Below, piece by piece: positions 1 through 64,000 of a stretch of DNA of 64,000 bases. How positions within the stretch are numbered: position 1 is the first letter of the stretch; each line of letters opens with the position of its first letter. The notes under the pieces are model-generated. The model worked only from the letters and a program-made list of their open reading frames with translations. It made no database searches and had not been told where the DNA came from. The translations under genes and the position numbers were made by a program. The DNA comes from Zafaria cholistanensis (lineage in GTDB: Bacteria > Actinomycetota > Actinomycetes > Actinomycetales > Micrococcaceae), in the NCBI RefSeq assembly GCF_008580665.1, contig NZ_BKDJ01000007.1, positions 62,001-126,000 on the forward strand, written 5' to 3'.

Positions 1-322
1 TGGCCCGCGGAGGCCTGATGACCCATGCTCCGTCCCGGAAGGACCGCTTCAGTTCCCCAAGGATGGTGGGGGCGGCATAGCCGACGAACGGGACTCCCCG
101 GCGCGGATCGAAACTGCGGGCAGCCTTGACCAGCCCCACCCGTGCGATCTGAAGAAGGTCCTCCGGGTCGCGCCCCGGGCCGGAGAACCGGCGCGCCAGC
201 GAGTTTGCCAGGCCCAGGTACTCCAGCACCAGATTCTCCGCGTTCGTTCCGGATTCGAGGACCTCTCCGTCGTGCGTTTGGTGCCGGGCAGCCGCCTGCG
301 CGAGTTTCGGGGAAGTAGGCAT
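1..322 (-). CDS. RNA polymerase sigma factor, SigB/SigF family (partial, N-terminal part)
   Basis: Alternative sigma factor that would direct RNA polymerase to stress or developmental promoters. The gene runs off the left edge, so only about 107 residues are visible. After a short variable N-terminus the segment around residues 30-90 reads as sigma-70 region 2: LEYLGLANSLARRF, then DLLQIARVGLVKAARSFD (region 2.1-2.2, core binding) and GVPFVGYAAPTILGELKR, a hallmark of the SigB/F/G family. The start is the ATG at 322; I see no strong Shine-Dalgarno. Regions 3 and 4 and any anti-sigma partner lie outside the window. Which paralogue this is cannot be settled from the fragment. Confidence 0.85.
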   Translation of the reverse strand, partial: MPTSPKLAQAAARHQTHDGEVLESGTNAENLVLEYLGLANSLARRFSGPGRDPEDLLQIARVGLVKAARSFDPRRGVPFVGYAAPTILGELKRSFRDGAWVIRPPRA

Positions 323-728
323 GATCGTGGCTCCTTGCAGAAGGCCGGACCGGCCGGTGGTTGCTCCCTGCCGGGCGGCGGGGCGCCCCACCCGGAGCCC
401 GCCGCGGCCGTGCACCGGCGAGCCGCGGGGGGTGGGGCCGTGCCGTGGTGCCGGGAGGGCCCGGCGCCACGGCTTCAGGGACGCTCCTTCATCCCCCGGC
501 ATGGAGGGCGCAGCGCTGCATGTGCCTTTCCGCCTCCATGCCGTGGCCCAGGATGTGCCATTCACAGTGAACGCACTGGGGGCCACTGTGAATGGCACAT
601 TCCGGAGCCGTTGAAGGTGTGGCTTTCGGCAGCTCCGGGAGGCCGTGAAGGCCTTCCCATGGCCGCTGCCGCAGGATGCGCAGGCAGCCATTGGAGGCCC
701 CTTCTTTCCGAAAGGCGCCGAGGGGCTG
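323..728. other. Intergenic gap between SRPBCC gene and sigma factor
   Basis: No convincing gene. The stretch holds the 5' region of the sigma factor gene and one strong inverted repeat at 553-600, annotated separately. Nothing else recognised. Confidence 0.6.
553..600. repeat. Inverted repeat, 17-bp arms
   Basis: Arms at 553-569 (atgtgccattcacagtg) and 584-600 are perfect reverse complements with a 14-nt loop. Inside, cagtg (565-569) can also pair with cactg (574-578), giving an alternative small hairpin. No T-run follows on either strand, so a classic intrinsic terminator is unlikely; an operator, a factor-dependent terminator or a dispersed repeat are alternatives. Confidence 0.7.
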
Positions 729-1382
729 TCAGCCCACCGGACCCGTGGGATCGATGCGTCCCCTCCACGCGCCGGTCTCGGAGCCGCGCTCCTCGATGAA
801 TTCCCGGAAGCGGTTCAGGTCCCGCTTGACCTGCGCCGAGTCGAAGCCCAAGGCGGCGCCGGCCTTCTCCACGAAGGTCTCGTCGTCCCAGGTGAAGTCC
901 ACCGTCACCCGGGTCCGGCCCGCCGTCGCCCCGGTGGCGTAGGGGTCCGTGGAGCCCGCCGACTGGGTCTGCAGGTCAGCGTCCAACCCGATCGGCGAAC
1001 CGGCCATATCGTCCCCGGGCATCCCCGCCCGCGGCAGGCCGGGATCGACGCCGGGCGTCTCCTCGGCGACGCCCGGCGGCGGCGCGGTGTCGGCCCCGGA
1101 GGTCTCGGGAGCCAGGGGCTCGAACCGGACGATGCCCTCGATGGCCTTGTTGTCGATGCTTCTCCAGTGGATCAGCTGGTCCGGGACCTGTTCGATGATG
1201 CGGGTGTCGAATTCCCGCTCCACTCCGCCAACCTTGGTGACCCAGTGGTTGATGTCCGGCTCCCGCTGGACCACGCTTTCCACGCCGGTCATGAACTCCG
1301 GGAACGATTCGAACTGGGTCCACTGGTTGTAGGCGGTCCGGACGGGAACGTCGACTTCGATGCTTTCCTGTACGCGTGCCAT
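729..1382 (-). CDS. SRPBCC (START/COQ10-like) family protein
   Basis: A 217-residue protein of the SRPBCC fold, which binds hydrophobic ligands in a deep cavity; the ligand is unknown. The start MARVQESIEVDVPVRTAYNQW and the following QFESFPEFMTGVESVVQ are typical of the polyketide-cyclase/COQ10 subgroup in actinobacteria. The fold appears split: after strands ending near IVRFEPL there is a Pro/Gly/Asp-rich insertion of about 60 residues, then the fold resumes with TRVTVDFTWDDETFVEKAGAALGFD. The ATG at 1382 is preceded by ggagag at good spacing; the frame stays open upstream but lacks a better start. Next to a SigB-type gene it may belong to a stress regulon, an inference only. Confidence 0.8.
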   Translation of the reverse strand: MARVQESIEVDVPVRTAYNQWTQFESFPEFMTGVESVVQREPDINHWVTKVGGVEREFDTRIIEQVPDQLIHWRSIDNKAIEGIVRFEPLAPETSGADTAPPPGVAEETPGVDPGLPRAGMPGDDMAGSPIGLDADLQTQSAGSTDPYATGATAGRTRVTVDFTWDDETFVEKAGAALGFDSAQVKRDLNRFREFIEERGSETGAWRGRIDPTGPVG

Positions 1383-1858
1383 GGTGGTCTCTCCTGGCCG
1401 TAGGCGGACTATTTGTGCATACTTCCCCGGGATTCCCCGCCGCCGGAGCGGTTGGGGCCCGTGGGCGCGGGCGTGGCGTTCGATGCCCCACACCCTTCCT
1501 GCGCAGTCCCGGACCTCCCCGAGGATGTCCGGCACCCCCTGATCGAAAACCGTTCCCGCTGGTCCGGAACCACCCAAACGGGAGATTCGGCCAAGGCAAC
1601 GGCAAGGGGTGGGATGGCCGCCGGGACCGGCCGTCGGCGGCTGGCCCCTACCGGCTATCCGGTTCCGGGATGCGCCTCCACCGTAGGCGTGCGCCTGCTG
1701 TGATTGTCAAGGGTCGTGGGGCCGCCCTGACCGGCGAATATAGGAGGACCTCACCGCAAATGGGGCCAAAACCGGCACTAATTGGTTCCCTGGGATCGGG
1801 CGTACCGTGGATTGGAGTGCTGCCCGGCCCGGGCAGCCCCTAAACAGGGGAGAACGCC
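1383..1858. other. Divergent intergenic region
   Basis: About 475 bp between the divergent SRPBCC and DUF1540 genes. It must carry promoters for both. I find no recognisable gene, no clear SigB-type promoter (GTTT-n-GGGTA) and no strong repeat. Confidence 0.5.
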
Positions 1859-2272
1859 ATGACCGCTACGGCCAGTGTCAGCGACTGCACTGTCACCAAC
1901 TGTTCCTTCAACGACCATTCGCACTGCGGAGCCGCAGGCATCACGATCGGCGGGGGCGAGGACCATGCCTCCTGCGCTACCTTCATCGATACCGGGACCC
2001 ACGGCGGGCTGCCGAAAGTCCTTGCCACCGTGGGGGCCTGCCAGCGCAGCGAATGCGTCCACAACAACGACCTCATGTGTGGCGCGCCGGAGGTCCACGT
2101 GGGCCCGGGAGCGGACAACGCGGACTGCCTTACCTACAAGCACGGCGGCGGAGAGACCGGCGGGCAGGCCGCGGGGATGGCTGGCGGAGGCAACAGCGAG
2201 CTGGCCGGCGCGCACGTTCCCGAGGAAACCGGCGGGCTGGCTGGCGGGCCGGTGGGCGAACCAACGGACTGA
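1859..2272 (+). CDS. DUF1540 Cys-rich protein, two repeats
   Basis: A 137-residue soluble protein with two DUF1540 units, a short Cys-rich module thought to bind metal. Unit one reads DCTVTNCSFNDHSHCGAAGITIG...CATF (about residues 9-43); unit two reads ACQRSECVHNNDLMCGAPEVHVG...CLTY (about 60-92). Each carries four cysteines in the same spacing plus His residues. The C-terminal 40 residues are Gly-rich and look disordered. The ATG at 1859 follows aggggagaacgcc, a good ribosome site. The role is unknown; DUF1540 proteins are often stress- or spore-associated. Confidence 0.8.
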   Translation: MTATASVSDCTVTNCSFNDHSHCGAAGITIGGGEDHASCATFIDTGTHGGLPKVLATVGACQRSECVHNNDLMCGAPEVHVGPGADNADCLTYKHGGGETGGQAAGMAGGGNSELAGAHVPEETGGLAGGPVGEPTD

Positions 2273-2443
2273 CCAGCCAGCAGGCTCCCGGACCGGTCAC
2301 CTGCCTGGCCGGCCGGACCGTTCCGTCATCGGTGGGACGCCGTGCACGGAGAGCAGGCCGCCTGCGGCCTGCTAACACGCCGGCTGCGGGGCGTTTCGGC
2401 GAAGGGGCGGGTGGCCGCCGCCTTCGCCGAAACCCCGGGAGGC

Positions 2444-3235
2444 CTAGAGCTCGAAACCGCCGAACCCGTCGAAGAGCCCGCCAGCCTCCTCCGCCATGCC
2501 GGTGCCCTCGCCCAGCAGGTCGCCGCCGGCGCCCATCAGGTCCTCCCCGGCCCCGGCCAGGCTTTCACCTACTCCGGAGAATCCTTCCAGGAGGGGGCCG
2601 GCGATCGCGGTGCCAATGAATGCCCCGGCGACACCTGCGAGCAGCCCACCGGCCATGCCCGCCGCCAGGCCGCCCGCGGCTCCGGCTCCCACGGCGCGCC
2701 CGGTCCCGGAAGACCGGGACAGCAGGTTCGGCATGAACCCCGGCCGGCTGACCTCCGCGCGGGTGGCGGCGCGCGCGAGGTCGAACGGTTCGGCGCTGCG
2801 CGGACGTTCCGCCGGCGGCAACCCCTCGGAGAGCTCCTGTTGGAGGAGTGCGCGCTGCTGCGGGGTCAACCGGGCGAACGCCTCGGCATGGGCCCGCTCC
2901 ATGTCCTGCGGAGGGGCCGTCTGCAGCATGTAGCGGTACTTCGCGATGGCTGCGCGGTCCTCCGCAGAGGCCTGCGGGCTCCCCGGGGCAGCCGGCGGCT
3001 GACCGGGCCCCCGGTGTTGGCCCGGCTGCTGCCCGGGGTAGTGGGAAGCGCTGCCGTAGGGCGGATTGTCATGCTGCGTATTCCCGTAGGGGGCACCACC
3101 CTGCTGCGGAGCGCCGTACTGGCTGTTTCCATAGTGTCCCTGCCCACCCGTATGGGTGGGCTTCTGCTGGCTCATCTGGTGACGCAGGTATTCGCCCGCC
3201 ATCTTTTGGCCCTTTTGGATCAACTTGTCGAACAT
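2444..3235 (-). CDS. Gly/Pro/Gln-rich protein with hydrophobic glycine-zipper segment
   Basis: Not recognised as a named family. The roughly 263-residue product begins MFDKLIQKGQKMAGEYLRHQM, continues with a low-complexity Gln/Gly/Pro/Tyr tract (residues 25-90), a charged helical part (about 95-145, KYRYMLQTAPPQDMERAHAEAFARLTPQQ), then a Gly/Ala-rich hydrophobic stretch around 175-215 (GAGAAGGLAAGMAGGLLAGVAGAFIGTAIAG) resembling a glycine zipper, and an acidic Gly-rich tail. The helical part resembles proteins labelled DUF2076 or 'cation-transporting ATPase-like', but I cannot confirm that. GTG at 3241 has better spacing from aaggag than the ATG at 3235, so the start may be two codons earlier. 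Divergent from the DUF456 gene. Confidence 0.65.
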   Translation of the reverse strand: MFDKLIQKGQKMAGEYLRHQMSQQKPTHTGGQGHYGNSQYGAPQQGGAPYGNTQHDNPPYGSASHYPGQQPGQHRGPGQPPAAPGSPQASAEDRAAIAKYRYMLQTAPPQDMERAHAEAFARLTPQQRALLQQELSEGLPPAERPRSAEPFDLARAATRAEVSRPGFMPNLLSRSSGTGRAVGAGAAGGLAAGMAGGLLAGVAGAFIGTAIAGPLLEGFSGVGESLAGAGEDLMGAGGDLLGEGTGMAEEAGGLFDGFGGFEL

Positions 3236-3285
3236 GCCCACGGTGTGCTCCTTGCGTTGGATTCCGGTTCCTCCCACCGTACAAC

Positions 3286-3320
3286 CGCCGGGTGCGGGGT
3301 TGAGTTCCCCGCACCCGGCG
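3286..3320. promoter_or_regulatory. Perfect 14-bp inverted repeat in divergent promoter region
   Basis: Arms 3286-3299 (cgccgggtgcgggg) and 3307-3320 are exact reverse complements with a 7-nt spacer. The repeat ends 12 bp before a putative -10 hexamer (CAGACT, 3332-3337) of the rightward gene, so it overlaps the likely -35 region and faces the leftward gene's promoter. Position suggests an operator shared by both genes; an RNA hairpin is the alternative. Confidence 0.5.
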
Positions 3321-3343
3321 ATACGGACTGGCAGACTGGTGCC

Positions 3344-3844
3344 ATGGACACCCAAATCGTTGTGACGGTCATTGCGGGAGTGCTGTTGGCGGTCGCCGCC
3401 CTGGGCACCGTGTTCCCCGTGCTGCCCGGAAGCCTCCTTACGGTCGGCACCTTGCTGGCATGGTCCTGGATCTTGGGAAGCACCGCATCGTGGACGATGG
3501 GCGTGATCGGCATCGCAGTGGCCCTCGTCGGGTGGACGGCCTCCACCGTGCTGACCGGGCGCAATCTGAAGCAGCAGCAGATCCCCAAGGGCTCAACGCT
3601 CGTGGCGCTGCTGGCCGCGATCGTCGGGATGTTCGTGATCCCGGTGGTGGGCCTGTTCGTCGGCTTTGGAGTGGGATTGTTGGGGTCCGAATTCGCACGG
3701 CGGCGAAACTTCCCGGAGGCACTGCGGGCCAGCGGTTCGGCCCTGAAGGCCGCGGGCACCGGCATCCTTGTCGAGTTCGGCTGCGCCGCGATGGCCGCCT
3801 CCCTGTGGGTGGTCGGCGTCGTGTGGCACTTCGGCACCCGCTAG
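3344..3844 (+). CDS. DUF456 family integral membrane protein
   Basis: A 166-residue membrane protein of the DUF456 family, function unknown. Hydrophobic segments are visible at about residues 5-25 (VVTVIAGVLLAVAALGTVFPVLPGS), 28-45, 48-66, 84-115 and 142-162. The family signature around FPVLPG and the Gly-rich VGLFVGFGVGLLGSEFARR are present. The ATG at 3344 has no Shine-Dalgarno but sits 6 nt after CAGACT (3332-3337), a plausible -10 box, so the mRNA may be leaderless. It is divergent from the Gly-rich gene and shares the inverted repeat at 3286-3320. Confidence 0.85.
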   Translation: MDTQIVVTVIAGVLLAVAALGTVFPVLPGSLLTVGTLLAWSWILGSTASWTMGVIGIAVALVGWTASTVLTGRNLKQQQIPKGSTLVALLAAIVGMFVIPVVGLFVGFGVGLLGSEFARRRNFPEALRASGSALKAAGTGILVEFGCAAMAASLWVVGVVWHFGTR

Positions 3845-3893
3845 CTGAGTACAGCCAGCGCCCATCGGCCGCCTGCCCAACCGGCCCGGGCGG

Positions 3894-4364
3894 CTACTCC
3901 TCGAGCAGGCCCGTGGTGCGGTACGGGATGACCTCACGCAGGAACATGGAGGTGGAAGTGCGCTTGATGCCAGGGCAGAGGCGGATGACTTCGCTGACCC
4001 GGTAGAGGTCGTCCGGGTCCTTCGCCGCAACGCGGATCAGCAGGTCGGTGTCCCCGGCCGGAGCAACGCAGTCAAGTACCTCGGGAATCTCCCGCAGCGC
4101 CGCGATGGCCTCATTAAGCAGGGACTGGTCCACCTCGGCGCTGACGGCGGCGGAGACCCCGCGGCCCAGGGCGGCCGGGCTGACGCGGATGCTGTTGGGC
4201 CGCAGGGCCCCGGAGGCGGCAAGCTTCTCCAGCCGGGCCTGGACGGTGCCGCGGGCAAGCCCCAGGATTTGGGCCAGCATCATGACTGGGATTCTCGGAT
4301 CCGGGTCCATGGCCAGCAGGATCCGCTTATCCGTCTCGTCGAGCTGGTGGATCTCGGGGGTCAT
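3894..4364 (-). CDS. Lrp/AsnC family transcriptional regulator
   Basis: A 156-residue feast/famine regulator. An N-terminal winged HTH is clear (LDETDKRILLAMDPDPRIPVMMLAQILGLARGTVQARLEKLAASGAL), followed by the RAM (regulation of amino-acid metabolism) domain from about residue 65, containing VLDCVAPAGDTDLLIRVAAKDPDDLYRV. Such proteins form dimers and octamers and sense amino acids. The ATG at 4364 follows caggagccttccc, a good ribosome site. No target gene is divergent within the window, so the regulon cannot be guessed beyond possible autoregulation. Confidence 0.9.
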   Translation of the reverse strand: MTPEIHQLDETDKRILLAMDPDPRIPVMMLAQILGLARGTVQARLEKLAASGALRPNSIRVSPAALGRGVSAAVSAEVDQSLLNEAIAALREIPEVLDCVAPAGDTDLLIRVAAKDPDDLYRVSEVIRLCPGIKRTSTSMFLREVIPYRTTGLLEE

Positions 4365-4602
4365 GGGAAGGCTCCTGAAAGTAGCTGGCACGGCCCGCCA
4401 AGGTCCGCTGCGGGCGGCCGGGACGGGAGGGGTGAACGCGCCCCAAACGCTTCCCCCAACGGAACAAGACTAGTCAAAATGCCCAACCGAACCCAACCGT
4501 GTTGCGCGGTATGTGCGGGGCGGGATGCGGCTCCGGCGCAGGCTTTTCCACAGTCCGGGGGAGGGAGTGGAAAGCGGTGGGGCGGCGCGCTACTTTCGTT
4601 GC

Positions 4603-4809
4603 ATGAGATTCATGCGTCTGGAAGACGTGGCCGAGGAGCTGAATGTAAACATGCCCCAGGTCCGTTCGCTGGTGCGCAGCGGGGAACTTCCGGCAATCCA
4701 GATCGGCGGGCGCGGCGTGTGGCGCGTCGAGCGCACGGAACTGGAGGCCTACATCCAACGCCAATATGCGGCCGCCCGGGAGAACGCCAGCCAGCACGAA
4801 ACGCTGTAG
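4603..4809 (+). CDS. Small HTH DNA-binding protein, BldC/excisionase-like
   Basis: A 68-residue protein with a single MerR-like winged HTH of the excisionase/BldC type: MRLEDVAEELNVNMPQVRSLVRSGELPAIQIGGRGVWRVERTELEAYIQR. The RSGELPAIQIGG.G.WRV wing is typical of BldC relatives in actinobacteria, which bind DNA cooperatively at direct repeats. The ATG at 4603 has no ribosome site but lies exactly 6 nt after TACTTT (4591-4596), so a leaderless transcript is likely. A second ATG at 4612 is possible. No integrase is visible nearby, so a phage excisionase role is less likely. Confidence 0.8.
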   Translation: MRFMRLEDVAEELNVNMPQVRSLVRSGELPAIQIGGRGVWRVERTELEAYIQRQYAAARENASQHETL

Positions 4810-4819
4810 GCGCGCCGTT

Positions 4820-4849
4820 TTGGCCGGAATGCGCCGGAGGCGTTATCCT
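4820..4849 (+). promoter_or_regulatory. Putative promoter of tRNA-Ala(CGC)
   Basis: TTGGCC (4820-4825) and TATCCT (4844-4849) are separated by 18 bp and end 34 bp before the tRNA, a plausible sigma-A type promoter. The -35 box overlaps DNA just after the BldC-like gene. Confidence 0.45.
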
Positions 4850-4883
4850 TACAGGGTTGCAATTCCGCATGGAACTGCGGCGC

Positions 4884-4956
4884 GGGGCTTTAGCTCAGTT
4901 GGTAGAGCGTTTCGTTCGCAATGAAAAGGTCAGGGGTTCGATTCCCCTAAGCTCCA
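4884..4956 (+). tRNA. tRNA-Ala (anticodon CGC)
   Basis: Seventy-three nucleotides folding into a complete cloverleaf. The acceptor stem pairs GGGGCTT with AAGCTCC, followed by discriminator A. The D arm is AGCTC..GAGC, the anticodon loop TTCGCAA gives anticodon CGC, and the T arm is AGGGG-TTCGATT-CCCCT. The 3' CCA is not encoded. It reads GCG alanine codons, common in this GC-rich DNA. Confidence 0.95.
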
Positions 4957-6108
4957 CAGTTTGCAGGGATTTTAGGCCGGGCTCCGGCCCGAAAAGCACA
5001 CTTTCGACACGCCTTGCCCGTTTTGCCCCATCTGGGCACTGCCCGCTGAGTACCATGCGGCCAGAATAACGGGCTCCAGGCCGGGCAGCGCTGAGATGCT
5101 GGCGCGCTGGCCCTAGCCTATGACCGACTTCGCGCAATACGGCTTGTGCCCGCAACATGGGTGGCTTCACTCCGGGCGTCGCTTAGATGCATGGCGAGCA
5201 ACCCGGAGGATCTGGCCGGTCAGAAATCGGTGTCCCGGGCCAAGATCGAAGAAGCGATCGGGGTAGCCTTTGGCTGACCCCATTAACGCCGCATGCATCC
5301 GGCGCCCGGGAGACGCTTAAGCGGACGGACCTCAATCTCGCGGTGAGGATTCTCTCCTGCCGCCGGGCACTTGCAGTTGACCGGCGGCGCTCCAGAGAGC
5401 GGTCCACCGTGCTGCGGATGATGCCCAGTAGCTTGCCGATCTTCAAGCTCATGAGGTGGGTGTCGCATCTGCCGCCTATAAAATTGATTCTCGTATATGC
5501 GGCGACAATCGACGTCCCCACACCGCGGAATTCCGCGGGACCGGGACGACGCTCATCGCCCCAGAAAATGTCGCGCTGGACGATCGGCTACTGGGACGGC
5601 CGGCGGGCCAGCTGGGTTGACGACGCCCTGCCAGGCTCCCGCGGCAAGCAGACTTCATCGCCCCGAGCATGAACCCGGGGCGGGGTGCGGACATGGACCT
5701 AGGCAAACGGTCCCCGCCGGCGTTACGAAGGTGTCCTCCAACCTACCTTCATGACACGGGGCGGTTTCAAAGGGTCCTTGCAAGACATAGCGGGACCGGG
5801 AGTGGAGCTCGTGAGAATCCCCAGTGTGAAGACCTCGACTCCGTTTGGAATCGGGGTCCTCGTTGGGTCACACCAGATTTTGGGCCTCCTGCGCCCTTTG
5901 GCCTGATTTTTAGGGTACGACGCCGGCTCGGCCTGGACTGCGTTCGTCGGGATAACCCAGGCAGGTACCGGCAAACTCGCAGCCGGTTTCGCGGACGGCG
6001 CTGTTGAGTCCGGGCGGGCGTGCGCTCGAATCCGGTGGAGCCGCGTACTTCTGCCCCTTCGCTGTTCCCTTTTCGTCCTTTCGGGACGTACGCAACCGGC
6101 GCGTTAAC
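4957..6108. other. Gene-poor segment after tRNA-Ala
   Basis: More than 1.1 kb without a convincing gene, on either strand. Candidate short frames include 5191-5277 (+, 28 codons, MASNPEDLAGQ...) and 5751-5906 (+, 51 codons, MTRGGFKGSL...). Past the TGA of the latter the same frame reads on as GYDAGSAWTAFVGITQAGTG, which looks protein-like but has no start. On the minus strand near 5390-5450 a string KIGKLLGIIRSTVDRSLERRR resembles an HTH. Base composition looks less GC-biased than the flanks. It may be a decayed insertion beside a tRNA; nothing proves it. Confidence 0.4.
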
Positions 6109-6144
6109 GGATAAGGGAGCAGTCCATGGACTGCTCCCTTATCC
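6109..6144 (-). terminator. 36-bp perfect palindrome, probable terminator of the NlpC/P60 gene
   Basis: 6109-6126 and 6127-6144 are exact reverse complements (ggataagggagcagtcca on the left), about 60 bp past the stop of the minus-strand NlpC/P60 gene. In RNA this gives a 16-bp stem with a 4-nt loop. No long U-tract follows, so termination efficiency is uncertain. Confidence 0.55.
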
Positions 6145-6148
6145 TGCG

Positions 6149-6174
6149 CCTGAAGGACGTTCGCTTCCTTCAGG
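6149..6174 (-). terminator. Second hairpin downstream of NlpC/P60 gene
   Basis: cctgaagga (6149-6157) pairs perfectly with tccttcagg (6166-6174) around an 8-nt loop. It lies between the NlpC/P60 stop and the 36-bp palindrome, forming a tandem hairpin pair. Confidence 0.45.
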
Positions 6175-6204
6175 GCACGTTTATTGGCGGCCGGGGCCGG
6201 GTTG

Positions 6205-7023
6205 CTACTTCTTCAGGGTGTAGTAGGCCATCAGCGGGCCGTAAGGGCTGTCGGCCTCGCGGATGACGGTTCCCACCGAGGGGTTCTGGGCGCCGATGAT
6301 CTTGCCGTCGCCGATGTAGATGCCCACGTGGCCTCCGCCGTTCTGGTAGACCAGGTCACCCAGCTGGGGAGTGGAGGTTTGAACGAACTTGCCGCTGGTG
6401 CGGATTGCGGTCGTATTGTGGGGGAGGCTGATGCCGGCCTTGCCGTAGATGTACTGGACGAAGCCGGAGCAATCCCAGCCAGAGGGAGTGCTGCCGCCCC
6501 AAACGTAGGGCGAACCCTTGAAGCTCAACGCCATGCTGGCGATCCGGCTGCCGAGAGCGGTGCTGGCACTGACGGTGGGCGTGGCCGCCTTGGCCTTCGT
6601 GGCCGCGGGCTTGGCTGCCGTGGTGGCCTGCCCGGCGCGGGTGGCGCTGGTCATGGCGGCACCGCGCGCATCGTCGGTGGAAGTCGCGGCAACGGCGGCG
6701 ACGACCGGCTCGGGAGCCGGCTTGGACTTCAGGGCGACCCGGTCGATCTCGAACTTCTTGACGGCGGCGGCGGGGACGGCCACCGCCTGGACCGCGACGC
6801 GCTCGGCGGCGAGGCCATCGGCCGGGAGGGCGGTCTCGCCGACGGCCGGGTTGGCCTGGGCGGGAACGCCCAGGGTGAGCACGAGGCCGGAAGCGGCGGC
6901 AACGACGGCGGCCTGACGGCCAACGGAGCCGGCGTTGGAGGCGACTGCCTTCGAGATCATCTCGAGCGGGCTGGTGTGGACGGGCGTCGCGCGGCGGCGA
7001 CCCCGGGGCTTGTGCGTGGACAC
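6205..7023 (-). CDS. Secreted NlpC/P60 family cell-wall peptidase
   Basis: A 272-residue peptidoglycan hydrolase that would cleave stem peptides outside the cell. It has a long basic N-terminus (KPRGRRR), a signal-peptide-like segment at about residues 30-55 (QAAVVAAASGLVLTLGVPAQA), an Ala/Lys/Thr-rich linker (about 60-150), and a C-terminal NlpC/P60 domain: GSPYVWGGSTPSGWDCSGFVQYIYG with catalytic Cys185, then GDLVYQNGGGHVGIYIGDG carrying the catalytic His. The GTG at 7023, after ggagaggtccaatcatc, gives VSTHKPRGRRR, as I recall for related Micrococcaceae proteins. Expression is probably controlled by the c-di-AMP riboswitch directly upstream. Tandem hairpins follow the gene. Confidence 0.92.
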   Translation of the reverse strand: MSTHKPRGRRRATPVHTSPLEMISKAVASNAGSVGRQAAVVAAASGLVLTLGVPAQANPAVGETALPADGLAAERVAVQAVAVPAAAVKKFEIDRVALKSKPAPEPVVAAVAATSTDDARGAAMTSATRAGQATTAAKPAATKAKAATPTVSASTALGSRIASMALSFKGSPYVWGGSTPSGWDCSGFVQYIYGKAGISLPHNTTAIRTSGKFVQTSTPQLGDLVYQNGGGHVGIYIGDGKIIGAQNPSVGTVIREADSPYGPLMAYYTLKK

Positions 7024-7044
7024 GATGATTGGACCTCTCCCAAT

Positions 7045-7219
7045 GCCTGCGAGGTGAGCTGTCGGATTCGGGTGGGAGCCACCCGGCGCCTCGGACCGGA
7101 TAGCTGGCTCAAGGCACTTAACCCCAAGGGTCCGCATGGACCCGAAATGTGGTTCCCCCGCCACTGCCCGGCGGCTTATGCAAAGGGACCCCGGGCGGTG
7201 GCAGTGTTCGGCAGTCCGC
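7045..7219 (-). promoter_or_regulatory. ydaO/yuaA-type cyclic di-AMP riboswitch
   Basis: The leader RNA of the NlpC/P60 gene carries conserved blocks of the ydaO family in order: a GC-rich P1-like stem (GCCACCGCCCGGG / CCGGGCAGTGGC), GGGGGAACC, GGGGTTAAG, then ACCCGAATCCGACAGCTCACCTCGCAGGC near its 3' end, a close match to the family's terminal core. In actinobacteria this class represses cell-wall hydrolase genes when c-di-AMP is high. A possible promoter lies upstream on the same strand (TTGTGA at 7291-7286, TAGGTT at 7266-7261), and a 16-bp palindrome (7230-7245) sits between promoter and aptamer. The exact ends are approximate. Confidence 0.85.
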
Positions 7220-7522
7220 CCGGGCAGGCCCATCCGTACGGATGGATTGGCCTGACGTCGAACCTACAGGAAGTCAGCCCAAAAGTCACAATTGGATCAC
7301 GGAACAGGGGCTATTTTGGTTACGAGCCCCGCCGCGTCTGGGGCTTAAAGGAGGGTTGGCCTCAGGAAACAACGAGCATGACCGAAGCGTTGTGACGTTA
7401 CCGTTATGTTGGTTGAGGTTCGATGCCGGCTGGGAAACTGGCGGCCCCGTGCCGGGGAAGGGCGATCGGAGAAGCCGCCCCAGGCCTTCCATGGTGTACA
7501 GGAAAGCATTCAAAAGGACAGT
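7220..7522. other. Divergent promoter region, NlpC/P60 leader and ggt
   Basis: Holds the start of the riboswitch transcript on the minus strand and the promoter of the gamma-glutamyltransferase gene on the plus strand. A perfect palindrome, ccatccgtacggatgg (7230-7245), is the only strong structure. No gene recognised. Confidence 0.5.
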
Positions 7523-9232
7523 ATGACGACTATGCGAAAAAGGATGGCCGCTGGCCTGGCTGCCATGTTGTTAATGCTGGCCGCATGTTCAGGGGGGCAT
7601 GATGGGGAAAACCCCACCCCGGCGGGAACAGCGCCGCCAGCGACGGATTCGCCCAGCCCATCCACCCGGTCCGCGGATCCTTCGGAGACACCGGATGCAC
7701 AGGTCTTGCTCAGGGAGCATGCCGTTGCGGCCGCGCATCCGGCGGCCGTGGACGCGGGCATGGAGATCCTGGAGCAGGGCGGGAATGCAGCGGACGCGGC
7801 TGTTGCCACGGCCTTCGCCGTCGCCGTGGTCGAACCGTTCGCCTCAGGCATCGGCGGTGGTGGGTCGGCGGTCCTCGCGGAGGCCGGCGCCGAGCCGATC
7901 GCCTACGACTACCGGGAAGTCGTGGCGCAGAACGGCGTAATCCCGAAATCCGGGACAGGCATTCCTGGTTTCGTCGCGGGATTGGCGACCATCCACGAAG
8001 AACACGGCAAGCTCGAGTGGAAGGAACTGCTCGAACCCGCGATTGACCTGGCCGAAGACGGATTCCCCATCTCCGGCTTCCTGGCCCTGCGCATGAAAAG
8101 CGATGCCGGGCCCAAAGCGCTCGAGGACCTGCCTCAGTTCAAAGCATCCGCCGGGGTCCCGCTGCTCAGAGAGGGCGACCAACTGGTCCAGAAGCATCTG
8201 GCGGCAACCATGAAAACGTTGGCCGGGGAGGGCCCCGAAGCCTTCTACACCGGCAGCCTCGTGGACGAGCTCAGCACCGTCGAGGGCATCGACGCCGCTT
8301 CCCTGGCCGCCTATGAAACCGAAAAGCTCGCACCGGCCAGGGGCAGGTTCGGCGACTACGACGTCGTCTCCGCCGCCCCCGCCCTGCCGGGCGCAGCGTT
8401 GATCCAAATGCTCCAGGTCGCTGAAGCCCAGGGCATCGAAGACAACAATCCGGGATCGGCCAAGTACGTTGACCGTCTTACCAGGGCATGGTCCGTGGCC
8501 GACAGAAGCGTAAACCGCTACTTCGGCGACCCCCGGTTCGTCGACGTCCCGGTCGAGCGGCTCACCGACGCGAAGGCGAACGCAGACCTGGCCCGTAAGG
8601 CGCAGGCCGCCGGTATGGGCGCCAACGCACCGATGGCAGGGGCCCAGCCGATCGTGCCGGGGAACACCACGCACCTGACCGTGGTGGACTCGGAAGGATT
8701 CACCGTGTCGATGACCAACACGATCACCAACTTCTGGGGCGGCGGGAAGACCGGGAACGTGGGCGGATTCTTCCTGAACAACCAGCTCTCGCGCTTCGCG
8801 TCGCTGGACACCCCCAACAACCAGCCCGAACCGGGTCGTAAGTCCGTCAGCTGGGCCGCCCCCAGCCTGGTGCTCGACGACAAAGACCGGGTGGTGATGG
8901 GGCTCGGCAGCCCCGGCGGACACCAAATCCCCAACATTTTGGCCGGCGTGCTCGTGCCATGGGCCCTGCAGGATGCCTCCCTCCAAAAAGCGGTCGATGC
9001 CCCGCGGTACCACCTGCAGGACGGCGTCCTGGCGGTCGAACGCGACCCGTCCCCGGAACTGTCCCAACTCATCCAATCCCGCGGCTGGCAGCTGCAGCGC
9101 ACCCGGCGCCAGGACGCAGTGTTCGGCTCCGTCCAGGCACTTCAGATCGATTACGACTCGGGCCGGATCACCGGGGCCAGGGACACCCGCCGTGAAGCAG
9201 ACTTTGCGATCGCTGAGCCCCGGGGCGACTGA
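7523..9232 (+). CDS. ggt: Gamma-glutamyltransferase, lipoprotein
   Basis: A 569-residue precursor that transfers or hydrolyses gamma-glutamyl groups of glutathione-like or polyglutamyl substrates at the cell surface. A lipoprotein signal with lipobox LAAC is at residues 15-24. The family core follows: EHAVAAAHPAAVDAGMEILEQGGNAADAAVATAFAVAVVEPFASGIGGGG (heavy subunit start) and the autoprocessing site GNTTHLTVVD, where Thr382 should become the N-terminal nucleophile of the small subunit. SPGGHQIPNI near the end matches the conserved C-terminal part. The ATG at 7523 follows aaaggacagt. Mycothiol rather than glutathione is the usual actinobacterial thiol, so the true substrate is open. Confidence 0.93.
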   Translation: MTTMRKRMAAGLAAMLLMLAACSGGHDGENPTPAGTAPPATDSPSPSTRSADPSETPDAQVLLREHAVAAAHPAAVDAGMEILEQGGNAADAAVATAFAVAVVEPFASGIGGGGSAVLAEAGAEPIAYDYREVVAQNGVIPKSGTGIPGFVAGLATIHEEHGKLEWKELLEPAIDLAEDGFPISGFLALRMKSDAGPKALEDLPQFKASAGVPLLREGDQLVQKHLAATMKTLAGEGPEAFYTGSLVDELSTVEGIDAASLAAYETEKLAPARGRFGDYDVVSAAPALPGAALIQMLQVAEAQGIEDNNPGSAKYVDRLTRAWSVADRSVNRYFGDPRFVDVPVERLTDAKANADLARKAQAAGMGANAPMAGAQPIVPGNTTHLTVVDSEGFTVSMTNTITNFWGGGKTGNVGGFFLNNQLSRFASLDTPNNQPEPGRKSVSWAAPSLVLDDKDRVVMGLGSPGGHQIPNILAGVLVPWALQDASLQKAVDAPRYHLQDGVLAVERDPSPELSQLIQSRGWQLQRTRRQDAVFGSVQALQIDYDSGRITGARDTRREADFAIAEPRGD

Positions 9233-9324
9233 GCATGCAGCTCCTGCAGGAGCCCCCAGTGCGGGCCCGCGACGGCCGTCCAAAGGCTTGCCGTGCTCAA
9301 GGTAAGGCAGGCCCGCCGGCCGGG

Positions 9325-9356
9325 GCCGATGCGGGGCGGGGCCGATGCGGGGCGGC
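9325..9356. repeat. 16-bp tandem duplication
   Basis: gccgatgcggggcggg at 9325-9340 is followed directly by a copy with one change at 9341-9356, in the 205-bp gap before the DUF6153 gene. One of several short tandem repeats in this window. Confidence 0.8.
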
Positions 9357-9437
9357 GTAAAATGGTCCGCAGATGTGCCCGGGCCCTGGCCGGTCTGCGG
9401 CCCCGGAAGTGAAAGCCACATGGGAAGGAGTTCGACC

Positions 9438-9884
9438 GTGATCCGTCGCCACAGCGGCACGCGCGGCCGGAACCCCTCCGCGGCGCAGGGGCTGGGCAGG
9501 GTCCTGCTCCTGCTGGGCCTGCTCCTGATGCACATCGTCGGCATGGACCACACCTCCGGGAGGCCTTCCGCGTCCCACGCCGACACTCATGTAACCGCCC
9601 ACCAGCACACCGTCGCCGGCCCGGGGACAAGTGTCCATGCCGACCTGTCCCCCCTGGGGGCGGATGAGACCGGCGTCTGCTTCGATGACGGATGCGGCAT
9701 GGAGATGTCGATGGCCGGCCTGTGTATTGTCGCGCTGCTCGGCGGCGGCATCCTCCTGCACCGGATCTCCCGCAGCCTCGTTTCCGTGCCGGGGCAGGGC
9801 CTTCCCGCCCCGCCGCTGTGGCGGCCGGTCCCCGCTATCCCCATACCTCCTTCGCTGGTTCACCTCTCGATCAGCCGCACGTAG
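9438..9884 (+). CDS. DUF6153 family small membrane protein
   Basis: A 148-residue protein with two hydrophobic helices: GLGRVLLLLGLLLMHIVGMDH (about residues 17-38) and SMAGLCIVALLGGGILLHRIS (about 96-116). His and Met residues cluster between and near them (MHIVGMDHTSG, SHADTHVTAHQHTVAG, CGMEMSM), hinting at metal binding. It matches DUF6153, which in actinobacteria commonly precedes a DUF305 gene, as here. The GTG at 9438 follows ggaaggagttcgacc, a strong ribosome site. Copper handling is a reasonable guess, not shown. Confidence 0.8.
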   Translation: MIRRHSGTRGRNPSAAQGLGRVLLLLGLLLMHIVGMDHTSGRPSASHADTHVTAHQHTVAGPGTSVHADLSPLGADETGVCFDDGCGMEMSMAGLCIVALLGGGILLHRISRSLVSVPGQGLPAPPLWRPVPAIPIPPSLVHLSISRT

Positions 9885-10011
9885 GCACGCACCTCGGCCG
9901 TCCCCTCACCGGTCCGGCCTTGCCGTGTCTTGCCTTGCCGGGCCCGCCGCCCCTGTTGCCGGCCAGGCCATCAACGTGAACCATTCCCGTACCAGCGAAG
10001 GATCCGCCCCC

Positions 10012-10632
10012 ATGAAACGCACGATTGTGCCCGTATCCCTGTTCGCCCTCGCCCTGGCCCTTGCCGGCTGCGCCTCCGGCCCGGAACCCGGCGCGAGCAC
10101 CGAAGCCCCACACGGCCACTCCAGCATGGGCGTGGACCACGGTTCCGCATCCCCGTCTTCCGAGGCCGTCGTAGACCACAATGCGGCGGACGCGACGTTC
10201 GCCCGGATGATGATCCCGCACCACCAGCAGGCGGTTCAGATGAGCGAGACTATCCTCGCCAAGGATGGGATTGACGCCCCCGTCGTGGAGTTGGCCAACA
10301 AGATCAAGGCCGCCCAAGGGCCGGAGATCGGAACGATGACCGGCTGGCTTGAAGCCTGGGGGGAACCAGTGGAGTCCGGCTCCATGGACCACTCCATGGA
10401 AGGAATGATGAGCGATGCCGACATGGCCAAGCTCCGGCAGGCCGAAGGTGACGAAGCTGCCGCGCTCTTCCTGACCCAGATGATCGCCCACCATAAGGGC
10501 GCCGTGCAGATGGCGCAGACCGAAGTCGCCGAGGGGTCCAACCCCGAGGCCCTGGCCCTGGCCCAGAAAATCGTCCAGGACCAGGAGGCGGAGATCAAGA
10601 CCATGGAAGAGATGCTGCCGGCCTACCAGTAA
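10012..10632 (+). CDS. DUF305 lipoprotein, probable metal-binding
   Basis: A 206-residue exported lipoprotein with lipobox LAGC (residues 16-19), a His/Met/Ser-rich stretch (HGHSSMGVDHGS), then two DUF305 half-repeats. The first carries FARMMIPHHQQAVQMSETIL, the second FLTQMIAHHKGAVQMAQTEV. These M-x-x-H-H motifs are characteristic of the family, which includes the periplasmic copper binder CopM of cyanobacteria. Between the repeats lies GSMDHSMEGMMSDADMAK, also Met-rich. The ATG at 10012 follows gaaggatccgccccc. Likely cotranscribed with the DUF6153 gene 127 bp upstream; copper buffering is inferred from the family. Confidence 0.88.
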   Translation: MKRTIVPVSLFALALALAGCASGPEPGASTEAPHGHSSMGVDHGSASPSSEAVVDHNAADATFARMMIPHHQQAVQMSETILAKDGIDAPVVELANKIKAAQGPEIGTMTGWLEAWGEPVESGSMDHSMEGMMSDADMAKLRQAEGDEAAALFLTQMIAHHKGAVQMAQTEVAEGSNPEALALAQKIVQDQEAEIKTMEEMLPAYQ

Positions 10633-10856
10633 GCCTCCACGCCGCGCGGCGGACGCCTTTCGCACCAGCGCGGTGCCCCGACCTCCTGCTCGCCCAAGGA
10701 AACGTTCCATGCCCTCTACCCTGCCCCTCCCCGGCCTGCCCCGGCCCGGAGTCGAACCGCCTGAATCCGGTGGGACTTATCGCGTCCGCCGGGGAGGGCT
10801 TCTGGAGGTCCCAAGACGGCGGCACCAGCGGCAGCACCGAACGTTTGGAGATCCCA

Positions 10857-10906
10857 TGACCGACCGAAACATCCGGTATTCCGCGCGCCGGGACCACAGG
10901 GCATGA
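10857..10906 (+). CDS. Possible 16-residue leader peptide
   Basis: A short frame, MTDRNIRYSARRDHRA, whose TGA at 10904-10906 overlaps the ATG at 10903 of the next gene (ATGA). The start follows ggagatccc. It may couple translation of the membrane protein downstream, or it may be chance. Confidence 0.25.
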
Positions 10907-12033
10907 TGCGGATCATGGCACAGGCCCCACCGATCCCCGTCGCCCCGCAGGAACGGCCCCGCAGCAGCGGGCCCCGCGTGCAGGCCCTCGATGCGGCGCG
11001 TGCCGCTGCCATCGTGGGCATGATCGCCGTCAACGTCGGCCCGCGCAAGAGCGATGGCAGCGTCCTGGCGCTGGTCTACGGGCTTCCGGTGGGACGTGCC
11101 TCGCTGCTGTTCATGCTCCTGGCCGGCATCGGCATGTCCCTGCTTTCCCGCACCGCCCGGAAACCCGGCGGGAAACTGCCCTGGAAGATCGTGCTCTGGC
11201 GCGCCGTGCTCCTGCTGGGCGCCGGGCTCGCGCTGCAGATCATGCACCACCAGGTCAGCGTGATCCTGCCGACCTACGGCCTGCTCTTCCTGTTGAGCCT
11301 GCCCCTGCTCAAGGCCTCCACCCCTGCCCTGGCCTGGACTGCCGGCATCGTGTTCGCGGTGGGGCCGCCGATCTGGATCGCCACCCAGGTGGCCAGTGGG
11401 GAAACCTACCGGTTCATCGCCCCGACCCTGCTCGACACCCCGATCGACATCCTCCGGGGAACGGTCCTGTCCGGTTCCTACCCGGTCGTGGTGTGGGCCG
11501 CGCCATTCCTCGCCGGCCTGCTGCTGGGCCGGGCTGACCTCAGAAACAGGACTTTGCACCAACGCCTCGTCCTGTGGGGAGCGGTCGCCGGTGTGGGAGG
11601 CTACCTGCTCTCCCGCCTGCTCATCCTCGCCTTTGGGGAACCGGGCCGCAGGATGGGCTGGGACCATCTCGTCTCAGCCGTCGACCACTCACAGATGCCG
11701 CTGTGGCTGGTCTCCGGCGTGGGAAGCGCCCTGTTCGTGCTCGGACTCTTCCTGCTGGCCGAGGACGTCGTCGCCAGGCGCCTGGGCGCGCTGGCCGCCG
11801 CCGGGCGTTTGTCGCTGACGATCTACGTGGGCCACCTGGTCGTTCTGGCCGCCCTCGTGCGGCCCGAACCGCACTACCTCCACGAGGGGGTGTTCATCAC
11901 CGCGTCCCTGTCAGTCGGGGCGGTCGTCTTTGCCCGCCTGTGGACCAAAAGGTTCAGTACCGGGCCCCTCGAGTACCTGTTGCGGATTCCGGAGCCGTTC
12001 CCTCGCGCCCCCCATACCAGGGCCGCTCCCTGA
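10903..12033 (+). CDS. Multi-spanning membrane protein, DUF418/acyltransferase-like
   Basis: A 376-residue membrane protein with about ten hydrophobic helices. The opening RVQALDAARAAAIVGMIAVNVGP and the helix GRASLLFMLLAGIGMSLLSRTARK resemble the DUF1624/DUF418 group (heparan-alpha-glucosaminide N-acetyltransferase-like), whose members are thought to move acyl groups across the membrane. The C-terminal AAAGRLSLTIYVGHLVV matches the usual DUF418 C-terminal 'GRMALTNYL' type segment. The start is uncertain: ATG 10903, 10906 and 10915 are all in frame and none has a strong ribosome site. The substrate is unknown. Confidence 0.75.
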   Translation: MMRIMAQAPPIPVAPQERPRSSGPRVQALDAARAAAIVGMIAVNVGPRKSDGSVLALVYGLPVGRASLLFMLLAGIGMSLLSRTARKPGGKLPWKIVLWRAVLLLGAGLALQIMHHQVSVILPTYGLLFLLSLPLLKASTPALAWTAGIVFAVGPPIWIATQVASGETYRFIAPTLLDTPIDILRGTVLSGSYPVVVWAAPFLAGLLLGRADLRNRTLHQRLVLWGAVAGVGGYLLSRLLILAFGEPGRRMGWDHLVSAVDHSQMPLWLVSGVGSALFVLGLFLLAEDVVARRLGALAAAGRLSLTIYVGHLVVLAALVRPEPHYLHEGVFITASLSVGAVVFARLWTKRFSTGPLEYLLRIPEPFPRAPHTRAAP

Positions 12034-12065
12034 CCGCTACGTCCGCGGCGGCAGCCAGGACGCTA

Positions 12066-12509
12066 TCAGACCCGATTGATGAGCAGTTCGTCCATGGCGT
12101 CAAAGAAACCGCCGTAGCCGGCCCTGGTCTGCTCCAGTTCCTCGTCGGTGAAACCGCCGCTTGGCTGGGTGAGCGTCATCTCCGTACCCCCGTTGGCCTG
12201 CCTGAATTCGACCACCACGGGGGAGGGGTCCGCCGGGGCAGCGGGGTCGTCGTTCATGGTGAGCGCCAGGCGCCGGGGCGGGTCGACCTCGGTGTATTCG
12301 CCGGTCCAGTGGATCGAATTCCCATCCGGCAGCCGCATCTCCGCCGCCCACGCCCCGCCGGGACGCACATCCAGGGACACCGTCTCAAGCGGCACCTCCA
12401 CCGCTTCGGTCCCGAACCATGTGGCAAAGAGTTCCGGCCTGGTCCAGGCCTCCCAGACCCGCTCGACGGGGGCCTGGAACGTCCGGGTGATGGTCAGGGC
12501 ATCGGGCAT
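12066..12509 (-). CDS. SRPBCC / AHSA1-like domain protein
   Basis: A 147-residue single-domain protein. MPDALTITRTFQAPVERVWEAWTRPELFATWFGTEAVEVPLETVSLDVRPGG is the classic start of the Aha1-C (activator of Hsp90 ATPase homologue) branch of SRPBCC proteins, and GGTEMTLTQPSGGFTDEELEQTRAGYGGFFDAMDELL is its usual end. The ligand and role are unknown. The ATG at 12509 follows ggaaggatccaagacc. Convergent with the upstream membrane protein gene, 32 bp apart. Confidence 0.9.
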   Translation of the reverse strand: MPDALTITRTFQAPVERVWEAWTRPELFATWFGTEAVEVPLETVSLDVRPGGAWAAEMRLPDGNSIHWTGEYTEVDPPRRLALTMNDDPAAPADPSPVVVEFRQANGGTEMTLTQPSGGFTDEELEQTRAGYGGFFDAMDELLINRV

Positions 12510-12984
12510 GGTCTTGGATCCTTCCGGTGCGTGGGCGGCGTCATCTTGGACCCTATCCCGGAACCGGACCGTGGTGGAAGAACGCCAGACCCGATCCCGA
12601 ATCAGGCCCGATCCCAAACCCGTGCCGGGGCCCTCTGCAGCCTGCCATGTCCTGCCTCTTCGGCGGACAACCCGTGACCCGCCGGGGGACCCGCCGGACC
12701 TTCCTGTGGCCCGGCAAAGACCGGCCCCCTGGCCGCCCGCGCGGGAGCCCTTCCTCACACCGGCAGGGCGCAACCGCGGGGCCAGCCGCCTTGCCGGATG
12801 CAGGGCCCCGTTGTTGACCTGCGGCTTCATGCAGGGCGGGGGGCCATACCGGACACCTGGCCCGCGCAGGCCCCGGCCCGGGAACAGCCCGGCCCAAGGG
12901 GGCCCGCCGCCGTCGTCTAGGCTTAAATAAGACCCAAACGCCAGGCCTGGACGCATCCCGGGTCCCCTGCCTCCCGGGAGTTCC
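12510..12984. other. Divergent intergenic region
   Basis: About 475 bp between the divergent SRPBCC and HNH genes. I see no gene. A degenerate direct repeat (cccgatcccgaatc / cccgatcccaaacc, about 12586-12620) and an AT-richer patch, TAGGCTTAAATAA at 12918-12930, are the visible features; the latter could be the -10 region of the HNH gene. Confidence 0.45.
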
Positions 12985-13869
12985 GTGAAAAAACCGTTCC
13001 TGTCCGCCCTCGTTGCTGCCGCCTCCCTGCTGGTGGCCGGCTGCGGATCCGCCGCCGCCACGCTGGAACCCGCCACGATTGCGTCCGCAACGTCTGGGAC
13101 GGCCACCCCCACGCCGTCTTCCGGGGAATTGGCCACCGAGGTCCTGGACACCCTCGCGGTCAAGGGCAAGGCTCCGGGCACCGGGTTTGACCGCAACAGG
13201 CAGTTCGGCAACGGCTGGAAAGACCCGGACGGCAACAAGTGCGACGCCCGCAACGACGCCCTGGCCCGCGACCTGACCGCCAAGACGTACAAGGACGGAA
13301 GCACCTGCCAGGTGGCCGCCGGACGGCTCGCCGACCCTTACACCGGCACCCCCGTCCGGTTCACGGTCGGAGCGGGTGCGGTGGACATCGACCACGTCGT
13401 GGCCCTGAAGAACGTCTGGGTCTCCGGGGGCCAGAAGCTCACCGCCGGGCAGCGCGTGGCCATCGCCAACGACCCGCTGAACCTGCTGGCCGTCGACTCC
13501 GGCACCAACCGCTCCAAGGGCGACCGCAACGCCGCCGAATGGCTTCCGCCCAACAAGGCCTACCGCTGCAACTACGTCGCCCGGCAGATTACGGTGAAGG
13601 ACAAGTACGCGCTCGCCGTCACCCCCGCCGAAAAGTCAGCCATGGCCGCGGTCCTGGCCGGCTGCCCCGGGCAGCGCACGGTGGTGTCAACGGCAACGGG
13701 GGCCACCGGCACCGCTTCGAGGGGCACGACGGCGGATCCAGCACTGCCGCTGGTCAGCCCGGGCGCGTACTGTTCGCCTTCCGGCGCCGCGGGCATCGGC
13801 GCGGCCAACGGCCTGCGGTACACCTGCACCACCAGCTCCACCGACGACCGCAACCGCTGGCGCCAGTAG
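12985..13869 (+). CDS. Secreted HNH nuclease-family lipoprotein (DUF1524-like)
   Basis: A 294-residue exported protein with lipobox VAGC (residues 17-20) and an HNH/DUF1524 nuclease fold. Diagnostic motifs are GAVDIDHVVALKNVWVSGG (catalytic His), NDPLNLLAVDSGTNRSKGDRNAAEWLPPN (Asn and metal ligands), and YVARQITVKDKYALAVTPAEK. Four or more cysteines in the mature part may form disulfides. The C-terminal 60 residues after CPGQRT are Ser/Thr/Ala-rich. The GTG at 12985 follows cgggagttcc. Such secreted nucleases are common in actinobacteria; nutrient scavenging or competition are both possible. The MFS gene follows after 26 bp, probably in one operon. Confidence 0.85.
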   Translation: MKKPFLSALVAAASLLVAGCGSAAATLEPATIASATSGTATPTPSSGELATEVLDTLAVKGKAPGTGFDRNRQFGNGWKDPDGNKCDARNDALARDLTAKTYKDGSTCQVAAGRLADPYTGTPVRFTVGAGAVDIDHVVALKNVWVSGGQKLTAGQRVAIANDPLNLLAVDSGTNRSKGDRNAAEWLPPNKAYRCNYVARQITVKDKYALAVTPAEKSAMAAVLAGCPGQRTVVSTATGATGTASRGTTADPALPLVSPGAYCSPSGAAGIGAANGLRYTCTTSSTDDRNRWRQ

Positions 13870-13895
13870 CCCCGGCAGCACCAGAGGAACACGCC

Positions 13896-15200
13896 ATGAA
13901 CACATCAGAGCCCGCTACCCCCGCCTCCGAACCGTCCGCCCCCGAACCGTCCGCATCCGAATCCTCCGCCGATGCGCCGGCAGGACGCGCTCACCCGGCC
14001 CCCGCCGTCGTCCGCTCCACCCGCCTGCAGGGGAAGGCCCTGCTGTTGGCCGTCCTGGCGCTGGCCCTGGGCGGGTTCGGCATCGGCACCACGGAGTTCT
14101 CCATCATGGGCCTGCTCCAGGAGGGGGCGGCGGACCTCGGCGTGTCCAACCCGGACATGGGCTACCTCATTTCCACCTACGCGCTGGGCGTGGTGGTGGG
14201 TGCACCCCTGCTGACGGCGCTCGGGGCGCGGATTCCGCACAAAACCATGGTCCTGTGGCTGACAGTGCTGTTCACGGCCGCGAACTTCTCCTCCGTGCTG
14301 GCCCCCACCTACGAATGGATGCTGGTCACCCGGTTCCTCTCCGGGCTGCCGCACGGGGCGTACTTCGGCCTCGCCGCCATCCTGGCCGGCACCCTGGTGC
14401 CCGCGGGAATGCGCGGACGGGCAATCGCGTGGGTGATCATGGGCCTGAACGTGGCCAACGTGGCCGGCGTCCCCGTGGTGACCTGGCTGGGGCAGCAGTT
14501 CGGCTGGCGCTGGATGTTCGCCGCCGTCGCGCTGACGGGGGCCCTAACCTGGGTGGGAATCAAGGTCTTCGTCCCGTTCAGCCCCGCGCACGCTGAAGCC
14601 AGTATCCGGCGCGAGCTCACCGCCCTGCGCCGCGGACAGGTCTGGCTGGCGATGGCGACCGGAATCGTGGGCTTCGGCGGCTTTTTCGCTGTCTACTCCT
14701 TCATCAGCCCGATCCTTACCGACGTGACCGGACTGCCGATCACCGCCGTGCCGCTGGTGCTGGCCGTCTACGGGCTGGGCATGGTGATCGGCGGCATGTT
14801 CGGCGGGCGGCTCGCGGACGTGTCCGTGGTCGGCACGATCGTCGGGGCGCTGGCAGGAATCACGGTGCTGCAGGTGGCGTTCGGGTTTCTGTCCCCGTTC
14901 GCGGTGCCCGCGGTGGCGCTGGTGTTCCTGCTGGGCGGGGCCGGTTCCGTCCTGGTGCCCTCCCTGCAGGCGCTGCTGATGGATTCGGCGCCGAAGGCAC
15001 AGTCGCTGGCCGCATCCCTGAACCATTCGGCCCTGAACATCGCCAACGCGCTGGGCGCAGCGCTGGGCGCCGCCGTCATCAGCGCCGGCCTGGGCTACCA
15101 GGCGCCGGCGTTCCTCGGGGCCGGGCTTGCCGCGCTGGGGCTGGTCCTGGCGCTGATTACGGGGGCGCGGACCCGCCGGCGGGCGGCCGGGCAGGGGTAG
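13896..15200 (+). CDS. MFS transporter, AraJ/sugar-efflux-like
   Basis: A 434-residue permease with twelve expected transmembrane helices. After a Pro/Ser/Glu-rich tail of about 45 residues, the transporter begins GKALLLAVLALALGGFGIGTTEFSIMGLLQEGAADLGVSNPDMGYLISTYALGVVVGAP, the hallmark of the AraJ/YdhP/Cmr branch (GTTEF motif in helix 1). The RFLSGLPHGAYFG segment fits the same branch. The N-terminal tail contains three 15-bp repeats (13923-13967). The ATG at 13896 follows agaggaacacgcc. Its substrate is unknown; efflux of sugars or small drugs is typical. Confidence 0.88.
   Translation: MNTSEPATPASEPSAPEPSASESSADAPAGRAHPAPAVVRSTRLQGKALLLAVLALALGGFGIGTTEFSIMGLLQEGAADLGVSNPDMGYLISTYALGVVVGAPLLTALGARIPHKTMVLWLTVLFTAANFSSVLAPTYEWMLVTRFLSGLPHGAYFGLAAILAGTLVPAGMRGRAIAWVIMGLNVANVAGVPVVTWLGQQFGWRWMFAAVALTGALTWVGIKVFVPFSPAHAEASIRRELTALRRGQVWLAMATGIVGFGGFFAVYSFISPILTDVTGLPITAVPLVLAVYGLGMVIGGMFGGRLADVSVVGTIVGALAGITVLQVAFGFLSPFAVPAVALVFLLGGAGSVLVPSLQALLMDSAPKAQSLAASLNHSALNIANALGAALGAAVISAGLGYQAPAFLGAGLAALGLVLALITGARTRRRAAGQG
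13923..13967 (+). repeat. 15-bp tandem repeat, three units, in MFS N-terminus
   Basis: Units at 13923-13937, 13938-13952 and 13953-13967 share gc-tccgaaccgtcc and encode ASEPS-APEPS-ASESS. The frame is preserved and only the disordered tail is affected. Confidence 0.85.
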
Positions 15201-15223
15201 GGGACCGGGCCCGGAGGGCCCGA

Positions 15224-15254
15224 TTGGCGTTCCGCGCCGTTCATCGTGTAGAGT
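15224..15254 (+). promoter_or_regulatory. Putative promoter of tRNA-Ala(GGC)
   Basis: TTGGCG (15224-15229) and TAGAGT (15249-15254) with a 19-bp spacer, about 48 bp before the tRNA. Spacing is slightly long, so confidence is limited. Confidence 0.35.
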
Positions 15255-15302
15255 CTTAACTCGGTTCGGCGGACGGAAACGGACAGCCGGAACCACCTCC
15301 TC

Positions 15303-15375
15303 GGGGGTATGGCGCAGTTGGTAGCGCGTCTGCATGGCATGCAGAAGGTCAGGGGTTCGAATCCCCTTACCTCCA
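15303..15375 (+). tRNA. tRNA-Ala (anticodon GGC)
   Basis: Seventy-three nucleotides forming a full cloverleaf. The acceptor GGGGGTA pairs with TACCTCC, discriminator A. The anticodon stem TCTGC/GCAGA encloses loop ATGGCAT, giving anticodon GGC. The T arm is AGGGG-TTCGAAT-CCCCT. CCA is not encoded. It reads GCC and GCU alanine codons and complements the CGC isoacceptor at 4884. Confidence 0.95.
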
Positions 15376-15380
15376 CCGAA

Positions 15381-15430
15381 AGGGCCCGTTTTCCAGTCTC
15401 AGGACCGGAAAACGGGCCCTGTTGTTTTTC
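15381..15430 (+). terminator. Rho-independent terminator after tRNA-Ala(GGC)
   Basis: A perfect 14-bp stem (agggcccgttttcc, 15381-15394, with 15407-15420) and a 12-nt loop are followed by gttgttttt. A textbook intrinsic terminator. Confidence 0.9.
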
Positions 15431-15534
15431 ACGGCCTCCTCCGGGGCCAGCGGCACCGGAGGAGGCCGTTGTTGGGGGTGTCGTAGCATGGACGGGCTGC
15501 CCCCGCCCGTCCCCGACTCCGCAAAGGACACCCC

Positions 15535-17406
15535 GTGCCCAGCACCCCAGAAACCTCATCCTCCGGGACCGTCCGGAAGAAACGCCGCAGTCGCCGGTGG
15601 CGGCAGGCCCGCCGCCGGAGAATCCTGCGCATCGTCCTTCCCATTGCCGGGGTACTGGCCGTCCTGGGCGTTGGGGGCGCCCTGCTCGGCCAGTCAGTGC
15701 TGAAGGTCAAGGGGGACCTGGAAGCCGGCGTCAGCCTCATTCCGGAGCTGAAGGGGCAGCTCCTGGAAGGAGAGGGGGAGGCTGCCCAGTCCAGCCTGGC
15801 CCAGCTGCAGCAGCACACGTCAGCCGCGGCCCGCGAGAGCGACGGTCCGCTGTGGCGGGCGGCTGCAATGCTGCCGTGGGCAGGGGCAAACTTTTCCGCC
15901 GTCGCCGACGTCGCGGCCTCGGTGGACAACGTGGTGGCCAGCGCCTCCCCGCTGCTGACCGAGGTGGATATCGACAACCTGGGCGGCCTGGCCCCCCGGG
16001 ATGGCCGGATGGACATGGAGGCCCTGCAGGAGATGGCCCCCGCCCTCAAGGGGCTTTCCCGGGCCGTGGATTCCGCCTATGTCCGGGTGGAGCGGATCGA
16101 CGAGCGCAAGCTTCTTCCGCAGCTGACCGGACCCGTAGCCCAGGCGACGGAAATGTTTGGGGAGCTGCGGGGCCCGCTGGGCGCCGCGGCAACCTCCTCC
16201 GAGATCCTGCCCCCGATGCTGGGGGCCGAGGGCAAGCGCAACTACCTGCTCCTGATCCAGAACAGCGCCGAGGTGCGGGCGACCGGAGGCATTCCGGGCG
16301 CCCTGGCCGTCATCGAGGCCAACAACGGCGCCATTGAACTGAAGGAACAGGGCAGCGCCAGCGATCTGGGCGTGTTCCGGCCCGCCCTGGAGATGGACCC
16401 GGCGCAGGAGGCAATCTATTCGGTCCGGCTTGGTTCCTACATGCAGAACGTCAACCTGACGCCGGACTTCCCCACCACGGCGGTCCTGGCCAAGGCCATG
16501 TGGGAAAAGAGGCACCCTGCCGCGCAGATTGACGGGGTGGTCGCCGTGGACGTAGTGGTCCTCTCCCACCTGCTGGAGGCGACCGGCCCGGTGGACCTGT
16601 CCTCCGGGGCGCTGCCGACCGCGACAGGTTCCCTGCCGGTGAGGCTGACCGGCGAAAACGTGGTCAAGACGCTGCTTTCCAGCGTCTATGCGGAAATCCC
16701 CAGCCCCGCCGCCCAGGACGAGTACTTTGCCGCCGTCGCGGGCCGGGTTTTCGCCGCGCTTACCGAGGGCGGGGTGGATGGCCAGAAGGTGGTCGAGGCG
16801 CTGCAGCGGAGCACGGCCGAAAACAGGGTGCTTCTTTGGTCCGGGCAGCAGGGCGAGCAGGACCTCATCGGCCAAACGCCGCTCTCCGGCGCGGTCACCG
16901 GGCCCTCCGCCCTTGAGGGGATCGGTGTCTACTTCAACGACGGCACCGGAGCCAAGATGGACTACTACGTCAAGCGCACGGCCCAGGTGCAGCGCCGTTG
17001 CGACGCGGATGGAACGCCCCGCGATGCCGTTGAGGTGACGCTCACCAACACCGCTCCTCCCAACGCCGGGCAGGTCCTGCCCCGCTACGTCACCGGCGGT
17101 GGGGTCTTCGGCGTCAAGGAAGGAAACGTCCGGACCAATGTGGTCATCTACGGACCGGCTGAAGCGCTGGTCGACGAGGCCAAAGTCGACGGCAAGGCCG
17201 CCCGTTTCGGTTCGTATTTCCATGGCGGGCGTCCCGTGGCGGTGCTGACGGTCAACCTGGCCCCCGGGGCCTCGACGACCGTGACCGCCGGCTTCCTCAA
17301 CTCCACCCGGGACGTTCCGCCCCTGCATATCACTCCGACGATCGATGAAGTGACAAAAGTTGTGAAGTCGTCTACAGTCGGTGATAGCTGCACGGCGCAG
17401 GACTAG
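15535..17406 (+). CDS. DUF4012 domain membrane-anchored protein
   Basis: A 623-residue protein of unknown function. A basic cytoplasmic N-terminus (KKRRSRRWRQARRRR) precedes one transmembrane helix at about residues 30-52 (ILRIVLPIAGVLAVLGVGGALLG); the rest should be extracytoplasmic. The DUF4012 core is visible as LLLIQNSAEVRATGGIPGALAVIEANNGAIEL, followed by the DFPTTAVLAKAMWEK segment. DUF4012 genes are often near surface polysaccharide genes; here the neighbour downstream is a cell-wall-anchored protein. GTG at 15535 follows aaaggacaccc. No enzyme motif is evident. Confidence 0.85.
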   Translation: MPSTPETSSSGTVRKKRRSRRWRQARRRRILRIVLPIAGVLAVLGVGGALLGQSVLKVKGDLEAGVSLIPELKGQLLEGEGEAAQSSLAQLQQHTSAAARESDGPLWRAAAMLPWAGANFSAVADVAASVDNVVASASPLLTEVDIDNLGGLAPRDGRMDMEALQEMAPALKGLSRAVDSAYVRVERIDERKLLPQLTGPVAQATEMFGELRGPLGAAATSSEILPPMLGAEGKRNYLLLIQNSAEVRATGGIPGALAVIEANNGAIELKEQGSASDLGVFRPALEMDPAQEAIYSVRLGSYMQNVNLTPDFPTTAVLAKAMWEKRHPAAQIDGVVAVDVVVLSHLLEATGPVDLSSGALPTATGSLPVRLTGENVVKTLLSSVYAEIPSPAAQDEYFAAVAGRVFAALTEGGVDGQKVVEALQRSTAENRVLLWSGQQGEQDLIGQTPLSGAVTGPSALEGIGVYFNDGTGAKMDYYVKRTAQVQRRCDADGTPRDAVEVTLTNTAPPNAGQVLPRYVTGGGVFGVKEGNVRTNVVIYGPAEALVDEAKVDGKAARFGSYFHGGRPVAVLTVNLAPGASTTVTAGFLNSTRDVPPLHITPTIDEVTKVVKSSTVGDSCTAQD

Positions 17407-17597
17407 TTCCTGCCCCAGGCGGCGAGGCGAATTGTTCGAATCGATCGTTTGTTGCTAGGTTCAATTCCAAGTACAAAACGGTTGGGGCGATCCCAAGCGC
17501 CAATACACCGATTGCAAATGTTGTTGACTACTGTGGGATCGACTCCGCACCACCGGATCCTGCGCAGCCTTGCACCTTAGACATGGGGGGACACCAC
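17407..17597 (+). promoter_or_regulatory. AT-richer leader region of the surface protein gene
   Basis: This 190-bp gap is visibly less GC-rich than its flanks (for example gattgcaaatgttgttgac around 17509-17528), consistent with a strong promoter. TTGACT at 17524-17529 could be a -35 box, but I cannot fix a matching -10. Confidence 0.35.
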
Positions 17598-18260
17598 ATG
17601 AAGAAGACTATGGCCGCTGTTGTGCTGGCCGGTTCACTGACCTTCCTGGGCGCCGGCGCCGCAAACGCCGAGCCCGTCACCTACCCGGGCGACGGGGCAC
17701 CGCTCACCGTTACCGATTCCACTGTGGAGCGGGGCGAGCCCGTGACCATCATGGGCAGCGGCTACGCGCCCAACGAAGACATCGAGATTACGGTCACCCG
17801 CGGCGATTCCGGCAGCACGGGCCAGTCCGTGACGGCCACGGTTGTCATGCAGCGGACGGACCTGGTCGTCCAGGCTGATGCCAACGGCGACTTTGTCGCA
17901 CAGGTTGAGCTGGGTAACCGCGAAGGCACCTACCTCATCACCGCCACGGGCCTTGAGTCCGGCGTCTCCCACTCCGTCCAGGTCACCGTCGTCGCCGACG
18001 ACGAGGACGAGGACGACTGGAACAACGACGACGAGGACTACGACAACGGCTCGGATGACGACGCAGCCGGCGGCGCAGGGAACGGTGCCGGCAACGGCAA
18101 CGGCACCGGCAACGGCACCGGCACCACCGCTGCCGGCGGCCCCGCCTCCCTGGCCAACACCGGCCTGGACTCCGGCGCCCTCCTGCTGGGCGGCGGCGGC
18201 GTGCTGCTGCTCGGTGCCGGCGCCGCGGCCCTGATCGTCTCCCGCCGCCGGGTTGCCTAA
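17598..18260 (+). CDS. Cell-wall-anchored surface protein with LAxTG sorting signal
   Basis: A 220-residue secreted protein. The signal peptide is MKKTMAAVVLAGSLTFLGAGAANA (1-24). The mature part has an Ig-like domain (about 27-136) including SGYAPNEDIEITVTRGDSGST, followed by an Asp/Glu-rich stretch (DDEDEDDWNNDDEDYDNGSDDD, about 138-160), a Gly/Asn/Thr linker with GNGTGNGTG repeats, and a sorting signal: LANTG, hydrophobic helix ALLLGGGGVLLLGAGAAALIV, then SRRRVA. LAxTG is the type recognised by class E sortases of actinobacteria. The ATG at 17598 follows ggggggacaccac; an upstream ATG at 17583 is less likely. A strong terminator follows at 18379. Confidence 0.88.
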   Translation: MKKTMAAVVLAGSLTFLGAGAANAEPVTYPGDGAPLTVTDSTVERGEPVTIMGSGYAPNEDIEITVTRGDSGSTGQSVTATVVMQRTDLVVQADANGDFVAQVELGNREGTYLITATGLESGVSHSVQVTVVADDEDEDDWNNDDEDYDNGSDDDAAGGAGNGAGNGNGTGNGTGTTAAGGPASLANTGLDSGALLLGGGGVLLLGAGAAALIVSRRRVA

Positions 18261-18378
18261 CCCTTCCACTGTGTAAACCTTCCACCGTGCGGACCGGCCC
18301 GGACCAGGGCCGGCTTCCACCGGACAGCCTCCACCGACCGGCCTGAACCGGACAATGGTGAAGGGCATGGTGCAGGAC

Positions 18379-18420
18379 AACGCCTCAGGGCCACCCCGTA
18401 CGGGGTGGCCCTGAGGCGTT
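18379..18420. terminator. Bidirectional terminator, 19-bp perfect stem
   Basis: aacgcctcagggccacccc (18379-18397) pairs perfectly with 18402-18420 around a gtac loop, between the convergent surface-protein gene and the minus-strand gene that ends at 18438. The arms carry short T runs only (gtttcc on the plus side). Confidence 0.75.
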
Positions 18421-18437
18421 TCCGCGGCGGGCCGGTG

Positions 18438-18851
18438 TCACGGGCCTTTGCGGCGCCGGTAGCCTGCCCGGCCCACCCACTCCGCCAAGGACTGCAGGAG
18501 GGCCGGGTCCTGGACGCTTCCTTCGGGCGGCAGCCAGAAGAAGGTGATGCGGTCCGGCCCGGCTGACCGGAAAATCCGCGGCACGCGGGCGGCCCGGCGG
18601 GGTTCCGTCACGGCAACCACGGCGGCCGGGCGGGTCCCGCACACGTCCAGGACCAGGGCGGCTCCGTGCATCCGGCCGAACACGACCGGACTGAGCAGCA
18701 CCACCGCCTCGTAGAAGACGAGGTCGTTGGACGCCGCCGCGCGCACCGGCACCAGGTCCGACGTGTTCCCGTCGGCGCGCAGCCGCTCGGCCACCAGGGC
18801 CGCCCAGCGTGCGGTGGTGGGCGGGTGGTAGACGATCGCGGTGCTGACCAT
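18438..18851 (-). CDS. Hypothetical protein, possibly flavodoxin-like
   Basis: Not recognised with confidence. The 137-residue product starts MVSTAIVYHPPTTARWAALVAERLRADG and continues with FYEAVVLLSPVVFGRMHGAALVLDVCGTRPAAVVAVTEPR, an alternating beta/alpha pattern with Ala-rich strands that recalls the flavodoxin domain of HemG-type or related proteins. No clear FMN-binding loop (T/SxTGxT) is present: the corresponding first loop reads HPPTTARW. The ATG at 18851 follows aggaggtccgcg, a strong ribosome site. No operon partner is evident; the next minus-strand gene upstream ends 192 bp away. Confidence 0.65.
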   Translation of the reverse strand: MVSTAIVYHPPTTARWAALVAERLRADGNTSDLVPVRAAASNDLVFYEAVVLLSPVVFGRMHGAALVLDVCGTRPAAVVAVTEPRRAARVPRIFRSAGPDRITFFWLPPEGSVQDPALLQSLAEWVGRAGYRRRKGP

Positions 18852-18967
18852 CGCGGACCTCCTCGGGCGAAGGCGGGACGGGCTCCGCCCCGGGCGAAGA
18901 CTGCCGGCCCGGGCGCGGCCTGCCCCGTTAAGCGTAGGCCCCGGCCCGGCCGTGCCCCTCCACAGGG

Positions 18968-19051
18968 CCATTTCAGCACGGCCATTTCAGCACGGCCATT
19001 TCAGCCGGGCCATTTCAGCCGGGCCATTTCAGCCGGGCAGGTTCAGCAGGG
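18968..19051. repeat. 14-bp tandem repeat, five units plus a degenerate sixth
   Basis: Units of ccatttcagcacgg (18968-18981, 18982-18995) and ccatttcagccggg (18996-19009, 19010-19023, 19024-19037), then caggttcagcaggg (19038-19051). The last, diverged unit contains the stop codon of the minus-strand deacetylase gene, so the array seems to have grown from the end of that gene. Confidence 0.95.
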
Positions 19052-20074
19052 CAAGGAGGACGGCAGGTACCGGGGGGAAGGGATGATGGCGCCGGCGTTG
19101 TCCGTTCCCCGGTAGGCGCGGCACAGCTTCAGCCCGCGCTGCCCCAGGCCGGCCTTGATCTGGCCGATCGCCTCCGGGCTGAACCCGTGCCACTGCATGT
19201 GCATCAGCACCGTGGAACCGGCGGAGGCCCTGTTGACGGCCCGGGAAACGGTCAGGGCCCTGCTCTTGACCCTCCAGTCCTCAGTGTCCACATTCCAGGT
19301 CCAAATATTCATCCCGACAGCCGCGTAGGCGCACTCCACGCTCCCGTCAATGGCGCCGTAGGGCGGGCGGCCATAGTTGCTGCGCACCCCGGTCCCCTTC
19401 AGCTGCGCGGCCGCTGCGGCGCAGCTCAACGGGCGCAGGTCCGGGTGGTCCACCGAGTGGTTGATGACCCACTGGCCCTTGGCTCGGGCCCGGGCTGCGA
19501 TATTCACCCCGTGCCTGCTCCGGAACGAGGAGATGCAGGCTCCGGTAGGCGCGATGACCAGTCCGATGTTGTTCGCATGCGCGTATTTCAGTACCGCGTC
19601 GAACGCGGCCAGGGTCTTCGGGCAGTCGTCGAAGGTCAGGACCACGCGGGAGGACTTGTTGGGCCCCTTGTCCCGGAACGTCAGCCCGCGGGAAACATAC
19701 CCCAGGGCGTTGGTGGTGGCCTTCGGGGACAGGGTCAGGTAGGAGCCGCTGACCCAGCCGGTGGACGTCCCAACGGCCACCTTCCGCCAACCGTTGGCTT
19801 TCTTGGCCACCAGCTTCACCCGTGTGCCCTTGGGCAGGGTGGTGATGGCCCTGTACGTCGTCCCGGCCCCGGTGCGCAGCTTCAGGTTGGCCGTGGTGAT
19901 GCCGGTGGCCGGCGCGGCCGCCACCACCGCGACCGATGCATTTGGCTCAGTGGCGGCGGCTGCGGCGGGGGCGGCCACGGCTTGGGTGGCCAGCAGCAGC
20001 AGCACCGTCCCACGGGCCACGGCCGCAACGGGCCGGAAGGACAACAGGCGTTCTGACAGCATCGTGCGTCCCAC
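19043..20074 (-). CDS. Secreted SH3b-polysaccharide deacetylase (NodB-like)
   Basis: A 343-residue exported protein that would deacetylate peptidoglycan or another N-acetylated glycan. A signal peptide lies at about 15-41 (ending AVAAPAAAAA), an SH3b domain at about 55-118 (TTANLKLRTGAGTTYRAITTLPKGTRVKLVAKKANGWRKVAV...GWVSGSYL), and a NodB domain from about 140. Motifs include VVLTFDDCPKT (catalytic Asp and metal Asp), INHSVDHPDL (metal His pair), NYGRPPYGA, and WNVDTEDW. MHMQW supplies the last His motif. GTG at 20074 and ATG at 20062 are both possible starts. Its 3' end touches the 14-bp repeat array. Confidence 0.88.
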   Translation of the reverse strand: MGRTMLSERLLSFRPVAAVARGTVLLLLATQAVAAPAAAAATEPNASVAVVAAAPATGITTANLKLRTGAGTTYRAITTLPKGTRVKLVAKKANGWRKVAVGTSTGWVSGSYLTLSPKATTNALGYVSRGLTFRDKGPNKSSRVVLTFDDCPKTLAAFDAVLKYAHANNIGLVIAPTGACISSFRSRHGVNIAARARAKGQWVINHSVDHPDLRPLSCAAAAAQLKGTGVRSNYGRPPYGAIDGSVECAYAAVGMNIWTWNVDTEDWRVKSRALTVSRAVNRASAGSTVLMHMQWHGFSPEAIGQIKAGLGQRGLKLCRAYRGTDNAGAIIPSPRYLPSSLPC

Positions 20075-20151
20075 AGCGTCCCCCTGCGCTTGGCCCCTCC
20101 GCCGGGATAGCCGGGGGAGTCAGACCAGAATGGGACCGGTGCCCCGCCCCG

Positions 20152-21738
20152 TCAAGGCCTGCCAAGCCCTGCCCCTATCCGGGGCTCGGGGCCCGCGGCC
20201 CCCACCAGCGCGGCGAGCGCCTCCAGCTGGGCGGACCGGCACTGCGGCTTCAGGTACATCATGTGGCCGGCCTCGTGGTGGAGGTGCGTGAAGCGGGCCC
20301 GCGCCTGCGGGCTCAGGTTCATGTGTGCCCACACGTATTCGGCCGCGTAGTGCGGGGTGGCGCCGTCGTGGTAGCCGTAGTCGACATGCACGCGCAGCTG
20401 CGGCAGGTCCACCAGCAGCCGTTCCAGGTCCTGCGTCACGTCCACCGGGGCGCCCTCGAACGTGCGGTAGCTCCATGGCTGCACGCGTCCGGTGAGGACC
20501 TCGTAGGGAAGGTCGGACGCGTAGCCCAGCTCGGCGCGCACATAGTGGTTGATGGCCGCGGAGTAGGGGCCGGCGATGGCGCGCAGCGACGGGTCGTCCC
20601 AGGTGTGGGACGCCTGCAGGCGCGGTGGCTGGCCGGCGAAGCGCCCGTCGATCCGGCCCACCATCAGGCCCTTGTCGCGGAGCAGTTCGGTGGCAAACTC
20701 CATGTACTCCCAGCGCAGGTTGGTGCGCCGGATGAAGGCCTCGGACAGGGTGGTCAGCTCGGCCAGGTGCTTCACGACGGCGTCGTACTTGCGCTTGGAG
20801 AGCCGGTTGCCCAGGTGCAGGGCCACCACGAAGTCCCCGGAGGCGTAGTCTTCGGCGTCGCGGACCACGTCCTCGAGCCGGCGGTTGCCGTGCCGGCCGT
20901 GGTAGTGCGCGATCGCCGCGTAGGTCGGCAGGTGCAGCGCATAGGGGGTGTCATTGCCCGGCCGGAAATCCAGCGTGGACAGGTTCAGCACCGGGCTGAC
21001 CAGGCCCAGCCCGTTGACCGCCAGCCCGTGCGACTCAAACAGGCGCCGGGCCACAGCGACGGCCCGCAGCGTCCCGTAGCTCTCGCCGACCAGGTACTTG
21101 GGGGAGAGCCAGCGGTTGTTGCGGGTGACCCAGAGCCGGATGACCTCGGCCACGAGGTCCCGGTCTTCGATGAAGGCGTGGAACTCATCCACCGGCCCGC
21201 CGTGCACCACGCGGGAGAACCCGGTGTTGACCGGGTCAATCATTACCAAATCGGCGTGCTCCAGCAGCGACTCGGGGTTGTCCACGATCCCGTACGGGGC
21301 CGGGACCATGGAGCCGACGTCGCCCGAATCGACCAGCCGGGGCCCCAGGAGCCCCATGTGCAGCCAGACGCTGGCCGACCCCGGCCCTCCATTGAACGCG
21401 AACACCACCGGCCGGCGGTTCGGCTCCGGCGGCACCGCCTTCTTCTGCGCGCGGGAGCGGCCCTCGGCGCGGCCGGGGGCTCCGGCGTCGTCGGCGGTGT
21501 AGGCGACCAGGAAGATCTCCGCCTTGGGCAGGAATCCGTGGACGCGACCGTCGCGGGTTTCCTCCCGGCGCAGCACCAGCCGCCCGGTGGTGGTCGTGTA
21601 GCGAAGCCCGGAAGGGGCGGTGTGGCGGCGGACGGTGAAGTCGTCGGTCGCCTCGGGGGTGCCGGGGGATGGCGTCGGGAGGGCGCCATTGGGCGGGGTT
21701 GCGGGGGTGGCTGATTCGGGGACGGTCTGCTCGGACAT
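20152..21738 (-). CDS. S10 family peptidase (serine carboxypeptidase-like)
   Basis: A 528-residue alpha/beta-hydrolase of the S10 type. The oxyanion-hole motif FNGGPGSASVWLH and the nucleophile motif VGESYGT with Ser220 are plain; MIDPVNTGFSRV matches the family's 'DQPVGTGFS' region, and HVDYGYHDGATPHYAAEYVWAHM carries the Asp/His region with GHMMYL near the end. No signal peptide is visible, so unlike eukaryotic relatives it is probably cytoplasmic. A Pro/Thr-rich tail precedes the domain. Start MSEQTVPES at 21738. Substrate unknown. Confidence 0.88.
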   Translation of the reverse strand: MSEQTVPESATPATPPNGALPTPSPGTPEATDDFTVRRHTAPSGLRYTTTTGRLVLRREETRDGRVHGFLPKAEIFLVAYTADDAGAPGRAEGRSRAQKKAVPPEPNRRPVVFAFNGGPGSASVWLHMGLLGPRLVDSGDVGSMVPAPYGIVDNPESLLEHADLVMIDPVNTGFSRVVHGGPVDEFHAFIEDRDLVAEVIRLWVTRNNRWLSPKYLVGESYGTLRAVAVARRLFESHGLAVNGLGLVSPVLNLSTLDFRPGNDTPYALHLPTYAAIAHYHGRHGNRRLEDVVRDAEDYASGDFVVALHLGNRLSKRKYDAVVKHLAELTTLSEAFIRRTNLRWEYMEFATELLRDKGLMVGRIDGRFAGQPPRLQASHTWDDPSLRAIAGPYSAAINHYVRAELGYASDLPYEVLTGRVQPWSYRTFEGAPVDVTQDLERLLVDLPQLRVHVDYGYHDGATPHYAAEYVWAHMNLSPQARARFTHLHHEAGHMMYLKPQCRSAQLEALAALVGAAGPEPRIGAGLGRP

Positions 21739-22147
21739 GCACTAGAGGGTACCCGGGACGGCTGTGTGCCTGCTTCGGCCCCTTGCCCCGCAGGGCAAGG
21801 AGCCGCGGGGAGGACGGCAAAGACGGCGGCGGGCACCCCACCCCCCAAGGTGCCTGCCGCCGCCGGTCTGGTGCGCGCGGTGCGGCCGGTGGGCCCATCA
21901 TTCCGCGCTGGCTGTTCTGCGCTGGTTGTCCGCGCTGGCTGTCCCGGCCTCCGGGTGGATCGTCCGATTCGGGCACCGTGCGGGTGCCGGCTCGATCCAG
22001 GGGGGTTCGATCCAGGGGGGCTCGATCCAAGAGGCCTGATCCGGCGGGATTCGGTCTGAGGGATTTTGCCCGAGGGGGTTGGGCCAAACTGGTGTGGTTC
22101 ACGTGGGACTGGTGCGGCCCGGGACCGGCCAGGGTCGGGTGAAACCC
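21739..22147. other. Intergenic region with repeats and hairpins
   Basis: No gene recognised. A hairpin ccttgccc-cgca-gggcaagg lies at about 21780-21799, a second GC hairpin with imperfect arms at about 21828-21866, and a 15-bp tandem repeat at 21991-22035. Confidence 0.5.
21991..22035. repeat. 15-bp tandem repeat, three units
   Basis: ctcgatccagggggg (21991-22005), ttcgatccagggggg (22006-22020) and ctcgatccaagaggc (22021-22035), followed by a diverged remnant. It lies outside any convincing gene. Confidence 0.9.
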
Positions 22148-22387
22148 CTAGGCCGCGTGGCTGATACCGACCCCAAGCCCCGCGCGAAGCCGGAAGACCT
22201 CGTAGGCGCCGGCGTGGAGCATGACCCGGTTCCCCGTGGCGTCGTCGCGGATCCAGGCGACCCCCAGCCGGGGAGACATTGCCTCAACGGGTCCGCGGTA
22301 GTGGACATCGTTGAAGCGGCGGACCTCTACGGCGTCGCCCAGGCACAGGGTACGCAGGTCGCTGATGCGGGAAGCCGTGAGGTTCAT
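22148..22387 (-). CDS. Small hypothetical protein (79 aa)
   Basis: Not recognised. MNLTASRISDLRTLCLGDAVEVRRFNDVHYRGPVEAMSPRLGVAWIRDDATGNRVMLHAGAYEVFRLRAGLGVGISHAA has the look of a small beta-barrel, similar in feel to SH3-like or Hfq-like folds, with no catalytic motif. The ATG at 22387 follows ggaggatgggcc, an excellent ribosome site, which is the main support that it is a real gene. Divergent from putA copy 1. Confidence 0.65.
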   Translation of the reverse strand: MNLTASRISDLRTLCLGDAVEVRRFNDVHYRGPVEAMSPRLGVAWIRDDATGNRVMLHAGAYEVFRLRAGLGVGISHAA

Positions 22388-22670
22388 GGCCCATCCTCCA
22401 AAACGTTGGGGTGTCGATGTTGCTGGAATAACCTTCCCTAACCCGTGTTTCCTGGCGATTACGCCGGAGTTAGGCCCGTGTGAGAAGTTCCCGCCCGGCG
22501 TGAACGCTGCGGGTCGCCGGGCCCCGAACCGCCGAAGCTCCGCACTGCCGTGCGGGGTTCCCGGGGAACCGGGTTCCCCGTGGGCCGCGGGCCGGGACAT
22601 ACTGAAAGCCGGATCCGCCCTGCCGGCCGCACCGCCGGAACGCACTGCGGCGGCCGAGGAGGGGCCGCCC

Positions 22671-25600
22671 ATGACCGTCCACCCGATTCGTCCGCAGGAA
22701 TTGGCCGGGGACGCCGTCCAACTGGCCCGCCGCTGGGTGGCCGAGGCAGCCACCGTCCCCGTCGACGCCTCCGCCGCCCGGCTGGCGGGGGTCCTTCGGG
22801 ACCCGAAGGGACTGGCGTTCACAGTCGGCTTCGTTGACGGCGTCGTGCGCCCCGAGGACCTCTCGGTCGCGGCCCGCAACCTGCGCGCTCTGGCCCCCGA
22901 CGTCCCGGCGTTCCTGCCCTGGCCGCTCCGCCGGACCGTCGCCCTGGGAGGACTGCTCGCCCCGGTGCTGCCGGGGGTCGTGGTGCCCGTGGCCCGCCGC
23001 GTCCTGCGGCGGATGGTGGGGCACCTGGTGGTTGATGCCACCGATGCCCGGCTGGGCGCAGGGTTGGCCCGCGTGCGGCGCGAGGGCGTCCGCCTGAACG
23101 TGAACCTTCTGGGTGAGGCCATCCTGGGCGAGGCGGAGGCAGCCCGGCGGCTGGAAGGCACCCGCCGCCTGCTGGCCCGGGACGACGTCGACTACGTCTC
23201 CATCAAGGTCTCCTCCACCACCGCCCCGCACAGCCGGTGGGCCTTTGAGGAGGCGGTGGAAACGGTCGCAGACCGGCTGCTGCCGCTGTACCGGCTTGCC
23301 GCCGGGTCGGCGCGGCGCAAGTTCATCAACCTGGACATGGAGGAGTACAAGGACCTGGAGCTGACCATCGCGGTCTTCACCCGGTTGCTGGAGCGCCCGG
23401 AACTGCACCGGCTTAAGGCCGGCATTGCCCTGCAGGCCTACCTGCCCGACGCACTGTCGGTGATGGCCCGGCTGCAGGAGTGGGCGGCGGCCCGCACCGG
23501 CAACGGCGGCGCTCCGATTAAGGTCCGCGTGGTCAAGGGCGCCAACCTGCCGATGGAAACGGTCGACGCGGACCTGCACGGCTGGCCGCTGGCCACCTGG
23601 GGCAGCAAGCAGGAAACGGACACCTCCTACAAAGCGGTCCTGGACTACGCGCTGGAGCCGGACCGGACAGCCAACGTGCGCATCGGCGTGGCCGGACACA
23701 ACCTCTTCGACATTGCCCTGGCCTGGCTGCTGGCCAAGGCCCGCGGCGTCACGGACGGGATCGAGTTCGAGATGCTCCTGGGCATGGCCACCGGTCAGGC
23801 CGAGGCGGTCCGGCGTGAAGTCGGCTCGCTGCTGCTGTACACCCCGGTGGTGCACCCGGGGGAGTTCGACGTCGCCATCGCCTACCTGATCCGCCGCCTC
23901 GAGGAGGGCGCCAGCCAGGAGAACTTCATGTCCGCCGTCTTCGAACTGGGTTCCGACCCGTCCCTCTTCGAGCGCGAAAAGGACCGTTTCCTCGCCTCCC
24001 TTGCCGCCCTCACCGACCGGGTGCCGGCTCCCCACCGCACCCAGGACCGTGACCGCGAACACCGCCGGTATGAGGACGCCGCCGCCGAGGCGGCCCGCCG
24101 CGCGGCCGGCACCGGGCCGGTCCAGGGGGGCGGCCAGGGGGGCGGCCGGGCAGTCGGCCAGCGGCCGGGAGAGGGGACCGGGACCGCACCGGCGGGGCCC
24201 GCCGGACGGACAGACTTTGTCAGCCCCGCCACGTACTTCGCCAACACCCCGGACACCGACCCCGACCTGCCGGGAAACCGGGCGTGGGGCCGGGCAATCC
24301 TGCGCCGGGTCCCCACCTCCACCCTGGGCCTGGCCTCGGCATCCTCCCGCGTCATCGGCACCGAGGCAGCCCTGGAGGCGGCGGTTTCCGCCGGCGTCGA
24401 ACACGGCACGGCCTGGGGAGCGCTGCCGGCCACCACGCGCGCCGCCGTGCTCCACCTGGCCGGAGACCGGCTGGAGGCCCACCGTGCCGACCTGCTCGAG
24501 GTGATGGCTGCCGAATGCGGCAAGACGCTGGACCAGGGCGACCCCGAGGTCTCCGAGGCGATCGACTTCGCCCACCACTACGCCGAACTGGCCCGTGAGC
24601 TGGAGATGGTCGACGGCGCCCGGTTCATCCCCTCCAAGCTCACCGCCGTCGTCCCGCCGTGGAACTTCCCGGTGGCGATCCCCGCCGGATCCACGCTGGC
24701 CGCACTCGCCGCAGGGTCCGGCGTCCTGCTCAAACCCGCCACACCGGCCCGGCGCACCGGGGCCGTCCTGGCCGAGGCGCTTTGGGAAGCGTTTGAGGAG
24801 GCCGGCGTGGACCGAAGCGTGCTGCAGTACATCCAGCTCGGCGACCGGCGGCTGGGACGGCGGCTGATCGCCCACCCCGCGGTGGACCGCGTGATCCTCA
24901 CCGGCGGGCACGAGACCGCCGAGCTGTTCCGTTCCTTCCGCCCGGACCTGCCCCTGCTGGGGGAAACCAGCGGCAAGAACGCGATCATCGTGACCCCGTC
25001 CGCGGACCTGGACCTGGCCGCCCGGGACGTGGCGACCTCCGCGTTCGGGCATGCGGGGCAGAAGTGCTCGGCTGCGTCCCTGGTGGTGCTGGTTGGATCC
25101 GCGGCCCGCTCGCGGCGCTTCCGCGACCAGCTGGTCGATGCCGTCCGTTCGCTGCACGTGGGCTACCCCTGGGACCCGCGCACCCGCATGGGCCCGGTCA
25201 TCGAGCCGGCCCGGGGCAAGCTGCTGAGGGGGCTGACCGTCCTGGGCGAGGGCGAGCACTGGGTGCTGGAACCGCGCCCGCTGGATGCCTCGGGGAAGCT
25301 GTGGAGCCCGGGCATCCGGGCCGGCGTCCAGCCAGGATCTGAGTTCCACCGGATCGAGTACTTCGGCCCGGTGCTGGGCGTGATGGCGGCGGAGACGCTT
25401 GAGGAGGCGGTCGCCGTCGCCAACGGCACCGATTACGGCCTGACCAGCGGGCTGCACTCGCTGGACCGGGACGAGGTCGCGTACTGGCTGGAGCACATCC
25501 AGGCCGGCAACCTCTATGTGAACCGCGGCATCACCGGGGCGATCGTGCACCGCCAGCCGTTTGGCGGCTGGAAGAAATCGGCCGTGGGGCCGGGAGCCAA

Positions 25601-26495
25601 GGCCGGCGGCCCGAACTACCTGATCGGGCTGGGGGCCTGGGAGGATGCGCCTGCCCCCGGCGGGGCGCCCGGACGGGACAGTGCTTCCGGACAGGGCGGT
25701 ACTTCCGGACAGGACAGTGCTTCCGGACAGGATGGGGCTTTGGAACAGGGCAGGGCTGTGGACCAGGACAGGCCGGCCGGGTCCGGACCGGCCGCGGCGC
25801 TGCACGCCGCCGCCCGCGCCTCCGTTGCCGGGCCCTCCCCGGCCCGCATCTCCCCGGCCCGCATCTCCACGACCCGCACCTCCGCGACCCGCACCTCCCC
25901 AACGCAGTCCGGCGGGGAAGCCCAACTGTCCTCCGCCGACGTCGCCTGGCTGGGGCAGGCCCTGGCCTCCGATGCGCTGGCCTGGAACCGCCTCTTCGGT
26001 CCCGCACGCGACGTGTCGGGGCTGCGGGCCGAACGCAACGTGCTGCGCTACCGGCCCGTTCCGGTCACTGTCCGCTTCCACTCCGCGACCTCCGGGCACG
26101 GCATCGCCGAGCTGGTGCGCGTGCTGGCCGCAGGCCTCACCGCCGGGAGCCTCCCCGTGGCGAGCACCGCCGTGGTGCTTCCGGAACCGGTCCGCCACGC
26201 ACTCACCGCCGCCGGGGTGGCGGTGCACGTCGAGGACGACGCCGCGTGGCTGGACCGGGCCGCCGCCCTGGCCGCGCGCAACGGCCCGGAGCCGGGGCTG
26301 CGCCTGCGGCTGATCGGCGCGGACCCGGCAGCAACCGCCCGCGCGGTGGGGGGTTCGCCGGACGTCGCCATCCACGCCGGCGCAGTGGTCTCCTCCGGCC
26401 GGGTGGAACTGCTCCCGTTCCTGCGTGAACAGGCCGTCTCCATCACCGCGCACCGCTTCGGCACCCCCCACGGGCTCGCCGACGGGCTGCTGTAG
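22671..26495 (+). CDS. putA: Bifunctional proline dehydrogenase / P5C dehydrogenase, copy 1
   Basis: A 1274-residue enzyme oxidising proline to glutamate in two steps. The FAD-dependent proline dehydrogenase barrel spans about 1-450 (KVRVVKGANLPMETVDADLHGWPLATWGSKQETDTSYK; substrate Arg pair in YLIRRLEEGASQENFM). A Gly/Pro/Ala linker follows at about 470-520. The aldehyde dehydrogenase domain runs about 525-990, with PPWNFPVAIPAG, LLGETSGKNAIIVTP and active-site Cys799 in GHAGQKCSAAS. A repeat-rich linker (about 1000-1085) leads to a C-terminal domain. The ATG at 22671 follows gaggaggggccgccc. Long tracts are almost identical to copy 2 at 31220. GH15 follows after 49 bp. Confidence 0.95.
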   Translation: MTVHPIRPQELAGDAVQLARRWVAEAATVPVDASAARLAGVLRDPKGLAFTVGFVDGVVRPEDLSVAARNLRALAPDVPAFLPWPLRRTVALGGLLAPVLPGVVVPVARRVLRRMVGHLVVDATDARLGAGLARVRREGVRLNVNLLGEAILGEAEAARRLEGTRRLLARDDVDYVSIKVSSTTAPHSRWAFEEAVETVADRLLPLYRLAAGSARRKFINLDMEEYKDLELTIAVFTRLLERPELHRLKAGIALQAYLPDALSVMARLQEWAAARTGNGGAPIKVRVVKGANLPMETVDADLHGWPLATWGSKQETDTSYKAVLDYALEPDRTANVRIGVAGHNLFDIALAWLLAKARGVTDGIEFEMLLGMATGQAEAVRREVGSLLLYTPVVHPGEFDVAIAYLIRRLEEGASQENFMSAVFELGSDPSLFEREKDRFLASLAALTDRVPAPHRTQDRDREHRRYEDAAAEAARRAAGTGPVQGGGQGGGRAVGQRPGEGTGTAPAGPAGRTDFVSPATYFANTPDTDPDLPGNRAWGRAILRRVPTSTLGLASASSRVIGTEAALEAAVSAGVEHGTAWGALPATTRAAVLHLAGDRLEAHRADLLEVMAAECGKTLDQGDPEVSEAIDFAHHYAELARELEMVDGARFIPSKLTAVVPPWNFPVAIPAGSTLAALAAGSGVLLKPATPARRTGAVLAEALWEAFEEAGVDRSVLQYIQLGDRRLGRRLIAHPAVDRVILTGGHETAELFRSFRPDLPLLGETSGKNAIIVTPSADLDLAARDVATSAFGHAGQKCSAASLVVLVGSAARSRRFRDQLVDAVRSLHVGYPWDPRTRMGPVIEPARGKLLRGLTVLGEGEHWVLEPRPLDASGKLWSPGIRAGVQPGSEFHRIEYFGPVLGVMAAETLEEAVAVANGTDYGLTSGLHSLDRDEVAYWLEHIQAGNLYVNRGITGAIVHRQPFGGWKKSAVGPGAKAGGPNYLIGLGAWEDAPAPGGAPGRDSASGQGGTSGQDSASGQDGALEQGRAVDQDRPAGSGPAAALHAAARASVAGPSPARISPARISTTRTSATRTSPTQSGGEAQLSSADVAWLGQALASDALAWNRLFGPARDVSGLRAERNVLRYRPVPVTVRFHSATSGHGIAELVRVLAAGLTAGSLPVASTAVVLPEPVRHALTAAGVAVHVEDDAAWLDRAAALAARNGPEPGLRLRLIGADPAATARAVGGSPDVAIHAGAVVSSGRVELLPFLREQAVSITAHRFGTPHGLADGLL
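25671..25774 (+). repeat. 18-bp tandem repeat in putA copy 1 linker
   Basis: Five to six units, first ggacgggacagtgcttcc (25671-25688), then 25689-25706, 25707-25724, 25725-25742, 25743-25760 with increasing divergence. They encode GRDSAS-GQGGTS-GQDSAS-GQDGAL-EQGRAV after the ALDH domain. The matching part of copy 2 lacks them. Confidence 0.9.
25839..25898 (+). repeat. 15-bp tandem repeat in putA copy 1 linker
   Basis: Four units: ccggcccgcatctcc twice (25839-25853, 25854-25868), acgacccgcacctcc (25869-25883), gcgacccgcacctcc (25884-25898). They encode PARIS-PARIS-TTRTS-ATRTS. Confidence 0.9.
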
Positions 26496-26544
26496 CCGGG
26501 CAGGCTCCCTTGCCCCGGACCGCCGGATGCGATTGGCTCGGTAA

Positions 26545-28425
26545 ATGGCTTCCCCGATCGAGGACTACGCACTTCTCTCGGACCAGCGGACCGCGGCCCT
26601 GGTCTCCATCACGGGCAGCATTGACTGGATGTGCCTGCCGCGGTTCGATTCGCCGTCGGCCTTCTCCGCGCTGCTGGGCACCGCCGACCACGGACGCTGG
26701 CTGCTGGCCCCGGCCGGCGCCGTCGACCACTTCGCCCCGGACGGCGCCAGCGTGGGCCGTCCCCGGGGGGCCGTGCCCTACGGGGCACCCGTGGTGGTGG
26801 AGCGCTCCTACGTCGAATCCACCTTTGTGCTGCGCACGCTGTGGCGCGCGGCCGGAGGGGAGGTGCTGGTCACCGACCTCATGCCCGTGGGGGACCGCCG
26901 CGCCTCGCTGGTGCGGCGGGTGGAGGGCCTGGCCGGGAGCGTGCCGATGCACATGGACCTGCGCATCCGGTTCGGGTACGGGGCCGTGCTGCCGTGGGTC
27001 CGCCGGTACGGGGAGGACCGCGGGCTGCGCTCGATCGTGGCGGTGGCCGGGCCCGACGCGGTCGTGCTCCACGGCGACCGGCTGCCGAGGGTCTCGGACC
27101 GGATACCCCAGCCGGCCAACCACCGGCACCTGGTGGACTTCACGGTGGACGCGGGCACGGTGGTGGACTTCGAGCTGTGCTGGTTCCCGTCCCACCGCGA
27201 AGTTCCGGAGATGCTCGACGTCGGCGCCGCCCTGCACCACACCACCACCTACTGGCAGAAGTGGGCCCGGGACATTCCCCGGCAGGAGTCCTACGACGCG
27301 ATCGTGCGGCGGTCCCTGCTGGTGCTGTGCGCGCTTACGGACGAGGCCACCGGCGGGATCGTGGCCGCGCCCACCACCTCGCTGCCGGAGGAGTTCGGCG
27401 GGGAACGCAACTGGGACTACCGCTTCTGCTGGCTGCGCGACGCGGCCCTGACGCTGGAGGCGATGATGACCCACGGCTATGAGATGGAAGCCCAGCGGTG
27501 GCGCAACTGGCTGCTGCGGGCGGTGGCCGGGGACCCCGAGGACCTGCAGGTGATGTACGGCGTGTCCGGCGAACGCGAGCTTCCGGAACGGGAACTGCCC
27601 CACCTGCCCGGGTACCTGGGCTCGCTGCCGGTGCGGATCGGCAACGGCGCGGTGGGCCAGTACCAGGGGGACGTGGTCGGCGAGGTCCTGGTGGCCCTGG
27701 AGAAGCTGCGCAACATGGGCGGCATCGAGGACAACTTCTCCTGGCCGCTGCAGGCGGCCATGCTGGGCTACGTGGAACGCCACCTGGACCGGAAAGACCA
27801 CGGAATCTGGGAGATGCGCGGGGACAAGCAGCACTTCACCCATTCGCGGGTGATGATGTGGGCCGCGTTCGACCGGGGCGTGCGGGCGGTGCGGGACCAC
27901 GGGCTCGACGGCGACGCCGCCAGGTGGGCGCTGCTGCGCGACCGCCTGCGCGCGGAGATCCTCAAGCACGGCTTCAACCGGCAGGAGAACACCTTCACCC
28001 AGACCTATGCCGGCACCGAGGTGGACGCTTCCCTGCTGGTGCTGCCCCAGGTGGGGTTCGTGGCCTACGACGACCCGATGATGCTGGGCACCGTAGCGCG
28101 CCTGGAGCGCGACCTGCTCGACGGAAACGGCCTGCTGCTGCGCTACCGGACGCAGGACGGCATCGACGGGCTGCCGCCGGGGGAGCACCCCTTCCTGGCC
28201 TGCTCCTTTTGGCTGGCCGAGCAGTACGCCCGGTCCGGGCGGATCGGGGATGCGCGGGAACTGATGGACCGGCTGGTCGGCTACGCCAACGGGCTGGGGC
28301 TGATGGCCGAGGAGTACGACGCCCACACCGGAAGGATGGCCGGGAACTTCCCGCAGGCCTTCTCCCACCTGGCGCTCATCCGTGCGGCGGATGCCATTAA
28401 CGGCCACGCCCAGGCCGCGCTGTAG
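26545..28425 (+). CDS. Glycoside hydrolase family 15 protein (trehalase/glucoamylase-like)
   Basis: A 626-residue cytoplasmic protein of the bacterial GH15 type, which includes mycobacterial-type trehalases and glucoamylases. It opens with SPIEDYALLSDQRTAALVSITGSIDWMCLPRFDSPSAFSALLG, the conserved N-terminal domain, and has the (alpha/alpha)6 barrel with APTTSLPEEFGGERNWDYRFCWLRDAALTLEAM, a signature of the family, and ENTFTQTYAGTEVDASLLVLP and EEYDAHTGRMAGNFPQAFSHLALI near the end. The barrel acids should lie in these segments. The ribosome site is weak. Position between putA and putP makes a link to osmolyte turnover (trehalose, proline) attractive but unproven. Confidence 0.9.
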   Translation: MASPIEDYALLSDQRTAALVSITGSIDWMCLPRFDSPSAFSALLGTADHGRWLLAPAGAVDHFAPDGASVGRPRGAVPYGAPVVVERSYVESTFVLRTLWRAAGGEVLVTDLMPVGDRRASLVRRVEGLAGSVPMHMDLRIRFGYGAVLPWVRRYGEDRGLRSIVAVAGPDAVVLHGDRLPRVSDRIPQPANHRHLVDFTVDAGTVVDFELCWFPSHREVPEMLDVGAALHHTTTYWQKWARDIPRQESYDAIVRRSLLVLCALTDEATGGIVAAPTTSLPEEFGGERNWDYRFCWLRDAALTLEAMMTHGYEMEAQRWRNWLLRAVAGDPEDLQVMYGVSGERELPERELPHLPGYLGSLPVRIGNGAVGQYQGDVVGEVLVALEKLRNMGGIEDNFSWPLQAAMLGYVERHLDRKDHGIWEMRGDKQHFTHSRVMMWAAFDRGVRAVRDHGLDGDAARWALLRDRLRAEILKHGFNRQENTFTQTYAGTEVDASLLVLPQVGFVAYDDPMMLGTVARLERDLLDGNGLLLRYRTQDGIDGLPPGEHPFLACSFWLAEQYARSGRIGDARELMDRLVGYANGLGLMAEEYDAHTGRMAGNFPQAFSHLALIRAADAINGHAQAAL

Positions 28426-28446
28426 CGGCCCGGGCGTTCCAGGCCG

Positions 28447-29946
28447 CTAGAGGCGCCGCTCCATCTCGGCGAATTCGGCGTGGACCTCGTCGCTGTGGCG
28501 GTGGGTGGCCACCGAGACCAGGACCGCGACAACGGTGCAGGCGATGAAGCCAGGGACGATCTCGAACATCGCATCCGAGAGGGCGGGCACGTTGCCCCAG
28601 ATGCCCACCGTCACCGCACCGGCGACCATGCCGGCGAGCGAACCCATGGCGGTCATCCGCCTCCAGAACAGGGAGAGCAGGATGACCGGGCCGAAGGCGG
28701 CTCCGAAGCCGGCCCACGCGAATCCGACCAGATCCAGGATTGTGCCGCTGGGGTTCAGTGCCAGCAGGCCGGCGGCCAGGGCGACGACGAGCACGCCCAT
28801 GCGGCCCAGCAGGACCTGCTTCTTCGGGGCCAGCTTCCGGCCGAAAATGTTGTACAGGTCCTCCACCAGGGCCGAGGAGCAGACGATCAGCTGCGAGGAG
28901 ATGGTGGACATGATGGCGGCCAGCACGGCGGCGAGGACCAGCCCGGCGACGAACGGGTGGAACAGGGTCTGCGAAAGCACCAGGAACACCGTCTCGGGGT
29001 TATCCAGCGTCAGGCCGCGGCTCTGGATAAAGGCGATGCCGATGAGGCCCGTGAGGATGGCGCCCAGCGCCGTGGCGACCATCCAGGAGATGCCGATCCG
29101 GCGGCCGGCCCGGGCATCCGCCGGGGAACGCAGCGCCATGAAGCGAACGATGATGTGCGGCTGGCCGAAGTAGCCAAGCCCCCACGCTGCGGCGGAAACG
29201 ACGCCCAGGGCGGTGCCGCCGAAAAGCAGCGACGTGCGGCGCAGTTCGGCCTCCGCACCGGCGGCGTTCGCCGCGGCGTCGGCCGCACCGATGCCCGCGG
29301 CCACCTCGCCCCAACCGCCCATGGAAACCAGCGCAATGAGCGGTACGGCGATCAGGGCGGCCAGCATGAGCAGGCCCTGCGCCACGTCGGTGAGCGTGGC
29401 GCCGAGGAACCCCCCGAAGAGGGTGTAGGCCAGCGTGATGCCGGCCACCAGAAGCATGCCCACGAGGTAGGGGGCACCGAACGTCGCCTCGAAAAAGACG
29501 CCGCCGGCGACGATGCCGGAGGAGACGTAGAAGGTGAAGAAGGCCAGGATGATCACTCCGGAGGCCACGCGCAGCAGGCGCGTCTTGTCCTTGAACCTGT
29601 TTTCGAGGAAGCTCGGCACGGTGATCGAGTTGTTGGAGACCTCGGTGTAGGAACGGAGCCGGGGGGCGACGAACCTCCAGTTCAGCCACGCGCCGATGGT
29701 CAGGCCAATGGCGATCCACGCCTCAACCAAACCGGCCGCGTAGATGGCACCGGGCAGCCCCAGCAGCAGCCAGCCGGACATGTCGGAAGCGCCGGCGGAG
29801 AGTGCGGCCACGCCGGGCTTGAGCGAGCGGCCGGCAAGCATGTAGTCGTCCAGGTCCTCGGTCTGCCGGAACGCGTAGTAGCCGATGGCGAGCATCGCGG
29901 CGAAATACAGTCCAATCGCCAGGAGTTGAAATCCTTGTTCAGTCAT
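28447..29946 (-). CDS. putP: Sodium/proline symporter
   Basis: A 499-residue Na+/solute symporter of the SSS family, with about thirteen hydrophobic helices. Diagnostic features are the start QLLAIGLYFAAMLAIGYYAFRQTEDLDDYMLAGRSLKPGVAALSAGASDMSGWLLLGLPGAIYAAG, including the DMSGWL Na+-site segment, and GRRIGISWMVATALGAILTGLIGIAF. AAIMSTISSQLIVCSSALVEDLY is the helix-8 Na+-binding signature. Proline is the expected substrate given two putA genes flanking it. The ATG at 29946 follows caaggaacacc. It lies downstream of the LysR gene on the same strand (152 bp). Confidence 0.93.
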   Translation of the reverse strand: MTEQGFQLLAIGLYFAAMLAIGYYAFRQTEDLDDYMLAGRSLKPGVAALSAGASDMSGWLLLGLPGAIYAAGLVEAWIAIGLTIGAWLNWRFVAPRLRSYTEVSNNSITVPSFLENRFKDKTRLLRVASGVIILAFFTFYVSSGIVAGGVFFEATFGAPYLVGMLLVAGITLAYTLFGGFLGATLTDVAQGLLMLAALIAVPLIALVSMGGWGEVAAGIGAADAAANAAGAEAELRRTSLLFGGTALGVVSAAAWGLGYFGQPHIIVRFMALRSPADARAGRRIGISWMVATALGAILTGLIGIAFIQSRGLTLDNPETVFLVLSQTLFHPFVAGLVLAAVLAAIMSTISSQLIVCSSALVEDLYNIFGRKLAPKKQVLLGRMGVLVVALAAGLLALNPSGTILDLVGFAWAGFGAAFGPVILLSLFWRRMTAMGSLAGMVAGAVTVGIWGNVPALSDAMFEIVPGFIACTVVAVLVSVATHRHSDEVHAEFAEMERRL

Positions 29947-30098
29947 GGTGTTCCTTGAATCTTGGCGCGGTAAGCGCGGTTCTCGCAGGTCCTCGTCAGG
30001 GGGAGGGGCACCCCCCAACGCCGCGGGGGCGGCACGGGAACGCCTACGAGTATGGCAGTGAATCGGGCAGCAGGTGGCGGCCGTCACTGAGGCGTGAT

Positions 30099-31049
30099 TT
30101 ACCGCGACGGTTTGGCGGGGCGCTCCGGCGCCGGCGGACGGCCCGTGGAGAGTGCCGCCGCGCCCGCCGCCAGCGCCCGCCGGACGGCGGCAACGGCCGG
30201 ATGGCCGGCGCTGGATTCCCGCATCGCGGTGAAGACCGTCCGGTGCGGCCTCCCGGAGAGGTCCACCTGGCGGATGCGCGCCTCCCGGGAGACCCAGACC
30301 AGGTCGGGGAGCAGGGCCACGGCATGGCCCGATTCGACCAGGCGCACATGGGCCTGGAGATCGGCGGTCTCGAAGCGCACGTCCGGCTCGAACCCGGCCG
30401 AACGGCAGGCCTGCTCCGCCCAGTGCCGCGACGCCGCCCCGCGCGGTTCCATGACCCAGGGAAGCCGGGCCACCTGCTCCAGCGAGACCGCCCTGCCGAA
30501 CTGGGCCGGGGCACCGGCGGCGGGCAGGCACAGCCGGATGGCGTCGTGGATCAGCGGCTCCCGGTCCAGGCCCGGGTGGTGCGGGGCCGCGTGCCCCGGA
30601 TACTGCTCGGCCACCACCAGGTCGAAGGTCCGCGCCCAGGTTTCCCGCAGGGCCGTCTCCGGCTCGTGCTGCACCATCTCCACCCGTATGCCGGGATGGC
30701 TGGAGCGCAGGGTGCGCAGCATGCCCGGGATCAGGGCCAGTGCCGCCGTCTGGAAGACGGCCAACCGCACCGTTCCGGCGACGGCCGGTTGGGTGGAGGC
30801 GAGCGCCGCCTCGGCGCGTTCCAGCGAGTCCAGCAGTTCCGCGGCGTGCGCCACCAGCACTTGTCCCTGCGGGGTGAACTGCAGCCGCCGCCCGCTCTTG
30901 CGCAGCAGTTCCACCCCGGCCTCCTGCTCCAACTGGGACAGCTGCTGGGAGACCGAGGAGGGGCTGTAGTTGAGGGCCGCCGCCACGGCGGCAACGGTGC
31001 CCCTGATGCTCAATTCGCGCAGCAGGCGCAGGCGGCGTATATCGAGCAT
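30099..31049 (-). CDS. LysR family transcriptional regulator of the proline locus
   Basis: A 316-residue LysR regulator. The N-terminal winged HTH is MLDIRRLRLLRELSIRGTVAAVAAALNYSPSSVSQQLSQLEQEAGVELLRKSGRRLQFTPQGQ; the effector domain follows from about residue 90 (GTVRLAVFQTAALALIPGMLRTLRSSHPGIRVEM). It is divergent from putA copy 2 across 170 bp, the standard LysR arrangement, and upstream of putP, so control of proline uptake and oxidation is likely. The ATG at 31049 follows cggaggcccaag. Candidate operator repeats lie at 31083-31113. Confidence 0.9.
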   Translation of the reverse strand: MLDIRRLRLLRELSIRGTVAAVAAALNYSPSSVSQQLSQLEQEAGVELLRKSGRRLQFTPQGQVLVAHAAELLDSLERAEAALASTQPAVAGTVRLAVFQTAALALIPGMLRTLRSSHPGIRVEMVQHEPETALRETWARTFDLVVAEQYPGHAAPHHPGLDREPLIHDAIRLCLPAAGAPAQFGRAVSLEQVARLPWVMEPRGAASRHWAEQACRSAGFEPDVRFETADLQAHVRLVESGHAVALLPDLVWVSREARIRQVDLSGRPHRTVFTAMRESSAGHPAVAAVRRALAAGAAALSTGRPPAPERPAKPSR

Positions 31050-31082
31050 CTTGGGCCTCCGAAAGGGTCGGTAAATCGTTCA

Positions 31083-31113
31083 GGATTTCCGAACATTATC
31101 CTCCGGATTTCCG
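31083..31113. promoter_or_regulatory. Direct repeat in lysR-putA intergenic region, candidate operator
   Basis: ggatttccg occurs at 31083-31091 and again at 31105-31113, exactly 22 bp (two helical turns) apart, in the AT-richer middle of the divergent region. Spacing on one DNA face suits cooperative LysR binding. Confidence 0.45.
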
Positions 31114-31219
31114 TGCTTTTTCTAATGTAATTCGCGCCGCATACTGGGTTGGCACTCCGCACCACCATGCGGAACAGCCTCCCTTCCCCCTTCCCGCACG
31201 CCCCAAGGAGTCCACCACC

Positions 31220-34200
31220 GTGCACCTGACGCCCCCGATCCCTTCCGGCACCGCACCCCGGGAGTCCGCCCGTCCCCGGGTTTCCCGCCGCTCCGGCCCG
31301 GACCCGCACGGTGCCGGTCAGCACGCCGGGTGCCCCCAGCCCCGGCCCCAAGACCTCGCCGAAGACGCAGTGGCCCTGGTCCGCCGGTGGCTCACCGAGG
31401 CGGCCCAGGTTCCGGTGGATGCCTCGGCCGCGCAGCTCGCGGGCGTCCTGAAGGACCCCAACGGGCTGGACTTCACGGTCGGCTTCGTCGACGGCGTCGT
31501 GCGCCCCGAGGACCTCTCGGTCGCGGCCCGCAACCTGCGCGCGCTGGCGCCGAAGGTCCCCTCCTTCCTGCCCTGGTACATGCGTTCGGCCGTGGCGCTG
31601 GGCGGGGCGCTGGCGCCGGTGCTGCCGGGGGTCGTGGTGCCCGTGGCCCGCCGCGTCCTGCGCGAGATGGTCGGACACCTGATCGTGGATGCCACCGACG
31701 CCAAGCTGGGCCGCTCCATCGCGAAGATCCGCAGGGACGGCGTCCGCCTGAACGTGAACCTGCTGGGTGAGGCCATCCTGGGCGAGGCGGAGGCAGCCCG
31801 GCGGCTGGAGGGCACCCGCCGCCTGCTGGCCCGGGACGACGTCGACTACGTCTCCATTAAGGTCTCCTCCACCGTCGCCCCGCACAACCACTGGGCCTTC
31901 GACGAGGCCGTGGCCCACATCGAAGAGCAGCTCGCCCCGCTCTACCGCCTGGCCGCCTCCGCCACGCCCCGGCGCAAGTTCATCAACCTGGACATGGAGG
32001 AGTACAAGGACCTGGAGCTGACCATCGCGGTCTTCACCCGGATCCTGGACCGTCCCGAGTTCCGCGACCTCGAGGCGGGCATCGTCCTGCAGGCCTACCT
32101 GCCGGACGCGCTCTCGGCCATGATGCGGCTGCAGGAGTGGACGGCCGCCCGCGTCAAGGCCGGCGGCGCTCCCATCAAGGTCCGCGTGGTCAAGGGCGCC
32201 AACCTGCCGATGGAAACGGTCGACGCGGACCTGCACGGCTGGCCGCTGGCCACCTGGGGCAGCAAGCAGGAAACGGACACCTCCTACAAGGCGGTCCTGG
32301 ACTACGCGCTGGAGCCGGACCGGACAGCCAACGTGCGCATCGGCGTGGCCGGACACAACCTCTTCGACATTGCCCTGGCCTGGCTGCTGGCCAAGGCCCG
32401 CGGCGTCACGGACGGGATCGAGTTCGAGATGCTCCTGGGCATGGCCACCGGTCAGGCCGAGGCGGTCCGGCGTGAAGTCGGCTCGCTGCTGCTGTACACC
32501 CCGGTGGTGCACCCGGGGGAGTTCGACGTCGCCATCGCCTACCTGATCCGCCGCCTCGAGGAGGGCGCCAGCCAGGAGAACTTCATGTCCGCCGTCTTCG
32601 AACTGGAGGCGAACGAAGCGCTCTTCGAGCGCGAAAAGCAGCGCTTCCTGGCCTCGCTGGACGCGCTGACTGCCGAGGTGCCGGGCCCGAACCGCACCCA
32701 GGACCGCTCCGCGTTCGACGCCGCGGCCGCCGAGGCGCGGATCGCGGACCTGGCCGCCGGCCGGGCGGAGTTCACCAACACCCCGGACACCGATCCGGAC
32801 CTGCCGGCGAACCGCACTTGGGGCCGGGCGATCACCGGGCGCATGCGCGGCTCCGGCCTCGGTGCCGCGACCGTCCGCGAGAACACCCTCACCACCCCCG
32901 AGCAGCTGGAGCACGTCATGTCCGCCGCAGTGGCGGCGGCTGCCGGCTGGCAGGCGCTGGGAGCGGACCGCCGCGCCGAGATCCTCCACCGGGCCGGCGT
33001 CGTCATGGAGGCGCGCCGCGCCGAGTTGCTGGAGGTCATGGGCTCCGAGTGCGGCAAAACCCTGGACCAGGGCGATCCCGAGGTGTCCGAAGCCATCGAC
33101 TTCGCCCACTACTACGCCGGTCTCGGCCAGGAGCTTGAGCGCGTCGACGGCGCCACCTACGTGCCCTCGAAGCTGACGGTGGTGACCCCGCCGTGGAACT
33201 TCCCGGTGGCGATTCCCGCCGGTTCCACCCTCTCGGCACTCGCCGCAGGTTCCGCCGTCGTCATCAAGCCGGCCCACCCGGCCGCGCGCAGCGGTGCGGT
33301 GATGGTGGAGGCCCTCTGGGAGGCGGGCGTCCCGCGCGACGTGCTCCAGTACGTCCAGCTCTCCGAGCGCGAGCTCGGCACGCAGTTAATCTCCCACCCG
33401 GCCGTGGACCGGCTGATCCTCACCGGCGGGTACGAGACCGCCGAGCTGTTCCGCTCCTTCCGCCCGGACCTGCCGCTGCTGGCCGAGACCTCCGGCAAGA
33501 ACGCGATCATCGTGACCCCGTCCGCGGACCTGGACCTGGCCGCCCGGGACGTGGCGGCCTCCGCGTTCGGGCACGCCGGGCAGAAGTGCTCGGCCGCGTC
33601 CCTGGTGGTACTGGTTGGCTCCGTCGCCACCTCCCGGCGCTTCCGCGACCAGCTGGTCGATGCCGTCCGTTCGCTGCACGTGGGCTACCCCTGGGACCCG
33701 CGCACCCGCATGGGCCCGGTCATCGAGCCGGCCCGGGGCAAGCTGCTGCGGGGGCTGACCGTGCTGGGCGAGGGCGAGCACTGGGTGCTGGAACCGCGCC
33801 CGCTGGATGCCTCGGGGAAGCTGTGGAGCCCGGGCATCCGGGCCGGCGTCCAGCCAGGATCTGAGTTCCACCGGATCGAGTACTTCGGCCCCATCCTGGG
33901 CGTGATGACGGCCGCGACGCTGGAGGAAGCGGTGGGCATCGTCAACGACATCGACTATGGGCTCACCTCAGGACTGCACTCCCTGAACCCGGAGGAGCTG
34001 GGCTACTGGCTGGACAACGTGCAGGCCGGAAACCTGTACGTCAACCGCGGCATCACCGGGGCGATCGTGCGCCGCCAGCCGTTCGGCGGGTGGAAGAAGT
34101 CGGCGATCGGCGCCGGCACCAAGGCCGGCGGCCCGAACTACCTGATCGGGCTGGGGTCCTGGAAGGACGCCCCCGTTGACGCTGCGGACCGTGGTTCCGC

Positions 34201-34894
34201 GCCGTCACCGGCCACCGGCCTGGCCGCTCCGCTGCTGGAGGCGGCCCGCGCCGCGGGCCTGCCCGAGGCCGACGCCGCCTGGCTGGAGCAGGCGGTCGCG
34301 ACTGACGCCGCCGCCTGGCGCGCAGAGTTCGGCACCGCGAAGGATGTCTCCGGGCTGGCCGCGGAGCGCAACGTGTTCCGCTACCGCCCGGTCCCGGTGA
34401 CCGTGCGCTATGAGGCGGAAACTTCCGGCCACGGACCCGCCGAACTGCTGCGGGTGGCCGCGGCAGGCCTGCGCGCCTGGTCCGGCATCGAAACCTCCGG
34501 CGTCCAGGCATCCGGTGTCCAAACATCCGGTGTCCAAACATCCGGAGCCCACCTGACGGTGAGCAGCGCCGTCGAACTCCCCGCCCCGCTCATGGCCGCG
34601 CTGGCCAAGGCCGGGGTTCCCGTCCGGATCGAGGACGCGGACCAGTGGGCGCGGCGCGCCCGCGAACTCGCCGGGAAGACCGGCCCGGAGTCGGCCGCCC
34701 GGATTCGCCTGATCGGCGGCTCGGTGTCCGCCACCGCCGCCGCGACCGGGGGAAAGCCCGACGTCGCCATCTACGCCGGCGACGTGGTCTCCGCCGGCCG
34801 GGTGGAACTGCTGACGTTCCTCCACGAACAGGCCGTGTCCATCACGGCGCACCGTTTCGGAACGCCAAACCACCTCAGCGACGGGCTGGTCTGA
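31220..34894 (+). CDS. putA: Bifunctional proline dehydrogenase / P5C dehydrogenase, copy 2
   Basis: A 1224-residue paralogue of the enzyme at 22671 with the same order: Pro/Arg-rich N-terminal tail (about 40 residues), proline dehydrogenase barrel (substrate Arg pair in YLIRRLEEGASQENFM), aldehyde dehydrogenase domain with PPWNFPVAIPAG, LLAETSGKNAIIVTP and Cys790 in GHAGQKCSAAS, and the same extra C-terminal domain. The linker between the domains is shorter than in copy 1. The GTG at 31220 follows caaggagtccaccacc. Being divergent from the LysR gene, this is probably the inducible, regulated copy. A strong terminator follows at 34900. Confidence 0.95.
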   Translation: MHLTPPIPSGTAPRESARPRVSRRSGPDPHGAGQHAGCPQPRPQDLAEDAVALVRRWLTEAAQVPVDASAAQLAGVLKDPNGLDFTVGFVDGVVRPEDLSVAARNLRALAPKVPSFLPWYMRSAVALGGALAPVLPGVVVPVARRVLREMVGHLIVDATDAKLGRSIAKIRRDGVRLNVNLLGEAILGEAEAARRLEGTRRLLARDDVDYVSIKVSSTVAPHNHWAFDEAVAHIEEQLAPLYRLAASATPRRKFINLDMEEYKDLELTIAVFTRILDRPEFRDLEAGIVLQAYLPDALSAMMRLQEWTAARVKAGGAPIKVRVVKGANLPMETVDADLHGWPLATWGSKQETDTSYKAVLDYALEPDRTANVRIGVAGHNLFDIALAWLLAKARGVTDGIEFEMLLGMATGQAEAVRREVGSLLLYTPVVHPGEFDVAIAYLIRRLEEGASQENFMSAVFELEANEALFEREKQRFLASLDALTAEVPGPNRTQDRSAFDAAAAEARIADLAAGRAEFTNTPDTDPDLPANRTWGRAITGRMRGSGLGAATVRENTLTTPEQLEHVMSAAVAAAAGWQALGADRRAEILHRAGVVMEARRAELLEVMGSECGKTLDQGDPEVSEAIDFAHYYAGLGQELERVDGATYVPSKLTVVTPPWNFPVAIPAGSTLSALAAGSAVVIKPAHPAARSGAVMVEALWEAGVPRDVLQYVQLSERELGTQLISHPAVDRLILTGGYETAELFRSFRPDLPLLAETSGKNAIIVTPSADLDLAARDVAASAFGHAGQKCSAASLVVLVGSVATSRRFRDQLVDAVRSLHVGYPWDPRTRMGPVIEPARGKLLRGLTVLGEGEHWVLEPRPLDASGKLWSPGIRAGVQPGSEFHRIEYFGPILGVMTAATLEEAVGIVNDIDYGLTSGLHSLNPEELGYWLDNVQAGNLYVNRGITGAIVRRQPFGGWKKSAIGAGTKAGGPNYLIGLGSWKDAPVDAADRGSAPSPATGLAAPLLEAARAAGLPEADAAWLEQAVATDAAAWRAEFGTAKDVSGLAAERNVFRYRPVPVTVRYEAETSGHGPAELLRVAAAGLRAWSGIETSGVQASGVQTSGVQTSGAHLTVSSAVELPAPLMAALAKAGVPVRIEDADQWARRARELAGKTGPESAARIRLIGGSVSATAAATGGKPDVAIYAGDVVSAGRVELLTFLHEQAVSITAHRFGTPNHLSDGLV
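34491..34550 (+). repeat. 15-bp tandem repeat in putA copy 2 C-terminal domain
   Basis: Four units: aaacctccggcgtcc, aggcatccggtgtcc, aaacatccggtgtcc, aaacatccggagccc, encoding ETSGV-QASGV-QTSGV-QTSGA. They sit in the C-terminal region at a place where copy 1 has no repeat, while copy 1 carries its own repeats elsewhere. Confidence 0.9.
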
Positions 34895-34899
34895 CACCC

Positions 34900-34944
34900 C
34901 ACGGAACCGGCGGAGGCCCCTGGTGCGCCTCCGCCGGTTCCGTG
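34900..34944 (+). terminator. Terminator hairpin after putA copy 2
   Basis: cacggaaccggcggaggc (34900-34917) pairs perfectly with 34927-34944 over 18 bp with a 9-nt loop, 5 bp past the stop codon. No U-tract follows. Confidence 0.65.
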
Positions 34945-35060
34945 TCCGGCAAAGGCCCGATTTCGCCCCGGTACAACCGTGCCGTACATCCGTCCCGCGC
35001 CCCCGCCCGGGCCCCGGTTTGGCTAGGCGTTCCTTGCTACCACGCAGGATGGCCGGCCGG

Positions 35061-35072
35061 TAGCGTGGGCGC
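35061..35072 (+). promoter_or_regulatory. Putative -10 box of leaderless ferritin mRNA
   Basis: TAGCGT (35061-35066) lies exactly 6 nt before the ATG at 35073, and no Shine-Dalgarno is present, so transcription should start at or next to the start codon. Confidence 0.5.
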
Positions 35073-35597
35073 ATGGCAACTTTCAAGGAACTTCTCAGCG
35101 AGCAGATCGGCCACGAGTTTGCGGCCTCCCAGCAGTACATCGCAATCGCGGTGTGGTACGACAACCAGGACCTTCCGCAGTTGGCCCGCCACTTTTATGA
35201 GCAGGCCGTCGAGGAGCGGAACCACGCCATGATGCTGGTGCAGTACCAGTTGGACCGCGACCTGCCCACGTCCATCCCGGGGGTTTCCCAGCCCATCAAC
35301 GACTTCGCCGACCACAAGGCGCCCATCGCACTGGCCCTGAACCAGGAGAAGCAGGTCACCTCCCAAATCGAGGCGCTCTTCGCCGCGGCCCGTGCCGAGG
35401 GCGACGCCCTGGGCGAGCAGTTCATGCTCTGGTTCCTGAAGGAGCAGGTCGAGGAGGTCGCGTCGATGAACACGCTGCTGACCATCGCCGAGCGCACCAA
35501 CAACCTCTTCGACATCGAGAACTTCGTTGCCCGTGAAACCGTGGGCGACTCCGGCCAGGACGCCTCCGCCCCCACCGCGGCCGGCGGCGCACTCTAG
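35073..35597 (+). CDS. Ferritin
   Basis: A 174-residue four-helix-bundle iron-storage protein that oxidises Fe(II) and stores it in a 24-subunit shell. Ferroxidase-centre motifs are visible: ELLSEQIGHEFAASQQYIAIAVWYD in helix A, HFYEQAVEERNHAMMLVQYQLDR in helix B with the E-x-x-H pair, and FMLWFLKEQVEEVASMNTLL in the third part. Length and motifs fit bacterial non-haem ferritin (Ftn/BfrB type); no haem-ligand Met pattern of bacterioferritin is evident. The C-terminal 15 residues are flexible. A monocistronic gene with a probable leaderless start and a strong terminator at 35604. Confidence 0.93.
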   Translation: MATFKELLSEQIGHEFAASQQYIAIAVWYDNQDLPQLARHFYEQAVEERNHAMMLVQYQLDRDLPTSIPGVSQPINDFADHKAPIALALNQEKQVTSQIEALFAAARAEGDALGEQFMLWFLKEQVEEVASMNTLLTIAERTNNLFDIENFVARETVGDSGQDASAPTAAGGAL

Positions 35598-35603
35598 CCG
35601 CAC

Positions 35604-35657
35604 GCACACCAAAACGGCGGCGGAAGGAGAACCCCTTCCGCCGCCGTTTTGGTGTGC
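35604..35657 (+). terminator. Ferritin terminator, 24-bp perfect stem
   Basis: 35604-35627 pairs perfectly with 35634-35657 around a 6-nt loop. The right arm contains gttttggtgtg, so it may work as an intrinsic terminator, and in the opposite direction for the gene ending at 35806. Confidence 0.85.
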
Positions 35658-35727
35658 CTCCCGTGTATGACGCCGGGTTTCCGGAACGGATCGCCGGACA
35701 GCCGCCCACCCCGGGGAGGCCGGAGGA

Positions 35728-35769
35728 CGGCCCTGGTTGGACGGCCCTGGTTGGACGGCATTGGCTGGA
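35728..35769. repeat. 14-bp tandem repeat, three units
   Basis: cggccctggttgga at 35728-35741 and 35742-35755, then cggcattggctgga (35756-35769) and further remnants to about 35790, in the gap between the convergent ferritin and His-rich membrane protein genes. Same period as the array at 18968. Confidence 0.85.
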
Positions 35770-35805
35770 CGGGTTTGGCTGGCTGGGCTGGCCGGACGGG
35801 CGGGC

Positions 35806-36435
35806 TTAGCGCCGGCGCCGCAGCGCGAACCCGGCCGACCAGGCCACCGCCAGTTCCAGCCCCGCGATCCCCAGCATCGCGCCTCCCTGGGCGCCTTCTT
35901 CGGGGAACCCGCCTCCCTGGACGTCTCCCTGGGCTCCGTCTCCCTGGGCGCCTTCTCCCTGGGTCCCGTCTCCCGGGATCAGGCTTCCCTGCAGGCCGGA
36001 GCCCAGCCCCGCCGCAGCCTGCACGGGCAGGTTCTGCCCCGCCGGAGCCGGCGCCGCTGGCACCGCCGCATGGTGTGTCCCGTGCCCGGTGGAGGTCCCG
36101 CCGGGGCCGAGGAACAGCGCAAGGTGCAGCACCATCATGGCCAGGGACATGGCCAGCAGCGAGGACAACCCGTGGACCGAGGGCCTGCGCCACGTCTTCA
36201 CGGCGCAGGCGCCGCAGGCCAGGGACATGGCGGCGAACAGTGCCGTCAGCCAGGGGCCGTGGTGGTGCGTGGCGAGCAGCAGTCCGTGGGCCGCGAACGC
36301 GGCCGCGGCCAGCCCGGCGGCCGCCCGGGCCGGCACCGCGGGGGGCGCGGCGGGGGACGCCGGCCCGCACGGGACGGATGCCTTGGGGCGGTTGTGGCCG
36401 GCCGGGGCGGCCGTCCACAACGCGGTCTGGGCCAC
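35806..36435 (-). CDS. His-rich small membrane protein downstream of copper amine oxidase
   Basis: Not recognised as a named family. From the GTG at 36435 the product is 209 residues with three hydrophobic helices: AAAGLAAAAFAAHGLLLATHHH (about 32-52), WLTALFAAMSLACGACAV (about 55-72) and HGLSSLLAMSLAMMVLHLALFLG (about 82-104). A His/Pro loop follows (GHGTHHAAVP), then a repeat-rich tail GDGTQGEGAQGDGAQGDVQGGG and a last hydrophobic stretch before RRRR. It starts 7 nt after the amine oxidase stop, so the two are cotranscribed. His, Met and Cys in and near the helices suggest copper delivery, an inference. The start codon is uncertain. Confidence 0.6.
   Translation of the reverse strand: MAQTALWTAAPAGHNRPKASVPCGPASPAAPPAVPARAAAGLAAAAFAAHGLLLATHHHGPWLTALFAAMSLACGACAVKTWRRPSVHGLSSLLAMSLAMMVLHLALFLGPGGTSTGHGTHHAAVPAAPAPAGQNLPVQAAAGLGSGLQGSLIPGDGTQGEGAQGDGAQGDVQGGGFPEEGAQGGAMLGIAGLELAVAWSAGFALRRRR
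35923..35982 (-). repeat. 15-bp tandem repeat in the His-rich membrane protein tail
   Basis: On the plus strand: gtctccctgggctcc, gtctccctgggcgcc, ttctccctgggtccc, gtctcccgggatcag. On the coding strand they give the GDGTQ-GEGAQ-GDGAQ-GD pattern. The frame is preserved. Confidence 0.85.
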
Positions 36436-36442
36436 TGCCGCC

Positions 36443-38395
36443 CTACTGGTGGCAGTGCTTGCCGGGTGCCGGGGCCGGGACGTCCAGGACCGGGGAGCGG
36501 TCGAAGAAGCCCTCAGGACGCAGCTTGAACCCCACGTGGTCCACGGGCATGATCGGCCAGTCCTCGACGCGCGGGTAGTGCGTGAGTCCGAAGGTGTGCC
36601 ACAGGACAATTTCCTGGCCGTCGATGTCCCGGTCCTGCGCGATGTAGGCGGGCAGGCCGGCGCCGCCCGGGTGCTGGTTGACGAAGTCCCCGGTGGGGTA
36701 GCGCTCATCCTCGCTGCGCCGGGTAACCCACAGGGCCTTCGTGGCGAAGGCGGCGCGCCGGGCCACGGAGGAGGAGGGGTCGGCCAGCAGGGTCGGGTGG
36801 CCCTGCGGGTGCAGCTTGTAGCCCACCGGCTCGCCCAGGCGGTTGCGCGACTGCTCGTTCTGCACAATCCAGGCGCGGCCGGAGGCCATGTCGGTGTCCC
36901 GCACGGCCTCGGATTCGCGGGCCAGCACGGTGCGCTTGCGGGTGAAGGCGTTGCCGCGGGGGTTTTCGGCCGAGACCGGGACGCGCACGGCCTCCTCCTC
37001 GACCACCCGGTTGGGTCCGCCGTCGAGGGCGAAGTCCAGGCGGGCGCCGAAGAGGTGCTGGTGGAACGGGGCACCGAGGCCGGGGGCCATCTCCGAGGAG
37101 TACGGGTAGTCCTTGGACGGCTGGGCGCTGGTGAACACGACGCCGGTGGCCTTGGCCTCGAACTCGATCGTGCCGTCCAGGTAGAGGTACCAGTAGAAGC
37201 CGTAGTCGTAGTTGCCGATGGTGGTGAAGAAGCTGATCACCAGGCGGCGGTTGCGGCGGGTGTAGTTCACCCCGCTCCAGAGGTCGGAGTGCTTGGCGAG
37301 GATGGAGAAGTCCTCCTCGTGCATGCAGATGCCATTGTGGATGGTGCGCGGGTTGCCGAAGGCATCGGAGATGACCGGGGAGATGTAGTGGATCTCGCCC
37401 AGGCAGTCACAGCCCAGTTCCAGCGAGTTGGCGTACTGGCCCACCAGGTACTCCCCGGTGTCGAAGTAGTTCTGCCAGTTGCGCACCGGCGACGGGTCCC
37501 CGTACGGGACCACCATCTCGGCGATGGAGGCGCGGTTGAGGATGCGGCGCACGCGCCCGCCGTCCTCGAAGCCGATGTTGTGCAGCACCAGGCCCTCGCG
37601 GACGTCGAAGCCCACGTCCAGGCTCCACTTCTCCCACTCGACGTGGTTGCCTCCGGCCACGGTAAAGGACGGGCCCTCGGGCTGGGTGATCTCGATGGGC
37701 TTCTGCGTGGTGCGCAGCGGGCCGGTCAGTTCCGGGTCGGTGAAGTTGCCGTGCTCGGCCGGAACGGGAACGGCGCCGAAGTCCAGGACCTGGTTGACCT
37801 TGCCGGAGGTGACGTCCACGTAGGCGACGAGCCCGTCAACCGGGTGTGCCCAGGCGGAGTCGGCCTCATGCTCCTGCACGAAGGCCAGCCCGCGCAGGAT
37901 GCGCCGGCCCTCCTCCTCCGGGTAGTCGTAGACGCCGGCGGAGAGCGGGGCGACGCGCACCTTGTCCACGTCGAGGTTTCGCTTGGCCAGGGCGGCAAGC
38001 CACTCCGGGTGGGTGGAGAGGACCTGTTCGACGACCTCGAATTCCTCCTCCAGGACAGGCAGGTGGCCGTTCGCGGCGGGGTCCAGTTCGACGGCGGATT
38101 CGACCTCGGCGCGGGTGGCCGAGACCACGACGTCCTTCGGCGCCCCACCGGTGGTGTCCAGCAGGAAGATCCGGAACCGGCGGTCCACCGCCGGGGAATC
38201 CCCTTCGCAGCGGGGGTCAAGGAGCCCCAGGTAGGCGATGCGTGCCGTCTCCGGAAACAGGCCCGCCTTGGCCAGGAGGCCGCGCACGGCGGTGATCTCC
38301 TCCGCGGTCGGCAGCGAATAGGCCCCGGCGGGCGCCACGGTCAGCAGGCTGGCGGGGGTGGAGCCGGCATCCGGGGTGGAATGGCACGAGGTCAT
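36443..38395 (-). CDS. Copper-containing primary-amine oxidase (TPQ enzyme)
   Basis: A 650-residue oxidase converting primary amines to aldehydes with H2O2 and ammonia. The cofactor motif N-Y-D-Y in [13 protein letters not shown] identifies Tyr396 as the residue that becomes topaquinone. Copper-ligand His residues are expected in [17 protein letters not shown] (H-x-H) and near the C-terminus. Two small N-terminal domains (about 25-215) precede the large beta-sandwich (from about 225, [36 protein letters not shown]). The end, [28 protein letters not shown], is typical of the Arthrobacter histamine/phenylethylamine/tyramine oxidases. No export signal. The ATG at 38395 follows ttggagacacc. The substrate cannot be chosen from sequence alone. 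Confidence 0.94.
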
Positions 38396-38903
38396 GGTGT
38401 CTCCAAGGTCAGGAACGGGCGAGGGAAGACGGATGCCGGGGACGGGAGCCCCGTGGTGCTGGGCGAACCGTTCCGGCGCCCGGGCGGGCGGGGCGGGAGA
38501 GGGGTAGTGGCGGTCCCGCGCCGGGGGCACGCGATGAGGCCGGGCGCGGGGCGGGGTGTGGCGGGTGCCACATTTATTTTCTCTGACTGTAGAGGTTAGC
38601 GAATCCTTCGGGGCAGGACAAGGGTTTTCTTTGAGGGGCTGATGGGGTATGTCGTGCGGGCCGAGGCGCGCGCTGCGCCGGGCGGTTGGGGATCCACGGG
38701 GCGCGGGCTGCCAAATGCTGGACGCCCAAAGCCAAGCCGTGCCGCGCGCGCCGGCCGCAAGCTGGAGGGGCCGTCTCCGGGCCCCCGGCCAGCCGGCCGC
38801 CGGACACTTCCGCCGGCAAGCACCCTGAAACAGGTTGGAAAACCTCCCGGTGTAGAAATTGCTTGCACGTTCCCCATGCACCCCTTCCGAAAGGATCCGC
38901 GAG
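38396..38903. other. Divergent region, amine oxidase and amidohydrolase
   Basis: About 500 bp with promoters for both divergent genes. An AT-rich patch (catttattttctctgac, 38571-38587) stands out in otherwise GC-rich DNA and is probably the amine oxidase promoter; gtggc-gggt-gccac (38558-38571) beside it could be an operator. No gene recognised. Confidence 0.45.
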
Positions 38904-40595
38904 ATGGCAGCACAGAGTGCAGACCTCGTTCTTATCAACGGCGTGATCGACACCCTCGACCCGGAACTCGCGCGGACCGATGCCCTGGCGGTCTCCGCCG
39001 GCCGAATCGTTGCCCTCGGCGAAGAGGCCGCCGCGCTCGCCGCGGGGGCAGCCGAGGTGGTCGATCTGGAGGGGCGCTACGTGATGCCCGGGCTGTTGGA
39101 CGTGCACAACCACCACATGCTCGCGGGGCAGATGGACCTGTTCGAGCTGGACGCGCCGCCGACGCTGGGGCTGGACGGCTTCCTGGAGGCGATTGCCGCC
39201 TATGCCTCCGGCCTGGGCCCGGAGGAGTGGGTGGTGGGTGGGAACTGGGGATCAGGCCTGCTGCCCGAACTGAACACTCCCGAGGCGCTGGCCCGGCTGG
39301 ATGCGGCAACCGGGGGCCGTCCGGCACTGCTCAAGGACGACAGCAAGCACAACCGCTGGGCCAACTCGAAGGCCCTGGAGCTGGCGGGTATCGGCGGAGG
39401 CACCCCGGACCCCGAGGGCGGGCAGATCCTGCGGGATGCCTCCGGCCGGGCCACGGGGGTGCTGATCGAAGCCGGCGGGGTGCTGGTCGAGCGGGCCCTC
39501 GCACGGCTGCAGCCGGTGTCTATCGCGGACCTGGGCATAGCCGCGGCCCGCGGGATCGAAATCCTGCACTCCTACGGCATCACGGGATTCCAGGATGCGG
39601 CCGCCTCGCTGCAACTGATGCGGGCGCTGAAAAAGCTGGACGACGACGGAGGCCTGCAGGCCTGGGTAGTGACCAGCATGCAGGCCAACGACTTCATCTT
39701 TGGCACCACCCCGCTGGGGGAGGACATCATTGCCCATCGTGAAGAGCTCCGTTCCGCGCACCACCGGCCGGACTTCATAAAGATCTTCCTCGACGGGGTT
39801 CCGCCGGCCGGCACCGCCGCGTTCATCGAGCCCTACCTGCCCGCGGCCGGGTTCCCGGAGTGCCACTGCGGCACCACCACCATGGATCCGGCCGAACTCG
39901 AGGGGTGGCTGATGGGCACCGCCGAACGCGGGATCTCGGCGAAGATCCACTGCACCGGCGATGCCTCCGTGCGCCTGGTGCTGGACACCGTGGAGAAGGT
40001 CCGCGCGGCCGGCCATACGCAGGTTCGCTACCACATCGCCCACGGGCAGTTCGTGCACCCGGAGGACATCCCGCGCTTCGCCGACCTGGACGTGACCGCG
40101 GACATTTCCCCGTCGCTGTGGTTCCCCGGCGCCATTTCCGAGGCGATCGCCACGGTGCTGCCCGCGGAGCGGGCCGAAAAGATGCAGCCGAACAGGGCGC
40201 TGCTGGACGCCGGGGCCCGGGTGGCCGGCGGTTCGGACTGGCCGGTGAGCGTTTCCCCCAATCCGTGGGAGGGGGTCTACGGGCTGGTGACGCGGAAGGA
40301 TCCCACCGGCCAGTTCCCGGGAACGCTCTGGCCGGGGCAGGCGATCACGCTCGAGGAGGCCATCCGGGTCTACACCACCGCCTGCGCGGAGGCCATGGGC
40401 ATCGACGACGTCGCCGGTTCCCTCGTCCCCGGGAAGTCGGCGGACTTCGTGCTGCTCTCCGACGACCCCCACGCAATCGACATTGACCGGGTCCGGTTCA
40501 TCACCGCCCGCCAGACCTGGTTTGCCGGGGAAAAGGTGTTCGACGCCGGGGCGGGAGCCGGGCAGGACGCGTTCGCCGCCTCCGCGCAGGCCTGA
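38904..40595 (+). CDS. Amidohydrolase family 3 protein (YtcJ-like)
   Basis: A 563-residue metal-dependent hydrolase. The metal motif is [11 protein letters not shown] (H-x-H type, here HNHH), with KIFLDGV for the bridging region, [15 protein letters not shown] for the second His, YHIAHGQFV for the third and [23 protein letters not shown] for the catalytic Asp. These place it with the YtcJ/NfdA (N-substituted formamide deformylase) group. NfdA from Arthrobacter acts on N-benzylformamide and yields an amine, which would feed the neighbouring amine oxidase; that match of activity is inference. The ATG at 38904 follows aaaggatccgcgag. Confidence 0.9.
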
Positions 40596-40636
40596 CTGCC
40601 CCCAGCGTTCCTCCCTCCGTTAAGAAAGGCACCCCC

Positions 40637-41806
40637 ATGGCCACCACCCTGGCTTCCCCCCGCGCCCGTGCCGGGACCGACCGCGGCACCTATACGTACA
40701 TTGCCGTCTTCAGCGCCGTGCTCTACACCGTGCTGCTGGTCGCCCCGGTAATCGCCGGCAAGCTGGCCGCGCAGTTCAACCTGACCCCCGTGGAACTGGG
40801 CATGCTGTTTTCGCTGGAGCTCGGCGCCTTCAGCATGGCCACCGTGCCGGCCTACCTGTGGCTGACGCGCATGGACCTGCGCACCGCGACCTACCTGTTC
40901 ACCGCGATCGTCATCGCCGGCAACCTTGCCTCGGGCTTTATTGACAGCTTTGCGCTGTTGGTCGTGGCCCGCGTCGTCACCTCGCTGGCCGCCGGGTCCA
41001 TCACCGTCATCATCCTGTCGCTGAGCGGCAGGACCTCCAACCCCAGCCGGGCTTTCGGCATCTTCGTGGTCTTCCAACTGGCGATGGGCGCGGTGATCCT
41101 GGCCGTGTTCCCCGCGCTGTACGCCGGCGCGGACGTGGCGGCAATCTACTGGACTTTGGCCGGACTGGCCGCGCTGTGCCTGTTTGTGGTGCGCTGCATC
41201 GACGGCGATGCCCTGCGTGCGTCCCGCGGCGCCAGTGCGGCCCCTGCAGGCGCTCCAGCCAAGCTTCCGGTGGGCAGGTTCGTGTTGGGCATGGCGGCGG
41301 TGCTGTTGTTCTACGTTTCGCTCAGTGGCGTCTGGACCTTCATGGCCCAACTCTCCGCTGCCGCCGGGATCGAACTTTCCGCCTCCAGCCTGGTGCTCTC
41401 CGTGGCCACCGCCGCCGGCATCATGTCTGCCCTGGTCGCCACACTCTTGGGCGATACGCCGCGGCGGCGCCTGTTCCTGCTGGCCGGCTACCTCGGGATG
41501 GCCTGCAGCGTTGCGCTGTTCTTTGGAACGCCGGGACTGGTGCGGTTCGCCGTGGCGGCGGTCATCTTCAAGTTCGCCTGGACCTTCATCCTGCCCTACC
41601 TGCTCTCCAGCCTCTCCAGCCTGGGCAGCAGCAGGCACATCATGAACACCACCAACCTGATGATTGGCACCGGCTTCGCGGTGGGACCCGTTGTCTGCGG
41701 CAGCCTGATTCAGTCCAGCGGATCGTTCGGCGGGATGCTGGCGCTTTCGTTGGCGGGAGTGCTCGCCTCGCTGGCCTGCGTGATGGGTGCGCAGCGGAAG
41801 GCGTAG
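40637..41806 (+). CDS. MFS transporter
   Basis: A 389-residue permease with about twelve hydrophobic helices, the first YTYIAVFSAVLYTVLLVAPVIAGKLAAQFNLTPVELGMLFSLELGAFSMATVPAYLW. It lies 41 bp after the amidohydrolase and 63 bp before the TetR gene, so an operon is likely. It probably imports the amidohydrolase substrate or exports a product. No close family can be named. The ATG at 40637 follows aagaaaggcaccccc. Confidence 0.88.
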   Translation: MATTLASPRARAGTDRGTYTYIAVFSAVLYTVLLVAPVIAGKLAAQFNLTPVELGMLFSLELGAFSMATVPAYLWLTRMDLRTATYLFTAIVIAGNLASGFIDSFALLVVARVVTSLAAGSITVIILSLSGRTSNPSRAFGIFVVFQLAMGAVILAVFPALYAGADVAAIYWTLAGLAALCLFVVRCIDGDALRASRGASAAPAGAPAKLPVGRFVLGMAAVLLFYVSLSGVWTFMAQLSAAAGIELSASSLVLSVATAAGIMSALVATLLGDTPRRRLFLLAGYLGMACSVALFFGTPGLVRFAVAAVIFKFAWTFILPYLLSSLSSLGSSRHIMNTTNLMIGTGFAVGPVVCGSLIQSSGSFGGMLALSLAGVLASLACVMGAQRKA

Positions 41807-41869
41807 CCTTCACCGCGGGGGCGCCTAGGATTGCTGGAGGGCCGTCAGACGATGGCCAGGGAAGGAGCC

Positions 41870-42463
41870 ATGCCCAAGATCGTCGACCACGAGCGCCGTC
41901 GGGAAGAGATCGTCGAGACCACGTGGCGGATCATCGCCCGGTACGGGCTGGACGCGGCGACGCTGCGCGACGTGGCCGCGGAGGCGGGCTTCGCCAACGG
42001 GGCGGTGAAACCGTATTTCCCCACCAAGGCCAGCCTGCTGCTTGCCACTTTCGCGCACGTTTTCAAGCGCACCAGCACGCGCATCAATCTGGTGACAGAG
42101 GGGAAGGGCGGCTTCGAAGCGCTGCGGGCCTTCTGCCTGGAGGTCCTGCCGCTGGACGAGGAGCGCATTGATGAGGCACGCGTGGTGATTGCCTTCTGGC
42201 CGCTGGCCCTGCAGCGTGGGGGACCGGCCGAACTGTACGATGCGGTGACCCTGGACTGGAGGCGGAAGATCCGTGCCTGGCTGCGGGAAGCCCGCGCGGC
42301 TGGAGCCGCGCCGGCCCGGCTGCCCGTGGATGCGGTGGCCGAGACCCTGCTGACCTTCCTGCAGGGGGCGCAGGTCGCCGCGGTGTTCGACCCCGACTTC
42401 AACACCCCGGACCAGCTTGAGGCGCAACTGGATGCGCATCTGGGGCTACTGGGCGCGCAGTAG
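41870..42463 (+). CDS. TetR family transcriptional regulator
   Basis: A 197-residue repressor. The HTH is MPKIVDHERRREEIVETTWRIIARYGLDAATLRDVAAEAGFANGAVKPYFPTKASLLLATF, of the BetI-like branch; the C-terminal ligand domain is Ala/Leu-rich. The start at 41870 is chosen for conservation of the MPKIVDHE opening; ATG at 41852 is an alternative with similar ribosome sites. TAGGAT at 41826-41831 could be the -10 of its own promoter. It probably controls the amidohydrolase-MFS pair upstream. Confidence 0.88.
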   Translation: MPKIVDHERRREEIVETTWRIIARYGLDAATLRDVAAEAGFANGAVKPYFPTKASLLLATFAHVFKRTSTRINLVTEGKGGFEALRAFCLEVLPLDEERIDEARVVIAFWPLALQRGGPAELYDAVTLDWRRKIRAWLREARAAGAAPARLPVDAVAETLLTFLQGAQVAAVFDPDFNTPDQLEAQLDAHLGLLGAQ

Positions 42464-42602
42464 CCGGTGGCGCCGGGGCGCCGGCGCCGGAGCCCGTTAT
42501 TCAACGGGGGGAGAAAAAAGTGACGTTCATTCCGTTTTGCCGTAAAGTGGCATAACTGTGACACGCATCACCGGTAGTTCCGTCCCCTCCGGAGGCCCGC
42601 CC

Positions 42603-43559
42603 ATGCCCACCGCTCCCTACCAGGTCCAGCACGCCGACTCCTTTGCCGCATGGCGGCGGCTGGTGTCCGACTCCTTCGTGCCGCTGGAGGCCACCGCGGT
42701 GTGCCCGGGGCCTTTCGCCGGGCGCTTGGGCGGACGCCAGCTCAACGAGGTCGCGATCATGGAGGTGGCCGCGGGCCCACACGCCGTGGAGCGCACGCCC
42801 GGGCTGATCGCCGGGTCCGCCACCCCCTACTACAAACTGAACCTGCAAGTCAGCGGGCACGCGCTGCTGGTCCAGGACGGCCGTGAAACCGTGATGCGTC
42901 CGGGGGACCTGGCCATCTACGACACCCGGCGTCCCTACACGCTGTCCTTCGACGGCGACTTCACCACCCTCGTGTTGATGTTCCCCCAGCAACTGACCGG
43001 GCTGCCGGCGGAGGACGTTGCGGAACTCACCGCCGTGCGCATGGATTCCGGACACCGCCTCGGCTCGGCCGTGGCGCCGTTCCTGAGCCAGATCGGAACC
43101 ATGCTGCCCAGGCTGGACGGGCCGATCGGACACCGGCTGGCCATGAACGTCGTCGACCTCCTCTCCACCGTCCTCGCGGACGAGGTCTACTCCCGGGCCG
43201 GGCAGGCGGTCGGTTCCAACGCGCGCCTGCTGCGCCGGGTCCAGCATTTCATCGGGGCCCAACTCTCCAATCCCGGCCTGGACCCGGCGATGATCGCCGC
43301 AGCGCACTTCATGTCCGTGCGCAGCCTGCACAAGCTCTTCGCCGCCTCGGGGCTCACCGTGGCGGGCTGGGTGCGCGAACGCCGCCTCGAGCACTGCCGG
43401 CGGGACCTTGCCGATCCGCTGCACGCGGAGGTGCCCGTTGGCGCCATCGGCGCGCGCTGGGGGCTGCCGGACGCAGCCCACTTCAGCCGTGCCTTCCGCG
43501 CCGCCTACGGGATCTCCCCGGCGCAGTACCGCAGCGGGCTGGGCGTCCTCGCTTCCTGA
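42603..43559 (+). CDS. AraC family transcriptional activator (FeaR-like)
   Basis: A 318-residue activator. The N-terminal part (about 1-180) is an AraC-binding-like (cupin) domain: YYKLNLQVSGHALLVQDGRETVMRPGDLAIYDTRRPYTLSFDGDFTTLVLMFPQ, as in FeaR and the NahR/XylS-type benzoate regulators. The C-terminal AraC HTH pair spans about 215-318 (VRSLHKLFAASGLTVAGWVRERRLEHCRRDL ... WGLPDAAHFSRAFRAAYGISPAQYR). In enterobacteria FeaR activates tynA (amine oxidase) and feaB (aldehyde dehydrogenase), the same enzyme pair found here. The ATG at 42603 follows ccggaggcccgccc; a GTG at 42558 is in frame but lacks a ribosome site. Confidence 0.9.
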   Translation: MPTAPYQVQHADSFAAWRRLVSDSFVPLEATAVCPGPFAGRLGGRQLNEVAIMEVAAGPHAVERTPGLIAGSATPYYKLNLQVSGHALLVQDGRETVMRPGDLAIYDTRRPYTLSFDGDFTTLVLMFPQQLTGLPAEDVAELTAVRMDSGHRLGSAVAPFLSQIGTMLPRLDGPIGHRLAMNVVDLLSTVLADEVYSRAGQAVGSNARLLRRVQHFIGAQLSNPGLDPAMIAAAHFMSVRSLHKLFAASGLTVAGWVRERRLEHCRRDLADPLHAEVPVGAIGARWGLPDAAHFSRAFRAAYGISPAQYRSGLGVLAS

Positions 43560-43817
43560 CCGCGGGTCGCCGCCGTCCCGGCTTCCCGGCCGGGCCGGAC
43601 GGCGCCTTCCTCCGCGCCCGGTGAGGCGAACCCGTAAAGCAAACCCGGGAGGCAAACCCCTGCGGTTCAGGGAGGCGTGGCCCTCCCTAAGCGGGCGCAG
43701 GAAGGCAAGTGCCGGGCAGGGGATGACAAGCCCCGGGGGGTCCATTCCGGGGACAGTGGAGGCAAGTACCATCCAACCCCGCGTCCCATCCCCGGACGCC
43801 AGGCCCCAGGAGTTCCC

Positions 43818-45446
43818 ATGAGCCTGAACCATCCCTCCCGGCAGCCCGCCGCCGGGCTGGGCCAGCGCCGTCTGGGCGTCCCGGCACTCGTCTTCATGAT
43901 CATCGCCGCCTCCGCCCCCCTGACCGTGGTCGCCGGCGGCGTGACCAGCAACTTCGCCGTCACGGGCCTGCTGGGCATTCCGCTGTCCTTCGTGGTGCTG
44001 GGGGCCGTGCTGCTGCTCTTCTCGGCCGGCTACTCCGCCATGAGCCAGCACGTGCACAACGCCGGCGCCTTCTACGCCTACATCGCGCGCGGGCTGGGCA
44101 AGTCCGCAGGCGTCGGGGCCGCATGGGTGGCGCTGCTTTCCTACAACGCCATGCAGGTCGGCATCTACGGGCTGTTCGGCTTCGCCCTGTCCTCCTTCAT
44201 TGGCGGTTTCAGCGGCCTCGAACTGCCCTGGTGGGCGTGCGCGCTGGCCGGCTGGGCCGTGGTCGCGGTGCTGGGCGTGAACAAGGTCGACCTCTCCGCC
44301 AAGGTCCTTGGCCTGCTGGTGGCCCTGGAGTTCCTGGTGGTCATCGTCTACGACGCCATCGCCTTCGGCGCTGCTCCGGAGGGAGTCGGCGGGCAGTCCC
44401 TCGCGCCGGACTCCCTGTTCACGGCCGGCGTGGGTGCGGCCCTGGCGTTCAGCATCGCCGCGTTCATGGGCTTCGAATCCGGCGCCATCTACAACGAGGA
44501 AGCCAAGGACCCGCGCACCACCGCCCGCCGGGCCACGCTCATCGCCATCGTCGTCATCGCCGCCTTCTATGCCTTCTCCGCCTGGGCAATGGCCGTGGGC
44601 GAGGGAGCCGGGCAGGTGGTGGCACGCTCGCGGGAGTTCGGTCCGGACCTGCTCTTCGTCTTCCTGTCAGAGCACACGCCCCAATGGTTTGTGGACCTGT
44701 CCGCCCTGCTGTTCATCACCAGCCTGCTGGCCTCGCTGGTGGCCTTCCACAACGTGGTGGCCAGGTACTTCTTCGCCCTGGGCCGCGAGGGCGTCCTGCC
44801 CGCAGTCCTGGCCCGGACCAACCCGCGCACCCAGGCCCCGGCAGCCGGCTCCCTGGCCCAGTCGGGCATCGCGCTGGTGGTGCTCGCCGTGTTCGCCGCC
44901 GCCGGAGCCGGACACGAATACGGGCCGCTGTTTCCCGTCCTGACCCTGTTCACCTGGCTGACCAACATGGGGGCCTTCGGGCTGGTCCTGCTGATGGCGC
45001 TCACCTCCATGGCCGTGGTGGGGTATTTCCGCCGCCACCGCCACGGGCACGGACCCTGGACACGGGCTGTTGCCCCCGCCCTGGCCGCCGCTGCCCTCAC
45101 CGTCCTGCTCGGCATGATCGCGGTGAACTTCGACGTCCTGATCGGACTGGAGGAGCCCGGGGTCCTCGGGTGGCTGCTCCCCACTATCGTCGTGGCTGCC
45201 GGGGTCATCGGCACCGCCTGGGCCAGGTCAATTGCCCGGACCCGCCCCGAGGTCTACGCGGGCATCGGCCGGGGCGGGGAAGCGGACGCCGAACCCGAAG
45301 CGGAGCACGGCACCACCGACCAGGACAGCACTAGCGACCAGCACAGCACTACCGACCAGCAGAGCGTCAGCGACCAGGACGGTCCGGACCACACACTTGC
45401 CGGCCACGGCGCGGTGCCTGCCCCTGGCCCGGACCCCAGGGCCTGA
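43818..45446 (+). CDS. APC family amine/amino-acid permease
   Basis: A 542-residue transporter with about twelve helices. The start RRLGVPALVFMIIAASAPLTVVAGGVTSNFAVTGLLGIPLSFVVLGAVLLLFSAGYSAMSQHVHNAGAFYAYIARGLG is typical of the APC superfamily (unwound helix 1 and the GAFYAY segment), and FMGFESGAIYNEEAKDPRTTARRATL is the conserved helix 6-loop 6-7 region. It lies between the AraC activator and the aldehyde dehydrogenase, so amine uptake for the oxidase is the expected job. The hydrophilic C-terminus holds 18-bp repeats. The ATG at 43818 follows ccaggagttccc. Confidence 0.9.
   Translation: MSLNHPSRQPAAGLGQRRLGVPALVFMIIAASAPLTVVAGGVTSNFAVTGLLGIPLSFVVLGAVLLLFSAGYSAMSQHVHNAGAFYAYIARGLGKSAGVGAAWVALLSYNAMQVGIYGLFGFALSSFIGGFSGLELPWWACALAGWAVVAVLGVNKVDLSAKVLGLLVALEFLVVIVYDAIAFGAAPEGVGGQSLAPDSLFTAGVGAALAFSIAAFMGFESGAIYNEEAKDPRTTARRATLIAIVVIAAFYAFSAWAMAVGEGAGQVVARSREFGPDLLFVFLSEHTPQWFVDLSALLFITSLLASLVAFHNVVARYFFALGREGVLPAVLARTNPRTQAPAAGSLAQSGIALVVLAVFAAAGAGHEYGPLFPVLTLFTWLTNMGAFGLVLLMALTSMAVVGYFRRHRHGHGPWTRAVAPALAAAALTVLLGMIAVNFDVLIGLEEPGVLGWLLPTIVVAAGVIGTAWARSIARTRPEVYAGIGRGGEADAEPEAEHGTTDQDSTSDQHSTTDQQSVSDQDGPDHTLAGHGAVPAPGPDPRA
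45312..45383 (+). repeat. 18-bp tandem repeat in APC permease tail
   Basis: Four units, accaccgaccaggacagc, actagcgaccagcacagc, actaccgaccagcagagc, gtcagcgaccaggacggt, encoding TTDQDS-TSDQHS-TTDQQS-VSDQDG in the cytoplasmic tail. Confidence 0.9.
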
Positions 45447-45557
45447 ACGCCTCCGATCTCCAGCCTTCCAGACCATCCGTCACCGATCCCCGGGCCAAGC
45501 CCCACCGAGCGCCCGGCGCACCAACCGTTTGGCCCACCAACACTATAAGGAGCGACC

Positions 45558-46988
45558 ATGACCACTCAGTCAGATATCCAAGGCACCACTTTCGAGGACC
45601 TGCTGTCCGCGGTCGAGCCGGCCGTGGGGGGTCGGGAGATTAAGGATCCGGCCACCGGTGAGGTGGTGGGGCGGGCGCCTGAGCATACGGTGGCGGATTT
45701 GGAGGCTGCGATTGCCTCGGCCCGTGCCGCGCAGCCGGGCTGGGGGGCGCTGTCCCACGCCGAGCGCTCCGGGTTCCTGAACAAGGCCGCCGATGCCATC
45801 GAGGCCAACGCGGAGGCCCTGGCGGTGCTGCTCTCGCGGGAGCAGGGCAAGCCGCTGAACGGGCCGAACGCCCGCTTCGAGGTCGGCGCGTGCGCGGCGT
45901 GGCTGCGCGCGACCGCGGCTTTCGAGATTGAGCCCGAGGTCCTCTTCGATGACGAGGGCGGACGGGCCGAGCTGCACCACCGCCCGCTGGGCGTGGTGGG
46001 CGCGATCGGGCCGTGGAACTGGCCGATGATGATCGGTGTGTGGCAGCTGGCCCCGGCGTTGCGCATGGGCAACACCGTGGTCATGAAGCCTTCCGAGTAC
46101 ACCCCGCTGTCCGTGCTGGCCCTGGTCCACGTGCTCAACACGGTCCTGCCCGAGGGCATCCTGCACGCCGTGTCGGGGGGCCGGGACGTGGGCGAGGCCC
46201 TGGCCGGGCACCCGGAGGTGGACAAGGTCATGTTCACCGGTTCCACCGCCACGGGCAAGGCGATCATCCGTTCCTCCGCCGACACCGTCAAGCGCCTGAC
46301 CCTGGAACTGGGCGGTAACGACGCCGGGATCGTGCTCCCGGACGCGGACCCCAAGGCTATCGCCGAGGGATTGTTCTGGGGTGCGTTCATCAACACCGGC
46401 CAGACCTGCGCGGCGCTGAAGCGGCTCTACGTGCACGAGGATATCTACGAAGAAACCGTCACCGCCCTGGCGGCGGTCGCGGCCGCCATGCCGATGGGTG
46501 TGGGGCTGGATGAGAACAACGTGCTCGGCCCCCTGCAGAACAGGTCCCAGTACCAGATCGTCGCGAACCTGGTCCAGGCCGCGAAGGAGTCCGGGGCCCG
46601 CATCGTCACCGGTGGCAACCCGGACGAGTCCCAGCCCGGGTTCTTCTACCCGGCCACCCTGGTCGCGGACGTCGACAACGAAAACCCGCTGGTCGCCGAG
46701 GAACAGTTCGGACCCGCCCTGCCCATCGTGAAGTACTCCACGATCGACGAGGCGGTGGAGATGGCCAACGCCCTCGAGGTCGGCCTGGGCGCCTCGGTCT
46801 GGTCCTCCGATAAGGAGAAGGCCCGCGAGGTGGCCGCCCGCATCGAGGCCGGCACCGTGTGGATCAACAAGCACGGCGCCGTGGACCCGCGCATGCCCTT
46901 CGGCGGAGCCAAGCAATCCGGCTACGGCCTGGAGTTCGGCGTCGAGGGCCTCAAGCACCTCGCCCAACCCCAAATCATCAACTACTGA
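45558..46988 (+). CDS. NAD(P)-dependent aldehyde dehydrogenase (FeaB-like)
   Basis: A 476-residue aldehyde dehydrogenase. It has the PWNWPMMIGVWQLAPALRMGNTVVMKPSEYTP cofactor segment, FTGSTATGKAI, general-base Glu in LTLELGGNDAGIVL and nucleophile Cys284 in NTGQTCAALKRLYV. It would turn aldehydes made by the copper amine oxidase (for example phenylacetaldehyde or 4-hydroxyphenylacetaldehyde) into acids. It follows the APC permease by 111 bp and probably shares its operon. The ATG at 45558 follows aaggagcgacc. Exact substrate unknown. Confidence 0.92.
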   Translation: MTTQSDIQGTTFEDLLSAVEPAVGGREIKDPATGEVVGRAPEHTVADLEAAIASARAAQPGWGALSHAERSGFLNKAADAIEANAEALAVLLSREQGKPLNGPNARFEVGACAAWLRATAAFEIEPEVLFDDEGGRAELHHRPLGVVGAIGPWNWPMMIGVWQLAPALRMGNTVVMKPSEYTPLSVLALVHVLNTVLPEGILHAVSGGRDVGEALAGHPEVDKVMFTGSTATGKAIIRSSADTVKRLTLELGGNDAGIVLPDADPKAIAEGLFWGAFINTGQTCAALKRLYVHEDIYEETVTALAAVAAAMPMGVGLDENNVLGPLQNRSQYQIVANLVQAAKESGARIVTGGNPDESQPGFFYPATLVADVDNENPLVAEEQFGPALPIVKYSTIDEAVEMANALEVGLGASVWSSDKEKAREVAARIEAGTVWINKHGAVDPRMPFGGAKQSGYGLEFGVEGLKHLAQPQIINY

Positions 46989-47000
46989 CCGGACCCTGAC

Positions 47001-47044
47001 CGAGGCACCGGGCTCCGGCATCCCTGCCGGGGCCCGGTGCCTCG
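47001..47044 (+). terminator. Hairpin after aldehyde dehydrogenase gene
   Basis: cgaggcaccgggc (47001-47013) pairs with 47032-47044, and an inner ccggca/tgccgg stem extends it, 12 bp past the stop. No U-tract, so efficiency is uncertain. Confidence 0.6.
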
Positions 47045-47141
47045 TCGTGGCCCAGTGCAGGCCCCTGCCGGACGGATGCCTGCGGTGCTAGCGTGGCGGA
47101 AAGCCATACCGGCGCCCGGAACCGACGAAGGCGAGGTCCCG

Positions 47142-48296
47142 ATGGAACACCATGCCGCGCTCCCGCGGGCGGAGGGTGCCCTGCGCAGCTTCGGAGTCGA
47201 AGAGGAACTGCTGCTGGTGGGCCGCGGCAGCAACCTCCCGTTCGCGGCCGCCGAAACCGTCCTCGCCGCCCGGGACGAATCGGCCACCGCCATCCCGGGG
47301 GCGGCGTCGCTTTCGGCCGGACCGGAGCTGACCTTCGAGGTCAAACAGGAGCAGATCGAGGTCGTTTCCCCCCCGGTATTCCACTTTTCCGAGATTGCCG
47401 AGACCATCCGCCGCGGACGTCAACTCGCCGACCGCGCAGCGGCACGGGCCGGTGCCGCCGTCGCGGCCCTGGCCACCTTCCCCTTCGAGGTGGTCCCGCA
47501 CATGGTTCCGGGCAAGCGGTTCGCCCGGATGGAAAAGCCCTTCGGGATCACTTTCCGCGAAACCCTGTATTGCGGCTTCCATGTCCACGTCGCGGTGGCG
47601 GACCTGGAAGAGGGAGTCGGGGTGCTGGACCGGATGAGGGTCTGGCTGCCCACGGTGCTGGCCCTGAGCGCAAACTCCCCGTTCTGGCAGGGCGCGGACA
47701 CCGGCTTCGCCAGCTACCGTTACCAGGGCTGGGGCCGGTGGCCCACCACCGGCCCCAGCGCAATCTTTGGATCCGCGCACGCCTATCGGCTGCGTTCCGC
47801 CTCGCTCCTGGCCTCCGGGGTGCCTTTAGACACCAAGATGCTCTACTTCGACGCCCGCTTCGCCCCGCGGGTGCCCACGGTCGAGGTCCGGGTGGCGGAC
47901 GTTTGCCTGGACCCCCAACACGCGGCAACGCTGGCCGCCGTCGTGCGTGCCCTGGTGGAAACCGCCGCGCGGCAATGGCGCGCCGGCATCTCCCCGGACC
48001 CCGCCACCTCCGACCTGCTGCGCGTGTGGATGTTCCAGGCCAGCCGGGCGGGGGTGTCGGGGGAACTGGTGAAGGTGGCCACCCGCCGTGCCGTTCCCGC
48101 CGCGGAAGCGGTGGCCGAACTGCTGCGGCACATCCGTCCGGTGCTGGAGGAAACCGGAGAGGAACGCGAGGTCTCCGCGGGCCTGGCCGCAATCCTTGCC
48201 CAGGGCACGGGCGCGGACGTGCAGCGCGCCGCCTTCGCGCAGCGGGGGCAACTCCTGGACGTGGTGGCGGAGGCCGTGCAGCGCACTCTGGCGTAG
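47142..48296 (+). CDS. YbdK family carboxylate-amine ligase (GCS2-like)
   Basis: A 384-residue ATP-grasp-like ligase of the glutamate-cysteine ligase 2 family. The signature FGVEEELLLVGRGS is at about residues 15-28, followed by SAGPELTFEVKQEQIEVVSPP, CGFHVHVAVAD and the long C-terminal helix bundle. Escherichia coli YbdK has weak glutamate-cysteine ligase activity; the true substrate in actinobacteria that make mycothiol is unknown. A good ribosome site (gaaggcgagg) precedes the ATG at 47142. The ABC-F gene follows after 23 bp. Confidence 0.9.
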   Translation: MEHHAALPRAEGALRSFGVEEELLLVGRGSNLPFAAAETVLAARDESATAIPGAASLSAGPELTFEVKQEQIEVVSPPVFHFSEIAETIRRGRQLADRAAARAGAAVAALATFPFEVVPHMVPGKRFARMEKPFGITFRETLYCGFHVHVAVADLEEGVGVLDRMRVWLPTVLALSANSPFWQGADTGFASYRYQGWGRWPTTGPSAIFGSAHAYRLRSASLLASGVPLDTKMLYFDARFAPRVPTVEVRVADVCLDPQHAATLAAVVRALVETAARQWRAGISPDPATSDLLRVWMFQASRAGVSGELVKVATRRAVPAAEAVAELLRHIRPVLEETGEEREVSAGLAAILAQGTGADVQRAAFAQRGQLLDVVAEAVQRTLA

Positions 48297-48307
48297 GGCC
48301 CGGCCGC

Positions 48308-48319
48308 TAGGCTTGTCCG
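48308..48319 (+). promoter_or_regulatory. Putative -10 box of leaderless ABC-F mRNA
   Basis: TAGGCT (48308-48313) is followed by 6 nt and then the GTG at 48320, with no Shine-Dalgarno. This predicts transcription starting at the start codon. Confidence 0.5.
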
Positions 48320-50059
48320 GTGGCCCATATCGACGTGACCGACCTCCAATACTTCCTTTCCGACGGCACCCAACTGCTGGGCGGGGCCACCTTCAAGGTG
48401 GCCTCCGGTTCCAAGACCGCGCTGATCGGACCCAACGGCACCGGAAAGACCACCCTTTTCCGGATCATCTCCGGCGAACTGGCCCCGGACGAGGGCACGG
48501 TGAACAGGTCCGGGTCGATGGGCATCATGCGCCAGTTCGTTGGCCAGGTGCGCGACGGATCCACCGTGCGCGACCTGCTGGTCTCCACCGCCACGCCGGA
48601 ACTGGCCAGGGCGGCCCGCGAGCTGGACGCGGCCGAGGCTGCGATGCTTGGATCCGAGGACGAAAAGATTCAGATGGCCTACGCCCAGGCGATCGTGGAC
48701 TGGGGGGACGCCGGAGGCTACGAACTGGAGACCGTCTGGGACGAGGTCTGCATGGCCGCCCTGGGCGTTCCGTTCGACCAGGCCGCCCACCGCGCCGCCT
48801 CCACCCTCTCCGGCGGCGAGCAGAAGCGCCTGGTGCTGGAGGCGCTCTTCGCCGGCCCGGAGGAGCTGCTGCTGCTGGATGAACCGGACAACTACCTGGA
48901 TGTCCCCGGCAAGCGCTGGCTGGAGGCCAAGCTGGCCGCGTCGCCGAAGACGGTGCTGTTCATCAGCCACGACCGCGAACTGCTCAACAACGCGGCGACC
49001 CGCATCGTCACCCTGGAACCGGGGCATTCCGGGGCGACCGCCTGGGTCCACGGGGGATCCTTCGCCTCCTATGTGGAGGCCCGCGTTGAGCGCAACGCCC
49101 GCTTCGAGGAACTGCGCAAACGCTGGGATGAGGAGCATGCCAAGCTCAAGGAACTGGTCACGATGTACAGGACCAAGGCCGCCTTCCGCTCCGACATGGC
49201 CAACCGGTACAACGCCGCGCAGACCCGGCTGGCCAAGTTCCTCGAGGCCGGGCCCCCGCAGGCCGTTCCGCTGGAACAGAACGTGCAGATGCGGCTCAAG
49301 GGCGGGCGGACCGCCAAGCGCGCCGTCGTGGTCGAAAACCTGGAGCTGACCGGGCTGATGAAGCCGTTCTCCACCGAGATCTGGTTCGGCGACCGCGTGG
49401 GCGTGCTCGGTTCCAACGGCTCGGGCAAGTCCCACTTCCTGCGCCTGCTGGCCGCCGGCGGGTCCGACCCGGACCGCGAGCACCTGCCCGTCTCCGCGCT
49501 CGCTGCGGCTCCCGCCGCCGGCAAGCCCGGAGCGGGGTCCTCGCCGCAGCCGCCTGGCGCGATCGCCCCGGTGGAGCACGCCGGCACCGCCAGGCTGGGC
49601 GCACGCATCCGCCCGGGCTTCTTCGCGCAGACCCACCACCGGGTGGACCTGCAGGGACGCACGCTGCTGGACATCCTGCACCGCGGCGACGAGCACCGCT
49701 CCGGGCTGGGGCGCGAGGCCGCTTCCGGAGCGCTGGACGGCTACGGGCTCGCCGGCCAGGCCGAGCAGCGGTACGAATCGCTCTCCGGCGGCCAGCAGGC
49801 CCGCTTCCAGATCCTGCTGCTGCAGCTTTCGGGAGCGACCCTGCTGCTGCTTGACGAGCCCACCGACAACCTGGACCTGCACTCGGGGGAGGCCCTGGAG
49901 CGCGCCATTGCCGCGTTCGAAGGCACCGTCCTGGCGGTCACGCACGACCGCTGGTTCGCCAAGTCCTTCGACCGGTTCCTGGTCTTCGGCTCCGGCGGGG
50001 CGGTCTACGAATCCACCGAGCCGGTGTGGGACGAGTCCCGCGTCGAGCGCAAGCGCTGA
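48320..50059 (+). CDS. ABC-F family ribosome-associated ATPase
   Basis: A 579-residue soluble protein with two ATP-binding cassettes and no membrane domain. Cassette one has Walker A IGPNGTGKTT, signature LSGGEQKRLVLEAL and Walker B LLLLDEPDNYLD; cassette two has LGSNGSGKSH, LSGGQQARFQILLLQL and LLLLDEPTDNLD. A charged linker (VERNARFEELRKRWDEEHAKLKELV) joins them. ABC-F proteins act on the ribosomal E site in translation or antibiotic protection; this one cannot be assigned to a resistance type. The interval before cassette two's signature has a Pro/Ala/Gly-rich insert (about 390-430). Start GTG at 48320, probably leaderless. Confidence 0.9.
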   Translation: MAHIDVTDLQYFLSDGTQLLGGATFKVASGSKTALIGPNGTGKTTLFRIISGELAPDEGTVNRSGSMGIMRQFVGQVRDGSTVRDLLVSTATPELARAARELDAAEAAMLGSEDEKIQMAYAQAIVDWGDAGGYELETVWDEVCMAALGVPFDQAAHRAASTLSGGEQKRLVLEALFAGPEELLLLDEPDNYLDVPGKRWLEAKLAASPKTVLFISHDRELLNNAATRIVTLEPGHSGATAWVHGGSFASYVEARVERNARFEELRKRWDEEHAKLKELVTMYRTKAAFRSDMANRYNAAQTRLAKFLEAGPPQAVPLEQNVQMRLKGGRTAKRAVVVENLELTGLMKPFSTEIWFGDRVGVLGSNGSGKSHFLRLLAAGGSDPDREHLPVSALAAAPAAGKPGAGSSPQPPGAIAPVEHAGTARLGARIRPGFFAQTHHRVDLQGRTLLDILHRGDEHRSGLGREAASGALDGYGLAGQAEQRYESLSGGQQARFQILLLQLSGATLLLLDEPTDNLDLHSGEALERAIAAFEGTVLAVTHDRWFAKSFDRFLVFGSGGAVYESTEPVWDESRVERKR

Positions 50060-50068
50060 CGGACCCGG

Positions 50069-50467
50069 TCAGACGGCGGAGAGTCCCGCCCGGGCGCACG
50101 CCACGTCCTGCTCGGGCGTCGCGCCGCTGACCCCCACCGCCCACGCCGTTTCGCCCTCGTGCACCACGCCCCCGGGCAGGGTGGTGGGCTCGAACGGCAG
50201 CTGTTCGCCGATGAGCCGGAAGAGCTCCGGGTAGGAGCCTTTCATCCCGTCCAGCGCTCCGCTGTCGCGGCGCAGCGCGGCGGCGGTGCGGGCTTTATCG
50301 CGCGCGACGCCCGGAGTGAACCAGTTGGCGCCGTCCGCACGCAGGGTGACCAGTTCGTGCCCGCGCGAATTGACGACGCAAACGCTCACGTTGATCCCGA
50401 GGTGCCGGGCATGGGCAAGGGCGGCCTCGGCGACAGTGCGGGCCGTTTCCAGAGAGGGTTCGGTCAT
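50069..50467 (-). CDS. GlcG/HbpS family heme-degrading-domain protein
   Basis: A 132-residue protein of the GlcG/PduO-C/HbpS fold: ETARTVAEAALAHARHLGINVSVCVVNSRGHELVTLRADGANWFTPGVARDKARTAAAL and the closing ETAWAVGVSGATPEQDVACARAGL. Some members bind heme or cobalamin; others have unknown ligands. The ATG at 50467 is preceded at 6 nt by CAGAAT on the same strand and lacks a ribosome site, suggesting another leaderless mRNA. Convergent with the ABC-F gene, 9 bp apart. Confidence 0.88.
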   Translation of the reverse strand: MTEPSLETARTVAEAALAHARHLGINVSVCVVNSRGHELVTLRADGANWFTPGVARDKARTAAALRRDSGALDGMKGSYPELFRLIGEQLPFEPTTLPGGVVHEGETAWAVGVSGATPEQDVACARAGLSAV

Positions 50468-50568
50468 GGGGGCATTCTGCCCCACGGGACGGGTCCGCGC
50501 ACTAGCCCGTTCCGGGCCGTGGACCGTGGCGCGCGGCTTCGCCGGCGTACGGCGGGATACTGGTGCCC

Positions 50569-51759
50569 ATGCCCGCCGTCCTTTCCCGCGCGCCCCGCGG
50601 CTTCCACGCCATCCTGGCCCACGCCTTCTTCATGCAGACCGCCTTGGCGATCGTGCGTCCCTCCGCCTCCTACCGGGCCCTGGAGATGGAGGTTGGGGTG
50701 GCGCTGCTGGGACTGGTGGTGGCGAGTTTCTCGCTGCTGCCGGTGTTCCTGGCGGTATGGGTGGGGCGCCGCCTTGACGCCGGGCACGAGGCCCCCGTGC
50801 TGCTGGCCGGCGCCGCGTGCATGCTGGCCGCGGGTGCGGGCCTGCTCTGGGCCACGCCCAACCTGCCGATGCTCCTGCTGTGGAACGCCGTGCTGGGACT
50901 GGGGCACCTGGGCGGCATCCTCGGCGAACAGGCCCAACTGGCGGCCTACGACCGGGCAAAGCTGGACCGCTCCTTTGGGCTGTACACCATGGTGGTGGCG
51001 GTGGGGCAGGCGCTCGCGCCGCTGTTCATGGGCGCCCTCGGCGGCGGCGCGGTACGCCCGGACACCACGCTGCTGCTGGGTACGTACCTGGCCGGGGCCG
51101 TAGCTGTCCTGGCCGCGGCCTTTGCCATGCTGCGCGGGCGCCCACGGACCCCGCGCGGAGTCCGGCCGCCGGCTGCCACCCTGCGCGCGGCCCTCGCCGT
51201 GCCACCACGCAAACGGCGGGTCCTGACCGGGGCCATCCTCTTCGGCATGATGGTGCTGTGCGCCATGGACCTGGTCCAGGTGTACCTGCCGGCGCTCGCG
51301 GTGGAGCGCGGAATTCCGGTCAGCGTGGTGGGCGCCCTGCTGTCCCTGCGGGCAGCGGCCACCGTGGTTTCCCGGTTCGGCCTGGACCGGCTGGTTTCCC
51401 GGTTCGGCCGGGGGCGGCTGCTGCTGGTTTCCTCCTGCGGGTCAGCGGTGCTGCTGGGCCTGCTCGCGGTGCCGATGCCGGCGGCCCTGCTGGGTGCACT
51501 GATGGTCGCGATCGGACTGGTGATGGGGGTGGGCCAGCCGCTGGGCATGACGCTGGTTAGCCTGTACGCCGAACCCGGCACCCGCGGCACCTGGATAGGA
51601 CTGCGGATGACGGGCAACCGGCTGGGCCAGGCGGTCATTCCGGCCGCCGTGGGGTTCTTCGCCGGGGGGCTGGGTGCCGGGGGCGCGTTTCTGTGCATCG
51701 GCGCCGCGATGGGAGTTGCCGCGGCGTTCTCCTTCGGTGCCTTCCGCAGCCTGGAGTGA
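50569..51759 (+). CDS. MFS transporter
   Basis: A 396-residue permease with about twelve hydrophobic helices. It begins LSRAPRGFHAILAHAFFMQTALAIVRPSASYRALEMEVGVALLGLVVASFSLLPVFLAVWVGRRLDAG, where the GRRLDAG turn matches the helix 2-3 MFS motif, and has AVVVSRFG-type repeats (SRFGLDRLVSRFGRGR) in the middle loop. Efflux or metabolite uptake cannot be told apart. The ATG at 50569 lies 7 nt after GATACT (50556-50561); a GTG at 50563 is also in frame. The TetR gene follows after 72 bp and may regulate it. Confidence 0.85.
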   Translation: MPAVLSRAPRGFHAILAHAFFMQTALAIVRPSASYRALEMEVGVALLGLVVASFSLLPVFLAVWVGRRLDAGHEAPVLLAGAACMLAAGAGLLWATPNLPMLLLWNAVLGLGHLGGILGEQAQLAAYDRAKLDRSFGLYTMVVAVGQALAPLFMGALGGGAVRPDTTLLLGTYLAGAVAVLAAAFAMLRGRPRTPRGVRPPAATLRAALAVPPRKRRVLTGAILFGMMVLCAMDLVQVYLPALAVERGIPVSVVGALLSLRAAATVVSRFGLDRLVSRFGRGRLLLVSSCGSAVLLGLLAVPMPAALLGALMVAIGLVMGVGQPLGMTLVSLYAEPGTRGTWIGLRMTGNRLGQAVIPAAVGFFAGGLGAGGAFLCIGAAMGVAAAFSFGAFRSLE

Positions 51760-51831
51760 ACGCGGCCGCCGGTCCGCCACACCGGCGCGGACGGCACGGG
51801 ATGCAGACGCGCCGTCCCGGGGGATGGCACC

Positions 51832-52449
51832 ATGGATGTGATGACCACTACAACACGGGCCGAGCGGACGGTCGCCGCCCTGAGCAAGGCGCTGTTTGAC
51901 TTCCTGGCCGAACACGACCTCTCCGAGCTGAACGTTTCCGAGCTTTGCCGCCTCGCCGGGATCCACCGCACCACCTTCTATGGCCATTACCAGGGGATCG
52001 AGGAATTCGCCGCGGCGGTGTATGCGCAAACCCTTGACCGCCTGCTCGATGATACTTTCCCCGCGGGCCCGGCCATCGACACCCTCGAAGCGTTTTCCAC
52101 CGTATGCCTGGAGGCGCAGATACGCGTCCAGCAACGGATCCTGGAGGAACGTCCCGTCTACCGCTCCCTCTTCACGGCCGGTGGCGCCGGCGCCTTCCGC
52201 CATGCCGTGGAGGAAAACGCCGTCCGCCGCACGCGGGTTGGCTTTGGCGTTCTCCGCCAGTTCGGCGTGCAGGAAGCCGATCCGGACGGCCCGGGCGTGG
52301 CCTTCGTCGCAGCCGGCTACGCGGCTTGGGTGGAGAAGTGGGCACTTTCCGAATCGGAGGACGCTGAGGGCTGGGCCCGTGACATGCTCCAGTACCTTCC
52401 GGTTTGGTGGCCGGCCCCCGGGACGCCGCAGGCCCTGCCGGGGGCGTAA
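51832..52449 (+). CDS. TetR/AcrR family transcriptional regulator
   Basis: A 205-residue regulator. The HTH is RTVAALSKALFDFLAEHDLSELNVSELCRLAGIHRTTFYGHYQGIEEFAAAVY, followed by a ligand domain with LEAQIRVQQRILEERPVYRSLFTAGG. The start MDVMTTTTRAERT at 51832 follows gggggatggcacc; the second ATG at 51841 is possible. It may control the MFS gene just upstream. The stop codon falls in the loop of the hairpin at 52426-52467. Confidence 0.88.
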   Translation: MDVMTTTTRAERTVAALSKALFDFLAEHDLSELNVSELCRLAGIHRTTFYGHYQGIEEFAAAVYAQTLDRLLDDTFPAGPAIDTLEAFSTVCLEAQIRVQQRILEERPVYRSLFTAGGAGAFRHAVEENAVRRTRVGFGVLRQFGVQEADPDGPGVAFVAAGYAAWVEKWALSESEDAEGWARDMLQYLPVWWPAPGTPQALPGA

Positions 52450-52467
52450 CCCCGGCAGGGCCTGCGG
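52426..52467. terminator. Bidirectional terminator enclosing the tetR stop codon
   Basis: ccgcaggccctgccgggg (52426-52443) pairs perfectly with 52450-52467 over 18 bp; the 6-nt loop contains the TAA of the TetR gene. The left arm is coding. It separates the TetR gene from the convergent pcaC end at 52491. Confidence 0.75.
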
Positions 52468-52490
52468 TGCTGCGGCGCGGGGGCCGGCCG

Positions 52491-52889
52491 CTACGGCTGC
52501 GCGTACTCGGCGAGGACCTTCCTGCCGATCTTGAATGCAGTGTTCGCCGCCGGGACCGCACAGTAGATCGCTGACTGGAGGAACACCTCCTTGATTTCCT
52601 CCGGGGTGAGCCCGTTGCGCAGCGCGGCGTGCACGTGCATCTCCAGTTCCTCCCAGAACCCGCCGGCGATCAGCGCGGTGAGCGTGATCATCGACCGTTC
52701 GCGCCGGGCCAGCCCGTCGCGGGTCCAAATAGTGCCCCACGCGTAGCGGGTGATCATTTCCTGGAACTCGTCGGTGAACTCCGTGGAGGTCTCGGTGGCG
52801 CGGTCCACGTGCTCGGAACCGAGTACCTCGCGGCGCACGGCCATGCCGGCGTCGTAGGGGTCTCCGGGAAGGCGGGCGGAATCAGTCAT
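52491..52889 (-). CDS. pcaC: 4-carboxymuconolactone decarboxylase
   Basis: A 132-residue enzyme of the protocatechuate branch, decarboxylating 4-carboxymuconolactone to 3-oxoadipate enol-lactone. The CMD fold is clear: AMAVRREVLGSEHVDRATETSTEFTDEFQEMITRYAWGTIWTRDGLARRERSMITLTALIAGGFWEELEMHVHAALRNGLTPEEIKEVFLQSAIYCAVPAAN, close to the family consensus and length. It is the last gene of the operon and overlaps pcaD by 8 bp. The ATG at 52889 follows ggagaccaccc. Confidence 0.95.
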   Translation of the reverse strand: MTDSARLPGDPYDAGMAVRREVLGSEHVDRATETSTEFTDEFQEMITRYAWGTIWTRDGLARRERSMITLTALIAGGFWEELEMHVHAALRNGLTPEEIKEVFLQSAIYCAVPAANTAFKIGRKVLAEYAQP

Positions 52890-53721
52890 GGGTGGTCTCC
52901 AACAGGTCTGCGCCGAAAAAGTCCAGCAGCAGGCGGCTGGTCTCCTCCGGGGCTTCGGCGGGGGCAAGGTGGGCGGCCGAGGGCAGGGTGGCGGCCCGTC
53001 CGCGGGCTACGCCCGCGGCGATCGATCCGGCCTCGGCGGGCGGGCAGACGGCATCCTGGGCGCCGGCGAGCGCCAGCACCGGGTCGGTGACCGCCCCCAG
53101 GCGCTCGCGCAGGTCGAACCCGGCCAAGGCGCCGCAGGCATGGGCGTAGGAAAAGCGGTCCGCCTCCTGCAGGGTGTGCAGGAGGCCGGTGGCAACCGCC
53201 GGGTGCTTCTCGATGAAGCCCGGGGCGAACCAGCGCTGCGCCGATCCGGCGACCTGGGTGGGAGTGCCGGCGGCGGCCACCAGTTCGGCACGTTCGGCCC
53301 AGGCCTTGGGGGTCCCGATCTTCGCGGCCGAGCAGATGATGGCCAGGCCCGCGAACAGGCCCGGGTGGTCATGTCCCAGCTGCAGGCCGACGGCCCCGCC
53401 GATGGACACACCTGCGTAGTAGAGCGGCGCGGCCGGACCGGCACCGTCCGGGCCCTGCGGACCGTTGGCGCGCAGCTCTTCCACCAGGGCGGCAACGGCT
53501 GCGGCCAGTTCCGCCATCGAGAACGCCTCCGTGGACGGGGCCGAGGCGCCGTGCCCGGGCAGGTCCCAGGCGGCCAGCCGGAAATGGTCCGCCAGGTACG
53601 GCACCGCCGGGCCCCAGAGGGCCCGGGCTCCGCTGCCCAGGGAGGGGCCGAGTATGAGCGTGGGTTTGGTCCCGGCGGGGTCCTGCGCAAGCAGCGTGGC
53701 CGTGAGTTGCGGTTGCGTCAT
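52882..53721 (-). CDS. pcaD: 3-oxoadipate enol-lactonase
   Basis: A 279-residue alpha/beta-hydrolase converting 3-oxoadipate enol-lactone to 3-oxoadipate. Motifs are the oxyanion region LGPSLGSGARALW, DLPGHGASAPS, nucleophile elbow GVSIGGA, then DAVCPP and SAAHLAPAEAPEETSRLLLDFF holding the catalytic His. It is separate from pcaC here, unlike the fused PcaL of some actinobacteria (Rhodococcus, Streptomyces). It overlaps pcaB by 4 bp (ATGA) and pcaC by 8 bp, so translation is coupled. Confidence 0.93.
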   Translation of the reverse strand: MTQPQLTATLLAQDPAGTKPTLILGPSLGSGARALWGPAVPYLADHFRLAAWDLPGHGASAPSTEAFSMAELAAAVAALVEELRANGPQGPDGAGPAAPLYYAGVSIGGAVGLQLGHDHPGLFAGLAIICSAAKIGTPKAWAERAELVAAAGTPTQVAGSAQRWFAPGFIEKHPAVATGLLHTLQEADRFSYAHACGALAGFDLRERLGAVTDPVLALAGAQDAVCPPAEAGSIAAGVARGRAATLPSAAHLAPAEAPEETSRLLLDFFGADLLETTHD

Positions 53722-55115
53722 GATTCCTTCCACCCGGCGTGTTCGGCCAGGATGCGCTCGATGAAGTCCCGGTGCTGGCCCAGGTACCCGGCCGGGTCCA
53801 GCAGCTCCTCCAGCCCCCGGTCGGACAGGGCCTGCACGGGCACCGCGGCGCGCAGGGCAGGCCGCAGCGGGACCCCGGGGGCCTCGGGGGTGCCCAGGGA
53901 TTCGCGGACCAGCCGCTGCACCGTTGCCTTGCCGCCGTCCACCAGCGGCGCCAGCCGGGAGGCGAGCCGTTCGGAAACCAGCAGGTCCCCGGTCAGCTCC
54001 ATATTGCGCGCCATCGCCTCGGGATGCACTCCCAGGCCCTCGGCGAGCGCGGCCAGCTTGGCCGCAGCCCCGCCGGCCAGCCGCAGCAGTTCGCGCAGCG
54101 CCGCCCACTCGGTGTGCCAGGCCCCGTCGGGGCGTTCGTCCACGGCGGTGCCCGCGGCCAGGAACAGCTGGGCCGCGTGCTGCGGGGCGGCCAGCGCGGC
54201 ATTGCGGATCAGCACGGAGAGCACCGGGTTGCGCTTTTGCGGCATCGCGGAGGAGCCGCCCTTGCCCTCCTCTTGGGGCTCGGAGACCTCGCCCAGTTCC
54301 GGGCGGGAGAGCAGCAGCACGTCGGCGGCCATCTTGCCCGAGGCGGCGGCGACGTCGGCCAGGGCAGCACCCAGTCCGGTGACGGGCAGCCGGTTGGTGT
54401 GCCACGGCGCGGCCGGTTGGGCCAGCCCCAGCCGCTCCGCCAGGGAGGCGGCCAGGGCGTCCGCGGTGGTGCCGCCGTCGGGCTCGAGGAAGTCGGTGAG
54501 GGAGGCCAGCGTGCCGACCGCCCCGCCCCACTGCAGCGGCAGGGCCGCCAGCGCGGCATCCAGCCGGCGCGCCGCCAGCACGACGCCGGAGAGCCAGTTC
54601 GCCGCGCGCAGCCCGAACGTGGTCGGCAACGCGTGCTGGGTCAGCGAGCGGGCCACGCAGAGCGTGTCCATGTGCTCGCGGGCCAGCCCCGCCAGCGCAT
54701 CCGCCGCACGCAACAGGTCCGCCCGGACCAGCGCGCCGGCCCTGGCGGCCACCACCATCAGCGCGGTGTCCACGATGTCCTGGCTGGTGGCGCCGCGGTG
54801 CACCGTGGACGCTGCGGAGGCGCCGGCGCCGTTCTTTTTCAGCTCCCGGCGCAGGTCCGCCAGCAGCGGGATCAGCGGATTGCCGCCGTCCTGGCCCCGC
54901 GCGGCGAGCGAGGGGAGGTCGTACAGGGCCGCGTCGGCGACCTCGTCGACCGCATCCGCGTCCTCCGCGGGGGCCAGGCCGGCGTCCGCGAGCACCGCCA
55001 CCCAGGCGGCCTCCACATCCAGCATCGCCTGGACCACCGGTCCGTCCGCCGTGGCGGCGGCCACCGGGGTTCCGGCCCAGGCGGGGGAGAGGATTCCGTA
55101 GTCGGGGTGGGTCAT
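53718..55115 (-). CDS. pcaB: 3-carboxy-cis,cis-muconate cycloisomerase
   Basis: A 465-residue lyase of the fumarase/aspartase superfamily that lactonises 3-carboxymuconate. The superfamily signature GSSAMPQKRNP is present, as are TVHRGATSQDIVDTALM and SLTQHALPTTFGLRAANW. The C-terminal part (about 380-465) contains LSDRGLEELLDPAGYLGQHRDFIERIL, the usual PcaB end. The ATG at 55115 is 13 bp after the pcaG stop; no strong ribosome site beyond gggagc. Central gene of the operon. Confidence 0.95.
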   Translation of the reverse strand: MTHPDYGILSPAWAGTPVAAATADGPVVQAMLDVEAAWVAVLADAGLAPAEDADAVDEVADAALYDLPSLAARGQDGGNPLIPLLADLRRELKKNGAGASAASTVHRGATSQDIVDTALMVVAARAGALVRADLLRAADALAGLAREHMDTLCVARSLTQHALPTTFGLRAANWLSGVVLAARRLDAALAALPLQWGGAVGTLASLTDFLEPDGGTTADALAASLAERLGLAQPAAPWHTNRLPVTGLGAALADVAAASGKMAADVLLLSRPELGEVSEPQEEGKGGSSAMPQKRNPVLSVLIRNAALAAPQHAAQLFLAAGTAVDERPDGAWHTEWAALRELLRLAGGAAAKLAALAEGLGVHPEAMARNMELTGDLLVSERLASRLAPLVDGGKATVQRLVRESLGTPEAPGVPLRPALRAAVPVQALSDRGLEELLDPAGYLGQHRDFIERILAEHAGWKES

Positions 55116-55128
55116 GGTGCTCCCGGGG

Positions 55129-55707
55129 CTAGGCGTTGCGGGGGTAGCTGAGGAAGACGGTTTCCTCCGGGCCCTGCAGGCTGATGTCGAAGCGCAGGTC
55201 CCCGTTGGCCTCACGGACCGCCACCAGCGTACTGCGGCGCTCCGGGGGCAGCGAGGAGAGCAGCGGGTCATTGGCCAGGGCCGCGGTGTCCTCCGGCAGG
55301 TAGATGCGGGTGAACAGGCGGTTCAGCAGCCCGCGCGCGAAGACGGTGAGCATGATGAACGGGGCCTTGCCCTCCTCAGTGGGGCCCGGGTTGACCGTGG
55401 TGAAGGAGTAGCGGCCCACGTTGTCCACCGCGGTGCGGCCCCAGCCGGTGAAGGTGTGCCCGTCGCGGATCAGCGACCCGGTCTCCTGCGCGATGCTGCC
55501 GTGCTCGTCCGCCTGCCAGATCTCCAGCAGGGAGTCCGGGATGGGGGCGCCGTGGCCGTCGCGGACCGTGCCGTGCAGGCGGATGGCGCCCGGGTGGGCG
55601 CGGTCCACGAGCTTCTCCCCGTCCGTGAACGGCAGGGCGTAGCCGTAGAAGGGGCCAATGGTCTGTCCAGGGGTCGGGGCCAGCTTCAGTTCGGGTGCCT
55701 GTGCCAT
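55129..55707 (-). CDS. pcaG: Protocatechuate 3,4-dioxygenase, alpha subunit
   Basis: A 192-residue intradiol dioxygenase subunit. TPGQTIGPFYGYALPFTDGEKLVDRAHPGAIRLHGTVRDGHGAPIPDSLLEIWQADEHGSI is the typical alpha-subunit start, and GWGRTAVDNVGRYSFTTVNPG and FIMLTVFARGLLNRLFTRIYLPED follow. The alpha subunit lacks the full iron-ligand set, which resides on beta. Its ATG at 55707 abuts the pcaH stop at 55708 with no gap; gaggagcac within the end of pcaH serves as ribosome site. Confidence 0.95.
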   Translation of the reverse strand: MAQAPELKLAPTPGQTIGPFYGYALPFTDGEKLVDRAHPGAIRLHGTVRDGHGAPIPDSLLEIWQADEHGSIAQETGSLIRDGHTFTGWGRTAVDNVGRYSFTTVNPGPTEEGKAPFIMLTVFARGLLNRLFTRIYLPEDTAALANDPLLSSLPPERRSTLVAVREANGDLRFDISLQGPEETVFLSYPRNA

Positions 55708-56535
55708 TTAGTGCTCCTCCTCGGTTTCCATCAGGGTGCGGTTGCTGCCGGTCAGGACGATGTCCCAGTTGTAGCCGGTGGCCCACTCGTGGCTGGTCAC
55801 GCTGTGGTCGTAGGTGGCCACGAGGCGGTCGCGGGCCGCCGGGTCGGTGATGGACTGGTAGATCGGGTCAAGCGGGAACAGCGGGTCGCCCGGGAAGTAC
55901 ATCTGGGTGATCATGCGCTGGGTGAAGTCTGTGCCGAACAGCGAGAAGTGGATGTGGGCCGGGCGCCAGGCGTTGTGGTGGTTTTTCCACGGGTACGGGG
56001 CCGGCTTGATGGTGGTGAAGCGGTATTCGCCGTTGGGCCCGGTGATGGCCCGGCCGACGCCGGTGAAGTTCGGGTCGATCGGAGCAGGGTGCTGGTCCCG
56101 CTTGTGCACGTAGCGCCCGGCCGCATTGGCCTGCCAGATCTCGATCAGCTGGCCGGACACCGGCCGGCCGTCGCCGTCCAGGACCCGGCCCTGGACCACA
56201 ATGCGCTCGCCGATCGGCTCGCCGTTGTGCTGGATGGTCAGGTCCGACTCGAGGACGTGCACGTCGCGTTCGCCAAAGGCCGGGCTCCACAGCTCGATTG
56301 TCTCCGGGTCCGCGTGGTGCAGGCTCTTGGTGGGGTGGCGCAGCAGGGAGCTGCGGTATGGGGCGAAGTCGATGCGCGGCTGGGTCTCCTCCGGGGCACC
56401 GTCGGCGACGGACGCCCGGTAGGCGGCGTGGATGTCCGCAATCTCGCGGTTCACGGTCTCCTGGGAGTCCGCGGTGGCGGCGGGGTCCAGCACGTGGGTG
56501 TTTTCGAAGCTTTCGGCGGTTTCTTCGGTGCTCAT
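55708..56535 (-). CDS. pcaH: Protocatechuate 3,4-dioxygenase, beta subunit
   Basis: A 275-residue subunit carrying the non-haem Fe(III) site that cleaves protocatechuate to 3-carboxy-cis,cis-muconate. Ligands are expected in GRYVHKRDQHPAPIDPNFTGVGR (Tyr), YPWKNHHNAWRPAHIHFSLFG (Tyr and the H-x-H pair). It has an extra acidic N-terminus of about 30 residues before the domain. The ATG at 56535 follows aaaggagtggac; a GTG two codons upstream is less likely. It follows pobA by 52 bp. Confidence 0.95.
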   Translation of the reverse strand: MSTEETAESFENTHVLDPAATADSQETVNREIADIHAAYRASVADGAPEETQPRIDFAPYRSSLLRHPTKSLHHADPETIELWSPAFGERDVHVLESDLTIQHNGEPIGERIVVQGRVLDGDGRPVSGQLIEIWQANAAGRYVHKRDQHPAPIDPNFTGVGRAITGPNGEYRFTTIKPAPYPWKNHHNAWRPAHIHFSLFGTDFTQRMITQMYFPGDPLFPLDPIYQSITDPAARDRLVATYDHSVTSHEWATGYNWDIVLTGSNRTLMETEEEH

Positions 56536-56587
56536 GTCCACTCCTTTCGGGTAGGGGCTGCGGGTGGGTTGCTGTGGGGGCGGGGGG

Positions 56588-57784
56588 CTACTTGGTGGGC
56601 CAGCCGGTGTAGCCCTCGGCCAGGTACGCCTTGCCGTGCTCGGAGTTGACCACGGTGTTCAGCTCGCCCAGGGCGCGCTTGATCTCGAACGGGGTGGCGT
56701 CCTTGCGGGTGTGCAGCATGCTGGTCATCCAGTAGGAGAAGTTCTGGGCCTTCCAGATGCGCTCCAGGGCGTCGTCGGAGTAGGAGTCCAGCAGCGAGGA
56801 GTCCTGCTCGGCGTAGAACTTCTCGATGGCGGCGAAGAGGACGCGCACGTCGTTGAAGGCAAGGTTCAGGCCCTTGGCGCCGGTGGGCGGGACGGTGTGC
56901 CCGGCGTCGCCGACCAGGTACATGTTGCCGTAGCGCAGCGGCTCGCACACGTAGGAGCGGAACTTCAGCACCATCTGCTCGAAGATCGGCCCGCGCTTGA
57001 GCTGGAACCCGTCCGGGCCGTCCACGCGCTTCTGCAGCTCGTCCCAGATCTGCTCCTCGGTCCACGCGGAGGCGTCCTCGTCAGGGTCGCACTGGAAGTA
57101 CATGCGCTGCACGTGCTCGTTGCGCTGGGAGATCAGCGCGAAGCCGTGCTCGGAGTTCGCGTAGATCAGTTCCGGGGCGCTCGGCGGGGCCTCGGTGAGG
57201 ATGCCGAACCAGGCGAACGGGTACTCGATGAAGTTGTCCGTGCGCTCCTCTCCGGGGATGGACCACTTGCAGATGCCCTGCGATCCGTCGGCGCCGACCA
57301 GGATCTCGGTGTGGATTTCGAACCGTTCGCCGTTGGCGTCGGTGAAGCGGATCTTCGGCGTGGCGGTGGTCTGGTCCAGGACCTCGGTGTCGGACACGGA
57401 GTAGCGCACGTCGCCGCCGTCGCGCTCGCGGGCCGCGGCGAGGTCGACGAAGACCTCGTTCTGCGGGTAGAGCCATACGGACTCCCCAACCAAGGAGGGG
57501 AAGTCGATTCGGTGGCTCACGCCGTTGAAGCGCAGGTCGATCCCGTCGTGGCGGTGGCCCTCGGTGAGCACGCGGCCGTTGATGCCGGTCTCGGTGAGCA
57601 TCCGGACCGAGCCGGCCTCGAGGATGCCCGCCCGGTGCGTGTTCCTGATGGTCTCGTGATCGCGCTTCTCGATGACGATGTTCTCCACGCCCGCCTTGGA
57701 GAGCAGGTGGGAGAGCATGAGGCCGGCGGGGCCGCCGCCGACGATGCCGACCTGGGTCTTGAGGATGGTGCGCTCGGCAGCCAT
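56588..57784 (-). CDS. pobA: 4-hydroxybenzoate 3-monooxygenase
   Basis: A 398-residue FAD monooxygenase hydroxylating 4-hydroxybenzoate to protocatechuate, the substrate of PcaHG downstream. The three flavoprotein motifs are seen: VGIVGGGPAGLMLSHLL (dinucleotide fold), LVGADGSQG (DG motif) and YLVGDAGHTVPPTGAKGLNLAFNDV (GD motif). Length matches the family (about 394). NAD(P)H preference cannot be read safely. The ATG at 57784 follows cgaaggagaccc. First gene of a six-gene operon; the palindrome at 57903-57917 is 119 bp upstream. Confidence 0.96.
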   Translation of the reverse strand: MAAERTILKTQVGIVGGGPAGLMLSHLLSKAGVENIVIEKRDHETIRNTHRAGILEAGSVRMLTETGINGRVLTEGHRHDGIDLRFNGVSHRIDFPSLVGESVWLYPQNEVFVDLAAARERDGGDVRYSVSDTEVLDQTTATPKIRFTDANGERFEIHTEILVGADGSQGICKWSIPGEERTDNFIEYPFAWFGILTEAPPSAPELIYANSEHGFALISQRNEHVQRMYFQCDPDEDASAWTEEQIWDELQKRVDGPDGFQLKRGPIFEQMVLKFRSYVCEPLRYGNMYLVGDAGHTVPPTGAKGLNLAFNDVRVLFAAIEKFYAEQDSSLLDSYSDDALERIWKAQNFSYWMTSMLHTRKDATPFEIKRALGELNTVVNSEHGKAYLAEGYTGWPTK

Positions 57785-57902
57785 GGGTCTCCTTCGGGGG
57801 TGCGGGGAATGGGCGTGCGGACGCGCCCCGGGGCATTCGCCCCCTGCCGTCCGGTTTTCTCGCTCCAGTGTGTGTGAGCTGCGCTACCCTTCGCCAAGCC
57901 CG

Positions 57903-57917
57903 TCTCATTCAATGAGA
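57903..57917. promoter_or_regulatory. Palindromic operator candidate upstream of pobA
   Basis: TCTCATT-C-AATGAGA, a perfect 7-bp inverted repeat with 1-nt centre. On the minus strand it contains TTGAAT, a possible -35, so a bound repressor would block pobA. Related to the sites at 58008 and 59513. Confidence 0.6.
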
Positions 57918-58007
57918 ATAGTGGCGTGGCTCTCGGTCATTGCGGCACCGGCCGGGGGCGCCGGCCCGGACCGGCCTTCCCAAGTGGCGCGGGGGTCGCC
58001 GGGCAAA

Positions 58008-58025
58008 TGTCTCACAATTGAGACA
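58008..58025. promoter_or_regulatory. Palindromic operator candidate upstream of fdhA
   Basis: TGTCTCA-CAAT-TGAGACA, a perfect 7-bp inverted repeat with 4-nt centre, 94 bp before the fdhA start. It contains TTGAGA, a possible -35 box. Confidence 0.6.
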
Positions 58026-58119
58026 CCCAACTGCTGGCAATGCCTATGAAGGTAGGTACTCTGGAGGCATTGCGTGACGCCAGTCACTCTTATCTGCCGC
58101 CGTTGCCGGAAGGAAGTTC

Positions 58120-59340
58120 ATGTCATCGAATCGAGCTGTCGCCTACCAGGGCCCCGGGCGCGTGGAGGTCATCGACACTGAGTACCCCACGTTCGAACTG
58201 AAGGACGGGCCGGGGGTGAATCCGGCCAACGTGGGAAGGAAGGTCCCCCACGGAGTCATCGTGCGCACCGTCACCACCAATATCTGCGGATCGGACCAGC
58301 ACATGGTGCGCGGCCGCACCACGGCCCCGCTGGGCCTGGTGCTGGGCCACGAGATCACCGGCGAGGTGGTTGAGGTGGGCCCCGACGTCGAGTTCATCCG
58401 GGTCGGGGACATCGTCTCGGTTCCCTTCAACATTTCCTGCGGCCGCTGCCGGATGTGCAAGGAAGGGAAGACTGGCATCTGCCTCAACGTCAATCCGGAC
58501 CGGCCCGGCAGCGCGTACGGCTACGTCGACATGGGCGGGTGGGTCGGGGGCCAGGCCGAGTACGTCCTGGTCCCGTACGCCGACTGGAACCTGCTGAAGT
58601 TCCCCGACCGCGACCAGGCGCTTGAGAAGATCATGGACCTGACGATGCTCTCCGACATCCTGCCCACCGGATTCCACGGGGCAGTGACCGCCGGGGTCGG
58701 GGTCGGCTCCACGGTCTACGTGGCGGGCGCCGGACCCGTGGGACTGGCCGCGGCGGCCAGCGCGCAGCTGCTGGGTGCCGCCGTCGTCATCGTCGGGGAC
58801 ATGAACGAGGAACGCCTGGCCCAGGCCCGCTCCTTCGGCTGTGAAACCGTCAATGTGGGCGAGGGTGACCCCGCCGACCAGATCGAACAGCTCCTGGGCG
58901 TTCGGGAAGTCGATTGCGGCATCGATGCCGTGGGCTTCGAGGCGCGCGGCCACGGCCACGGCGAGGCTGCGGCCGAGGCCCCCGCCACGGTGCTGAACTC
59001 CCTGATGGACCTGACCGTGGCCGGTGGCGCAATCGGGATCCCCGGGCTCTACGTCACGGGGGATCCCGGCGCGGTGGATGCGGCCGCCCAGCGCGGCAGC
59101 CTCTCCCTGAGCCTGGGGACCGGCTGGGCCAAGTCGTTGTCCTTCACCACCGGGCAGTGCCCGGTAATGAAGTACAACCGCCAGCTGATGATGGCGATCC
59201 TGCATGACCGGATCCAGATCGCCAAGGCGGTCAACGCCACGGCCATCAGCCTGGACAAGGCTCCCGAAGCCTACGCCGCGTTCGACGCCGGAGCCGCCAC
59301 GAAGTTCGTGCTGGACCCGAACGGCTACGTGAACGCCTGA
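58120..59340 (+). CDS. fdhA: Glutathione-independent formaldehyde dehydrogenase
   Basis: A 406-residue zinc-dependent medium-chain dehydrogenase close to the Pseudomonas NAD-linked enzyme that oxidises formaldehyde without added thiol. Catalytic Zn ligands: ICGSDQH (Cys) and LGHEITGE (His-Glu). The structural Zn site is CGRCRMCKEGKTGIC. The YVAGAGPVGLAAAASAQLLGAAVVIVGDMNEERL segment is the NAD-binding fold ending in Asp. The ATG at 58120 follows ggaaggaagttc. Beside pobA/pca it could remove formaldehyde released when methoxylated aromatics are demethylated. Confidence 0.93.
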   Translation: MSSNRAVAYQGPGRVEVIDTEYPTFELKDGPGVNPANVGRKVPHGVIVRTVTTNICGSDQHMVRGRTTAPLGLVLGHEITGEVVEVGPDVEFIRVGDIVSVPFNISCGRCRMCKEGKTGICLNVNPDRPGSAYGYVDMGGWVGGQAEYVLVPYADWNLLKFPDRDQALEKIMDLTMLSDILPTGFHGAVTAGVGVGSTVYVAGAGPVGLAAAASAQLLGAAVVIVGDMNEERLAQARSFGCETVNVGEGDPADQIEQLLGVREVDCGIDAVGFEARGHGHGEAAAEAPATVLNSLMDLTVAGGAIGIPGLYVTGDPGAVDAAAQRGSLSLSLGTGWAKSLSFTTGQCPVMKYNRQLMMAILHDRIQIAKAVNATAISLDKAPEAYAAFDAGAATKFVLDPNGYVNA

Positions 59341-59369
59341 CGCTTCGGGCCGGGGCGTCCCGGCCCTAA

Positions 59370-59412
59370 GGGCCGTTGCGCGGGCGGGGCACCCCCGCCC
59401 GCGCAACGGCCC
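59370..59412 (+). terminator. Terminator hairpin after fdhA, 20-bp perfect stem
   Basis: gggccgttgcgcgggcgggg (59370-59389) pairs perfectly with 59393-59412. Very stable, with no U-tract. Confidence 0.65.
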
Positions 59413-59440
59413 GCTGTGTAACCGGTAAAACCCGACCACA

Positions 59441-59466
59441 GCCTGCCGGCGGCTTCGCCGGCAGGC
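59441..59466 (+). terminator. Second hairpin after fdhA
   Basis: gcctgccggcg (59441-59451) and cgccggcaggc (59456-59466) with loop gctt, 28 bp after the first hairpin; the arms extend no further. Confidence 0.5.
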
Positions 59467-59512
59467 CGCTTCGCCGTGCCCCCGCGCGCCCGGCCTGCCC
59501 GGTCGAATCTCA

Positions 59513-59527
59513 GTCTCAAATTGAGAC
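59513..59527. promoter_or_regulatory. Palindromic operator candidate upstream of the CocE gene
   Basis: GTCTCA-AAT-TGAGAC, a perfect 6-bp inverted repeat with 3-nt centre, 111 bp before the start of the CocE/NonD gene. It contains TTGAGA and matches the half-site of the two sites between pobA and fdhA. Confidence 0.6.
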
Positions 59528-59637
59528 AAAAACGCTTCGGACCTCATGACTATGGTTTGTGTGGCAGCTCACACTTCAGCAAATGCGGGCGCCCAACCAC
59601 CACGTACAGCGCCACATTGTGCAGAGCGGGAGTCATA

Positions 59638-61359
59638 GTGAAGTCCACCCTTGAGGTCCTCGGGACCACCGGCATAGAGACGATCCGGGTGCCCATGCGC
59701 GACGGCATCAGCCTTGCGGCAACCCTCTACCGGCCCGCCGGCGACGGGCATCCCGTCATCCTGGTGCGCACCCCCTACAGCGAACCCATGAGCCGGTCGC
59801 TTCCGGTCCTCCCCGCGCTCGCCGAGGGGTTTGCCGTGCTAATCCAGAACTGCCGCGGCACCGCCGGCTCCGAGGGGGAGCTGCGCGCCTTCGAAAATGA
59901 AAGCGCCGATGGCCTGGACACGCTGGCCTGGATCGTGGACCAGCCCTGGTGCGACGGCCGCGTCGCGATGTTCGGAGCCTCCTATCTGGGCATGTCGCAG
60001 CTCGCGGTCAGTGGCCACCGTCCTGCCGGGCTGCGGGCCATCGTGCCGATCGTGGCCACCCACAGCTACCGTGACGGACTGGTCTACCGCCAGGGCGCGC
60101 TGCAGCTGGGGCAGGGCCTGGGATGGCACATGCTGAAGGCGGCCCAGACCCTCGGCGACCGGCGCGCCCGGGGCGAGGACGTGGGCGCGCAGGGCGGGGC
60201 CTTCGCCGCTGTCGCCTCCAACCCGGACGCCGCCTACCGAACGCTGCCGCTGACCTCACTGACCGGGGTGTCCGACCTGGTGCCGAGCTGGACCACGTGG
60301 CTGGAGCAGGAAAACGAGCCGGCCTACTGGGACCGCATCGGCTATACGGCCCACCGCCGCGCCACGGCGGTTCCCGGCCTGCACGTGGGGGGCTGGTTCG
60401 ACCTTTTCCTGGGCGGCACGATCGACAACTTCGTGGAGATCTCCACCCGGGCCGCCGACGAATCGGTGCGCCGCGCCCAGCACCTGATCATCGGTCCCTG
60501 GACCCACGCCGACCAGAGCGGGGCCGCGGGCGAGCTCTTCTTCGGAGCCGGCTCCGCGGCTGCCATCGGCCTGGAGGCACAGCAGCTGCGGTTCCTGCGC
60601 GAAAGCGTTGAGGGCCTCGACTCCTCCCTGCCACCCGTGCAGCTGTTCGTGATGGGGGCGAACGTGTGGCGCAGCGAGAACGAATGGCCCCTGGCCCGCA
60701 CCGACTGGCAGCGCTGGTACCTGGCCCCCGACTCCGGACTGGGCACCGCGGAGCCGGCCGGGGATGCGGCCCCGCGCAGCTACCGCCACGATCCCCACGA
60801 TCCGGTCCCGACCCTTGGCGGCGCCACGCTCATCGGCGGCGGGATCGACGGCGGCGCCGAGTACATGCCCGGCTCCCGCGACCAGCGCCGGCTGGACAAA
60901 CGCCAGGACATCCTGCGCTTCAGCAGCGCCCCGCTGGAGGAGGACCTGGAGGTGACCGGGCCGGTGACCGTGACTCTGCATGCGGCCACCAGCGCCGCCG
61001 ACACCGACTTCACCGCCAAACTCATCGACGTGTGGCCCGATGGCCGGGCCATGGGTGTCACCGATGGAATTGTCCGTGCCCGCTACCGCGCCGGGATGGA
61101 CGACCCACAGCCGGTATCCCCCGGCGAAGTGGTCCGCTACGAGATCGACCTGGTGGCCACCAGCCAGCTTTTCCGCCGCGGACACCGCATCCGGGTCGAC
61201 ATCGCCAGCTCGAACTTCCCCTGCTACGACCGGAACTCCGGCAGCGGGAAACCCTCCGGAAGCGTCGAGGCGGAGGACCTGGTCCCGGCCAACCAAACCG
61301 TTTTCCTCGACCGCGACCGTCCCAGCTACATCACTCTCCCGGTCATTCCGACCAACTGA
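59638..61359 (+). CDS. CocE/NonD family hydrolase
   Basis: A 573-residue alpha/beta-hydrolase of the X-Pro peptidase S15/CocE group. The N-terminal catalytic domain has MRDGISLAATLYRP, IQNCRGTAGSEGEL and nucleophile Ser115 in FGASYLGMSQ; the cap helices follow; IIGPWTHADQSG carries the catalytic His. The C-terminal jelly-roll domain (about 440-573) has SSAPLEEDLEVTGPVTVTLHAATSAADTDFTAKLIDVWPDGRA and the RVDIASSNFPCYDRN end. Such enzymes cleave esters or acylated amides. The GTG at 59638 follows gggagtcata. It precedes an ABC importer, suggesting it acts on the imported compound. Confidence 0.9.
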   Translation: MKSTLEVLGTTGIETIRVPMRDGISLAATLYRPAGDGHPVILVRTPYSEPMSRSLPVLPALAEGFAVLIQNCRGTAGSEGELRAFENESADGLDTLAWIVDQPWCDGRVAMFGASYLGMSQLAVSGHRPAGLRAIVPIVATHSYRDGLVYRQGALQLGQGLGWHMLKAAQTLGDRRARGEDVGAQGGAFAAVASNPDAAYRTLPLTSLTGVSDLVPSWTTWLEQENEPAYWDRIGYTAHRRATAVPGLHVGGWFDLFLGGTIDNFVEISTRAADESVRRAQHLIIGPWTHADQSGAAGELFFGAGSAAAIGLEAQQLRFLRESVEGLDSSLPPVQLFVMGANVWRSENEWPLARTDWQRWYLAPDSGLGTAEPAGDAAPRSYRHDPHDPVPTLGGATLIGGGIDGGAEYMPGSRDQRRLDKRQDILRFSSAPLEEDLEVTGPVTVTLHAATSAADTDFTAKLIDVWPDGRAMGVTDGIVRARYRAGMDDPQPVSPGEVVRYEIDLVATSQLFRRGHRIRVDIASSNFPCYDRNSGSGKPSGSVEAEDLVPANQTVFLDRDRPSYITLPVIPTN

Positions 61360-61385
61360 CCACCCACCGAAGGAGCAATCTTCCG

Positions 61386-62675
61386 ATGCAAGCCCAACGC
61401 CGTGTTCTTGCCCTGGCCGCCAGCGCCGCCCTGCTTCTGACCGGATGCGCCGGCAACGCCGTGTCCGCAGGCAACGAAGGAAGCGACGGTCCCAAGGAAT
61501 TGGTGAGCGTCCCCGGCTTCGATGCCGCCACCAAGACCATCACCGTCGGCTCGATGGTTCCGACCTCGGGGATCTGGGCCCCGGCGGCCACCAACATTGT
61601 TGGGGCCGAAGCCTACTTCCACCGCGCCACGCAGCCGGGCGGCCCGTTGGAGGGGTTCACGGTCAAGGTGAAAAACGTGGACACCGAATACAACCCGTCC
61701 GTGGCCGTGCCGCTCTACAGCTCGCTCAAGAACGATGTCCTGATGTTCACCAACGTGCTGGGCACCGCCATCAACCAGGCGCTGCTGCCCCAGCTGAAGG
61801 CCGATGACATGCTCGTGGTCCCCGCCTCGTCCGACCAGAGGCTGGCCGACGAGCCGAACCTGCTCCCCTTCGGCGCGTTCTACGGCGTCTACCACTCGGC
61901 GGCGCTGGACTACATGGCCAACGAGGAAGGCAAGAAGGACGCGGTGTACTGCGTGCTTGCCGAGGACAGCGACTTCGGTGCGGAGGTGGTCGAATCCTTC
62001 GAATTCGCCACCGAGAAGTTGGGGCTGACCACCGGCGCCACGGTGCGCTACCCCGGAACGCTGCAGGACTTCACCCCCCAGATCTCCAAGCTCAAGAGCG
62101 CCGGCTGCGAAGTGGTCGACCTCGGCGGCGTCGGCGCCGTCGTGCAGAACGCCGCCGTGCGGGCCGTCCAGCTGGACTTCCAGGCGGACTGGATCGCCGG
62201 CCACACCGCCTACAACTCATCCCTGGCCACCGGTGCCGCGGCCGATTACATCAAGGACAACGTGCGCTTCGTGGTCACCGGCACCGAGTGGGGCGACGAT
62301 TCCGCGATCGGGCAGGTCCAGATGGAGGAGGACATCGCGGCTGTGGACCCCCAGGCCAAGCCGATGGCCAACAGCTACCAGACCGGCTACCTTGCGGCGC
62401 TGACGACGACGGCGGTGCTTGAGCGGGCCATCGCCGACGGAGACCTGTCGCGCGAGCACCTGCTGGAGGTGGCGGCCTCGCTGGGAACCGTTGATGACCT
62501 GGGCCTGGCCGGCGGTGCCTTCAACTACGGAGCCAGCCCCGCGGAACGGCGTTCCGGCACCAGCATGTCCATCTTCACGGTGGACGATTCCTCCCCGACG
62601 GGGCTGAAGCTCAAGAAGTACGGCTACGAATCGGCGGTCGCCGCCGAGTACAACGAGTCCGCGACCGCCCAGTGA
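61386..62675 (+). CDS. ABC transporter substrate-binding lipoprotein (Leu/Ile/Val type)
   Basis: A 429-residue lipoprotein (lipobox LTGC at residues 18-21) with the type I periplasmic-binding fold of the branched-chain amino-acid family: TITVGSMVPTSGIWAPAATNIVGAEAYFHRAT and FTVKVKNVDTEYNPSVAVPLYSSLKNDVLMFTNVLGTAINQALLPQLKADDMLVV. Members of this family in aromatic-degrading bacteria bind aromatic acids and other non-amino-acid ligands. It starts 26 bp after the CocE gene, at ATG 61386 after gaaggagcaatcttccg, so one operon is likely. Confidence 0.92.
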   Translation: MQAQRRVLALAASAALLLTGCAGNAVSAGNEGSDGPKELVSVPGFDAATKTITVGSMVPTSGIWAPAATNIVGAEAYFHRATQPGGPLEGFTVKVKNVDTEYNPSVAVPLYSSLKNDVLMFTNVLGTAINQALLPQLKADDMLVVPASSDQRLADEPNLLPFGAFYGVYHSAALDYMANEEGKKDAVYCVLAEDSDFGAEVVESFEFATEKLGLTTGATVRYPGTLQDFTPQISKLKSAGCEVVDLGGVGAVVQNAAVRAVQLDFQADWIAGHTAYNSSLATGAAADYIKDNVRFVVTGTEWGDDSAIGQVQMEEDIAAVDPQAKPMANSYQTGYLAALTTTAVLERAIADGDLSREHLLEVAASLGTVDDLGLAGGAFNYGASPAERRSGTSMSIFTVDDSSPTGLKLKKYGYESAVAAEYNESATAQ

Positions 62676-62700
62676 CGCACCGCGCGAAGGAGGAGCCATC

Positions 62701-63506
<806 letters not shown>

Positions 63507-63510
<4 letters not shown>

Positions 63511-64000
63511 TGCTCCGTGTCGAAGCGCTCACCCTGTCCTTCGGCGGCGTGCGCGCACTGAACGAGGTGGGCTTCGAGGTCGCCGAGGGTGAGTTCTTCG
63601 GGATTCTCGGCCCGAACGGGGCCGGGAAAACCTCCCTTTTCAACTGCCTCAGCGGGCTCGTGGCCCCCACCGGCTCCGTCACCGTGGAGGGGACCGAGCT
63701 GCTGGGCCGGCGCCCGCACGAGATCGCTGAGCTCGGGGTGGCCCGCACTTTCCAGAACCTCGGGCTTTTCGGGTCGATGAGCGTCACCGGGAACATCCTG
63801 GTCGGGGCGCACCGACAGATCAGCGGCGGTGCGCTGTCGGCCGCGCTGCGCTGGCCCCGCACGTTCCGTTCCGAGCGGCAGGCCCGGGAACGGGCGGACG
63901 AGCTGATCGACCTTTTGGGCCTGGGCGCCTACCGGGACGCGACCGTCGATACGCTGCCCTACGGTATCCGCAAGCGCGTGGAGATAGCCAAGGCGGTGGC
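63507..64000 (+). CDS. ABC transporter ATP-binding protein, LivG type (partial)
   Basis: The first 164 residues of the second ATPase of the same importer; the gene runs off the right edge. Walker A is LGPNGAGKTSLFNCLSG, and GVARTFQNLGLFGSMSVTGNILVGAH is the Q-loop typical of LivG. The ATG at 63507 overlaps the TGA of the LivF-type gene. Permease genes (LivH/LivM type) should lie just beyond the window. Confidence 0.92.

Follow-up and report, generated by a model that had tools for sequence, protein, structure and literature searches.

The window analysed here, a stretch of 64,000 nucleotides from Zafaria cholistanensis, carries two putA genes in direct orientation about 8.6 kb apart (Table 1), and the question that they raise is how two genes whose proteins differ by about one quarter over the aligned length come to share blocks of near-identity that extend to silent sites. 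Recent gene conversion between these paralogues, as claimed in an earlier note on this DNA, is supported by the present analysis: silent divergence between the copies is distributed in blocks, and the same blocks vary normally between species.

Two putA genes and their neighbourhood

In both copies, the proline dehydrogenase (Pro_dh, PF01619) and aldehyde dehydrogenase (Aldedh, PF00171) domains of Pfam were found above cut-off in one chain. The NCBIfam PutA equivalog NF008869 gave each copy its top score among the best 25 of 45 models, although these scores (349 and 375 bits) fall below the curated cut-off of 747, and none of the best 25 of 45 models reached its own cut-off with either copy. 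Because NF008869 scored below its cut-off, both proteins are named here by their domains and by the nearest structure: a PutA, 5ux5, which we take to be of class 3B, was the closest solved structure by sequence in a search with copy 2. The likeness to bifunctional PutA lies in a single chain that holds the proline dehydrogenase and aldehyde dehydrogenase domains plus a further C-terminal part, and the difference in the presence of two copies in this genome, with tandem repeats at differing linker positions. These repeats, with units of 12, 15 and 18 bases (24122-24147, 25669-25757, 25834-25900 and 34491-34545), sit in linkers and C-terminal parts, at places that differ between the copies. Antisense to copy 1 runs an open frame of 1333 codons (22470-26471, minus strand), which is probably a by-product of the 70% G+C content and not a gene.

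Table 1. Coordinates of the putA genes, their neighbours and the blocks shared by the two copies (positions in the window)
Feature	Coordinates	Strand	Remarks
S10-like carboxypeptidase frame	20152..21738	-	parted from the symporter here by putA copy 1 and GH15
putA copy 1	22671..26495	+	proline dehydrogenase and aldehyde (P5C) dehydrogenase; Pfam PF01619, PF00171 above cut-off; start likely ATG 22671, open frame from 22311 (own reading of the sequence)
Candidate patch A, copy 1	23109..23228	+	partner 31763-31882; 0/28 fourfold differences
Tract T1, copy 1	23520..23949	+	partner 32177-32606; 1 synonymous difference; secure
Candidate patch T3, copy 1	24972..25043	+	partner 33494-33565; 24 codons with a single nucleotide difference, which changes 1 residue
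Tract T2, copy 1	25113..25369	+	partner 33635-33891; 2 synonymous differences; secure
GH15 glycosidase	26545..28425	+	located between putA copies 1 and 2; single in the window
Sodium:solute symporter	28447..30098	-	open frame to 30531; true start probably before the LysR gene
LysR-type regulator	30099..31049	-	divergent from copy 2
putA copy 2	31220..34894	+	architecture as copy 1 (PF01619, PF00171); at the usual locus with LysR and symporter; candidate starts GTG 31220 (first), 31370, 31415
Candidate patch A, copy 2	31763..31882	+	
Tract T1, copy 2	32177..32606	+	residues ~320-463 of P0002, proline dehydrogenase domain
Candidate patch T3, copy 2	33494..33565	+	
Tract T2, copy 2	33635..33891	+	residues ~806-891 of P0002, past the GQKCSAAS motif in the aldehyde dehydrogenase part

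The surroundings of the two genes suggest which of them belongs to the locus. In Paeniglutamicibacter (L036, L039), the gene order is S10-like carboxypeptidase, symporter (the one in the window being presumably putP-like, to judge by its position), LysR regulator and putA, with GH15 further on. The window has those same genes, but with putA copy 1 and GH15 placed between the carboxypeptidase and the symporter. Copy 2 occupies the usual symporter–LysR–putA locus, which suggests that it is the resident putA. A duplication of the whole locus was considered and rejected, as comparison of the window with itself (E 1e-8) yielded only four matches between the putA genes and one 75-base match elsewhere (4883-4957 with 15302-15376). 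Based on the gene order and on the similarity between the copies, which stops at the gene ends, we infer that copy 1 is an additional putA, either an old paralogue or a gene transferred from a Sinomonas-like lineage.

Near-identity confined to blocks

The earlier note had described 23521-23949 as equal to 32178-32606 except for one synonymous change, and 25113-25369 as differing from 33635-33891 at two positions. Both descriptions proved exact. The single difference in the 429 bp of T1 is a lysine codon, AAA/AAG, at position 23633/32290 (codon 23631), and the left edge of this tract could be moved out by one base, to 23520. The two differences in the 257 bp of T2 are likewise synonymous (AGG/CGG, Arg, at 25227, and GTC/GTG, Val, at 25241 in codon 25239), leaving the copies identical in protein there. 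It was also right that the flanks, the linkers and the C-terminal parts diverge and bear unlike repeats. Synonymous divergence along the codon-aligned genes is strongly blockwise, and the uniform divergence that would have spoken against conversion is absent: in windows of 20 codons, near-identity is limited to blocks with sharp edges. Fourfold sites differ in 0/28 cases in patch A (23109-23228), 0/85 in T1, 0/14 in T3 (24984-25043) and 2/55 in T2, a total of 2/182, as opposed to a total of 176/433 (41%) in the remaining five (39/96, 14/42, 56/136, 5/16 and 62/143). At the outside rate, the counts in T1 and T2 would have chances of about 6e-20 and about 3e-10, respectively, for blocks that were chosen after being seen.

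The tracts were assessed by a run-length permutation test, applied to fourfold sites, synonymous codons and all codons, together with a control on all pairs of putA genes. The longest run of identical fourfold sites was 87, whereas 10,000 shuffles gave none longer than 45; for synonymous codons it was 107 (shuffle maximum 49) and for all codons 105 (shuffle maximum 28). Each of the three tests singles out T1 and T2. The two differences in T2 divide it into fourfold runs of 29 and 24, which, like its runs in the synonymous test, exceed the 95% shuffle level and not the shuffle maximum, while its runs of 38 and 42 in the all-codon test exceed the maximum of 28. In the control, which took 110 putA rows and covered 5,991 other pairs with at least 300 comparable sites each (3 pairs below 300 were left out), the longest run was 50, in a pair with 98% protein identity, and in the 112 control pairs whose overall fourfold divergence was 0.25-0.35 it was 40.

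Four further patches are less certain. Patch A has 4 nucleotide differences and 1 residue difference in its 40 codons and passes the 95% shuffle level in the fourfold test only, below the shuffle maximum. T3, together with 22836-22886 and 23313-23384, which are identical across 17 and 24 codons, passes the 95% level in the all-codon test only, again below the maximum. In view of the four nucleotide differences in A and the one in T3, both are treated as candidates only, and patch A is so taken as either older or due to chance. T3 adjoins conserved motifs, with its end beside GQKCSAAS, and may reflect constraint. All four patches may be older or shorter conversions, or may be due to constraint, and the secure tracts are T1 and T2 only.

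Origin of the copies and of the shared blocks

Outside the tracts, the two genes appear to have separate histories. Over the unconverted columns, a sister relation was rejected (p-AU 0.0013, with lnL 51.2 lower when the relation was forced) in an AU test under the LG model without mixture, a result that long branches could affect. Copy 2 groups with Paeniglutamicibacter and Glutamicibacter, with an SH-aLRT of 99 in the mixture-model tree and bootstraps of 72 and 71 in two further trees. Copy 1 falls beside the Sinomonas putA lineage with moderate support, at bootstraps of 94, in a tree that left out three long-branch rows (L118, L120, L018), and 88, in a tree of 31 chosen relatives; the quick mixture-model tree assigns it to a wider group without finer resolution. 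In placement, its blocks C1, C2 and E2 prefer branches other than the Sinomonas stem, so that copy 1 may itself be mosaic or long-branched. Judged by these comparisons, the copies outside the tracts are non-sister genes, either old paralogues or a resident gene and a transferred one, and not a recent duplicate pair. The putA of L046, whose record title names a Mycolicibacterium metagenome bin, also groups with the Micrococcaceae copies, through either transfer or mislabelling.

These histories bear on the idea that the whole gene was duplicated recently and that the tracts are merely the parts left unchanged while the rest diverged fast. The proximity and direct orientation of the copies would fit such an event, the probability of which is nevertheless close to nil, given that silent sites outside the blocks have diverged by 0.31-0.43, within the intergeneric range and with sharp edges, that the copies are not sisters outside the tracts (p-AU 0.0013) and that similarity ends where the genes end. 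Some doubt remains over assembly, although it is also very unlikely that the identity arose there through the use of one copy's reads for both near-repeats (257-430 bp). The division of the genome into 49 contigs makes a short-read assembly likely, and the tracts are roughly of read length; against this, each tract contains differences between the copies, three sites altogether, and a single 185 kb contig carries both genes, with mutually dissimilar flanks.

Strong purifying selection, acting on the protein or on an overlapping DNA or RNA function such as the long antisense frame, is another means by which the blocks might be kept identical, and T1 does span much of the proline dehydrogenase domain while T3 ends beside the GQKCSAAS motif; we take the T1 region and this motif to be active-site parts. 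However, the same blocks are not invariant between species. In a comparison with 15 relatives out of 108 aligned (the alignment excluded eight rows as redundant or distant), the window copies differ at 23-56% of fourfold sites in T1 and at 31-64% in T2, hence 23-64% over both tracts, and T2 has 67-80% protein identity to these relatives, a difference at 20-33% of residues. In addition, no run above 50 was present among the 5,991 other putA pairs. Because T1 and T2 diverge normally between species, constraint on the protein or on an overlapping element is excluded as their cause, and selection is accordingly given a minimal probability. With neither uniform silent divergence along the genes nor equal invariance of the blocks between species, the blocks are best explained by recent interlocus gene conversion between the two diverged putA genes, which lie in direct orientation at a distance of about 8.6 kb, and we regard this explanation as very probable.

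We propose that copy 1 would have been added to the locus as a further putA next to the resident copy 2, that homologous recombination of the RecA type, without crossover, would have moved short patches between the copies, and that at least two patches, perhaps more, would have been transferred in this way, T2 perhaps from copy 1 to copy 2. A more far-reaching and rather unlikely version is that a horizontally acquired putA, inserted next to the resident locus, is being domesticated through two-way patchwise conversion of catalytic segments, with the linkers and C-terminal parts staying distinct. If this were true, the organism would have two proline enzymes with a partly common catalytic core and different regulation or partners.

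As to the direction of the conversion, a fixed backbone of relatives served for the placement of tract sequences, and two fixed places were also compared. T2 from either copy places best on a Sinomonas branch or stem, as do blocks N and E1 of copy 1 (protein), and it fits worse at the place of copy 2, by 10.7 lnL in protein and about 2 in DNA. When the two places were fixed, that of copy 1 was better for T2 by about 8 (protein) and 8-9 (DNA). Control placements of six unconverted blocks from the two copies, in protein and DNA, were right in 19/24 cases and wrong in 5/24, the wrong ones being, for copy 1, blocks B and E2 in protein as well as DNA (by 1.4 to 7.7) and, for copy 2, block N in DNA (by 9.0). 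Because T2 places best at a Sinomonas branch or stem and worse at the copy-2 place, the tests lean toward copy 1 as its source and weakly suggest that T2 was copied from copy 1 to copy 2. T1 showed no clear direction: in the backbone placement neither place was more than 2.4 lnL from the optimum, and with the two places fixed the preference is toward copy 1, by 4.4-5.0 (DNA) and 1.0-1.3 (protein), in a fixed-place test that errs in 5/24 controls. Patches A and T3 likewise favour neither copy as donor.

Two-copy genomes and known cases of conversion

A 561-base segment of the window (33380-33940) matched 187 of 197 genomes of the family, 10 of which, including the present one, had two matches. 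In one of the ten, G195, near-identical putA regions lie near both ends of contig C1 (L154, L155; 99.8% over 4.4 kb); this genome was dropped as a two-copy case, as the pair looks like a circular overlap that was left untrimmed and runs up to the contig end, and not like a duplication. Six other intragenomic pairs were tested, those of G006, G051, G048, G112, G004 and Pseudarthrobacter sp. NamE5, the last of which came from a separate search and not from the ten genomes with two matches; G066, G138, G174 and, in G016, a distant second gene (35% identity) were left out. No tract comparable to T1 or T2 was found in these six genomes. The longest fourfold runs were 5-13 in five of the pairs and 28 in G051, and runs as long as the observed one arose in 21 of 5,000 shuffles for G051 and in 78 of 5,000 for NamE5 (run of 13). 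The run in G051 (Arthrobacter mobilis; L147, L148) corresponds to 33446-33578 in copy-2 coordinates, in the aldehyde dehydrogenase part. Its 45 codons contain 4 nucleotide differences and 2 residue differences, and it hints weakly at a short exchange that occurred independently. In Sinomonas mesophila (G006; L116, L117), one putA is at the LysR/symporter locus and the other, of a different lineage, is without such neighbours; no conversion tract was found in this pair.

The putA genes of the window provide a clean, controlled case of conversion between genes that differ by about one quarter in protein and at 41% of fourfold sites outside the blocks, and such patches of identity can lead whole-gene trees, and the dates assigned to duplicates, astray. 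Knowledge of bacterial recombination is left unchanged by the case. Interlocus gene conversion is established in bacteria, where the tuf genes and the examples that Santoyo and Romero reportedly reviewed in 2005 are known systems, and the putA pair adds a new example, in which the partners are distant and the tracts patchy. Among the papers listed on gene conversion together with proline dehydrogenase, no report of putA conversion was found by title or by the start of the abstract, which is no proof of absence. A survey of prokaryotes describes 26 genes with recurrent concerted evolution, and its main text mentions neither "putA" nor "proline" (PMC6053082). In concerted evolution as that text presents it, e.g. 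for the tuf genes, the paralogues of one genome are closer to each other than to their orthologues, at silent sites too, and in this respect the putA tracts are alike (PMC6053082). They differ in that the conversion is partial and patchy, between partners as distant as different genera, and in that, while the genes of the survey evolve in concert recurrently (PMC6053082), the putA case consists of the tracts of one genome.
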